Origin: a virus
Strand: one strand, 5' to 3'
Length of the DNA: 38,746 nt
Virus record (IMG/VR): IMGVR_UViG_3300035212_000356
Span: 1 to 38,746 of that record
Shown here: positions 1 to 38,746 of the stretch, one piece after another
Layout of the letters: every line of letters begins with the position of its first letter
How positions within the stretch are numbered: position 1 is the stretch's first letter
Program-made: the position numbers and the translations under genes
Notes under the pieces: generated by a model
Databases searched by the model: none
Told to the model about the DNA's origin: nothing
What the model saw: the letters and a program-made list of their open reading frames with translations, nothing else

Positions 1-657
1 ACGCACACTTATCACGACTTATTAAAAGTGCCATATGATATTGATATGATTATACATTCAGGAGACTGTAGTAATCCAAGAGATCCTTATAATAATGAAC
101 CTGAAGTTAGAGATTTTATTGATTGGTTTAAGATGATACCAGTTAAATACAAGATTTATGTAGCTGGAAATCACGACACCTCAATAGAGAAGAAGTTAGT
201 AACTAAGAAAGACTTTGAAGACGCAGGTATTATCTACCTTGAAAATGAATCTGTAACTATAGAAGGAATTAACTTCTTTGGATCGCCACATACTCCACAA
301 TTTGGTCAATGGGCTTTTATGAAGGACAGAGTGAAGTTAGAGAGGTTTTGGAGAATGGCTATACCAGAAGATACCGATGTAGTTATCACACACGGACCAC
401 CAAGAGGCGTATTAGATAAGTCTTACGATAGAAATCATAATATGGAATCTTGCGGAGATAAATCTTTACTTGATAGAGTTTTAGAAATACAGCCTGCTTA
501 TTGTCTTTTTGGTCATATACACAACTGCAAAGATATTATTAATGCTGGTATGCAAAAGTTTAGTGCGTATGACACTTGGTTTAGTAATGGTTCAGTAGTT
601 ACAGATGGTAAATTTGGTAAATTAAATAGTGATGGGAATATAATTGATATAGTATGA
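1..657 (+). CDS. Metallophosphoesterase, 5'-truncated by window edge
   Basis: This is a calcineurin-like metallophosphoesterase, expected to hydrolyse a phosphomono- or diester with two metal ions; the substrate is unknown. The frame is open from base 1. A GTG at 28 could serve as a start, but the nine residues before it (THTYHDLLK) continue the family's N-terminal DTH-type metal motif, so the true start lies upstream and only about 5-10 residues are missing. Visible motifs in order are THTYH, IIHSGD, GNHD, THGPP and FGHIH, the full metal-binding set except the first Asp. Its TGA stop overlaps the next ATG (ATGA), which fits translational coupling in the early-type operon. It belongs to the YfcE/MPPED-like branch by motif style. 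A second metallophosphoesterase domain occurs in the gene at 4744-6318. Confidence 0.88.
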   Translation, partial: THTYHDLLKVPYDIDMIIHSGDCSNPRDPYNNEPEVRDFIDWFKMIPVKYKIYVAGNHDTSIEKKLVTKKDFEDAGIIYLENESVTIEGINFFGSPHTPQFGQWAFMKDRVKLERFWRMAIPEDTDVVITHGPPRGVLDKSYDRNHNMESCGDKSLLDRVLEIQPAYCLFGHIHNCKDIINAGMQKFSAYDTWFSNGSVVTDGKFGKLNSDGNIIDIV

Positions 658-899
658 CACCAAAAGAAAAAGCAAAAGAATTGTACGAAGAAGCTTATGA
701 GTTTGCTCATAAAGGAGATAGCACAATAGGACCAAACAAGTTAGCTAAAATGCATGCTAAAATAATTTGCGATAGAATTATAGAAGGGGTTGAAAGAGCT
801 TTTGATGAATATGAAAAAGCTACTGGAGATTATGTTAAAAATAGAATATTTTATTGGGATTTTTATTCAGATGTAAAAATAGAAATAGAAAAATTATAA
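654..899 (+). CDS. Small phage protein of unknown function (81 aa)
   Basis: An 81-residue, charged and mostly helical protein starting TPKEKAKELYEEAYEF. Its ATG overlaps the stop of the metallophosphoesterase by 4 bases, and the next gene begins 2 bases after its stop. No catalytic motif or membrane segment is visible. The opening resembles the gene at 1488 (TLKEKFVKIYEKY), so the two may share a short helical N-terminal module, though the similarity is too short to prove homology. Function is not recognised; position suggests an early host-interaction or nucleotide-metabolism accessory. Confidence 0.7.
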   Translation: MTPKEKAKELYEEAYEFAHKGDSTIGPNKLAKMHAKIICDRIIEGVERAFDEYEKATGDYVKNRIFYWDFYSDVKIEIEKL

Positions 900-901
900 T
901 T

Positions 902-1285
902 ATGGAAACACTTTATAGAAAGAAAAAGAATGGTAGATATGAAGAAGTAATCGGATATACAGATACATTATCTGATGGTATTTGGCTAGTTCAAACAAAA
1001 CCATATAGTAGAAGTATGACTTCTTTAGTTTGGAAAGTTGGAGACACAAAGAGATTGACAGATGTGACTACACACGCTGCATTGCAATATTATGAAGATG
1101 ATTTAACTAGTTACTTAGTAAAACTTACAGATGCTAATTCAGAAGAATATAAGAATGCTGTAGAACAAATTGGTGGTTGGATAAAAGGACCAATAGGATA
1201 TAGCAATATATCAGCAAGAGATTTGTGTATATTATTTTTACGTCAAATAGCTATTAACATTGAGAATGATGAAACCAATTCATAA
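902..1285 (+). CDS. Hypothetical protein (127 aa)
   Basis: The ATG at 902 is preferred over an in-frame start at 854 because it lies 2 bases after the preceding stop, whereas the earlier start would overlap that gene by 46 bases. The product begins METLYRKKKNGRYEEV and has alternating aromatic and charged segments typical of a small mixed alpha/beta domain (YTDTLSDGIWLVQT, SLVWKVGDTKRL), then a helical C-terminus. No signal peptide, membrane segment or known active site is visible. It overlaps the start of the next gene, so the two are probably coupled. Function unknown. Confidence 0.7.
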   Translation: METLYRKKKNGRYEEVIGYTDTLSDGIWLVQTKPYSRSMTSLVWKVGDTKRLTDVTTHAALQYYEDDLTSYLVKLTDANSEEYKNAVEQIGGWIKGPIGYSNISARDLCILFLRQIAINIENDETNS

Positions 1286-1484
1286 ATGGAATAGTGGATA
1301 TCTCGCTACCCTGTGCAATCAATGTAGTATTATAATAACAACTGGTCATACAGATGATTTATATTGTAAGGATTGTAGAAAAGAAATACTACAAGATATA
1401 ATGAAGGAAGATGAAGCTTTAGGCTTGTACTTTGAACAAATGGAAAAAGAAGTGCATCAAAATAGAGGTAACTTAAATAAGTAA
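1269..1484 (+). CDS. Small zinc-ribbon-like protein (71 aa)
   Basis: A 71-residue protein with two CxxC pairs (C16/C19 and C33/C36) spaced as in a treble-clef or zinc-ribbon knuckle, followed by an acidic helical tail. It probably binds one zinc ion and may contact nucleic acid or protein. The frame can start at TTG 1260, ATG 1266 or ATG 1269; the start giving MKPIHK is chosen because similar short phage proteins begin with that kind of sequence (recalled, not checked). It overlaps the preceding gene by 17 bases. Specific role unknown. Confidence 0.7.
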   Translation: MKPIHKWNSGYLATLCNQCSIIITTGHTDDLYCKDCRKEILQDIMKEDEALGLYFEQMEKEVHQNRGNLNK

Positions 1485-1487
1485 GAT

Positions 1488-1718
1488 ATGACACTAAAAG
1501 AAAAATTTGTAAAAATTTACGAAAAATATTGTGCTGTTGAAAATATAGTAAATGAATCAGAAAAAGCAGCTGATGAATTTGCTATTGGGTTTGTTGAGTG
1601 GCTTGGAAAATATGGCAATACAAGATTAAACAATGGAAATTGGATGATTAATCACGAATTAAAAGCATTAACATCAAAAGAAGTATTAGAAATCTATAAA
1701 AACGAAAGAAACTTATGA
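1488..1718 (+). CDS. Hypothetical protein (76 aa)
   Basis: A 76-residue, largely helical protein opening TLKEKFVKIYEKY, with a central hydrophobic helix (ADEFAIGFVEWLGKY) and a C-terminus rich in Lys/Glu (LTSKEVLEIYK). It starts 3 bases after the preceding stop and overlaps the next ATG by 4 bases. No motif points to a function. Its first residues resemble those of the gene at 654. Confidence 0.65.
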   Translation: MTLKEKFVKIYEKYCAVENIVNESEKAADEFAIGFVEWLGKYGNTRLNNGNWMINHELKALTSKEVLEIYKNERNL

Positions 1719-1897
1719 AAATAACAACAGAAACAAAAGACCAGCTATACATCACAGAGTTTAAGAATTCAGATGTTTCCTTAGAGCAATTATTTGATGC
1801 TTTTAAATCGCACCTTGTGGCATTAACATGGCATCCTGTGACTATAGAGCAATATGTAATAGAATGGGCAGATGAATTAAAAGAATCTAATATATGA
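1715..1897 (+). CDS. Hypothetical protein (60 aa)
   Basis: A 60-residue acidic protein: an initial beta-type segment (MKITTETKDQLYITEF), then a helical segment with LEQLFDAFKSHLVALTWHPVTIEQYV. Both ends overlap neighbours by 4 bases (ATGA junctions), the strongest evidence that it is a real coupled gene. No known domain is recognised. Confidence 0.62.
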   Translation: MKITTETKDQLYITEFKNSDVSLEQLFDAFKSHLVALTWHPVTIEQYVIEWADELKESNI

Positions 1898-2082
1898 AAG
1901 AGATAACTTTAGAGGAGCTTTATATTAACGAAGCCTTAAAATACAAAAACCAAAGAGACGCATGTAAGTGGTGGCAGTTTAGAAAGAAAGCGGAGTTAGA
2001 CAAAGCAAGAAAAACTTCCATTGATATAGCTATGATGTACAGTGTTAATCATCAAGATAGAAAGGTTTTTTATAATGGATAA
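1894..2082 (+). CDS. Hypothetical protein (62 aa)
   Basis: A 62-residue basic protein with the Trp/Lys-rich stretch ACKWWQFRKKAELDKARK followed by a short hydrophobic helix (SIDIAMMYSV). It begins at an ATGA overlap and its end overlaps the start of the helix-turn-helix gene by 8 bases. It could bind nucleic acid because of its positive charge, but nothing specific supports that. Function unknown. Confidence 0.6.
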   Translation: MKEITLEELYINEALKYKNQRDACKWWQFRKKAELDKARKTSIDIAMMYSVNHQDRKVFYNG

Positions 2083-2437
2083 TAACTTAATTGGAACGCT
2101 AGAGATTAGTAGACAGCTAAAAATTAGCAGAAATCAAGTGTCATACAGATGTAGAAAACTAGGTTTTGGAAATAAAAACGGAACTCCAATACTTTTAGAT
2201 GAAGATCAATTCTTGATGGTTAAAGACTATAGCAACAATAGTATAAAAAATAGAAGTGTAAGAGATAAGTACGACAAAAGAAACATATTAATTGTTGAGT
2301 ATTTTATATCAATGAGGAATAATTCAATACCAGAAATTGCAAACACTCTTGGTATTAAAGAAAGCTCAGTTCACTCAGCAATAAATCAATTTTTAAAAGA
2401 CGGATGTGTAACAGTAAAAAGTAAATTATGTATTTAG
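2075..2437 (+). CDS. Helix-turn-helix DNA-binding protein (120 aa)
   Basis: Likely a small DNA-binding protein or regulator. Two helix-turn-helix-like segments are visible: residues about 7-30 (GTLEISRQLKISRNQVSYRC) and about 83-108 (IPEIANTLGIKESSVHSAIN), the second of the sigma-70 region 4 / MarR-like type. A Lys/Arg-rich linker joins them. The ATG at 2075 is preferred over a GTG at 2042, since the extra upstream residues do not extend a domain and would deepen overlap with the previous gene. It could control expression in this early-type operon or act in replication; target unknown. The end overlaps the next gene by 10 bases. Confidence 0.72.
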   Translation: MDNNLIGTLEISRQLKISRNQVSYRCRKLGFGNKNGTPILLDEDQFLMVKDYSNNSIKNRSVRDKYDKRNILIVEYFISMRNNSIPEIANTLGIKESSVHSAINQFLKDGCVTVKSKLCI

Positions 2438-2772
2438 ACGAAGAAATTTATAATTCTATGATAGCTTCCACTATCGAGGTTAAAGATGCTGAAATTGTAA
2501 AAGGAATTAAGGAGAATAATGGAAAGCTAGACTACTCAGAAATAAACTTTGAGTTATTAGATATGATGGCTGAAAGGCTTATGAAGAACAAAGATAAATA
2601 TCCAAAAGGGAACATGCTTAAACAAATAGATATTAAGGAGCTAGAGTGGGCGGCATTCAGACACTTGAGAAAAATGATTCAACCAATTGATGGAGACGCA
2701 GAAAGTTACGAAGACCACCTATCAGCGGTAGCATGTAATTTAAGTATGATTTTAAACCAATTAAAGAGATGA
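2428..2772 (+). CDS. DUF5664-like (putative dATP/dGTP diphosphohydrolase-type) protein
   Basis: A 114-residue protein whose second half carries the pattern of the DUF5664 family, often labelled dATP/dGTP diphosphohydrolase: FRHL near residue 77, DGDAESYEDHL at 88-98 and ACNLSMIL at 102-109. Members are helical proteins, related to MazG-type folds, found in phage nucleotide-pool operons. The KQIDIKELEWAAFRHL segment fits this. It lies two genes before a MazG-like protein, supporting a role in dNTP pool control. The family link rests on pattern memory, not a search. Its TGA overlaps the ATG of the small gene that follows. Confidence 0.55.
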   Translation: MYLDEEIYNSMIASTIEVKDAEIVKGIKENNGKLDYSEINFELLDMMAERLMKNKDKYPKGNMLKQIDIKELEWAAFRHLRKMIQPIDGDAESYEDHLSAVACNLSMILNQLKR

Positions 2773-2912
2773 AAAGTACACAATCACCGATGCAGAGAAT
2801 AAAAAGAGTCATGGACTACTATTATAGAAAAGGAGCGAATAAAGAATTAGTTAACTCAGTATATAAAAATATATTAAAAATAAAATATGAAGAAGCAAAT
2901 AAATCAAGTTAA
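2769..2912 (+). CDS. Small hypothetical protein (47 aa)
   Basis: A 47-residue basic protein (MKSTQSPMQRIKRVMDYYYR...EEANKSS) filling the apparent gap between the DUF5664-like and MazG-like genes. The ATG overlaps the previous stop by 4 bases and the TAA at 2910-2912 lies inside the next gene. This tight nesting matches its neighbours. The predicted structure is two basic amphipathic helices; no known motif is seen. Confidence 0.6.
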   Translation: MKSTQSPMQRIKRVMDYYYRKGANKELVNSVYKNILKIKYEEANKSS

Positions 2913-3315
2913 GTTATTCCAGGAAAGTTTTAATGGAATCGTAAATGATAGACCAACTCTTCTATCCGACAGAGAGTACGCACTAAGATATAGCCTACAG
3001 CAAGAAGAGCTAGATGAATACTTGGAGGCTTGTAGAGAGGATAATATGGTAGAAATTGCAGACGCTATTGCTGATCAGTTATTCTTAATACTCGGAACTG
3101 CTATATCGCATGGACTCCATAATGTAATTGAAGAGGTTTTTGATTCTGTTGTAGGTAGTAACATGTCTAAGCTTGACGACCAAGGAAATCCAATATACAA
3201 TGAATTTGGTAGTTTCTATTACGATGAGAAGAAGCCTATAGGAAAGATATTAAAGAGCAAGAACTTTTACTCTCCAACGGAAATGATTGAAAAAATAATC
3301 AGTAAAGAATTATAA
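2887..3315 (+). CDS. MazG-like all-alpha NTP pyrophosphohydrolase
   Basis: Expected to hydrolyse nucleoside triphosphates to monophosphate and pyrophosphate, cleaning or reshaping the dNTP pool during phage replication. The metal-binding signature is visible: EELDEYLEA (E40, E41, E44) followed by EIADAIADQLFLILGTAI (E56, D59, D63), the ExxE...ExxD pattern of the all-alpha NTP pyrophosphatase superfamily. At 142 residues it is normal for phage members; the C-terminal part (VGSNMSKLDDQGNPIYNEFG) is typical of the branch related to phosphoribosyl-ATP pyrophosphohydrolase. It overlaps the end of the 47-residue gene by 26 bases. Confidence 0.85.
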   Translation: MKKQINQVKLFQESFNGIVNDRPTLLSDREYALRYSLQQEELDEYLEACREDNMVEIADAIADQLFLILGTAISHGLHNVIEEVFDSVVGSNMSKLDDQGNPIYNEFGSFYYDEKKPIGKILKSKNFYSPTEMIEKIISKEL

Positions 3316-3318
3316 GAT

Positions 3319-3783
3319 ATGAAAAAATACAAACTAATTAAAAAATACCCAGGGAGTCCTAGTCTTGGAACTATATGTGAAGAGAGAAATAATAAATCTT
3401 CATTCTGTTATTATTTTGAAGGAGAAAAAAACTTATGTATTTTAAAAGATGAAGTTGAAAATCAACCTGAGTACTGGCAAGAAGTTGATGTAGTTGTAAC
3501 CGAACTTGTTGTGTTTACAGAAGAAAACAATATAACAAAAGAAATTTGGACTCCAATTTTATTAAAAAGACTTAAAGAAGAAATATACTTAGGTGCTGAA
3601 AAAAGATTTGTATTTAAAACTAGAGAAGAGGCTGATGACTTTATATTCTACAATAAACCAACCCTAAGTTATAATGATGTACTTAGAATGTTTTGCGAAT
3701 CAAGAGACTTTATTGGAGATGTTATGACATTTAGGGTAAGTAAAAAAAGCTTGGATGAATTTGTAAAATATAAGACATGTTAA
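3319..3783 (+). CDS. Hypothetical protein (154 aa), YKLIKKYPGSP type
   Basis: A 154-residue protein. Residues 1-55 (KYKLIKKYPGSPSLGTI ... PEYWQEV) resemble a short beta-rich module seen repeatedly in small proteins of Bacteroidota phages and mobile elements, ending in a PEYW motif. The C-terminal part contains a Lys/Glu-rich helix and a segment (LKRLKEEIYLGAEKRFVFKT) that may be a separate domain. Function unknown. It starts 3 bases after the MazG-like gene and overlaps the next ATG by 7 bases. Confidence 0.65.
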   Translation: MKKYKLIKKYPGSPSLGTICEERNNKSSFCYYFEGEKNLCILKDEVENQPEYWQEVDVVVTELVVFTEENNITKEIWTPILLKRLKEEIYLGAEKRFVFKTREEADDFIFYNKPTLSYNDVLRMFCESRDFIGDVMTFRVSKKSLDEFVKYKTC

Positions 3784-4043
3784 AAACAAAAAAAGATAAG
3801 ATGATGGCTCATAAATTGGCTTTTGAATTAGATTCAATCATCAATACGCTGGATGAAATTAAAGCTAATAGTAAGATCACGATGAATATAAAAGAGAAGG
3901 CGTTAGAACTATCTATTTTAATTGAACCATTCCTAGAGAGTATATACGACTCTAAGTTAATTAGAAAAGGAACTTACTTCCAGGAGATGAATAACAAGAT
4001 TGATACAGTTATTAGACAGAATTTTCAAGAAATAATTGAATAA
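3777..4043 (+). CDS. Hypothetical helical protein (88 aa)
   Basis: An 88-residue, probably all-helical protein with a regular heptad-like pattern (HKLAFELDSIINTLDEIKAN, EKALELSILIEPFLESIY). It could form a small helical bundle or dimer. No catalytic residues or known domain are recognised. It ends the tightly packed first block; a 54-base gap follows. Confidence 0.6.
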   Translation: MLKTKKDKMMAHKLAFELDSIINTLDEIKANSKITMNIKEKALELSILIEPFLESIYDSKLIRKGTYFQEMNNKIDTVIRQNFQEIIE

Positions 4044-4070
4044 ACACTTTATTATTACATTTTATATTGA

Positions 4071-4078
4071 TATCTTTA
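4071..4078 (+). promoter_or_regulatory. Weak promoter-like -7 element
   Basis: TATCTTTA lies in the 54-base gap between genes, 20 bases before the ATG of the DUF1064-type nuclease. It differs from the Bacteroidota -7 consensus TAnnTTTG at the last base, and no TTG is seen at the usual -33 distance. It is the only sizeable gap in the plus-strand block, so an internal promoter is plausible but poorly supported. Confidence 0.25.
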
Positions 4079-4097
4079 CACTCATACACAACAAACT

Positions 4098-4544
4098 ATG
4101 AGAAAAGGCAGAAAATTAATCAACTCAAAAAAGATTTCTATAGATGGGATTCAATTCAAGTCCCATCTAGAAGGAACAATGTATAAGTTACTAAAAGAAA
4201 ATGGACTTACCTTTAAATATGAGGGTAAGTCTTTTGTGCTTCAGGATTCATTTGTATTTGAAAACGATTACTTTGCAAGATTATCTTCTGGTAAAGGAGA
4301 TTTTATTCAGAGAGGTCATAAAAAAATACAACCAATAACTTATAAACCAGACTTTATAGTAGAACGTAATGGGTATTACGCTATTATAGAGACAAAAGGT
4401 CTACCTACAGAGTCATACAACTTAAGAATGAAGCTATTTAAGAAGTATTTAAGCGATTCAAATATAAGTGTTGACGTGTTCGTTCCTCAAACAAAATCAG
4501 AGTGCCTAGAGACAATCAAAACAATATTAAATAAAATAAAATGA
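4098..4544 (+). CDS. DUF1064-type PD-(D/E)XK nuclease
   Basis: A 148-residue putative endonuclease of the phage DUF1064 family, which has the PD-(D/E)XK fold. Visible elements in order: E25 in SHLEGTMY, P84-D85-F86 in TYKPDFIV, the E98-T-K100 catalytic core in AIIETKG, and basic residues R110 and K112. All expected catalytic positions are present. Family members probably act in recombination, junction resolution or DNA processing, but the substrate is not established. The stop overlaps the next ATG (ATGA), coupling it to the following small gene. Confidence 0.82.
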   Translation: MRKGRKLINSKKISIDGIQFKSHLEGTMYKLLKENGLTFKYEGKSFVLQDSFVFENDYFARLSSGKGDFIQRGHKKIQPITYKPDFIVERNGYYAIIETKGLPTESYNLRMKLFKKYLSDSNISVDVFVPQTKSECLETIKTILNKIK

Positions 4545-4747
4545 GTAATAGAAGAGAAAAATTAAACGAACTTTCTAGTGAGAGAATCGTTCAAATTAAC
4601 AAATTAATGAAAGAGTTAGGAATGTATTCAGATAATCTGTACGAAAACCTGGCAGACAAAGAGTCAAGATTTTCATTACTATATCTTAATAAGATTATAG
4701 AGCTATGTGAGTCTACTAAAACCAAACTAGATAAATATTTATTATGA
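4541..4747 (+). CDS. Hypothetical protein (68 aa)
   Basis: A 68-residue helical protein (REKLNELSSERIVQINKLMKELG ... IIELCESTKTKLDKYLL), coupled at both ends by 4-base ATGA overlaps to the nuclease and to the A1-like gene. No known domain. The strict coupling suggests production in proportion to its neighbours, perhaps as an accessory subunit, but nothing in the sequence proves this. Confidence 0.6.
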   Translation: MSNRREKLNELSSERIVQINKLMKELGMYSDNLYENLADKESRFSLLYLNKIIELCESTKTKLDKYLL

Positions 4748-6318
4748 CGTATTCAGAAGAATTTGATGATGTGGTACTATTATTAGTGTCCAATAATTAC
4801 TCAATAACTGAGGCTACTAAAATGACTTGCGATTATTTCAATGTGGGATATAATGATTCAATAAGAAGAAGGTGTTCAGCATTAGTTAACTCAAAAAAAG
4901 AAGATGTAACAGAAGAAGAGTTGATTGATGAGGTGTTTGAGGCTTCTAAAAGCAAAGAGTTTGATAAGTCTAAGAAAAGATTTATAATCTCTTGGTGTCA
5001 GAGTGATACTAAAATTCATGAACAATTCATGGACAATATTGAGAGTTATGCTAATAAGATAGATGCATCAATTCACATTATACTTGGCAGATATAAAAAC
5101 CCAACATCACTTGATGTGAGTAATAAAATGAAGAGCGAAGAGAAATCTGTTTCATATAACTGGGACAAGAGAGTTGTTAAGTATGCTGACTCAAACAGGC
5201 ATAACATACATAAGTATTTGTGTGTTGCCTCTGATTTAAAGATACAACCAACAGCCTCTACTCCATTATCAGGTTTAAATTCATTGACTGGTATTGAAAG
5301 TTGTATCGTTGGTCATCCAAGGGTTCACATGAAGTCTCTTCCTGTTTTAGATGGATACCCAAGTAAGTTAGTTATGAGTACTGGATCTGTATCCCTTGAG
5401 AACTATACAGACACCAAGGCTGGTAAGAAAGGTGAATTCCACCATACACTAGGCTTTGTAATTGTTGAGCTTGATGGAGATATTTTTCACACAAGACAGG
5501 TTCAGTGTTCTGAAGACGGTTCTTTCTATGACTTATGTTTCTTAGTTGATAATGGTGAGGTTTGCATTCATAGTGGTGCTGAGGCTGTAGTTTTTGGTGA
5601 TTTGCACCTAGGAGAAACAAGTGATGAGGCTTTAGGCGCTTCATTTAAAATGTGTGAACTTGTTGATTGTAAGGAGGTTATACTTCATGACGCATATAAT
5701 GGTCACAGCATTTCACATCACGAGAAAAGAAATCCATTCATATTAATGCAGAGGGAGAAGGATGGAAGTAATTGTTTAAAGAAGGAGTTATCTGAATTGG
5801 TTTCATTTTTTGAAGAATACCAAGACTATAACTTTACGTTAGTACGAAGTAATCACGACGAATGGCTTGACAGATGGCTTAAAGAGTCTGACTGGAGAAA
5901 AGAAGGGAATAGGGAGGTGTACTTAACTCTTGCTAATTTAATGGCTTTAAATCCTGTAAATAACGGAGCTTTAGATTTGTTTCTAAAAGATGTTGGTGTT
6001 GAAAATGCACATTGCTTAAATATAAACGACAGTTATATTGTTGGAGATTTTGAATTAGCTATACATGGACATGTTGGAGCTAATGGAAGTAGAGGTGGTA
6101 TTGTTCAGTTTAAGAATATGAATACTAAAACAATAACAGGTCACTCGCATTCTCCTGCTAGAGAAGATGGAGCTATTGTGGTTGGAACGCTAACACATCT
6201 TAGGGTTTCTTATAACTCTGGAGCAAGTTCATGGATGAACTCAAACGCAATTATATATCCAAACGGTAAAGCTAGTAATGTACATATAGTAAATGGAAGG
6301 TTTACTACTTTAGTTTAA
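4744..6318 (+). CDS. T5 A1-like DNA-transfer protein with metallophosphoesterase domain
   Basis: A 524-residue homologue of phage T5 A1-type proteins. In T5, A1 is needed for second-step DNA transfer and host takeover; many other phages carry relatives of undefined role. Residues 1-60 look like a helix-turn-helix extension (YSITEATKMTCDYFNV). Residues about 77-250 carry the conserved A1 pattern (RFIISWCQSDTKIHEQF, RYKNPTSL, IQPTASTPLSGL, VGHPR, YTDTKAGKKGEFHH). Residues 280-482 hold the metallophosphoesterase: GDLH 285-288, HD 315-316, SNHD 369-372, HGH 441-443 and GHSH 466-469, all metal ligands present. It is the last plus-strand gene, ending at a bidirectional terminator. Whether it works in DNA entry here is inferred. 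Confidence 0.85.
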   Translation: MTYSEEFDDVVLLLVSNNYSITEATKMTCDYFNVGYNDSIRRRCSALVNSKKEDVTEEELIDEVFEASKSKEFDKSKKRFIISWCQSDTKIHEQFMDNIESYANKIDASIHIILGRYKNPTSLDVSNKMKSEEKSVSYNWDKRVVKYADSNRHNIHKYLCVASDLKIQPTASTPLSGLNSLTGIESCIVGHPRVHMKSLPVLDGYPSKLVMSTGSVSLENYTDTKAGKKGEFHHTLGFVIVELDGDIFHTRQVQCSEDGSFYDLCFLVDNGEVCIHSGAEAVVFGDLHLGETSDEALGASFKMCELVDCKEVILHDAYNGHSISHHEKRNPFILMQREKDGSNCLKKELSELVSFFEEYQDYNFTLVRSNHDEWLDRWLKESDWRKEGNREVYLTLANLMALNPVNNGALDLFLKDVGVENAHCLNINDSYIVGDFELAIHGHVGANGSRGGIVQFKNMNTKTITGHSHSPAREDGAIVVGTLTHLRVSYNSGASSWMNSNAIIYPNGKASNVHIVNGRFTTLV

Positions 6319-6327
6319 AATAGGAAT

Positions 6328-6365
6328 AAAAAAAGAGGGAATCAATTACGACTCCCTCTTTTTAT
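6328..6365. terminator. Bidirectional rho-independent terminator between convergent blocks
   Basis: A perfect 10-base inverted repeat (AAAAGAGGGA at 6331-6340 and its complement at 6353-6362) with a 12-base loop. A runs before the stem and T runs after it give a U-tract on both strands. It lies between the A1-like stop (6318) and the stop of the giant gene (6368), so it can stop transcription from both sides and prevent antisense reading. Confidence 0.9.
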
Positions 6366-6367
6366 TT

Positions 6368-9300
6368 TTACTTACCTCCAAACTTTAATTCACTTTTCGG
6401 TTTTCTTACCGCCCTTGTTTTTCCATCAATTTTCTCTTGATACAATCTAGAGTTGTAAGTCATTTTAGCTTTTTCATCTGCCTCTTTTTCTTCCTTAGTT
6501 TTATAGAATTTCTTTTTAGAGAAATCGAGTATCATGTTTTCTTGAAACTGTCTACCAGTAGCCTCCTTAACCCTATCTTTCCTCATTTTAGATTGAACTC
6601 TAGATAAGTCTGGAAGTCCAGGAATACTCAATATTTGAGCAGTTGCTTGCCATTCTTTATTTTTTACAGACTTCATTAATAGCTCTGTAACAGTAGCAAC
6701 GGTAGGAGACAAAGAAGTGTTTATTGTTTGTTGAACATATCCAAATAAACTTTTATCAGAAAGAACCTTACTAGGAGTCCCTAAGTTATCAACATAAGTG
6801 TCGTAGTATCCTTTACCAAACTTATTATCTACACGCTCTTTATTAAAATATTCTACACCAACACCAACACCACCTTTTATGAATGTATTAGCTCTACCTA
6901 CAGCAACTTGTGTAAGCCATTTAGCGCCCTGTGTTTTCATTTGATCTACAATATCATCTTTTCTATAGCTATTCATCAACTCTAAAGTTCTTTCGGCTAG
7001 CGTTATATCTAAAGGACCTCCTCTTCTTTGACTTCTATCTAAGACCTTATCAGAATCTACTGCATATAAGGCGTTTGCTGGACCAGTAAAGTCCATCATA
7101 TAGAAGTTCATGTCTTCTAACTTATCCTCTATCTTACCAATCAAGTCTTCTCTTTCTTTATCAGAGTAAAGTGACATACCGTACTTTGAGTGAAGGTATG
7201 CTAAAGAGTTTATGTAAACTAACGCAGCATCGCTTTGGTTTTCAAACTTATCGTCAACTCTTTTTAGGTATGATTCATAATTTTCTTTATCGTATTTATC
7301 CTCTATACTCTTAGCTAAAGCTGATACATGACCACCTAACGCAATTCTGTTATTATATGACTTAAGTATATCATGAATTATCTTAAAGTCTTTATCTTTT
7401 AACATTTCATCTACAAAAGCCAACTTCTCTTTATAGGTCGTCTCTTTGTTTTCAAAGAAATCGTTTGCTGATTTTATAAACTTATCGTTATCAGCTAAGT
7501 TATCAAGACTGTCCTTTAATTTTTCTTCCTCATCATCTTCACCCATTAAGGCAGAAGCTATAACTCCCATCATTGAATTTATCATCAAAGCATAAGATGT
7601 TGCTCTCACAGATTGCGATACCACCTTCTTAACATTCTCCCACGTTTCTTCTCCAGATAAGGCTTTATTTATACTTCTACTTACAGTATCTATCGATCTA
7701 TCATTAAATGTATTCAAGAAGTTTGATGATATTATAATAGCTCTTACTAATCCATTTCTACCTTTTACATTTCCAACTTTAGCTCTTGTAACTCTTATAG
7801 GGTTTTCAAATGTATTCTTGCTACCCATTAGCTCAGAAACATCGTAGTTGGCTTTGTTTGCCGCCTCAGTTATTAGGTCTCTGTTTTTAATTAAGTAGTT
7901 TGGATCATTTATAACCGCTTCAACATCTAACTCTTCGTTTGAAATCTTATTAAACTCATTTACGAACTTCCCTATACTAAAGTGGTAGTATGGTAAGTTA
8001 TCAGATATACTTGTTAATTTTTCATTTATACTTCTAGTGGTTTCTGTAACCTTACCAAAACCAGTCTTAATCTTTACTTTATTTATAAAGCTTTCAAGCT
8101 TAGATGGTAAACTCTTTGTTGTAAAGTTGGTATTTACTCCTCTGTTTGCAAATTCTTCGTTAACACTTGAAGGTCTTTTTGTCTCCATCACCCTTGTAAT
8201 TTGTGGGTTCTGTATGTTAACAAGGAACGTACTCATGTTGTCATCTATATCTCCTTTTAGTTTACTTATCTCATTAGCCACCTTAAGACCTTTTATCGAT
8301 GCTGTTGGATCTTGAATCGCAGCAGCCATTACGTTTCCAGCAAAATCGGCAGCTGTTCTAATACCACTTGCAAGGTATATCTTATAAGCTATATTACTTG
8401 CTTTATCCAAAAGAGTATCTAACCCAGAAGATTGAAGTGTGTTTCCAGAAACCAGTAATTCAGAAGCGTTTTTAACAGCTTCATATATCTCCTTTGTTTC
8501 TTTTGCTTTTCTTTCAATAATCTTTGTTTCTTTGTCTGATAAGTTCTTGTTTTTTAGCTCTTGTTTAAGTTCATTCATGTAAGTGTTTAATCCCTTTAAG
8601 ATACCGTTTATTTCTGATCTTAACTCAAACTGAATGTCAGTGCTATTGATTGATGATATAGTAGCACTAAATGGATTTAGGTTTATAGGATGTAAGCTAC
8701 CTTTCTTTGAAATCAAATTACCAGATTTAGTTGATGGTGTTGAAAAATTAGATGTAATTGCTTGAAAGTCATCGTCTTGAGACGAGTCTGTGTTAGGCTG
8801 AACAGATGCATATCCCTCTACTAAAGGTGCTGCATTTCCATTTTGGAAAAAAGAAGACTCATAAACATCTATAGATTTATCCTGTAGCTCCCTGTTCATT
8901 GCTTCGTAGGCAGCTCCCTCTATCTTATCCATCTTAATCATTCCTTTATCATCAACATCAAATTCATTATTATCTAACGCCTTTAAGAACTCCTTTATAA
9001 GTTTCTTCTGGTCTTCTCCGTATTTAGAATTAGAACCAACAAGTGTTTCGTCAAAAAATTGTCTAGCTGTATATCTTCCAGATGTATTGTTTTTTTCTTC
9101 ATTAAGATTAAACATATTCTGAAGCTGATTGTATCTTATCTTCATCAATGATATATGCACATTCTTTGAGTCTTTTAGTATGTTGTCGTACACTTGCTTT
9201 AAGTTTGTATTCACCTTCCTCATTTTTTCGTCATGAGAGGCAACTCTTTTAGATAGTAAAGACGTTATATTTTCATACAAAACATTTCCAGAATATCTTT

Positions 9301-12300
9301 TTAAAGCTGAGTCAATTGCAAATAAAGCAATACTTTCAACACGATCTTTAATTGTATCCTTTCCATTTCCAGCTATAAAGGCTTTTATTCTCTGTCTCAT
9401 TTCTGGAATAAAACCAGATACCTTACTTCCGTAAACGCCACCCTTTTTAGATTCAGCAGATTTTTTTGCTGCATTATAAGCGTTTCTCCCTGTCTTGTAA
9501 ACAAATAGGTTTTCTGCATAAGATGTCATGACACCATCAGAAGCGCTCTCTAAAGCATTAACAGCGTTATCCAGCATAGATGAGTCCATATTATCTATAT
9601 CTTCCTGAGTTAAAGAAGATAAAGCATTAAGTATTCTAAACTCCATGCTAGAAGGCTTAATGTCAGAAGACTCAAAGTAATCAGAAACAGCCTTGACTGC
9701 ATTTGATATTTTAACTCTATTCTCTTCATCTTTAACCCTTCTTTTTTCCTTCTTCTCTTCAGACGCATCTTCATCTACCTTTGCTTTAAATAGCTTTTTA
9801 TTAGAGTCTATATACGACTGCTCTGAATCTGTTAAAGTAGAGTCTGAGTCTATTTTACTTTGTATATCATCTATTTTTTGTAACTCCGCATTATAGTCAG
9901 ATATGATGCTATCGTATGTTTCATTTACATTTGAAATGAAGTCATTAGTCAAATCCTTTATGGTTAATCTTCTTGTTGATAGGTCTTGTATTATTTCTAC
10001 AAATCTATCGTACAAATCTTTTGATACCGCATTCTTAAGAACAGACGCATTGATTAAGGTTATGTTTAACATTCTTGATTCTAATGGATTGGCTTTTCCA
10101 CTATCATCTAATCTTCCAGCTTTACCAGCTAAAACATTTTTCTTTGCTGCTACAGATTTTTTTCTAGTTATTTCTTGTTCAGTTTTTTGTTTTCTAGAAG
10201 AAACTTCAGGCTCTATTTTAATTATACTTCTTCTGTTTCTCTCATTGTTAATGGTTACTCCTTGAGCTGTTCCGTCAATACTTTTATAGCCTATCTTCTG
10301 ACCTTCAACAGATTCTATAATAGATTCTTTACCATCTATAATAGCCTTATCTCCAACTTCAAATGTAGGGAGTGGTCTTTCTTTAAATGGTGTAGTGTCG
10401 TTAGAAGGTTTTAGTTCGTTTGTTGTTTGCGCTCTAAGTTCTGATCCTCTCCATTGAGTTACAGCCATATCAAAACCATTCTCGTTAGCTATTTTAGTAA
10501 TAAAAGCGCCTCTATGATTGTTCGTGAATGCTTGACCAGGTCTAACCTTGTTAAATCTTTTTCTAGCTTCTTCTTCAAAACCAAGTGGATCAGAGTCAAT
10601 GTCGTAAACTTTATCTTTAGGTATTGTGACAGTATGCTCTACATTTCCAACTCCAGTCTCTTTTTGACCTTCCATTGTGTAAAACATTGCTAAACCACCA
10701 ACAGCACTCAACGCAGAAGCCTCTTCTCTTGAGGTTATTGCATTGTTACCCTGACCTCTCTTAATTACATCTCTTTCTTGATCTGAATAGTGTTTAAATA
10801 CGAAATCGCCATCCTTGTTTTCTGTTAATTTACTTGAAACATTTGTAGGAAGTGCTTTTTGTTGTCTTTTTAAAGGAATGGTAACAACTTCTCTTACGCC
10901 TGAACCATATGGGGCTATAACTTGTGATGCTTGAGAAGGCTTTCCTGAGTATTTTTCAGCCATTTTTTTAGGCATAACCTCAAGTGCGTTTATTTTTGAA
11001 TCTGGAACACCTATAACATCTCCTTCAACTGTGTTTTCATATGTAGAGTGTTCAGATCCAGAACGAACACCTGTAGGTTTTAACACTAACATTATATCAT
11101 TCTGTTCAAAACCATTGTCTTTATAAAAACCATCACGCAAATCATTTACATCTGTATGACCATTGATAGATGAAATGTATTTGTATACTGCTGTGTTTGG
11201 TTTTTTTTGAATATCAACCAATGAGTTAAGGAATTTTTTTCTACCTGTTCCTATTTTTGTTTTTTGTATTTTATATTCTTTTATTTGTTGTTCGGTAGGA
11301 TTTTTTATTCCGCTCTTAACAAGAGCTTCTTGAGCCTTTTTTTTATCAATTGTACTGTCTACAGAAGTATCTTTTCTTAATGAATCCCAACTTGAATGAG
11401 CTTCCAACACCTCTTTAACATCTTTTGTAGGTTTTAATGAAAGAATAGTGTCTTTAAATGTTTTGTAATCTCCCAATTTTAAAGTCATTAAATCAAATAC
11501 CTTTTTATTAAATAACTTACTTAATTGAGGAGATCCACTAATAATAAATATATATTCAGATTCATCAATCTTTTTTTGTATATCCGAAATAGATACACCG
11601 CTTGCCCAAATATCTCCTTCTTTTTGATGCGCAAAACTTGGACCTCCATCTATACCTAGTTCTTTATTTATACCAAGTTGATCAGCTACCCAAAACCATA
11701 CTTTTTGTTTTTTATCAACGATATCTTCCAACAAAGAATAGATGTCAACTTTTTTGTCTGGAGTAACTAATGAGTTTTCATATGAATCCTTAAAGTTAAT
11801 TTTAGATTCACGTTTTTTAGGTACTCTGATTTCAGTTGGACTACCAATAGGATTAGTTCCATTATCTAATATAGATACATTTTCTACTGTAATCTCTTTA
11901 CCAGTAGCAACTTTCTTAGCAATGGTATTAAGAACATCTAACACCTCATTAGACTCAAAAATCTCAACACCAAACATCTTAGCTAAACTATTTAACCAAG
12001 CCTTAATTGCTTCCTTAGCTCTTCCTGATAATGAATCATAATTTGCCGCTAAAATACCAATAAACTCAGCAAGCTTCTCTTCGTCTTGAATATTTTCTTC
12101 ATAGTTATCTGCAAAATCCTCTAATCTTTGTTTTAAGGCTTTGTTTTTATCTAATGTAGGTAATATTGCGTTAAGCATTCTTTTAGTAACTTCAGCAGCC
12201 TTAGAATCAGTTTTAACCTTATCTAATAGTATAGCGTGGAATATTTCATGAGCAACAGTTCTTCTGTTTGCTTTTTCTAGGTTGATATGTATTGTTCCGT

Positions 12301-15300
12301 TTTGGTAAAGACCACTTGACGATTGGTTTTTAGACTCCCCACTAACACTTCTAAATGAATTATCTGTATCGTGAAGTATTACCTTTACATTTGGTAATAT
12401 TTTAGATATTGCTCTAACACCATTCAATACAGACTTTGAAATTTTTTTATCAGCTATGTTAGAAACCTGTTTTTTAGCTTGATTTATGTCTTTAGATACT
12501 TCGATTCCTTTCGACTTTGGCTGTAATCTTTTTTGTATATCTTTAAATTCAGCTGGAGTTAATTTTTTAGGATTCATACCATCAGAGCCAGTCTTAACAT
12601 TCTCAAATGTGTCTAAATCAAATAAAGACTCTTGACCTAACTCTTTACCTATAGCAATAGCTTCCTCTCTAACAGAAGGATCTGCAACTATATTTATATC
12701 TACAGATACTTGATTAGAATTAGGGAATTTATAAATACCAACTTTTACATTGTTAGCACCCACTGATTCTGCATTCTCATCTATAAATGCTTGAATAACT
12801 TCTGGAGTTAACTCAGATGAATTCATATTCTTTGAAGCTAAAGGAATAACTAATCCTCCGTCTTCATATTTAGAGCCATCAAGATTCATTGTAGCTCCAT
12901 CTTCAGATTCAACAGGAAGAGCTTTAACTCTATCTACTTCACTTGATGTGTATGTATCGGATATTTTTGTATTTACTTTTTCTTCACCTTGTTTGGAAGT
13001 AATTTCTTGTTTGGTGTTTCCTTGCTCCACTTCTTGCAATCCCATTTCGGATTGTCCTGGCTGTAACACGCCTTCATTTGTGCTTTGCTTTTGAATGGCA
13101 TCTTCTTGTGTTTTAATGTTAGTTAGTAATGGTTTTATTAACTTATCGTACTTGGTGTAAATCTCCTTAGCTTTTGCGTTGTCAGATTCGGATACTTTTT
13201 TAGCATCTACTTTACCGTCTGTAATAAAGCTTTCAGGGTTTTCTACATTGTCAGTTAATTCTTTAACCTCTTCAACCCTAAGTGCGTCTATTTTTTCTTG
13301 TGACTTTGCTGCGTTTTCTCCTTGTGCTGCGACAGCTTTTGTTGTGGTTTTGGTGTCCCCTCCAAGTTTTTCTTCGTTGGTTGTTTTTCTGGTTTCATAA
13401 ATCTCTTTTGCTTTTTTGTTAATTACTTCTGGATTAGGTTCTTGTATTTTATCTCTTTCTATTCCTTTATCTATTTGTTCTTGTATTATCGTTTCGGCAG
13501 CCTCTGTTTTAAGTTTAATTTGTTGTTCTTCAGGAAGATAATCAAACTCAGAATAAGTTCCATCAACAATACCATTTCTTTCTTTTTCTAATTCAACAAA
13601 CTTTTTATTTAGGCTTTCATATTCTTCTTTTTTTAATTCTGAAGACATAGCGGATTTTCTTAAATCGTTAAATTCTGCCTTTAATTCAGATTGCTGTTTA
13701 TTTATATCAAGTAATTTAGTTATTTCATTTTCAGACAATCTACCTACATTATCAACAGATTTAGCGATTATTTTGACCGCTTTACCAGACAACATATCTG
13801 ATTTTTCCTGAAGAATTGCTTTGTCTTTATCTGTTAGTAATAAGTTTGTATTTAATTCTTTATTTATTTCTTCTACCTTATTAATTACATCTCTAACTTC
13901 TTTTATATCCTTATTATCTGATATAGCTCTAAGTTCTCTTGAGGCAAAAGTAGATAAAGCACCAAAAGAAGAAACACCACCATCCATAACAAGTCCAGCA
14001 GCGTAAGCCTCTTTCATATTCTTAGCTATATCACTAGACGATAATTTATCACCATTAATAAATATATCCGAAATAGAGTTTGATAAAGAAGATAAGGCTT
14101 CAGATCCAGCTCCAATTTGAGTTTGAGCTAATGTTCCAGCAAACACCTTTCCAATTTCTTTTTTAAATGATTTTTCAGCTAGACTTCTAGCTTCTGTAGA
14201 TATAGTATTTAAAGATCCTTTCAAGTCTTCAATATACTTAAATGTAGAGTATTTTTCAGTGTATTTTTCAGCCCCATAATAAGCCCAACCAGATAAAACT
14301 TTTTGTAATTTAGAGTAATCTTTAGTAGACTCTTCCATTTGTTTTATTTTAGCCCCTCCAGATCCAGCCGAAATAATTTCTAAACCTACAGGACCTCCTA
14401 TAGCTAAAGCAGCAGCAACTCCAGTCTGTTCTGTAGCCACCTGACCTAACCAACTACCAGCATCACTCCAATTATTTACATCGTCAAGCGTCATCATTCT
14501 AAATTCAGGTCTCCCTTTTTTAGATTCTTTGCCAATATCCATTACATAGTTACCAGCCGCAGTTAATGGATCTTGATAGTCTAATCCAGTAAGTCTTCCT
14601 ACTGTTTCCTCAAAAGCCAACTCTCTTGTTTCTCCTATAAGTTTTAATCCGCCACCTATAGTTTCTTTAAAGAAATTATTTAGTATGTCTCTCGTCTTAT
14701 CTAAATCATTATAGTTGTACTTTAAAAGTTCTAACTTATCCTCATCTTTTTCTAACTTAGATAAATCTTCTTTATATGATTTTCTAAGTAGTACATTTTC
14801 TTCTTCTGCTTTTTTTGCTAAGTAGAATAACTCTTGACCTTTTGCTTTATCTTCTTCCGTAGCAGTGCCTTTGTTGTTTATTTCTATTAAAAACTTATTA
14901 TACGCATCTATTCTGTCGTCATTTACTTGTTTAAGTTGGATAGTTTTTCTTATATCTTCGTTTGATTTAAAATAATCGGCTTTTAGCTTTATATCCAACT
15001 CTCTTTGAACTTGATGACCTTCAGGTAAATTACTAAAATAAGTATCAGTAGCGTTTTTCTTTTGAGATAATTCATCATTCTTTAAAAATATTGATTTTGC
15101 TTTTTCCGAAACATCTTCCTTGGTGAAATTACCTAACCCTTTTTCTTCAATTAATTCTTTTTCTGCTTGCTCTTTCTCTATAGCTAAAGGGACACCTTTT
15201 TTAATAGTGAAATCTTTATCACCTCTAAAGTATTTATTAATATCAGTAAGAGGTTGTAGTAAGAATTTATTTGTAGAACTTCTTATTCCTTCAGAAATAC

Positions 15301-16192
15301 CATCTAATAACTGATACTCATCTAGTTCGTCTTTAAGTTTTTCTTCAGATATGGCTGGATTGTAGTTTTGATTTATAGCTAAATCTTGTTGTTTACTTAT
15401 AATTAAAAGTTCATCTGGAGTTAATTTAATCTGTTTCTCTATTTTTTCAGTAACAGCAGGTATTTGAGATAATACATCATATTTCTCTTCTATCTTTTTC
15501 GTTAAATCTTCAGAAACAGGTTTAGTCGAAACTACAGGTTGTGTTTTAGTAGTTCCGACTTTAGGTTTATTTTTTTGAGCTTCATATGCTTTTTTTTCAA
15601 CACCAGAGACTTTTTCTCCAGGCTTGATTCCAAACTTGCTTACTAGTTCGTCTGATTTTTTATCTGCAACCCTCTTCTCTTCTACTTTTTGTTCTGTGAA
15701 TGTAGAAGGTCTTTCTCCAAATAAGTTATCAGTAGAAACATTTTCTTTTTTCTGTTTCTTCCACTTCTCTAGCTGATTGCTGTTTTGAACAATCTTGTAG
15801 GTATATCCTTCTGGTAAATCTTCAGGTTTAGGTATTTCATCTACAGGTCCTCTTTTTGAATCTCTATTTATATACAAAACCTTTGTATCTCCAAAAGCCT
15901 TTACTGTTTTAGTTGTTCCAGTAGAAGATGCCGATGCCCCAGTTTTCTTTGGTTTTTCTCCAGCCGATAAAGGTTTTCCCTTTGTCTTTGGTTCTTGAGA
16001 TACCGATTGAGTTCCTGTCGTAGTAGATGGTGTAGATAATTCTTTTTTTTTTACTTCACCTTCACCTCCTTCAGTCACCTCTGTAAATGTATTATCTTGA
16101 ATTAAAGAATTAAATCTTTCTCCGTACTCTTTTTTAAGTTCACCCTCTGTTAAAATATTTCCGTTAGGTGTTTTAAATTGCTTTTCTGCCAT
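6368..16192 (-). CDS. Giant polyvalent ejection (internal virion) protein, 3274 aa
   Basis: Probably packaged in the virion and injected with the DNA. Residues 1-230 are low-complexity and Lys/Ser/Thr-rich. Around 570-650 lies a Gly/Ala hydrophobic stretch. Residues about 1270-1400 form a zincin-like peptidase: HEIFH at 1315-1319 and likely third ligand E1376 in LAEFIG. Residues about 1500-1520 carry WFWVADQLG and GGPSF, part of an unnamed conserved-looking domain. Residues about 1798-1910 resemble ADP-ribosyltransferase domains of phage polyvalent proteins: KHYSD near H1801, YDIDSDPLGF at 1863-1872, GFD at 1906-1908. Long coiled-coil-like stretches and hydrophobic helices near 2610 and 2864 follow. 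No lytic transglycosylase or polymerase motif was seen. As the last gene after two smaller ejection-type genes it parallels T7 gp14-gp15-gp16. The whole frame is intact. Confidence 0.8.
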   Translation of the reverse strand: MAEKQFKTPNGNILTEGELKKEYGERFNSLIQDNTFTEVTEGGEGEVKKKELSTPSTTTGTQSVSQEPKTKGKPLSAGEKPKKTGASASSTGTTKTVKAFGDTKVLYINRDSKRGPVDEIPKPEDLPEGYTYKIVQNSNQLEKWKKQKKENVSTDNLFGERPSTFTEQKVEEKRVADKKSDELVSKFGIKPGEKVSGVEKKAYEAQKNKPKVGTTKTQPVVSTKPVSEDLTKKIEEKYDVLSQIPAVTEKIEKQIKLTPDELLIISKQQDLAINQNYNPAISEEKLKDELDEYQLLDGISEGIRSSTNKFLLQPLTDINKYFRGDKDFTIKKGVPLAIEKEQAEKELIEEKGLGNFTKEDVSEKAKSIFLKNDELSQKKNATDTYFSNLPEGHQVQRELDIKLKADYFKSNEDIRKTIQLKQVNDDRIDAYNKFLIEINNKGTATEEDKAKGQELFYLAKKAEEENVLLRKSYKEDLSKLEKDEDKLELLKYNYNDLDKTRDILNNFFKETIGGGLKLIGETRELAFEETVGRLTGLDYQDPLTAAGNYVMDIGKESKKGRPEFRMMTLDDVNNWSDAGSWLGQVATEQTGVAAALAIGGPVGLEIISAGSGGAKIKQMEESTKDYSKLQKVLSGWAYYGAEKYTEKYSTFKYIEDLKGSLNTISTEARSLAEKSFKKEIGKVFAGTLAQTQIGAGSEALSSLSNSISDIFINGDKLSSSDIAKNMKEAYAAGLVMDGGVSSFGALSTFASRELRAISDNKDIKEVRDVINKVEEINKELNTNLLLTDKDKAILQEKSDMLSGKAVKIIAKSVDNVGRLSENEITKLLDINKQQSELKAEFNDLRKSAMSSELKKEEYESLNKKFVELEKERNGIVDGTYSEFDYLPEEQQIKLKTEAAETIIQEQIDKGIERDKIQEPNPEVINKKAKEIYETRKTTNEEKLGGDTKTTTKAVAAQGENAAKSQEKIDALRVEEVKELTDNVENPESFITDGKVDAKKVSESDNAKAKEIYTKYDKLIKPLLTNIKTQEDAIQKQSTNEGVLQPGQSEMGLQEVEQGNTKQEITSKQGEEKVNTKISDTYTSSEVDRVKALPVESEDGATMNLDGSKYEDGGLVIPLASKNMNSSELTPEVIQAFIDENAESVGANNVKVGIYKFPNSNQVSVDINIVADPSVREEAIAIGKELGQESLFDLDTFENVKTGSDGMNPKKLTPAEFKDIQKRLQPKSKGIEVSKDINQAKKQVSNIADKKISKSVLNGVRAISKILPNVKVILHDTDNSFRSVSGESKNQSSSGLYQNGTIHINLEKANRRTVAHEIFHAILLDKVKTDSKAAEVTKRMLNAILPTLDKNKALKQRLEDFADNYEENIQDEEKLAEFIGILAANYDSLSGRAKEAIKAWLNSLAKMFGVEIFESNEVLDVLNTIAKKVATGKEITVENVSILDNGTNPIGSPTEIRVPKKRESKINFKDSYENSLVTPDKKVDIYSLLEDIVDKKQKVWFWVADQLGINKELGIDGGPSFAHQKEGDIWASGVSISDIQKKIDESEYIFIISGSPQLSKLFNKKVFDLMTLKLGDYKTFKDTILSLKPTKDVKEVLEAHSSWDSLRKDTSVDSTIDKKKAQEALVKSGIKNPTEQQIKEYKIQKTKIGTGRKKFLNSLVDIQKKPNTAVYKYISSINGHTDVNDLRDGFYKDNGFEQNDIMLVLKPTGVRSGSEHSTYENTVEGDVIGVPDSKINALEVMPKKMAEKYSGKPSQASQVIAPYGSGVREVVTIPLKRQQKALPTNVSSKLTENKDGDFVFKHYSDQERDVIKRGQGNNAITSREEASALSAVGGLAMFYTMEGQKETGVGNVEHTVTIPKDKVYDIDSDPLGFEEEARKRFNKVRPGQAFTNNHRGAFITKIANENGFDMAVTQWRGSELRAQTTNELKPSNDTTPFKERPLPTFEVGDKAIIDGKESIIESVEGQKIGYKSIDGTAQGVTINNERNRRSIIKIEPEVSSRKQKTEQEITRKKSVAAKKNVLAGKAGRLDDSGKANPLESRMLNITLINASVLKNAVSKDLYDRFVEIIQDLSTRRLTIKDLTNDFISNVNETYDSIISDYNAELQKIDDIQSKIDSDSTLTDSEQSYIDSNKKLFKAKVDEDASEEKKEKRRVKDEENRVKISNAVKAVSDYFESSDIKPSSMEFRILNALSSLTQEDIDNMDSSMLDNAVNALESASDGVMTSYAENLFVYKTGRNAYNAAKKSAESKKGGVYGSKVSGFIPEMRQRIKAFIAGNGKDTIKDRVESIALFAIDSALKRYSGNVLYENITSLLSKRVASHDEKMRKVNTNLKQVYDNILKDSKNVHISLMKIRYNQLQNMFNLNEEKNNTSGRYTARQFFDETLVGSNSKYGEDQKKLIKEFLKALDNNEFDVDDKGMIKMDKIEGAAYEAMNRELQDKSIDVYESSFFQNGNAAPLVEGYASVQPNTDSSQDDDFQAITSNFSTPSTKSGNLISKKGSLHPINLNPFSATISSINSTDIQFELRSEINGILKGLNTYMNELKQELKNKNLSDKETKIIERKAKETKEIYEAVKNASELLVSGNTLQSSGLDTLLDKASNIAYKIYLASGIRTAADFAGNVMAAAIQDPTASIKGLKVANEISKLKGDIDDNMSTFLVNIQNPQITRVMETKRPSSVNEEFANRGVNTNFTTKSLPSKLESFINKVKIKTGFGKVTETTRSINEKLTSISDNLPYYHFSIGKFVNEFNKISNEELDVEAVINDPNYLIKNRDLITEAANKANYDVSELMGSKNTFENPIRVTRAKVGNVKGRNGLVRAIIISSNFLNTFNDRSIDTVSRSINKALSGEETWENVKKVVSQSVRATSYALMINSMMGVIASALMGEDDEEEKLKDSLDNLADNDKFIKSANDFFENKETTYKEKLAFVDEMLKDKDFKIIHDILKSYNNRIALGGHVSALAKSIEDKYDKENYESYLKRVDDKFENQSDAALVYINSLAYLHSKYGMSLYSDKEREDLIGKIEDKLEDMNFYMMDFTGPANALYAVDSDKVLDRSQRRGGPLDITLAERTLELMNSYRKDDIVDQMKTQGAKWLTQVAVGRANTFIKGGVGVGVEYFNKERVDNKFGKGYYDTYVDNLGTPSKVLSDKSLFGYVQQTINTSLSPTVATVTELLMKSVKNKEWQATAQILSIPGLPDLSRVQSKMRKDRVKEATGRQFQENMILDFSKKKFYKTKEEKEADEKAKMTYNSRLYQEKIDGKTRAVRKPKSELKFGGK

Positions 16193-16215
16193 AATATAAC
16201 TTGTTGTATATTTTT

Positions 16216-17565
16216 TTATTTAATTATAACTCCGTTCTTATCCCTCTTCGGAGGCTTGATTCCTTTAAATAATAGGTTAACCAAATCTTCGTCATTGTTA
16301 AGCTGAACACCAAACTTCTTAGACATCTTAGCTCTAACATTTGTCATTTCAGCCTTACTTGCTGTTGAATCAAAGTATTTGGTTTCCTTTTCAGAAGTTC
16401 CCATCGAAGTTCCGTCTGAAGAGTAACCACCTCTAACTGGAACAGAAATTCCATAAAATAACTTTCCATTATCTTCATCCCATATCAAGCCTGTTAACGG
16501 ATTACCGTTTATATCAATTCCAGGACCAGCTTTTTTCTCTATAGCTACATACTTTGTAGTATCTTTATTAAATGTGGTTGATATACCGCCAACCTGAGTA
16601 ACCCCTAAAGAAACTGGAGGTGTAATCTCTACATCATCTTTTTTACCGCTTCCGCCTCCACCACTTCTTTCTTGAAGGTCTAAAGATACAACTTCTCTAT
16701 AAGCATTTTTGTACGTCTCAATATTGTCTTTTATAAACTCTTCCTTCTCTTGTTTTGAGAAGTCTCTTGTCTTATAATCTCCTTTTTTACTTTTGTACCA
16801 TTTAGCCATAGCGGCATCGCTATTTGCCATTCCAGATACATGAGACTCTATATTATCAATAACAGTCTTATCATCCATCACATCATCAACAGTGGTAAAC
16901 ATATTTCCTTTTTTTGACTCTATTCTGCTTACTGGATTATTTTTAAGAAAAGTACTTAAATCTTTTTGCTCGTCAAATGCTAAAGGAGGATCTACTCTTG
17001 AAAGCCAAGTGTCAACAGTTTGTTTTGGAGCTAATATATCTCTAGTCCCATCCGCATTCTCGTCTCCTAATAATGTTATAAATATCTCACCATTTTCATA
17101 AGACGTAATGAAGTTTCCTTTATTGTATGAATTAAACTCCTCTATTGTTTTTGACAAATAGTCTTTGTCATATAAAGTTCCAGAAGCAAGGTCTTTTTCA
17201 AGCTTAGATACTTTCTCTTTAGCTGTTTTAGATACTGAGTTTATTTTAGCTAAATCATCAAGTCTTTTTTGAGCGCCAGATAAATCGCCAGACTGTTTTA
17301 GTTCGTAAAATTCAACCCTACCTTTTTCAGTCATCTCCCTTAACTGTTCATCTAGAGCTGGTATATTACCACCTTCGTAAACTCCATAAGTACCTAAATC
17401 TTTAGCCGCTTTTGCTTTAGCAGCTTCTTCGTCTTTTTTCTTCTTGTCTTCTAAGGCTTTTCTTTGAGCTATTTTATCAAAGGCGTCTTCAGTCATCTTA
17501 CCGAAGTCTGGACCTTGAACTTTATCTACTTGTGCGTATGTACCTACATTACCTACTACTGCCAT
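16216..17565 (-). CDS. Putative internal virion/ejection protein (449 aa)
   Basis: A 449-residue protein without a recognised catalytic motif. Residues about 20-60 are a highly charged Lys/Glu/Ala helix (AQRKALEDKKKKDEEAAKAKA), probably coiled coil; residues about 60-290 are mainly helical; a Gly-rich linker (RSGGGGSGKK) near residue 305 separates a C-terminal beta-richer domain. It sits 2 bases after the 185-residue gene stop and 23 bases before the giant gene, in the order small, medium, giant typical of podoviral ejection proteins such as T7 gp14/15/16 or P22 gp7/20/16. The role in DNA ejection is inferred from this order and composition. Confidence 0.6.
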   Translation of the reverse strand: MAVVGNVGTYAQVDKVQGPDFGKMTEDAFDKIAQRKALEDKKKKDEEAAKAKAAKDLGTYGVYEGGNIPALDEQLREMTEKGRVEFYELKQSGDLSGAQKRLDDLAKINSVSKTAKEKVSKLEKDLASGTLYDKDYLSKTIEEFNSYNKGNFITSYENGEIFITLLGDENADGTRDILAPKQTVDTWLSRVDPPLAFDEQKDLSTFLKNNPVSRIESKKGNMFTTVDDVMDDKTVIDNIESHVSGMANSDAAMAKWYKSKKGDYKTRDFSKQEKEEFIKDNIETYKNAYREVVSLDLQERSGGGGSGKKDDVEITPPVSLGVTQVGGISTTFNKDTTKYVAIEKKAGPGIDINGNPLTGLIWDEDNGKLFYGISVPVRGGYSSDGTSMGTSEKETKYFDSTASKAEMTNVRAKMSKKFGVQLNNDEDLVNLLFKGIKPPKRDKNGVIIK

Positions 17566-17567
17566 AA

Positions 17568-18125
17568 TTATTTTACCTTTGGTTTTCCAGTTAATGGATC
17601 TATCTCTTCTTTTTTAGAATCTCCCAAAGCTCCTAAACCAGAAATACCTGTTTGAGCAATCCCTCCAATTCCATCCCACATCATTTGGTTTCCTGCACTG
17701 TATTGAGAGGATAGCCCCGATATATCAGCAACCTCTCTCTGTTCTTGCATACCTCTTATTTGTGCTTGGTCTTGAGCATACATTTGATCTATTTGTTTTT
17801 GTTGCATATCTAAGTCAGCTCCAATCTGTCTTTCAACCATTTGGTTTCCAGCTTCAACTCTACCTAGACCTCCAACTAAACCTCTAACTCCAGCTCCTTG
17901 TAGTGCTCCAATCTGAGACGAAGCTAATCTTGCCTGCTCTTCTCTCTGTAAGTCAGCACCCAATGTGGATACCTGTAACCCTTCAGCTACATTGGATAAC
18001 TCTTGTCTGTTATAATTTTCTAAAGCATTTTTTGCGTCTCTCGCATCTTTTGCTCCTTTTAATGCCTGAAATCCTGAACCTAATAGTCCAATTCCTCCCA
18101 TCGCAATACTCGTAGCTGCTGCCAT
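17568..18125 (-). CDS. Putative small ejection/pilot protein (185 aa)
   Basis: A 185-residue Gly/Ala/Gln-rich protein. The N-terminus is a glycine-containing hydrophobic segment (TSIAMGGIGLLGSGFQALKG); the centre is a Gln-rich amphipathic helix (GNQMVERQIGADLDMQQKQIDQMYAQDQAQIRGMQEQRE, described here in part as residues about 92-130); a second Gly-rich segment (GIGGIAQTGISGLGALG) follows. This composition is typical of podoviral pilot proteins that insert in membranes during ejection (T7 gp14, P22 gp7). Position directly before the 449- and 3274-residue genes supports that role. No database comparison was possible. Confidence 0.6.
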   Translation of the reverse strand: MAAATSIAMGGIGLLGSGFQALKGAKDARDAKNALENYNRQELSNVAEGLQVSTLGADLQREEQARLASSQIGALQGAGVRGLVGGLGRVEAGNQMVERQIGADLDMQQKQIDQMYAQDQAQIRGMQEQREVADISGLSSQYSAGNQMMWDGIGGIAQTGISGLGALGDSKKEEIDPLTGKPKVK

Positions 18126-18129
18126 CTCT

Positions 18130-18534
18130 TTACTGTATTATTTTTATTAATTCACTTGTTCCTTTTGTCCCAACTTCAAAACCACTTTGAATGTACTTAT
18201 TAATCAATCCTTCGTGTTTTAATGATGAGAAAATAATTTTATAACCTCTTTTTCCACATTCTAAAGAAAGTTCCTCTAATAGCCTTAAAATGCCTTCTTC
18301 TCTATCTTTCTTAGATGCCTTTGGATTACTTACTACAAATTCTACCCAAGCAATGTGCGAGTTTGTATCGTAAATAAAACCACAGGCTAAATCTTCTCCA
18401 CTATCATTCTGAATCATTATACCTCCAAGACCATAGTCTGGCAAAGCAAGTAATGATGGAGCTGGAAATCTCCAGAAACTCCACCATTTTGTTAATGTAT
18501 CGTAGTCATTATTATTTAACCTTCTAACTTTCAT
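18130..18534 (-). CDS. GNAT-like acetyltransferase-type protein (134 aa)
   Basis: A 134-residue protein resembling short GNAT-fold proteins of phage structural modules. It begins RRLNNNDYDTLTKWW and contains GLGGIMIQND (strand 2-3), AWVEFVVSNP (the beta-4 core strand), and GYKIIFSSLKHEGLINKYIQSGFEVG, the typical final strand-helix-strand with the YxxxGF element. The acetyl-CoA loop (Q/RxxGxG/A) is replaced by KASKKDREEGILRLL, so acetyltransferase activity is uncertain. It lies between the tail-hub and ejection genes; similar GNAT-like genes occur in this place in other phages by recollection. A -7 promoter element lies only 4 bases before its ATG. Confidence 0.65.
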   Translation of the reverse strand: MKVRRLNNNDYDTLTKWWSFWRFPAPSLLALPDYGLGGIMIQNDSGEDLACGFIYDTNSHIAWVEFVVSNPKASKKDREEGILRLLEELSLECGKRGYKIIFSSLKHEGLINKYIQSGFEVGTKGTSELIKIIQ

Positions 18535-18538
18535 TTAG

Positions 18539-18546
18539 CAAAGATA
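18539..18546 (-). promoter_or_regulatory. Bacteroidota -7 promoter element before ejection module
   Basis: On the minus strand TATCTTTG, continuing as CTAAATG, matches TAnnTTTG. It lies in the 19-base gap after the 1470-residue gene. The nearest upstream TTTG is only 12 bases away, short of the usual spacing. If used, transcription would begin at or next to the ATG (18534), giving a leaderless or nearly leaderless message for the GNAT-like and ejection genes. Confidence 0.4.
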
Positions 18547-18553
18547 AATGTTT

Positions 18554-21500
18554 TTATTCAAATGATTTTGATATCTCAGCGTTAACAGCATATATCTCAG
18601 ACTTGTTAGGAGAGCTTAAAGTTCCCATAACATTCATGTAGTACCCTAATAACCCAGAGGTTTCAACGCTTTGAGATTTTACAGATAGTATGAAGTCACC
18701 TACAGCTAAGTTATTTACTTGATTTAGCGTTAAGGTGTGTAGTTGTTCAACTCCAACAACCTCTATATCTTGTATAATACCAATGAACTCCATGTCTTGA
18801 TTGTAAACAAAATCTCCTATACTAACAATTGTAGATACGATTGATCCGACAACAACCTCAAGTCCATTTATTGAAGACACATTACCAATACCAGCCGAAG
18901 ACAATGTTGCAGTGTCAACACTTGTTTGATTACCTCTTATGTATGCATAATACACACCCTCTTTCTTTTGAAAGTCAGAGGCATTTATGTATCCATTTTG
19001 AAGGTCCGTATAAACTGATATATCCCAAGCACTATCCCCTTCTGTAGAGATGGTCTTAAATAACTTTCTAGTAGAAGGCTCTTGAGAGAAGTTTATGTTG
19101 AAACTACTATTTACGCTTGTATTGTAAAAGCGATTATACACTCCTCTATTGTGTAAGTACACTCCTCCTTCTTTAAATGTTATGAATTCATTATTAAGTT
19201 TAATCATTGAGTCAGGATTGTAAGACACTTTAGTTAAGAATCCTCCAGCCTCATCAGAGTATAACCATGTAACATATTCATCCCCATTGTACTTTATGTT
19301 TAAAACATAGGTGTCATAGAACGAGTCATAACTCCCTATTATATTATTTATTGTATTGTCTCTAAACAACTTCTTGAAGTAGTCAGTCATTCCCTTCTTA
19401 GAAATCTCCTCCAATCCATTAGAATCGTTTAGTCTCATTACAGTACCTCTTTTTGTGTCTGTAAAAAATTTATTAGTTCCGTAGTCTACAAAACTCTCAG
19501 GATGAAATGAAATACCATAGTCGCCAGCGTAAATAACTTGTTGACCTAAAACACTCTCTATCCTTGATAAGTTGGTTGTGGCATCTGTATTATATAACAA
19601 ATCCTTTCCATAAAGAACCTTACTAACTCTGTCCTCTTGAATTACGAGTAGGTCTGTTTGGTCTGAAGATAATCTAACTATTGGTCCATACCTCTTCTCT
19701 AAGTCATCCTTGTAGTTTGCTAACGAAAGGTTAAATTCGTTCAATCTATTTACGTTTGTGCTTTCTTGATAAACACCAGAGTACGTTAAATCTGCGTACC
19801 TATGAACCTGTCTATACACATCTTCACTCACTGCATTTATAGCATAGTCTAGATTTAAGAAGTTTGTAGTCATCTCATCTCTAACAGATATACTTTCAAC
19901 ACCATTACCGAAACAATAGCAATTAAACACATCATTTAATGTGTGAGTTGTGAATTGATACTGACCATTATTTATTACATAAGTTCTAGGAGTTTCTATA
20001 TAAACATTGTTGTCACTATCTAATGGTATTGTTTCAAATACAGGTATATTAGATCGAGTAACATATATATTTGTTCTTGTTCTTATGTTTCTTTGACCAT
20101 CTCTAGATGTTCTAGCTCTAAACGATATTTGAGTTCTACCAGATGGACCAGCAGTCCACTCGTAATCAACCTTTACATCTCCTTCTGCTGCAAACTTTTG
20201 ATAAGCATTAGATGGCTCGATTATATCTTCGAATACAGCTCTAAAATCAGCATAATCTCTTGTTAATAAATATTCTTGATCTATGTTGTTGAAAAAAGTT
20301 CTATCTCCTCTAGCTCTATTACAATAAGCTACAATCCTTAATACATTGCCAGCTGTAAAAGCAAGTGGCGTTCCAATTGGAATCTCTATTTTTGCTGAAG
20401 GTATATAATAAGGGTATAAATAATCTTCTCTAGCCGTCTGTAAAAACTCCAAAAAATCATCTTCAGAAACCCTTAAATCAAAACCGCCTGCTTTTACCTT
20501 AAAGAAAAACCCACTGTCTGAACCTTCTACTATTTCATCTTTATCATAAAACTTAGCCTCTAATACCTTTACTTTTACATAGTTACCTAATGGTCCGTTT
20601 AAATCACTTTTTACTACAAGATAATCACCATCTTTTACTTTATTTCTATTGTCCCCTACAAGCTCTAAGTAAGAAAATAAATCTACATTATACACTTTCT
20701 TTGTGAATATAGTATCATACTTATCTCTATTGTATTTCACAGCAAATTTATAGTATTTAGCCCAACTAGGTGGTGTTCCAGTGGTTGTAACTTTTAATAC
20801 GTTTTGAGTTACAGAATCGTCAGACTCTACATATACGCTGTTGTTCTTTGAGTCTATTACAGTTGTCTTTCTTCCTTTATCGTCTAAGAACACCATACCA
20901 ACCTCATAGTCTCTTGAAGAGTGCATACTTGTAAATAACGTTCCTAATGAATATGATATTAATACACCTTCGCATAAAAGGTAATCTATTTTCTCCTCTA
21001 AATCACCACTTCCAGACTCTTCTATATCTATTGTTCTATTTGGTATTATTAAGTTTAGTACATTTGTGGTAGGATTAAAACTGGTTAATAACGGATCAAC
21101 AACAACATTAATAGCTCCAGGTAAATTTGAATCTGCTAGTGCTAATTGTGTTGAAAAAAAAGTCTCAAGTTGAGATATAAAGTTAGAGTTTGTTATGAAA
21201 TCCTCTTTAGTTAAGTAAGTTCCATTAACTGTATATGGAAACGTATATAAATTAGGATTATCTATAGGTGGCAATAAATCATTTGGAGAGAAATAACTCC
21301 TTATGTCAAATTCAAATAATATTTGTGTTCCATCTATAATTGGTATATTTGTAAAATCAATATCTAAAGACTTTTTATTTATAATATTATCATCATTAGA
21401 GAATAATTGATAGTAATTATCTGTATCAAAACCTTTTTGAGAATAAGTGAAACCATCTCCTTTCACTAATCTAAACAATATTTCAGACTTAAATAATGAA

Positions 21501-22966
21501 GGATTGTCAGAATCCGATGTAAATGAAACCGTTTTTGATTCTCCTGGTAGAATTTCAAAATTACTTCCTGGAGTTAAAGTTAAGCTTCCTACCATTGGAA
21601 TGTCGTAATCAGAAATACCACTAGGCACTACTCTTACGACAGTTCCGCTTTCAAAAACAAAATTAACATTAAAAGAAGATTCTGAATATGTAGGTTCTTT
21701 ATTTACATTATAATATATCCTTATATATACAGGATATGTTTCTGGATTAGATAGCGTAGCTATGTTAGTTGTATAGTTAATAGAAATTCCTAATCCACTA
21801 TTTATTACAATAGCATCATCTGAAACACCCCATATATCTACAAGAGATGGTACTTCATAAGGAGCTTCGTAACTTCCAACTTCCTCTATATCTAACGTAT
21901 TAATAGTTTGACTATCATAATCAACTGAAAAATCAATCATAGAATCTATATCTCTACCTTCTATGAAGTTACCATAAACCAACCTATTACCTATCCTTGC
22001 TTGAGTATAAGCACTCAATGGCACGTTATCGAAACTTCTAAAAAATTCATTCTCAGACAATACATTATAAACCTTATAGTTTTCAAATAAGTAAGATTTA
22101 TTAAAGTTATTAGCCCACCCCTCATCTGCTTTATTTAATTTAATGATAGAGTAAACATTATTGTTGTTAGATAGTTTAAAAACTAACTCTATTATCTCTA
22201 CCTCTCTTGGTCCTGTATTGAATGATATTTGATAAGCCCTAGATATATTCTCCATAGCTAAATTAGTTGATGTGTCTAAATCAACATTAAAACTGCCTGG
22301 AGTAAATGCATAAGGACTCCAGGAAGAAAACGAAGAGTAGTAGCCATCTGCATATCTATATCTGTAAGCGAATGATAAGAATTTATCTCTAAGGAATCCT
22401 GCAAAATCAACATTTGTAGATTGAACTTGAGTTACACTTGGAGCAAAAATAGGAGAAGGTTTCATTACAGACACTTCGTCTTCTGTAAATCCATTCACTG
22501 CATAGGTCTTAGCTTTTTCAATACCAACTATTCTAGGAGGATTTAATCCATCTGTCCAAGACAACAAAGACTCTCCTTCTACACTAACAAATATGTCAGA
22601 GTGAGATATTCTGTAGTTCAAATCAAAGTTTAATACTCCAGTATTTGCTGTTGACTTAAGAAGTATCTCTATTGAACTATTTGATAAATTATATTGAGCA
22701 ACGTAATCGTAGGTATTTGAGTGAGCAAAAAAGAATATCCTTTCGTTACTATCATCGGCAATACTACCTATAACAACAGCTGTAGTATCATTCAAACTAT
22801 TTGACAATATATTTCCAACTACATTCTTTCCAACGCCTAAAGAGCTTCCGTCTTCAGATGTAACCATGAAATTCACAGCATCAGTCATAACCCCATTAGG
22901 AGTTAATCTTTCATCTAAATCTTTATCAACTGTTGCCTTGAGGAAATTATTTTGAATTTTAGCCAT
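18554..22966 (-). CDS. Stabilisation/tail-hub protein of crAss-like type (1470 aa)
   Basis: A very large, beta-rich structural protein. Its N-terminus (KIQNNFLKATVDKDLDERLTP...DAVNFMVTSEDGSSLGVGKN) matches the opening of phage stabilisation proteins of crAss-like and P22 gp10-like type: a statement of N..F..G..D.D..L followed by repeated strands and a propeller-like body. Many short Tyr/Asn/Asp-rich strand segments continue to the end. It follows the two ring/neck-type genes, as expected for a protein that seals the connector and forms the tail hub or muzzle. At 1470 residues it is on the large side. Not enzymatic by sequence. Transcribed from the -7 element at 24574 with the ring genes. Confidence 0.75.
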   Translation of the reverse strand: MAKIQNNFLKATVDKDLDERLTPNGVMTDAVNFMVTSEDGSSLGVGKNVVGNILSNSLNDTTAVVIGSIADDSNERIFFFAHSNTYDYVAQYNLSNSSIEILLKSTANTGVLNFDLNYRISHSDIFVSVEGESLLSWTDGLNPPRIVGIEKAKTYAVNGFTEDEVSVMKPSPIFAPSVTQVQSTNVDFAGFLRDKFLSFAYRYRYADGYYSSFSSWSPYAFTPGSFNVDLDTSTNLAMENISRAYQISFNTGPREVEIIELVFKLSNNNNVYSIIKLNKADEGWANNFNKSYLFENYKVYNVLSENEFFRSFDNVPLSAYTQARIGNRLVYGNFIEGRDIDSMIDFSVDYDSQTINTLDIEEVGSYEAPYEVPSLVDIWGVSDDAIVINSGLGISINYTTNIATLSNPETYPVYIRIYYNVNKEPTYSESSFNVNFVFESGTVVRVVPSGISDYDIPMVGSLTLTPGSNFEILPGESKTVSFTSDSDNPSLFKSEILFRLVKGDGFTYSQKGFDTDNYYQLFSNDDNIINKKSLDIDFTNIPIIDGTQILFEFDIRSYFSPNDLLPPIDNPNLYTFPYTVNGTYLTKEDFITNSNFISQLETFFSTQLALADSNLPGAINVVVDPLLTSFNPTTNVLNLIIPNRTIDIEESGSGDLEEKIDYLLCEGVLISYSLGTLFTSMHSSRDYEVGMVFLDDKGRKTTVIDSKNNSVYVESDDSVTQNVLKVTTTGTPPSWAKYYKFAVKYNRDKYDTIFTKKVYNVDLFSYLELVGDNRNKVKDGDYLVVKSDLNGPLGNYVKVKVLEAKFYDKDEIVEGSDSGFFFKVKAGGFDLRVSEDDFLEFLQTAREDYLYPYYIPSAKIEIPIGTPLAFTAGNVLRIVAYCNRARGDRTFFNNIDQEYLLTRDYADFRAVFEDIIEPSNAYQKFAAEGDVKVDYEWTAGPSGRTQISFRARTSRDGQRNIRTRTNIYVTRSNIPVFETIPLDSDNNVYIETPRTYVINNGQYQFTTHTLNDVFNCYCFGNGVESISVRDEMTTNFLNLDYAINAVSEDVYRQVHRYADLTYSGVYQESTNVNRLNEFNLSLANYKDDLEKRYGPIVRLSSDQTDLLVIQEDRVSKVLYGKDLLYNTDATTNLSRIESVLGQQVIYAGDYGISFHPESFVDYGTNKFFTDTKRGTVMRLNDSNGLEEISKKGMTDYFKKLFRDNTINNIIGSYDSFYDTYVLNIKYNGDEYVTWLYSDEAGGFLTKVSYNPDSMIKLNNEFITFKEGGVYLHNRGVYNRFYNTSVNSSFNINFSQEPSTRKLFKTISTEGDSAWDISVYTDLQNGYINASDFQKKEGVYYAYIRGNQTSVDTATLSSAGIGNVSSINGLEVVVGSIVSTIVSIGDFVYNQDMEFIGIIQDIEVVGVEQLHTLTLNQVNNLAVGDFILSVKSQSVETSGLLGYYMNVMGTLSSPNKSEIYAVNAEISKSFE

Positions 22967-22975
22967 ATCTTTATT

Positions 22976-23833
22976 TTATTTTAACCATTTTCCTCTACCC
23001 TTAAGTAGAATTAGTAATTCAGTTCCCTTAGCCTCCATTAGTCTGATTCTGGTATTCTGTAGTTCGCTATAGTAGTCTTTTTTAGCTCTATTGACAATAT
23101 ACTCTTGAACACCGTACTTGTTACTCAATAACATGTATCTAACGTAGTTGTATAAACTTTGTTCTGCAAATTTATGTACCTGAACTTCATCACCATTATT
23201 ATATTCAAGACCATCAGAGATATATTCTAAGACAATAACCCTAGTTCCTATATTTGAAGAGAAAGACATAACTCCCTTTCTTTTATCTATAGTAAAGTAT
23301 CCGTTTCTGTTTTGGTTTGTTTCAATACCAAACCTTGGAGTGTCATTAAAATCACGTCTCTCATTCTCCTCTGAAAAATTAAGAGAGCTATATTTTTTAA
23401 ATGTTTCTGTTTCGTTAGCCTCTAATGGATAACCATTCTCATCAAAAAGTATATTGTATAAGTGGTCTTGTAGGTAAGCAGTTCCAATTAGTGTTCTCGT
23501 GTCTTTCGATAATGTTCTTAAAAGACCGTCATCACCTAACACAGAAACCCTAACATAAGAAACGAAATCTCCTGGAAGAGTAAGCAATAAAGTATCACTC
23601 AATTCAACCTCCATAACCTTTACCTCTTTTACTGAGTCGTAGTTAAACTCTTGAATACCTCTCTTCATGTGAGACAGCACATTATATCTCTTTACGTTTG
23701 ATAAAAGTCTATCATCTCCAATATAGTTAAGCATAAAGTTATCTACAAGCTGAGATAGTGTTATATACTGATAGTTTCCCCAATTAGATTCGTTTGAATA
23801 ATAATTAATAGGAGGTAGTATTTGGTTACTCAT
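22976..23833 (-). CDS. Neck/ring (tail tubular-like) protein (285 aa)
   Basis: A 285-residue structural protein resembling the ring or adaptor proteins of crAss-like phages. N-terminal helices (TLSQLVDNFMLNYIGDDRLLSNVKRYNVLSHMKRGIQEFNYDS, residues about 26-68, of adaptor type) precede a beta domain (LLLTLPGDFVSYVRVSVLGDDG) and a C-terminal helix pair (HKFAEQSLYNYVRYMLLSNKYG). The LPxDFVxYVRV segment is typical of podoviral adaptor or tail-tubular-A-type proteins. It lies between another neck protein and the stabilisation protein, with a 9-base gap to the latter. Confidence 0.7.
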   Translation of the reverse strand: MSNQILPPINYYSNESNWGNYQYITLSQLVDNFMLNYIGDDRLLSNVKRYNVLSHMKRGIQEFNYDSVKEVKVMEVELSDTLLLTLPGDFVSYVRVSVLGDDGLLRTLSKDTRTLIGTAYLQDHLYNILFDENGYPLEANETETFKKYSSLNFSEENERRDFNDTPRFGIETNQNRNGYFTIDKRKGVMSFSSNIGTRVIVLEYISDGLEYNNGDEVQVHKFAEQSLYNYVRYMLLSNKYGVQEYIVNRAKKDYYSELQNTRIRLMEAKGTELLILLKGRGKWLK

Positions 23834-23849
23834 TTTTCTCTTTTATTTT

Positions 23850-24548
23850 TTATAATTGTTCATTATTGACGTTCATTCCTTCCATGATTTGAGTTGCCTG
23901 AACAACATCAGCCTCTCTAATTTGAATACCACAATAAGAAAGTATCTTTATAACTATCTCATTAAACATAGATGTTGGAAGTTCAAAATCTTGGTAGTCT
24001 CCTGCTGTTGGATTGAACAATGGATTTCCTGCTACAACCGAATAGGTCCATTTAGGTTGAATAGGTTTTCTAATATATGTAGCGTTAAAATCTACAACAG
24101 CAAGTCCTATTGGATATATCTTATATTGACCTCCTATGTTAATAAAAACAGGGTAAGATGATGATGGAGCTATTAAATCATTATTAAGCATCTTATTTAT
24201 CTCCAATTTACTAACCTCTTCTACATCAACCCCACTATAATCTAAATTTATTAACCTATAAAATGTAGAATCATCTATATAGTATAGACCTCCATCACTT
24301 AATACATTGCTCTCAATTTTAGTAAATATATCGATAACCTCTCTGATGTGTTTTGGTATGTCGGAGTATTCTGAATTATAAAGCCTATTATTTTGCTTCA
24401 CAATAGACTTAGAGTACTTGTGGAATAAATCCTCAAACAACCCCATTTGAGCCAACTCAGCATACATATTAAACTCTGTTGGAGTTATATATCCTCTTGA
24501 CTCTTTATTTAATATTGACAGTACTGTTGTGTATACCTGATTTATCAT
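23850..24548 (-). CDS. Head-tail connector/ring protein (232 aa)
   Basis: A 232-residue protein that is the first gene of the neck/tail unit. Residues 1-40 form a helical opening (VYTTVLSILNKESRGYITPTEFNMYAELAQM) typical of crAss-like ring proteins, followed by a mixed alpha/beta body with YPVFINIGGQYKIYPIG and IRKPIQPKWTYSV, and a final helix (SMFNEIVIKILSYCGIQIREADVVQ). The segment RKPIxPxW is common in these connector proteins. Start ATG lies 25 bases after the -7 element at 24574. The exact ring (portal-proximal or distal) cannot be told from sequence alone. Confidence 0.68.
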   Translation of the reverse strand: MINQVYTTVLSILNKESRGYITPTEFNMYAELAQMGLFEDLFHKYSKSIVKQNNRLYNSEYSDIPKHIREVIDIFTKIESNVLSDGGLYYIDDSTFYRLINLDYSGVDVEEVSKLEINKMLNNDLIAPSSSYPVFINIGGQYKIYPIGLAVVDFNATYIRKPIQPKWTYSVVAGNPLFNPTAGDYQDFELPTSMFNEIVIKILSYCGIQIREADVVQATQIMEGMNVNNEQL

Positions 24549-24573
24549 CTTTTTTTTGTAAGAAAATTATTTG

Positions 24574-24581
24574 CAAAGATA
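24574..24581 (-). promoter_or_regulatory. Promoter for neck/tail unit (TATCTTTG)
   Basis: TATCTTTGCAAATA on the minus strand is an exact Bacteroidota -7 element. TTTG lies upstream at 24605-24608 with a 23-base spacer, at the edge of the accepted -33 range. This -33 candidate falls inside the loop of the terminator hairpin of the preceding gene. The element is 25 bases before the 232-residue gene. Confidence 0.72.
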
Positions 24582-24587
24582 CAAAAT

Positions 24588-24626
24588 AAAAAAATAGTCC
24601 CCTGCAAACTAAATTACAGAGGACTA
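24588..24626 (-). terminator. Rho-independent terminator of the 253-residue gene
   Basis: A 10-base stem (24595-24604 with 24617-24626) and 12-base loop, followed on the minus strand by seven T (24588-24594). The one non-Watson-Crick position is C/A on the plus strand but a U-G wobble in minus-strand RNA, so the hairpin is stronger in the direction of the late genes. Confidence 0.85.
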
Positions 24627-24653
24627 ATATAAAATGTAATTTATAGCTTTAAA

Positions 24654-25415
24654 TTACTTTAATTTAGAATTTGCATACTGCATGAACTTTTCACCTTCGT
24701 CAGTTTGTCTAATCCATCTCGCAAAAGCATTGTACTTGTCAGACTCATCAAATGGAACTCTACATAATAAAGTATCTCCGCTATAGAAGGCATTGTCTTT
24801 GAATTGAGTGACATTTAAATCATGACATCTAACAGCAAAACCTTTTAACTCAGTTAAGTCGTCAGAAGCTAAGTGAATGAAGTTTACTGGATTTTGTTTA
24901 GCATACATCAACACATCTCTCTTAACCTCAGATGTTTTTCTAGACAACACACCATTTCCAAATAAAGCCAATGCAATACTCTCTAACTTGTCAGTTGGAA
25001 GTTCCATTACAATGTTTAATGCTTCAAGTTCTTTTTGAATGCTGTCAACTTGTTCTTCTGCTTTCTCTTCTGGTCTTAACTCTTCAAAGATAGATCCGTT
25101 TGAAGGATGAATTGATAATAATTCTTGTAACTGAGGATTATCTCTTTTTACAATTAATTTACCATTAACAAAAACAATAGGATCTACTAATACATCCCCT
25201 GTTTGTTCGTCTTGATAAATACTCGTTTGATTACTAGCGTAACATAAAGACCTAAGTCTATTTAGCTCCTTATCAAAGAATTGCAAGGGCGCTCCTTTTT
25301 TGTGTCTACTTCTTAAGAAGTATTGAATTGGTGTGTGCTTTAATAACAACACATACGTTCTGTCTTTGTCAGTTTCTAGCTCCGCTACAACTGCTTTTTT
25401 AATTGCTCTAGCCAT
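24654..25415 (-). CDS. Conserved virion-module protein downstream of capsid gene (253 aa)
   Basis: A 253-residue protein of a type often found directly after the major capsid gene in Bacteroidota and marine phages. Recognisable elements are TYVLLLKHTPIQYFLRSRHKKG, RSLCYASNQTSIYQDEQTG, IVFVNGKLIVKRDNPQLQELLSIHPSNG and a C-terminal segment with KRDVLMYAKQNPVNFI. Function is not established; auxiliary capsid or head completion is the usual guess. It is the only gene between two terminators and has its own -7 element 24 bases before the ATG, so it is probably expressed as a single-gene unit. Confidence 0.65.
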   Translation of the reverse strand: MARAIKKAVVAELETDKDRTYVLLLKHTPIQYFLRSRHKKGAPLQFFDKELNRLRSLCYASNQTSIYQDEQTGDVLVDPIVFVNGKLIVKRDNPQLQELLSIHPSNGSIFEELRPEEKAEEQVDSIQKELEALNIVMELPTDKLESIALALFGNGVLSRKTSEVKRDVLMYAKQNPVNFIHLASDDLTELKGFAVRCHDLNVTQFKDNAFYSGDTLLCRVPFDESDKYNAFARWIRQTDEGEKFMQYANSKLK

Positions 25416-25439
25416 AATTTAATTTAATTTTAATTTTTG

Positions 25440-25447
25440 CAAAGGTA
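25440..25447 (-). promoter_or_regulatory. Promoter for the single-gene cassette (TACCTTTG)
   Basis: TACCTTTGCAAAAATT on the minus strand matches TAnnTTTG and shares the downstream CAAA with three of the other four sites. It lies 24 bases before the ATG of the 253-residue gene. Upstream, the T-tract of the capsid-gene terminator ends in TTTG (25462-25465), but the spacer is only 14 bases, so the -33 element is poor. Confidence 0.6.
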
Positions 25448-25462
25448 AGAAATATCTTATAC

Positions 25463-25493
25463 AAAAAAAGAGAGGCAGAATTAACTACCTCTC
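25463..25493 (-). terminator. Rho-independent terminator of major capsid gene
   Basis: A 9-base stem (GAGAGGCAG at 25470-25478 with CTACCTCTC at 25485-25493) and 6-base loop, followed on the minus strand by seven T (25463-25469). One pair is U-G in minus-strand RNA but an A/C mismatch on the plus strand, confirming direction. It lies 22 bases after the capsid stop codon. Confidence 0.88.
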
Positions 25494-25515
25494 AATTATA
25501 TAATCTATTTTGAGA

Positions 25516-26856
25516 CTATGCTCCTTTTAACATTACGAAGTTATTACGAGCGATAACACATAAAGCTCTTTCTGATAACATGTGTAATTCATTAGCATCT
25601 AAGCTAGAGTTGTTAGCACCACCTGCTGAACCTGTTTGCCAAACTTTATAACGTCTGTCTTCAGTAGCAGATTTACGGTATTTAACATGTAAGAAAGGTA
25701 ATGAAGCGTTAGCTCCTAATACGTTGTCATACACAGTTTTAACACCAGTTGGACACATAACACCATTTACTGTAGCGTTTCCTGAGAATAAACCACGAGC
25801 AGTTGGATCATCTAAATATTTCCATTGAGACTTGTAGATTTCATAACCAGCTAATTTAAATCCAGTGAATCCTAAATTTAAAGCCGTATCCTCAGAGTTG
25901 TCAAAAGCACCATAAGAAGTACCACCAACACCATAAGAGTTTTGAGAAGCTAACATAGCATCAATAGCTCTATCTTGAGCAAATCTATTGAACATTAAGT
26001 ATTCAGAGATTGCACCTTGCTTATTTAAACGGTCTAAGATTTCATCAACGTCAGTTAAGTCAGTGATTAAACCATCAAAAATATTTCCTTGTTCAACAGC
26101 TTCGAAGAAACCTTCTGTACCTGTAAATCCAGCAGTAGCCGCAGCTGAACCACTTTCGAAAGAAACACCTTCAATCATACCCATCTCGATGTAGTCATCA
26201 AAACGCTGACGAGTTTGAGAACGAGATTTTAAGTACCATAAGTAACCCATTCCTCCTTCACCTTCAACTTCAATCCAACCAATTTGAGACATATCAGAAC
26301 CATTAACTGAATCTTTCTCTTTGATGATGATTGGTTTGTTTTCGAAGATGTCTGGGTTTGCTTCTAAAGACTCAGCTCTACCTTCAGTTCCTTTTCTATA
26401 CTCGTTAGAGTAAGCGAAACATTTAATAGCAGTTGTTCCGATAGCCCATCCAGCAGAAGCAGAAGGTAATACTGTAAAAGTATCTGTTGTTACAACTGAT
26501 ACGATACCTTTGTCTTCATTAGTTCCGTCATTAAAGATAACAGTATCGTTAACTCTAAATGTGTGAGCAGCCAAAGTGAATACATTCGAAGAACGAGTTA
26601 CACCTGTACCAACTGGTCTTAAACGACCTTCTTCAGACCATTTAATTAAGTCAGATTGCATTGGCGCTTCTTGTCCCATTCTTTCGATGAAACCTTTGAT
26701 TGATTGATTACCGTATCTTGAGAACTCTTTGTTCATCAATTCTGGTAAGTACTGATTTGAAAAGTCGAAGTCAGTAGCTTCTAAATAGTTGCTAGACAAA
26801 ATTTCTTTTGTAGCTGTAGGAGTTAATTTTACTCCTGGGATTGCTTCTAATGCCAT
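25516..26856 (-). CDS. Major capsid protein (HK97 fold, crAss-like type)
   Basis: A 446-residue major capsid protein. The N-terminal arm (residues 1-60) ends in GNQSIKGFIERMGQEAPMQSDLI. Residues about 70-125 form a beta-strand insertion (VFTLAAHTFRVNDTVIFNDG ... DTFTVLPSA). Residues about 173-195 (KPIIIKEKDSVNGSDMSQIGW) and the following GYLWYLKSRSQTRQRFDDY and GTEGFFEAV motifs match the crAss-like capsid pattern, as does LDRLNKQGAISE. It follows an acidic scaffold-like gene and is followed by a strong terminator, fitting high, isolated expression. Codon use here is slightly less AT-biased than in neighbours. No cleavage protease is seen nearby. Confidence 0.92.
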   Translation of the reverse strand: MALEAIPGVKLTPTATKEILSSNYLEATDFDFSNQYLPELMNKEFSRYGNQSIKGFIERMGQEAPMQSDLIKWSEEGRLRPVGTGVTRSSNVFTLAAHTFRVNDTVIFNDGTNEDKGIVSVVTTDTFTVLPSASAGWAIGTTAIKCFAYSNEYRKGTEGRAESLEANPDIFENKPIIIKEKDSVNGSDMSQIGWIEVEGEGGMGYLWYLKSRSQTRQRFDDYIEMGMIEGVSFESGSAAATAGFTGTEGFFEAVEQGNIFDGLITDLTDVDEILDRLNKQGAISEYLMFNRFAQDRAIDAMLASQNSYGVGGTSYGAFDNSEDTALNLGFTGFKLAGYEIYKSQWKYLDDPTARGLFSGNATVNGVMCPTGVKTVYDNVLGANASLPFLHVKYRKSATEDRRYKVWQTGSAGGANNSSLDANELHMLSERALCVIARNNFVMLKGA

Positions 26857-26877
26857 TTTTTAAATGTTTTTTTGTTT

Positions 26878-27891
26878 TTATACTAATTTAAACTTAATAC
26901 CACTTGGGATATTTTCTTGTGCCTTTCGCATACCACCCATGTCAATGTTCTTACTACTCTTAATCTCTTCCTCAATAGCCCTTGCTTTTGCGGTCTCATA
27001 AACATTCTGTAAGATGCTATCATAATTCATAGCTACATATAATGCCTTGTGGTATCCTTCAGGATCTTTTATCAAACCATTCTCATCTAAGAACTTTCCA
27101 AAAAAGCTCATTACATTTGATTGGTCGTTTTTAACAGCTTCTACATTACTTACCTTTTGACTAATTACTTCATCTCCAACTTTAAAATCAAAACCTTTGA
27201 AATCATTAGAGAATAATTCATTTGTCTTTTGTAAGAAGTATTCTGATTGCTGTTTACCTGCCTCTTCTTGGTTTTTAAGTCCTTCAACAAACTGTTTAGC
27301 TTGCATATAGTCTTCTGGAATTACTGCATCATTAGACACCGCTAATGGAGCTTTGTATTTATCCTTCAAGCTATCGAAGTACTTTAACGCCTCTGAATGA
27401 GACTTCTTAAAAGAACGTACTTTTTTATTGATATCTCTCTCATCGTCAACATCCTCGTCATATCCGTAAGTATCTAAAAACTCATCTTCAATTTCTTCGT
27501 CAGTGTACTCTGGATTCATTTCCTTTAGGTAATTCTTAATGATTACTTCTTCAGGTAATGTAGAGAAATCTTTTTGAAGTTCCAGGTAGTCGTTGTAACT
27601 TCTACCTGTTTCTTTTTTATAATCTAAGTAAGATTTAATATCCTCTGGTATTTCAGAATCTTCATTCCTAGATACTTTTGACATTAACTCTTCTTTAGAC
27701 TTTAGATATTCTAAAATATCGTCATCATTATTAAATGTAAGAACGCTGTCTTGTACATCTTCTTGTACATCTTCTTCGTTGTTCACTTTATCTACCTGTT
27801 CATTGTCCATGAACTCGGTATTATCTTGAGCAGTTGTGTTGTCTACTTCTTGAGGAGCATCTTGTTCTCCTTCTAATCTGAATTTAAACAT
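26878..27891 (-). CDS. Putative scaffolding protein (337 aa)
   Basis: A 337-residue, very acidic, helical protein between portal and capsid genes, the usual place and composition for a scaffolding protein that guides procapsid assembly. Residues 15-60 are Asp/Glu/Gln-rich, including an exact EDVQ-EDVQ duplication encoded by a 12-base tandem repeat near 27752-27775. A central acidic segment (EEIEDEFLDTYGYDEDVDDERD) precedes coiled-coil helices, and the C-terminus is basic (AQENIPSGIKFKLV), as expected for capsid contact. No protease motif is visible. It has a -7 promoter element 26 bases before its ATG and is co-transcribed with the capsid gene. Confidence 0.72.
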   Translation of the reverse strand: MFKFRLEGEQDAPQEVDNTTAQDNTEFMDNEQVDKVNNEEDVQEDVQDSVLTFNNDDDILEYLKSKEELMSKVSRNEDSEIPEDIKSYLDYKKETGRSYNDYLELQKDFSTLPEEVIIKNYLKEMNPEYTDEEIEDEFLDTYGYDEDVDDERDINKKVRSFKKSHSEALKYFDSLKDKYKAPLAVSNDAVIPEDYMQAKQFVEGLKNQEEAGKQQSEYFLQKTNELFSNDFKGFDFKVGDEVISQKVSNVEAVKNDQSNVMSFFGKFLDENGLIKDPEGYHKALYVAMNYDSILQNVYETAKARAIEEEIKSSKNIDMGGMRKAQENIPSGIKFKLV

Positions 27892-27917
27892 ACTATTTGA
27901 TTTGATTTAATTTTTTG

Positions 27918-27925
27918 CAAAGTTA
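27918..27925 (-). promoter_or_regulatory. Promoter for scaffold/capsid unit (TAACTTTG)
   Basis: TAACTTTGCAAAAAATT on the minus strand matches the Bacteroidota -7 element and lies 26 bases before the scaffold-like ATG, in the gap after the portal stop codon. No TTG is found at the -33 distance. The CAAA after TTTG matches the promoters at 24574, 25440 and 33837. Confidence 0.58.
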
Positions 27926-27955
27926 TGAATTATTTTGTAAGAATTTTAATACCTA

Positions 27956-30397
27956 CTATCTAGGTTCAAACTCTCCTAACGAGAACGAATCCAAACTATC
28001 ATTTGTACTCTCGAAGTTAATTGATGGTAAATCTTTTTTACGCTGCTCAACTAATTTTGATTGCTGTGTGGCTTGTAGCTTTGTTCTCTCGTCTTTTCTA
28101 TCTTCCTTCATAGCTTCCTTATTAGTCATTCCTTGCACCTCTATTCCTTTTAACTGCATATTGTAGTCGAACTCTATCTGCATTAACTGCTTTTTAAATT
28201 CAACCTCCATCTGCATCTTTCTTATCTCTCCTTCAATTCTAGCGGTTTCTACTTGTGCTTTAGACTGTCCCTCTAATTGAATTAACTGAGCTTTACTTTG
28301 AGAGGCTGCTTGAGCGCTCTGCATATTTCCTTCTGTTTGAGCTTGAATCTCCTCCATCTTACGACTCTGCATCTCATCCATTCTTTTTTTCTTACGAACA
28401 GAAAGGTATTTAGTAGCAAGCTTTATATTTTTAATACCCATAATAGCGTACTTATCTTCAACACCAAGATTCCCAGCTTTTATTTCAAATGATATGTCTC
28501 CCTCTAATTTAGCTCTTTCCTCCTCATCAGGAACTAACTCTATAAATATAGCAAAGTCGTGTAGGTATAGTTTCTTAATACTTTCAAGGCTTTCTACATT
28601 AAGAGATGAAATCTTTTGAATTAAATCATTCTTAGATTGAGAGAACTGAAGTACATCTGATATTCTAGTGGATATACATTTAGCTAACTCTCTAGTTATA
28701 AACATACTAGCCTCAAGTATATGTCTTGTAGCCACGTTAGATGAATAAGCTGCCATCTTTTGAATACCAACTAAACTATTTTTATCAGGATTACTTCCGT
28801 CAATAGCTTGATTAATACCTGTTGCCTGAGCAATCATATCCATGGAAATCTGAATACTATTCCATAGAGACGATATCTTGTCTTGTCCAGATGAGTGTCT
28901 AACTTCTTGAATTGGAACTTTACCATTATTAAATTCTCCACCTGAAGTAGAGCTTCTACCAATAACAGATCCTGTTTGAAAGTACATATTCAGCGCATCT
29001 TCAATTGTGTACGCATTACCACTTCCTAAATTGATACCTGTAATACCATCAATATCAATGTATTGACCATCAGGAACTACTCTTTGTTTTATTTGTTGTA
29101 ATTTCAACCAAGACATTTGAATGTCGTCAGCAAATGGTATAATTCTATTAACAGTTGAATCAATAAATCCCTTGTACATTTTAGGAGCGTTAACAATGTA
29201 GTTTGGAAGTGCTTTAGATAGGTTTGATTTCTCCTTAACCATGTTCTTACATACTTCCCACTCTAACAATATATTAGTACCTAAAACTAAAACCCCTTCA
29301 AACCAAACCTCTTCAATTTTAGTTAGCTTTTCAAAGTCAGCATCTCCAGCTCCCTTATAAATAAAGTCTGTTGTTTTAGATATAATTTTACTACCTCCTT
29401 TTGAATTCTTTTTCTTTTTCCAAATCTTCTCTCTTGATGTCTTGTAATTAAAGTATAGTAGTCCTAACTTACCATCTAAGGTATCTCTGTTTTGACCGTT
29501 AAAATTTAATTCGTAATAGTTATTCCAAGATGAAGATATTCCGTTTAATATCTCTCTCTGTTCTGGAGAAAGATTTGGGTATTCTTTATATACTTCTGAT
29601 ATGTTTACATTCTTATACTCTCCGAAATAAAAACAATCTTGAAAGTAAGGATCTTCTGTGTAGCTCCATATTAAGTTAGCTGGATCAACATAATCAATTT
29701 TAATACCATCATTAGGAGTGTATCTATGTTTTCCAACACCGACACCAACCTCTACAATATCTTTTTCAATTCTTCTTCTTACGATTTGGTTGTATGAGTT
29801 CTCTTCAAAAACTGTGGCTATAGCTAACTCATTAGACACTTCAATTCCTGGCTTATACTCCAACTCCATCTGAACGTCAAGCTCTTCTTTGCTTTCAGGT
29901 ATTTTATCCACAGGAACAGAACCTAAAGTAACTCCTAATTGATTCTTGGCTTCAACAATAAAATCCTTAGTCATCATATCTTTCTCAAGATTCTCTTTCT
30001 TTTCAATCCTTTCTTTTACAGATGTAGGATCGATAGCTCTGGCTCTTACAGAGAATTCTCTTTGAGCAATACCGTTAATAAGTATGTCGCAATACTTAGG
30101 TATAACAGGAACGATTCTCCAGTCAAGATTTAAGTAAGACATGTCTCCATTTACAGCGAAGTAGGTCTTATACTTTGCAGTACCCTGCATGCCATTAGCA
30201 TACATTCTTCTCTTGTGGAACTCATCCCTTTGGTCGTAATACCTACAAGAAGCTCCATTTCTCTTAAACCACTCATACTGAATAGCTTCTGCAACTTGTA
30301 ACCCATAATCAGATGACTTTTGAACCTCAAAACTCTCATTCTGGCTTGGGAAGCTTCTATATGTAATAGAAACACCACCTACTTTTTTAATACTCAT
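27956..30397 (-). CDS. Portal protein (813 aa, crAss-like type)
   Basis: The dodecameric portal through which DNA is packaged and ejected. At 813 residues it is long, like portals of crAss-like and related podoviruses. The N-terminal region has YDQRDEFHKRRMYANGMQG and MSYLNLDWRIVPVIPKYCDI, followed by INGIAQREFSVRARAIDPTS, typical of that group. The central part has the portal pattern of AQATGINQAIDGSNPDKNSLV. Residues about 640-770 are a Gln/Lys/Met-rich coiled coil (barrel extension), and the C-terminus ends SLGEFEPR before a TAG stop. It follows the terminase gene by 2 bases, probably translationally linked. Confidence 0.93.
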   Translation of the reverse strand: MSIKKVGGVSITYRSFPSQNESFEVQKSSDYGLQVAEAIQYEWFKRNGASCRYYDQRDEFHKRRMYANGMQGTAKYKTYFAVNGDMSYLNLDWRIVPVIPKYCDILINGIAQREFSVRARAIDPTSVKERIEKKENLEKDMMTKDFIVEAKNQLGVTLGSVPVDKIPESKEELDVQMELEYKPGIEVSNELAIATVFEENSYNQIVRRRIEKDIVEVGVGVGKHRYTPNDGIKIDYVDPANLIWSYTEDPYFQDCFYFGEYKNVNISEVYKEYPNLSPEQREILNGISSSWNNYYELNFNGQNRDTLDGKLGLLYFNYKTSREKIWKKKKNSKGGSKIISKTTDFIYKGAGDADFEKLTKIEEVWFEGVLVLGTNILLEWEVCKNMVKEKSNLSKALPNYIVNAPKMYKGFIDSTVNRIIPFADDIQMSWLKLQQIKQRVVPDGQYIDIDGITGINLGSGNAYTIEDALNMYFQTGSVIGRSSTSGGEFNNGKVPIQEVRHSSGQDKISSLWNSIQISMDMIAQATGINQAIDGSNPDKNSLVGIQKMAAYSSNVATRHILEASMFITRELAKCISTRISDVLQFSQSKNDLIQKISSLNVESLESIKKLYLHDFAIFIELVPDEEERAKLEGDISFEIKAGNLGVEDKYAIMGIKNIKLATKYLSVRKKKRMDEMQSRKMEEIQAQTEGNMQSAQAASQSKAQLIQLEGQSKAQVETARIEGEIRKMQMEVEFKKQLMQIEFDYNMQLKGIEVQGMTNKEAMKEDRKDERTKLQATQQSKLVEQRKKDLPSINFESTNDSLDSFSLGEFEPR

Positions 30398-30399
30398 AT

Positions 30400-33024
30400 C
30401 TAATTTTTATACATCTTTAAGTTAACCGTAACCTCTCTTGCTTGCTCTTTTGGAGTATATAGTCTTCTATTTACAGCCATGATTGCTAAGCCTGAACTAA
30501 TAGAGGCATCAAATTTAGTTCTATTTGTAACATCAAACGCCATCCAGTCTTCTAATGTAAAGTTAAATGGCATATATCCTATTTCTTCTGTTTCGTTGTT
30601 TCTGCCAACGAATTTCTCTATGTAAGCTTCTATTGCTGACGCATGCATTTGTCTAACATCTTCACTTGAGTTTGGCATTCCTCCCAATTCTTTCTCTGTT
30701 GGAGATAGTCTATTTGAGGCTTTATCAAACCTTGTAACTGAGTATCCTCTATATCCTCTATTTTTAAAGTGATAAAGTAATCTCGGTTTATTATTTTCAG
30801 CTAAGATAGGCATTCCGTAGAACACACAAGCCATTAGCACATCTTCAAAAAACATTTCTGCTGTCTTTGGTCTTGAAACATATTCTAAAAAGAACGCATT
30901 ACTAGGAACATCTCCTAATGTAAATGAAGTAAGACCATGTAAAGCACCTTTAGACGCTCTTGATGTTTCTTCGTTATATGTTCCATCTTTTCTAACTCCC
31001 TCAACAGTTCCAGATATGTCGTATGTATCACAACCAAAAGCTCCAAGATCATCATTTAAAGGATGTTTTGAATACCCTCCATGATTCATTTTTATTTCAA
31101 ATCTATTCTGTAACTCTTCAGGAGGTATCCAGGATACTAAAAACCTACCTCTTTCATTTGGTTTCCATTCAACTACTGAATCTTTAACACCATCCTTCCA
31201 CTGAAAGTTACCTCTAACTAATGTTTTTTCAACCTCAAACTCATCATTAAACTTCATTTGAGATATAATTCTCTCTATATTAAATAATGATTGATGTAGT
31301 TCATCTCTAAACGCCTCGTCTGTAGTCATTGGAAACGCTCTTAACTCTTCATTATAAGATATATCGCTTTCTTTTTTCTTGCTACTTCTTTTAGCCTCTA
31401 AAAACTGAATACTACCAATCGTTTTATATTCTCCTTGCACATTATAATAACCACTTCCTTTTTCAACTATTTCATGACACACTCCGTATTTATCAGTAAA
31501 CTCCTCCATGTTCTTGTGTGCTGGAAGAAAGTATGAGTAAAGACCAGATGGTGTTCTTCCTGTTATACTATTTCTTTTTTTAACATCAGACAAAAGATAT
31601 ATATTCTTAAACTCTCTACCTCCATTATTCATAGCGTTTGCAGTAGAACCTAAGAACGCCTTACCAACTACCCTACCTCCAGTGTCAAATGTTGGAGATA
31701 CTTGTCCCCAGTGTTTTTCAAAGTTGTGTGGTTTACTCCATTTACTAATCTCATCACCAAGATACCTAAACATTTTCTGACCATCATACGCATCATCTTT
31801 TGTTGGTAAGTAGTCAATCAATGTATTTAAGTAGTCGTCTGTGTTTGTGTCTTTATTTTTCTTTGAAACCTTACTTCTGTCAGAAGGCTTTGCAAACTCT
31901 AAGAACTTTTTACTATCCTCAGCTCCTTTTACAATAGGCTTGAAGAAGAATGGTAAATTTAAGTATCCATAACTAAACTTAGAGAATGCTTTAGCAGCGT
32001 CATCAGCAGTTTTAGATGTCATACCTAGCCTTGCATTTGAAATAGAAGTTCCATCGTTAAGTAACTGACATAAAATCTGATATGTATAACCAGTACGTCT
32101 TGACTTAACAAATAACTCTCCTAAACATCTTGGATCTACAATACAAGCCTGTGTAAAATAAAACATATCTCTTTGGGCATACCTAAAGTCCATGTAGTCT
32201 CCGTTATCCTCCATCTTAACCCACTGAAGCGCAAAGTAATGAGTACCAGTTAAGTATTCAGGTTTTCCATTATTCATAAACCAAATACCTTCTCTTCTTC
32301 TCCTGAACTCTTCAATTATATATTCTATATACGACTCAGCATTATCTTGACTTAGTCCACTTGGAACATCCTGTCTTTTCCAGTGTTGATCCTCTTTCTT
32401 TAACTTAGAAAATAATATGTCTTTCTTTGCAGGTACAGATGGTAGCGTAATATTTAGATTATGTAACCTAAGCACCTCTCCTTTAGTTCCTTTTGGACAT
32501 AGTAGTATTGAGTCATTACTTTCGTCGTACCAATTTTTGTAGTAGTCCTTTAAAGGCAAAAACTCTCCAGTAGCAAACTTTTCAGGATACCCTCTTTTGA
32601 ATTCATTTTCCTTAAGGTTTATATTGTCGGCATCAATCTGCATCCTTAGCTCAATTAAAGAAGCGTCAATCTCTACAATAGCTTGGTGAATAAGTGGTTT
32701 TACAGAAATAGCTAAATGGTGTTTAGAAGGATCTAAATCATCGTAATTTATCTTCCCTCTAAGAGCCTCTCTAAGTATATTTAATGCTAAGTCACCAGAC
32801 TTAATTAATCTCTTAACATACCTCTTTAATTTCTCATCTGAAGGTGCGCTAGAGCTATTTTGCCATCTAACTATTAAGTCCTTACCGTATTTGAACGAAT
32901 CGACTTTAGCCTTTACAATTGTCTTAACCTTATCAGGCTCAACCATAGACATATCAATAGGGTACTCTAATCCTTCGATTACAGTGTCTACAGCTATCTC
33001 AATATCTTTGCTAAGTCCTAACAT
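30400..33024 (-). CDS. terL: Terminase large subunit (TerL)
   Basis: The ATP-driven DNA packaging motor and nuclease, 874 residues. The first 250 residues are a helical N-terminal extension. The ATPase follows: variant P-loop FVKSRRTGYT (about residue 305), Walker B MFRYLGDEISKW (about 420; Asp-Glu), and coupling motif FLGSTANAMNNGG (about 450). The RNase H-like nuclease has GCDTYDI (about 667), an acidic/Glu region after MPILAENNKP, and the final Asp in TKFDASISSGLA (about 839). No separate small terminase was recognised in the window. The start overlaps the GroES-like gene by 7 bases. Confidence 0.94.
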   Translation of the reverse strand: MLGLSKDIEIAVDTVIEGLEYPIDMSMVEPDKVKTIVKAKVDSFKYGKDLIVRWQNSSSAPSDEKLKRYVKRLIKSGDLALNILREALRGKINYDDLDPSKHHLAISVKPLIHQAIVEIDASLIELRMQIDADNINLKENEFKRGYPEKFATGEFLPLKDYYKNWYDESNDSILLCPKGTKGEVLRLHNLNITLPSVPAKKDILFSKLKKEDQHWKRQDVPSGLSQDNAESYIEYIIEEFRRRREGIWFMNNGKPEYLTGTHYFALQWVKMEDNGDYMDFRYAQRDMFYFTQACIVDPRCLGELFVKSRRTGYTYQILCQLLNDGTSISNARLGMTSKTADDAAKAFSKFSYGYLNLPFFFKPIVKGAEDSKKFLEFAKPSDRSKVSKKNKDTNTDDYLNTLIDYLPTKDDAYDGQKMFRYLGDEISKWSKPHNFEKHWGQVSPTFDTGGRVVGKAFLGSTANAMNNGGREFKNIYLLSDVKKRNSITGRTPSGLYSYFLPAHKNMEEFTDKYGVCHEIVEKGSGYYNVQGEYKTIGSIQFLEAKRSSKKKESDISYNEELRAFPMTTDEAFRDELHQSLFNIERIISQMKFNDEFEVEKTLVRGNFQWKDGVKDSVVEWKPNERGRFLVSWIPPEELQNRFEIKMNHGGYSKHPLNDDLGAFGCDTYDISGTVEGVRKDGTYNEETSRASKGALHGLTSFTLGDVPSNAFFLEYVSRPKTAEMFFEDVLMACVFYGMPILAENNKPRLLYHFKNRGYRGYSVTRFDKASNRLSPTEKELGGMPNSSEDVRQMHASAIEAYIEKFVGRNNETEEIGYMPFNFTLEDWMAFDVTNRTKFDASISSGLAIMAVNRRLYTPKEQAREVTVNLKMYKN

Positions 33025-33569
33025 ATCATTAATACTCTTCTTTGTTTCATCATATAAAGCTTTTGGTCTTCTATATTAAATTCGTATTCTGAATCCTTCA
33101 TAAAGCCAATCTTGTCTCCATTTTTAAATCCTTTTGACAACATATCTGTATTTGCATACTTCAATACCCCAAATTGCTCCTCCTCTTTAATACCTTCGTA
33201 CTCGTAATCCTTTTTTAAAGGTTCTACAAAACAATAAGGCTCTAAAGCTATGTAGTTATTTGAATTTCTTTTTATTACCATATACGACAGTTCTGGCTCA
33301 ACATAGAAAAGGTTATCTTGAATGTGATACTTGCTCTCTCTCTGGTAGCCTTTATTGTCATAGTAAATTCTAAATGTATTATGACCTACAACTAACGTAT
33401 CTCCGACTTCAGCAGGACCATCATATCCAATTGGAACTTGGATAATCTCTGCAAGTCTTTGAGTAAAGTTGTGATCTTCTAAAGATACATTTACAATCAA
33501 TCCATTAGATTCACTGTTATACCTTTGTTCGTTCAAAGGTTTAACTATAAAATAATGAGGACTCTTCAT
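33018..33569 (-). CDS. GroES-like (Cpn10-fold-like) protein upstream of terL
   Basis: A 183-residue protein with features of phage co-chaperonin-like proteins found before terL in several marine phages. The segment IGYDGPAEVGDTLVVGHNTFRIYYD (residues about 47-71) resembles the Cpn10 dome strand VKVGDxVL with the adjoining HHNVFR motif, and KNGDKIGFMKDSEYEFNIEDQKLYMM (residues about 148-173) repeats a similar barrel-like pattern. If so it could replace host GroES in folding capsid proteins, as T4 gp31 does. The mobile loop of true GroES is not obvious, so it may only share the fold. This is an inference from recalled patterns. Confidence 0.42.
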   Translation of the reverse strand: MKSPHYFIVKPLNEQRYNSESNGLIVNVSLEDHNFTQRLAEIIQVPIGYDGPAEVGDTLVVGHNTFRIYYDNKGYQRESKYHIQDNLFYVEPELSYMVIKRNSNNYIALEPYCFVEPLKKDYEYEGIKEEEQFGVLKYANTDMLSKGFKNGDKIGFMKDSEYEFNIEDQKLYMMKQRRVLMIC

Positions 33570-33576
33570 GATTTAA

Positions 33577-33801
33577 TTAAATACTTGTGTCGTACTCAAT
33601 ATGAGATACGGAGTCAATGTTAAATGATTTCCATATCATCTTAACGTCTTCATCAATTTCTCTTACATAGATGTCAAAGAACTTATCTTCTTTTATTATG
33701 TCTGATATTTCCTTAGAATTACCAGATACTTTTGTACCGACTTGGTAGTGCATTGCTGTCTTCAAATCTGGTCCAATTGATATTTTTCTAATCAATTTCA
33801 T
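33577..33801 (-). CDS. Small conserved protein (74 aa) upstream of terL
   Basis: A 74-residue mixed alpha/beta protein (KLIRKISIGPDLKTAMHYQVG ... WKSFNIDSVSHIEYDTSI). Proteins with this opening occur next to terL in other phages by recollection, but function is unknown; a small packaging or regulatory factor is possible. It is the first gene after the -7 element at 33837 (35 bases upstream) and starts the packaging/portal unit. Confidence 0.6.
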   Translation of the reverse strand: MKLIRKISIGPDLKTAMHYQVGTKVSGNSKEISDIIKEDKFFDIYVREIDEDVKMIWKSFNIDSVSHIEYDTSI

Positions 33802-33836
33802 TTTTTATTTTTTTAAATTAAATTAAACTTTATTTG

Positions 33837-33844
33837 CAAAGATA
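33837..33844 (-). promoter_or_regulatory. Promoter for packaging/portal unit (TATCTTTG)
   Basis: TATCTTTGCAAATAAAG on the minus strand is an exact Bacteroidota -7 element, 35 bases before the 74-residue gene. It overlaps the end of the preceding gene's stop region by none (that gene ends at 33846). No TTG is found in the -33 window. Sequence identical to the 24574 element through CAAATA. Confidence 0.6.
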
Positions 33845-33845
33845 C

Positions 33846-34391
33846 TTAAAATATAGGGATACCTACACCTAATGAAATATGTGGAACTTTACTTTCAAAG
33901 TTATATCCAGCTCCAGCCTTTAGCAATATTGTATTCTTAATATTGTAGTCTACACCTAATTGCATAGTTCTACTTGTATTATATTCTCCAGATAAAAATA
34001 ATTGACTCTTATCTCTGTATTTTGTTATCGTTGTTTCTGTTATACTGTCCTGGCATTCTATTGTTGCTGAAAAGTCCACTAACTCTCCTGTAGTTGTTAT
34101 TCTAGCAATACCATTACTTCTTTTGCCAATAATAGGCTGCTCGTAGTAGTTAGCACAAATAGATGTTGTGTCGGGTTTGTCTAGATAAACAACAGAGGTG
34201 TCTGTCTTTCTGATATATACATTTTTATATTTAGTGACAACCTTTCCATTAAGCTTTAAAGTATCTGTAACTTTTACGACTTTAATTTTAGTAACTACTT
34301 TGTCTTCTTTCTTTGGTCCTTCGCAAAATTGCAATAGGGCTGCGCAAATTACAAACCCTATCACTGCTGATATTATGTTTTTTTTATCCAT
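33846..34391 (-). CDS. Inner-membrane-anchored protein with beta-rich C-terminus (spanin candidate)
   Basis: A 181-residue protein. After MDKKN comes a single membrane helix (IISAVIGFVICAALLQFC, residues 6-23) which is an uncleaved anchor or signal; the C23 context LQFC is a poor lipobox. Residues 24-125 are periplasmic-type, Lys/Thr/Val-rich. Residues about 130-181 contain four amphipathic strands (LFLSGEYNTS, TMQLGVDYNI, ILLKAGAGYNF, HISLGVGIPIF) and end in Phe, the outer-membrane-protein signature. It resembles the Bacteroidota phage DUF6808-like TM proteins in layout. Location near the endolysin suggests a spanin role, bridging the two membranes in lysis. This is an inference. Confidence 0.55.
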   Translation of the reverse strand: MDKKNIISAVIGFVICAALLQFCEGPKKEDKVVTKIKVVKVTDTLKLNGKVVTKYKNVYIRKTDTSVVYLDKPDTTSICANYYEQPIIGKRSNGIARITTTGELVDFSATIECQDSITETTITKYRDKSQLFLSGEYNTSRTMQLGVDYNIKNTILLKAGAGYNFESKVPHISLGVGIPIF

Positions 34392-34394
34392 ATA

Positions 34395-35603
34395 TTAAAC
34401 AATTAAAGAGCTAAAATTGTAATAATTAGTTATTGCAGAAGGTGTTAGTCCTTTAAATGAACGACCACTTGTACCTGAAGAAACACAGCCAACAAGTAAA
34501 TGTATTGAGAAGTAGGATAAATCTACATTCCAATACTCAACCAAAGGTAGTCTAACTGTAAGATCAGTTCCAGATACAGAGTGTCCTGTTAGTGGTATTG
34601 TATATATCGCATTCATTCCATTATTATAGTGAAAAGCAACATATCCAAAATTGTCAGTAGAATCAACGACAATATCTTCCTCAAAACTAAGTTTTAGTGC
34701 ATTTATAGGCTCTTCGATTTCGTCAAAAAAGAATAAACCTCCGTCTTCGTAATAAGTTGTATTTGTTAGTGTATTTATCAAATAGGTTTTAAGCAATACA
34801 ACATCTTTTTGTTCATTGTATGTTAACTCAATTTCTCCATCATTACTTGTTACTGATATTTCGTCTGAGTTAGAAAACACGTTTATTATATAATCAGTAG
34901 GGATGTCGGATATATAAGCCACAGTACCAGTTGCATTTTGAAATGTAGCAACATAATTACCAGTTAATGTAGTTGGTTTAGATATACTAAAACCATAGTT
35001 GTTTGCTGAATCCTCTAATCTAATAAAGTTTTGAGTTAAGTATCCATAATCAACCCCAGTATTACTATAAAAATTAAATCTATTCTTGTCTCCAGTAATA
35101 TATACATATCCATTGCCAGAAGGAGTGTTTGGATTATAAATATATAAACCACCTACTTTAGCATCTTGAGTTGATACATTTCCTTCAGTCAATACTGAGT
35201 CTAAATCTTGAAGGTTTGCGTTAATAACAGATGTTATATCTATTTCAGTAAAATCACCTGATACAACTTGAGTTTCTCCATCTCCATACACATCATTGTT
35301 TTTTCTAAATATAAATGTTCTACCATTTAAAATTAAAAAGACAATTTCGTAGTGTAATACAACTATCGGTGTAACTGAGTTATTAAAGTAGTCTTCAGGA
35401 GTTGTTTCCTCTGAGTCATTATCTACAATTGTAGTTATCTTTAGGTTTCCTCCAACTTCAGGCTCAAGACCAGATAAAACAAACTCCCTAATAAGTCCCG
35501 CTGGAAAGTTCTTTGTTTCGTTGTTATTGTCTGCGTCACTTCCAATTATAATATCGTTATCTGATATTAATGTGTCTATTGTGTATGTTTGTATTCTTGC
35601 CAT
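34395..35603 (-). CDS. Fibre-like structural protein with shared N-terminal module (402 aa)
   Basis: A 402-residue beta-rich protein. Residues 1-45 (MARIQTYTIDTLISDNDIIIGSD ... KNFPAGLIREFVLSGL) closely resemble the start of the next upstream gene product, so both carry a common attachment module. The remainder is Asn/Ser/Thr/Val/Gly-rich with repeated strands (YIYNPNTPSGNGYVYITGD; YGYLTQNF; FQNATGTVAYISDIPT), typical of phage fibre or spike shafts. The C-terminal 100 residues form a possible receptor-binding head (LPLVEYWNVDLSYFSIHLLV). It lies between the endolysin region and the spanin candidate. Function as tail or head fibre is inferred. Confidence 0.62.
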   Translation of the reverse strand: MARIQTYTIDTLISDNDIIIGSDADNNNETKNFPAGLIREFVLSGLEPEVGGNLKITTIVDNDSEETTPEDYFNNSVTPIVVLHYEIVFLILNGRTFIFRKNNDVYGDGETQVVSGDFTEIDITSVINANLQDLDSVLTEGNVSTQDAKVGGLYIYNPNTPSGNGYVYITGDKNRFNFYSNTGVDYGYLTQNFIRLEDSANNYGFSISKPTTLTGNYVATFQNATGTVAYISDIPTDYIINVFSNSDEISVTSNDGEIELTYNEQKDVVLLKTYLINTLTNTTYYEDGGLFFFDEIEEPINALKLSFEEDIVVDSTDNFGYVAFHYNNGMNAIYTIPLTGHSVSGTDLTVRLPLVEYWNVDLSYFSIHLLVGCVSSGTSGRSFKGLTPSAITNYYNFSSLIV

Positions 35604-35611
35604 AATATTTT

Positions 35612-36088
35612 TTAATTATATACTCGGATTTCGATTGGTGTTTGAGATAATAAGTTGTTAGATGAGTCGCCATTGCTTACAGCTGTTTGTATAAGTACTT
35701 GATTACTATTCAATCTTAAAAAACATGCTAACATAGCTTGTGAAAAAGGATCGTAATTTTCATTAAAGCTTCCTATAGGATATGTTTTATTTTCTGTAAA
35801 AGTATTACTTAAAGTTCCTCTGTAGTCTCCTACACCCACATAACTCCAAACAACTTCTCCGCCTAAAGTGTTTTCTAAGACTGTTGCTACAGGAGCTTCT
35901 GTTCCTGATTGTGTTAAAAGTGCTGTGTAGACTTTATATGGTCTTACATCTAATCCGCTTAGTATATAGCTCTTTAATGCTGAAATTAAGTAGTTCTTTG
36001 TTTTGTCAGAGTCGTTAAAATCTGTACCAATTAACTTGTCATTTGCATTAATTGTGTTGTCGTTTTCGTATGTCTTTATCTTTGCCAT
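35612..36088 (-). CDS. Short fibre-like protein sharing the N-terminal module (158 aa)
   Basis: The start at 36088 (MAKIKTYEND) is chosen over one at 36118 because it aligns with the MARIQTYTID start of the 402-residue protein and lies 3 bases after the endolysin stop. Residues 1-45 (KIKTYENDNTINANDKLIGTD ... TKNYLISALKSYILSGL) form the shared module. The second part (YTALLTQSGTEAPVATVLENTLGG, residues about 51-76) is a small beta-rich domain known by pattern from Bacteroidota phage fibre regions. Probably a minor fibre or tail accessory; exact location unknown. Confidence 0.62.
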   Translation of the reverse strand: MAKIKTYENDNTINANDKLIGTDFNDSDKTKNYLISALKSYILSGLDVRPYKVYTALLTQSGTEAPVATVLENTLGGEVVWSYVGVGDYRGTLSNTFTENKTYPIGSFNENYDPFSQAMLACFLRLNSNQVLIQTAVSNGDSSNNLLSQTPIEIRVYN

Positions 36089-36090
36089 AT

Positions 36091-36555
36091 TTATTCTTTT
36101 ATTTCCCAGTGCATCCAATCTCGATTCTGCTCTGGACCTAAACCTATAAATCCGTGTTTGTAAAATATATCAATCATTTTCTTGTATTCTGGTCTAGCAA
36201 ATCTAGCAGTCCTACTTGTTTCTTTTAATTGGTTTCTTGCAGGATCTAAATCGAGCGAGATTCCCCAAGAATGAGTACTCCAATCATTACCTCCACGCAT
36301 CTTTCTAAAGTTAAAACACCCTCCAAACAAGTCAATACCTAACTCTTTTATTTTCTCATAACCATAAACTCTATGAATTTCATTAAATACAGCAAGGAAT
36401 TTATCTGCAACTAATTTATGGCATCTCATTTTATGAACAATTGTATCTGTATCCCAAGCTAATCTCATTGGGTATGGTAAATTAATTGTCACAAGATAAC
36501 CTTCTCCTGTAACATTAGGCTTCCCATATTTAGATATTATCTGCTTTGTCGTCAT
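36091..36555 (-). CDS. M15 peptidase endolysin
   Basis: A 154-residue peptidoglycan endopeptidase of the M15 (D-Ala-D-Ala carboxypeptidase / L-Ala-D-Glu endopeptidase) family, the probable endolysin. Zinc ligands and catalytic residue are all visible: H95 and D102 in STHSWGISLDLD (HxxxxxxD) and H149 in DWMHWEI, with D146 as likely catalytic acid. No signal peptide is present, so it needs a holin to reach the periplasm. Three small membrane genes lie just upstream in the same direction. It overlaps the 58-residue membrane gene by 26 bases. Confidence 0.9.
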   Translation of the reverse strand: MTTKQIISKYGKPNVTGEGYLVTINLPYPMRLAWDTDTIVHKMRCHKLVADKFLAVFNEIHRVYGYEKIKELGIDLFGGCFNFRKMRGGNDWSTHSWGISLDLDPARNQLKETSRTARFARPEYKKMIDIFYKHGFIGLGPEQNRDWMHWEIKE

Positions 36556-36706
36556 ATTTTTTCTTGATTAATTCAATGGTTTTTAAAATAGTATAAACAA
36601 TGGAAACACAAAGAAGCAGTATTTTTAAAGTCGCTTCTACATTACTAAAACTTATAGCCATTGCAATTGAGTTAAGTCCGTATATCTTCAAATCGTTAAT
36701 TGACAT
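36530..36706 (-). CDS. Small membrane protein, holin-type candidate (58 aa)
   Basis: An unlisted 58-residue gene filling the gap between the endolysin and the 66-residue membrane gene: ATG at 36704-36706, TAA at 36530-36532. It has one hydrophobic helix (ATLKILLLCVSIVYTILK, residues 25-42) and a basic C-terminal tail (ELIKKKYDDKAD), a common holin-like layout. Its start overlaps the stop of the previous gene and its end overlaps the endolysin gene by 26 bases. Other possibilities are an antiholin or an inner-membrane spanin partner. Confidence 0.65.
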   Translation of the reverse strand: MSINDLKIYGLNSIAMAISFSNVEATLKILLLCVSIVYTILKTIELIKKKYDDKADNI

Positions 36707-36896
36707 TTTTTACTTTCATTAATCGTTCTACAATATTCGTTGCTCCTTCAATAGCTATGTATGATGTTGCAATAATTACCCAATCAGTAGATGTTATAAC
36801 GCCCCCGAATAACCCAGCAGACGCTACTACAAAAACCGTTAATTTACGACTTACCCATTTTGAAAGGAATAAGTCTATTTGTTCTTTTCTGCTCAT
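36696..36896 (-). CDS. Two-helix membrane protein, holin candidate (66 aa)
   Basis: A 66-residue protein starting with a charged segment (SRKEQIDLFLSKWVSRK), then two hydrophobic segments (LTVFVVASAGLFGGVIT, residues 19-35; WVIIATSYIAIEGATN, 39-54) and a basic tail. This is the class II holin layout. Its ATG overlaps the upstream TAA by one base (TAATG), linking it to the 77-residue membrane gene. It is the best holin candidate by topology; the 58- and 77-residue proteins are alternatives or partners. Confidence 0.65.
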   Translation of the reverse strand: MSRKEQIDLFLSKWVSRKLTVFVVASAGLFGGVITSTDWVIIATSYIAIEGATNIVERLMKVKNVN

Positions 36897-37129
36897 TATA
36901 AAAATAGTATTATAGGTATTAAAATCGTTGCAAAAATATCAAGTAAATCTGCTTTACCTCCGTTATACTTATCATACATTTCAACCCCTACAGCTAAAGT
37001 AAAAGTTAAGAATAATGATATTTCTTCACTAATAAGTAATGTGCAAAACAAATAAAATAAAGTACCATAAAAAGCGTGTGCCAATTTATCGGAGTATTTT
37101 ATAAATAGGTTATATAGTTTCTTCTTCAT
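36896..37129 (-). CDS. Small membrane protein (77 aa)
   Basis: A 77-residue integral membrane protein with three hydrophobic segments (FYGTLFYLFCTLLI, ISLFLTFTLAVGVEMY, LLDIFATILIPIILFL) and the motif VEMYDKYNGGKADLLD, as in VanZ/DUF2279-like proteins of Bacteroidota. The ATG at 37129 is chosen over TTG at 37144. It overlaps the 69-residue gene by 20 bases and the 66-residue gene by one. Possibly part of the lysis cluster, but no catalytic motif is visible. Confidence 0.6.
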   Translation of the reverse strand: MKKKLYNLFIKYSDKLAHAFYGTLFYLFCTLLISEEISLFLTFTLAVGVEMYDKYNGGKADLLDIFATILIPIILFL

Positions 37130-37319
37130 TGGGTGTATATTCAATTCGTTCTAATTCGTTTAATTGGTCGTGTATTGCTTCAAACTCTTTACAATCTAAA
37201 ACTTCAAGTCCAGCAATCCATCTACCAGAGCCATCTTTTGCAAATTCAACCTTATAACAATTATTAAAATAACCATTTAATGCGTTGTGTTGTTCTGTGT
37301 TTGGGTGTAGTACTATCAT
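37110..37319 (-). CDS. Hypothetical protein (69 aa)
   Basis: A 69-residue acidic protein (MIVLHPNTEQHNALNGYFNNCYKVEFAKDG, given as its first half; then WIAGLEVLDCKEFEAIHDQLNELERIEY). The pattern is familiar from small proteins next to fibre or lysis genes in Bacteroidota phages, but no function is known. It overlaps the adhesin stop by 4 bases and the membrane gene by 20. Possibly a fibre-assembly helper, by location only. Confidence 0.55.
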   Translation of the reverse strand: MIVLHPNTEQHNALNGYFNNCYKVEFAKDGSGRWIAGLEVLDCKEFEAIHDQLNELERIEYTPNEEETI

Positions 37320-38347
37320 AATGAAGAAATATAAGTGTTATAAGCATTAACAAAATCAGTATTTTCGGTAACTAATGAAGCACCCATAGCATACATAGAA
37401 ACTTTATTTGCAGAGTAAGTGGTAAAAGAACGAGATATTAACTGATTTGCATTTGTTATTGCAGAAGATGTAGCTGTTCTGCTTGCTTGCGTAGTTCCTG
37501 AAAATAATTCAACATTTGTTGAACTTGTACGATGTATAGATTTCATTCCTGCTCCTGATAAATAAGAATAAGCGGAATTAATAGTTCCTGTGCCTTGATT
37601 TATTCTTTGTGCAGTAGTTATCGATGGTGTAAATCTATTGTCAACAAACGATTCTATACCATCAAATAAACCTACAGAATTTAATGTATAAATATATCTA
37701 CTTGCGTTGTTTTGTAAGTAATTGTTTGTACCAACAGTAGGGTTAAAATTTGTACTTATATAACTACTTGTTCCGTTTCCTGTAAACCCTTCGTTTGTTG
37801 TAAAAGTAGGACTTAAAATAGCAGTATATTGTGTTAGTCTTTTCCAATCAATTAAAGCAAATTGAGTACTTCCATCTGTAGCAAAATTTGCAAAAGTATC
37901 AAGTTTAGTCCAAACTCCCGAAGTTTTTAAACTACTTAATAAAGTATTTTGTTTCAATCTTTGTGCTTCACTTGGTAAAGTATAACTATTAGTAGTTGCG
38001 TAATCTAAAATAGCTTTATATTCGCTTTCGTAAATTGTTAAACTATTAGATGTTGCATTTGCACTACCTACTGAATTAGTTGCAGTTACTCTACAAGATA
38101 CCACGTTTGAAGTATCAGCAGTTACTAAAGTATAAGTAGATGAAGTTGCACCGCTAATATTTAAACCATTACGCAACCATTGATATGTATAAGTAATAGG
38201 TAAACTTCCAATCCAAGTACCTGTAGTTGAAGTCAAAATACTTCCTACCGTTGCAGTTCCACTTATAACTGGAGCAACTGAATTAACAGGAGATAATCCA
38301 CTCTTAATTACACTTCCCTTTATACAGTTTGATATAGATATTTGCAT
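37316..38347 (-). CDS. Ig-like-domain adhesin / tail fibre protein (343 aa)
   Basis: A 343-residue surface-type protein. Residues about 20-107 form an immunoglobulin-like (Big-type) domain, with YTYQWLRNGLNISGATSSTYT, the Trp of strand C and CRVTATN of strand F. Such domains often bind host-surface glycans. Residues about 110-343 are Ser/Thr/Asn-rich with Phe/Trp/Tyr and no Cys; the segment LLSSLKTSGVWTKLDTFANFAT and the FTGNGTSSYISTNF run resemble flavobacterial phage structural proteins with a beta-sandwich head. No membrane or signal segment. Likely a fibre or capsid decoration; receptor unknown. Confidence 0.68.
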   Translation of the reverse strand: MQISISNCIKGSVIKSGLSPVNSVAPVISGTATVGSILTSTTGTWIGSLPITYTYQWLRNGLNISGATSSTYTLVTADTSNVVSCRVTATNSVGSANATSNSLTIYESEYKAILDYATTNSYTLPSEAQRLKQNTLLSSLKTSGVWTKLDTFANFATDGSTQFALIDWKRLTQYTAILSPTFTTNEGFTGNGTSSYISTNFNPTVGTNNYLQNNASRYIYTLNSVGLFDGIESFVDNRFTPSITTAQRINQGTGTINSAYSYLSGAGMKSIHRTSSTNVELFSGTTQASRTATSSAITNANQLISRSFTTYSANKVSMYAMGASLVTENTDFVNAYNTYISSL

Positions 38348-38348
38348 A

Positions 38349-38606
38349 TTACCATAAAGCTATGATGTCATCAGCATCTGTTCCTGTTTCGAAAACTCTT
38401 AACACTTGAATAGGTAAGAAAGATCCCGATTGAATACCAACGAATGTAACTTCATCTCCAGAAATAGTTTTAACCTTTAAAGATCCTTCAGTACCAACGT
38501 ACAATACGCACCCTTGATTATCTCCAGCGTTTGAATAAAATATATCTGCTGTGTTTGATGGTGTTACAGCTTTCGCTTTACCTGATTGTAATTTTTGATA
38601 TGCCAT
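38349..38606 (-). CDS. Spike-base-like small structural protein (85 aa)
   Basis: An 85-residue protein with pattern TPSNTADIFYSNAGDNQGCVLYVGTEGSLKVKTISGDEVTFVGIQSGSFLPIQVLRV ... IALW (given in fragments: CVLYVGTEGSLKVKTISG; VGIQSGSFLPIQVLRV). It matches the short beta-rich spike-base / decoration family (RCAP_Rcc01079 type). It lies just upstream of the adhesin gene (1-base gap), suggesting a base or hub for the fibre. No active site. The family link rests on recall. Confidence 0.6.
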   Translation of the reverse strand: MAYQKLQSGKAKAVTPSNTADIFYSNAGDNQGCVLYVGTEGSLKVKTISGDEVTFVGIQSGSFLPIQVLRVFETGTDADDIIALW

Positions 38607-38649
38607 TTTTTTATATTATTTATTTATTTATTTAGTAACTAATTGATTA

Positions 38650-38746
38650 TCACCATTTTATCTTATCGCTCCAAAACGCAGCGCTAGATTTTCCTTTAGC
38701 AATATTTTTACCGTGTCTAGCTTTAAACGAAGCTCTCTTTTTCTTC
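38650..38746 (-). CDS. C-terminus of a small phage protein, truncated by window edge
   Basis: The minus frame ending at TGA 38650-38652 is open to the window edge and reads KKKRASFKARH...KSSAAFWSDKIKW over 31 codons. Ends of this type (SFKARH, then a short basic segment and xYWxxKxKW) occur in many short virion-module proteins of unknown function. The start and most of the gene lie beyond 38746. A 43-base AT-rich gap (with a run of TATT/ATTT units near 38617-38634) separates it from the spike-base-like gene. Confidence 0.65.
   Translation of the reverse strand, partial: KKKRASFKARHGKNIAKGKSSAAFWSDKIKW

Follow-up and report, generated by a model that had tools for sequence, protein, structure and literature searches.

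A giant late-operon protein of an Elemovirus-like podovirus carries an exchangeable cassette of zincin, D3 and ART-like domains and a candidate self-cleavage motif

What kind of protein is encoded by the 9.8-kb gene that ends the late operon of this virus, and how could the enzyme-like domains strung along its single chain come to act? The window, that is, the whole stretch of DNA analysed here, is a 38.7-kb viral record (38,746 nucleotides) from a Bacteroidota podovirus resembling Elemovirus. Both terminase and portal share 77% identity with their counterparts in Flavobacterium elemo phages; the Cellulophaga phages phi38:1, phi13:2 and Calle match less strongly. The giant gene comes after those for terminase, portal, capsid, tail and gp14-family proteins as the last minus-strand gene of the late operon, and faces plus-strand genes. 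As the first-pass annotation had it, this is one intact gene closing the operon: an uninterrupted frame of 3274 residues with a terminator-like hairpin behind it (Table 1).

The gene two upstream of the giant matches the T7 gp14 family, at 25 bits against PF24072, just under the curated cut-off of 27, and at 5e-40 against a PHROG of virion structural proteins. Because of this match, the order of gp14-family gene, 449-residue gene, giant and terminator is read as that of T7 gp14-15-16, so that by synteny the giant occupies the position of gp16. Pfam, PHROG and PDB searches with the single sequence of the giant gave nothing usable, and none of the three linked it to T7 gp16 itself. The 449-residue protein shares only 24-28% identity with its counterparts in L001, L002 and elemoD, where its flanks are 46-86% identical, and it diverges together with the N-terminal part of the giant. 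Other genes of the window deserve mention in their own right. A 134-residue protein (18130-18534, minus strand; PHROG 17252) occurs in the tail region of most giant-carrying loci, and its Manatee Spring counterpart is annotated as an N-terminal acetyltransferase subunit. The muzzle domain of the 1470-residue tail protein links elemo-type podoviruses with crassvirus tails. An M15-type peptidase (PF13539; 36091-36555, minus strand) is a probable endolysin.

Table 1. Features of the giant protein and its neighbourhood, with window coordinates
Feature	Residues	Position	Strand	Basis
Terminator-like hairpin closing the late operon		6330..6363	-	1 found vs 0.1 expected
Giant gene, putative polyvalent ejection protein	3274 aa	6368..16192	-	ORF; Elemovirus homologue annotated 'structural protein'
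C-terminal module	2061-3137	6782..10012	-	common to about 20 distinct giants
RKQK, ART/C-terminal linker, candidate zincin cleavage site	2000-2003	10184..10195	-	motif analysis
KOW/SH3-like beta barrel	1931-1996	10205..10402	-	Foldseek: Spt5 KOW, Tudor/SH3 barrels
ART-like domain, with H1801, Y1838, D1908	1780-1930	10403..10855	-	alignment, model, Foldseek
RQQK, D3/ART linker, candidate zincin cleavage site	1776-1779	10856..10867	-	motif analysis
D3, new domain	1449-1773	10874..11848	-	74 loci; AlphaFold; no PDB match; 12 BFVD matches
Zincin-like metallopeptidase domain	1247-1444	11861..12454	-	conserved HExxH..EE..E; predicted helix/strand order
Candidate third zinc ligands	E1371, E1372 (invariant), E1376	12065..12082	-	alignment
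HEIFH	1315-1319	12236..12250	-	sequence; alignment
N-terminal virion module	264-969	13286..15403	-	profile match to phi38:1 gp101, phi13:2 gp127
Strongest hydrophobic segment	592-610	14363..14419	-	similar segments in elemoA, phi38:1 gp101
Protein at T7 gp15 position	449 aa	16216..17565	-	synteny only; counterpart phi38:1 gp100 annotated structural
T7 gp14-family internal virion protein		17568..18125	-	Pfam PF24072, E 2e-5, full length
Tail protein with crassvirus muzzle C-terminal domain	1470 aa	18554..22966	-	Pfam PF25729, E 4.6e-11

Iterated profiles together with pairwise identity delineated the modules of the giant. The profile of the N-terminal module matched phi38:1 gp101 (5e-126) and phi13:2 gp127 (2e-37), both of which are encoded at the same genome place as the giant and annotated as virion structural proteins, a label that, like the 'structural protein' labels of other homologues, is given as deposited. 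These two proteins have no HExxH, D3 or ART, and the C-terminal module is also absent from them. As they share the N-terminal module without the enzymes, the enzyme block has been added to a virion protein. Hydrophobic segments had been placed near the C-terminus; one moderate segment does lie there (2866-2884), whereas the strongest is N-terminal. In one locus (L081) the giant occurs in a natural split version, with the N-terminal virion module as a separate upstream ORF (6126-9311, plus strand) and the ART-zincin cassette as an ORF of its own (9794-16900, plus strand).

The motifs that drew attention to the central part all stand where they had been reported: HEIFH at 1315-1319, WFWVADQLG at 1499, GGPSF at 1516, KHYSD at 1800, YDIDSDPLGF at 1863 and GFD at 1906. 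An HExxH arises by chance in 1.1% of shuffles of the giant protein. Residues H1315, E1316 and E1372 are identical in all 50 aligned relatives, distant ones included, and H1319 and E1376 are kept in nearly all of them (E1376 in 47). E1372, being invariant, is thus a better candidate for the third zinc ligand than E1376, the residue originally put forward. The structural model of this domain is only fair (pLDDT 46-86), with the predicted order H14-27, E35-39, E59-62, E65-69, H75-90 carrying HExxH and H134-152 carrying E1372. The same order is described for polyvalent zincins, namely a helix, three strands, the HExxH helix and a later helix with a Glu (PMC5512222). The Pfam model MPTase-PolyVal (PF18818) did not match the giant.

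The linkers around these domains contain a short recurrent motif, R[KQEM]Q[KRL], first noticed as R-x-Q-K at domain borders before its enrichment was computed. All giants together contain 103 copies against 28.7 in shuffles, standing in 63 dissimilar contexts, and an unbiased scan of tetrapeptide patterns put RQQK first, with 17 distinct contexts against 1.5 expected. The enrichment is tied to one zincin clade. Giants with the window-type zincin (70 sequences) have 92 copies against 19.3 expected, roughly 5-fold, an association that is phylogenetically confounded in that related sequences are not independent. Giants whose zincin is of another type show no enrichment (2 against 3.5), nor do those whose available sequence lacks a zincin domain (7 against 4.8, four of the seven in sequences cut off at the contig 5' end), nor do other ORFs (16 against 11.4). 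Within the window giant the motif occurs only at its two sites bounding the ART module, both in linkers where the AlphaFold pLDDT is below 50 or close to it (1761-1779 and 1998-2004), and it is found in none of the 16 other window proteins checked. Two further giants (L088 and L021) have it also at the zincin/D3 border. Across the giants, 11 copies lie inside domains and 83 outside, which is not a significant depletion (P 0.17). From this pattern, we read R[KQEM]Q[KRL] as the probable site at which the zincin would cleave its own chain.

It is possible, if rather unlikely, that the ejection protein acts uncut, with a zincin that attacks host proteins and with R-x-Q-K as a favoured flexible linker joining modules. 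In line with this, N4 vRNAP and the plasmid proteins ArdC/TraC1 are described as being transferred uncut despite the zincin (Iyer 2017, PMC5512222), and the motif is missing from 31 of 71 zincin-bearing giants. A plain linker, however, would be expected alongside other zincins or none as well, where the enrichment disappears, and permuted motifs of similar composition remain at or near background.

Downstream of D3, the ART-like domain was modelled with a pLDDT of about 90. H1801 lies in strand 1, Y1838 in strand 2 and D1908 at the start of strand 5, which is the arrangement of H, Y and D given for Tox-ART-HYD2 (PMC5512222). All 41 relatives keep H1801 and Y1838, and the position of D1908 holds D in 34, E in 4 and Q or K in 3. 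Foldseek with the model found 6kyf across the whole target at a low score (prob 0.63, E 0.48, TMt 0.49); this entry is AcrIF11, an anti-CRISPR ADP-ribosyltransferase (PMC12421852). Most other Foldseek matches of the region fall on the KOW-like tail. Neither the giant nor any of the 41 domain relatives matched ART-PolyVal (PF18760) directly. Comparison with profiles of true ART-PolyVal domains was collinear over 111 columns and weak (E 0.019, probability 2.5%), against 16-17 aligned columns in two control comparisons; a joint alignment with loose ART fragments was misaligned and left out. Two sister giants that bear the window-type ART-like domain carry a true ART-PolyVal domain as a second one (L084 2221-2371, L041 1695-1785). 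The adjoining KOW-like barrel might serve to target transcription or ribosomes.

We consider residues 1780-1930 to be ART-like, a putative ADP-ribosyltransferase judged by alignment and model. That the region instead keeps an ART-like fold merely for binding seems doubtful: the variable acid position, the unusual invariant W1914 and R1920-A-Q and the weakness of the formal matches speak for it, and the H-Y-D placement, complete in the giant itself as in 34 of the 41 relatives, speaks against it. For the zincin as for this domain, the proposed families are deduced from where the motifs lie, from the predicted fold and from weak matches between profiles, since direct profile searches of Pfam, PHROG and PDB gave no zincin or ART match for the giant itself.

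The third domain, D3, had been noted as an unassigned region of about 1470-1700; it is indeed a domain, with wider limits from 1449 to about 1773. D3 is the most conserved piece of the giant and was found in 74 viral loci, and some distant D3 proteins also bear Pfam ART-PolyVal. AlphaFold on D3 alone reached a pLDDT of 89.1. Foldseek of this model against the PDB gave no significant match (best E 1.1), whereas BFVD gave 12 confident ones, all to phage proteins that are unnamed or 'uncharacterized', at 12-16% identity except for one protein at 47-48%. No D3 was found in GTDB genome contigs, nor by tblastn against sequenced phages with the D3 of the window giant and two distant D3s as queries, and nothing meaningful came from PHROGs with D3 or from PADLOC with the zincin-D3-ART core. 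One PDB match of the D3 profile, to the Legionella deubiquitinase RavD (46 columns, E 0.016), was set aside, since D3 lacks a conserved Cys and RavD was not among the Foldseek matches of the D3 model. In elemo phages the D3 slot holds another domain that shares the positions of an aspartate, W-A-S, an arginine and H-x-x-Y. Thirteen key positions coincide, H1715 and Y1718 among them, in an alignment that itself fits them together, and the profile comparison of the two domains is not significant (E 0.073, probability 0.8%).

Pairwise comparison of the giants shows that the zincin, D3 and ART-like modules move as cassettes. L002 and elemoA share 96% identity at the N-terminus and 82-100% over everything from the ART module onwards, against about 20-35% in the D3 slot; D3 has been swapped for the motif-sharing domain within otherwise 93%-identical phage sequence. 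Between the window giant and L001, identity is 58-92% over most of residues 1001-1990, drops to 25% in 1101-1200 and falls to background outside this block on either side. About 110 non-redundant sequences display the orders ZIN-D3, ART-ZIN, ZIN-ART, ZIN-D3-ART, ART-ZIN-D3 and D3-ZIN, and sister giants bear ART-PolyVal, LPD23, DUF3293, methyltransferase and GNAT domains. Between zincin and ART, L037 has matches to DUF7178 (2e-30), LPD23 (2e-10) and the DUF6782 metallopeptidase. D3 is confidently predicted, lacks a solved-structure match, occurs in dozens of aquatic phages and is exchanged as a unit, which points to a host-directed function.

The conservation of the cassette also bears on whether the giant could serve only as a structural component inside the virion, its enzyme-like domains having decayed. 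The loss of the putative ART acid in a few relatives would fit, yet zincin, D3 and ART-like domain are under purifying selection (dN/dS 0.07-0.26), the catalytic H, E, H and Y are invariant or nearly so, and conservation is higher in the enzyme cassette than in the virion modules, which makes decay improbable. Still less credible is that the R-x-Q-K sites serve as DNA-level recombination points for module swapping. Exchange borders do fall on the motif (residues 1776 and 2003, both within it, are the first and last of the block homologous to elemoA), but its 92 copies are encoded by 54 different 12-mers with background synonymous codon use, which indicates selection on the protein and makes a DNA site unlikely; nor would such a site explain why the motif goes with a single zincin clade.

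Several disparate enzyme-like domains (zincin, ART-like and D3) thus lie within one ORF, as in polyvalent proteins, and the earlier proposal is supported in part. For such a protein in the ejection position, with zincin and ART-like parts, speak the alignments, the predicted structure, the order of the genes and the recognised polyvalent domains (ART-PolyVal, LPD23) of sister giants, whereas a channel-forming role and toxin-like enzymes that act ahead of phage gene expression are conjectural. We favour, somewhat above even chances, a packaged polyvalent ejection protein whose zincin cuts R-x-Q-K/R/L linkers and so frees effectors. In this model, the giant would sit inside the capsid with the proteins at the gp14 and gp15 positions by virtue of its N- and C-terminal virion modules, which would hold between them the exchangeable effector cassette of zincin, D3 and ART-like domain with its KOW barrel. 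The giant is most likely packaged and enters the host by threading together with the DNA. The zincin would thereafter cut the linkers, releasing the ART-like enzyme, and probably D3 too, to act on host targets. A more far-reaching version, which we put forward only tentatively, sees the giant as a self-processing polyprotein whose zincin recognises R-[KQEM]-Q-[KRL] and frees effectors that include D3 as a new enzyme family; if so, the borders of the modules exchanged among these phages would lie at the same linkers. That polyvalent proteins are processed by their own zincins was predicted in 2017 (Iyer et al., PMC5512222), in a peptidase section that names no cleavage site for it. With a candidate site of four residues linked to a single zincin clade, autoprocessing becomes directly testable.

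Among known systems, the giant structural protein of Elemovirus (e.g. QLF85284.1) is the product of the same gene, with 51% identity in the zincin and 78% in the ART-like domain over alignable pieces; it differs in having the motif-sharing domain in place of D3 and is annotated only as structural/DUF3293. The T7 gp14-gp15-gp16 set has the same gene order, with a gp14-family neighbour and the largest gene last. Unlike gp16, the giant carries an enzyme cassette and shows no sequence match and no visible transglycosylase. The giant is also about 2.5 times longer than T7 gp16. Giant proteins are likewise found in crassviruses, also podoviruses of Bacteroidota, as packaged cargo proteins (phicrAss001 gp45-gp50; PMC10172136), and the muzzle domain is common to both groups. 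ART-PolyVal occurs in crassvirus RNAP-associated proteins as well, whereas no RNA polymerase part is seen in the window giant. With ART-PolyVal and Tox-ART-HYD2 themselves the ART-like domain shares the strand placement of H, Y and D, and departs from them in a D that is not invariant, in the extra invariant W and R-A-Q and in the KOW-like extension. The closest kin in kind are the polyvalent proteins (PMC5512222), which are likewise large and multidomain, lie in a phage structural neighbourhood and combine zincin, ART and shuffled domains. The giant is therefore of a known kind; what it adds is D3, a divergent ART-like family outside the Pfam models, single-module exchange visible between near relatives, and a specific candidate cleavage motif in its linkers.
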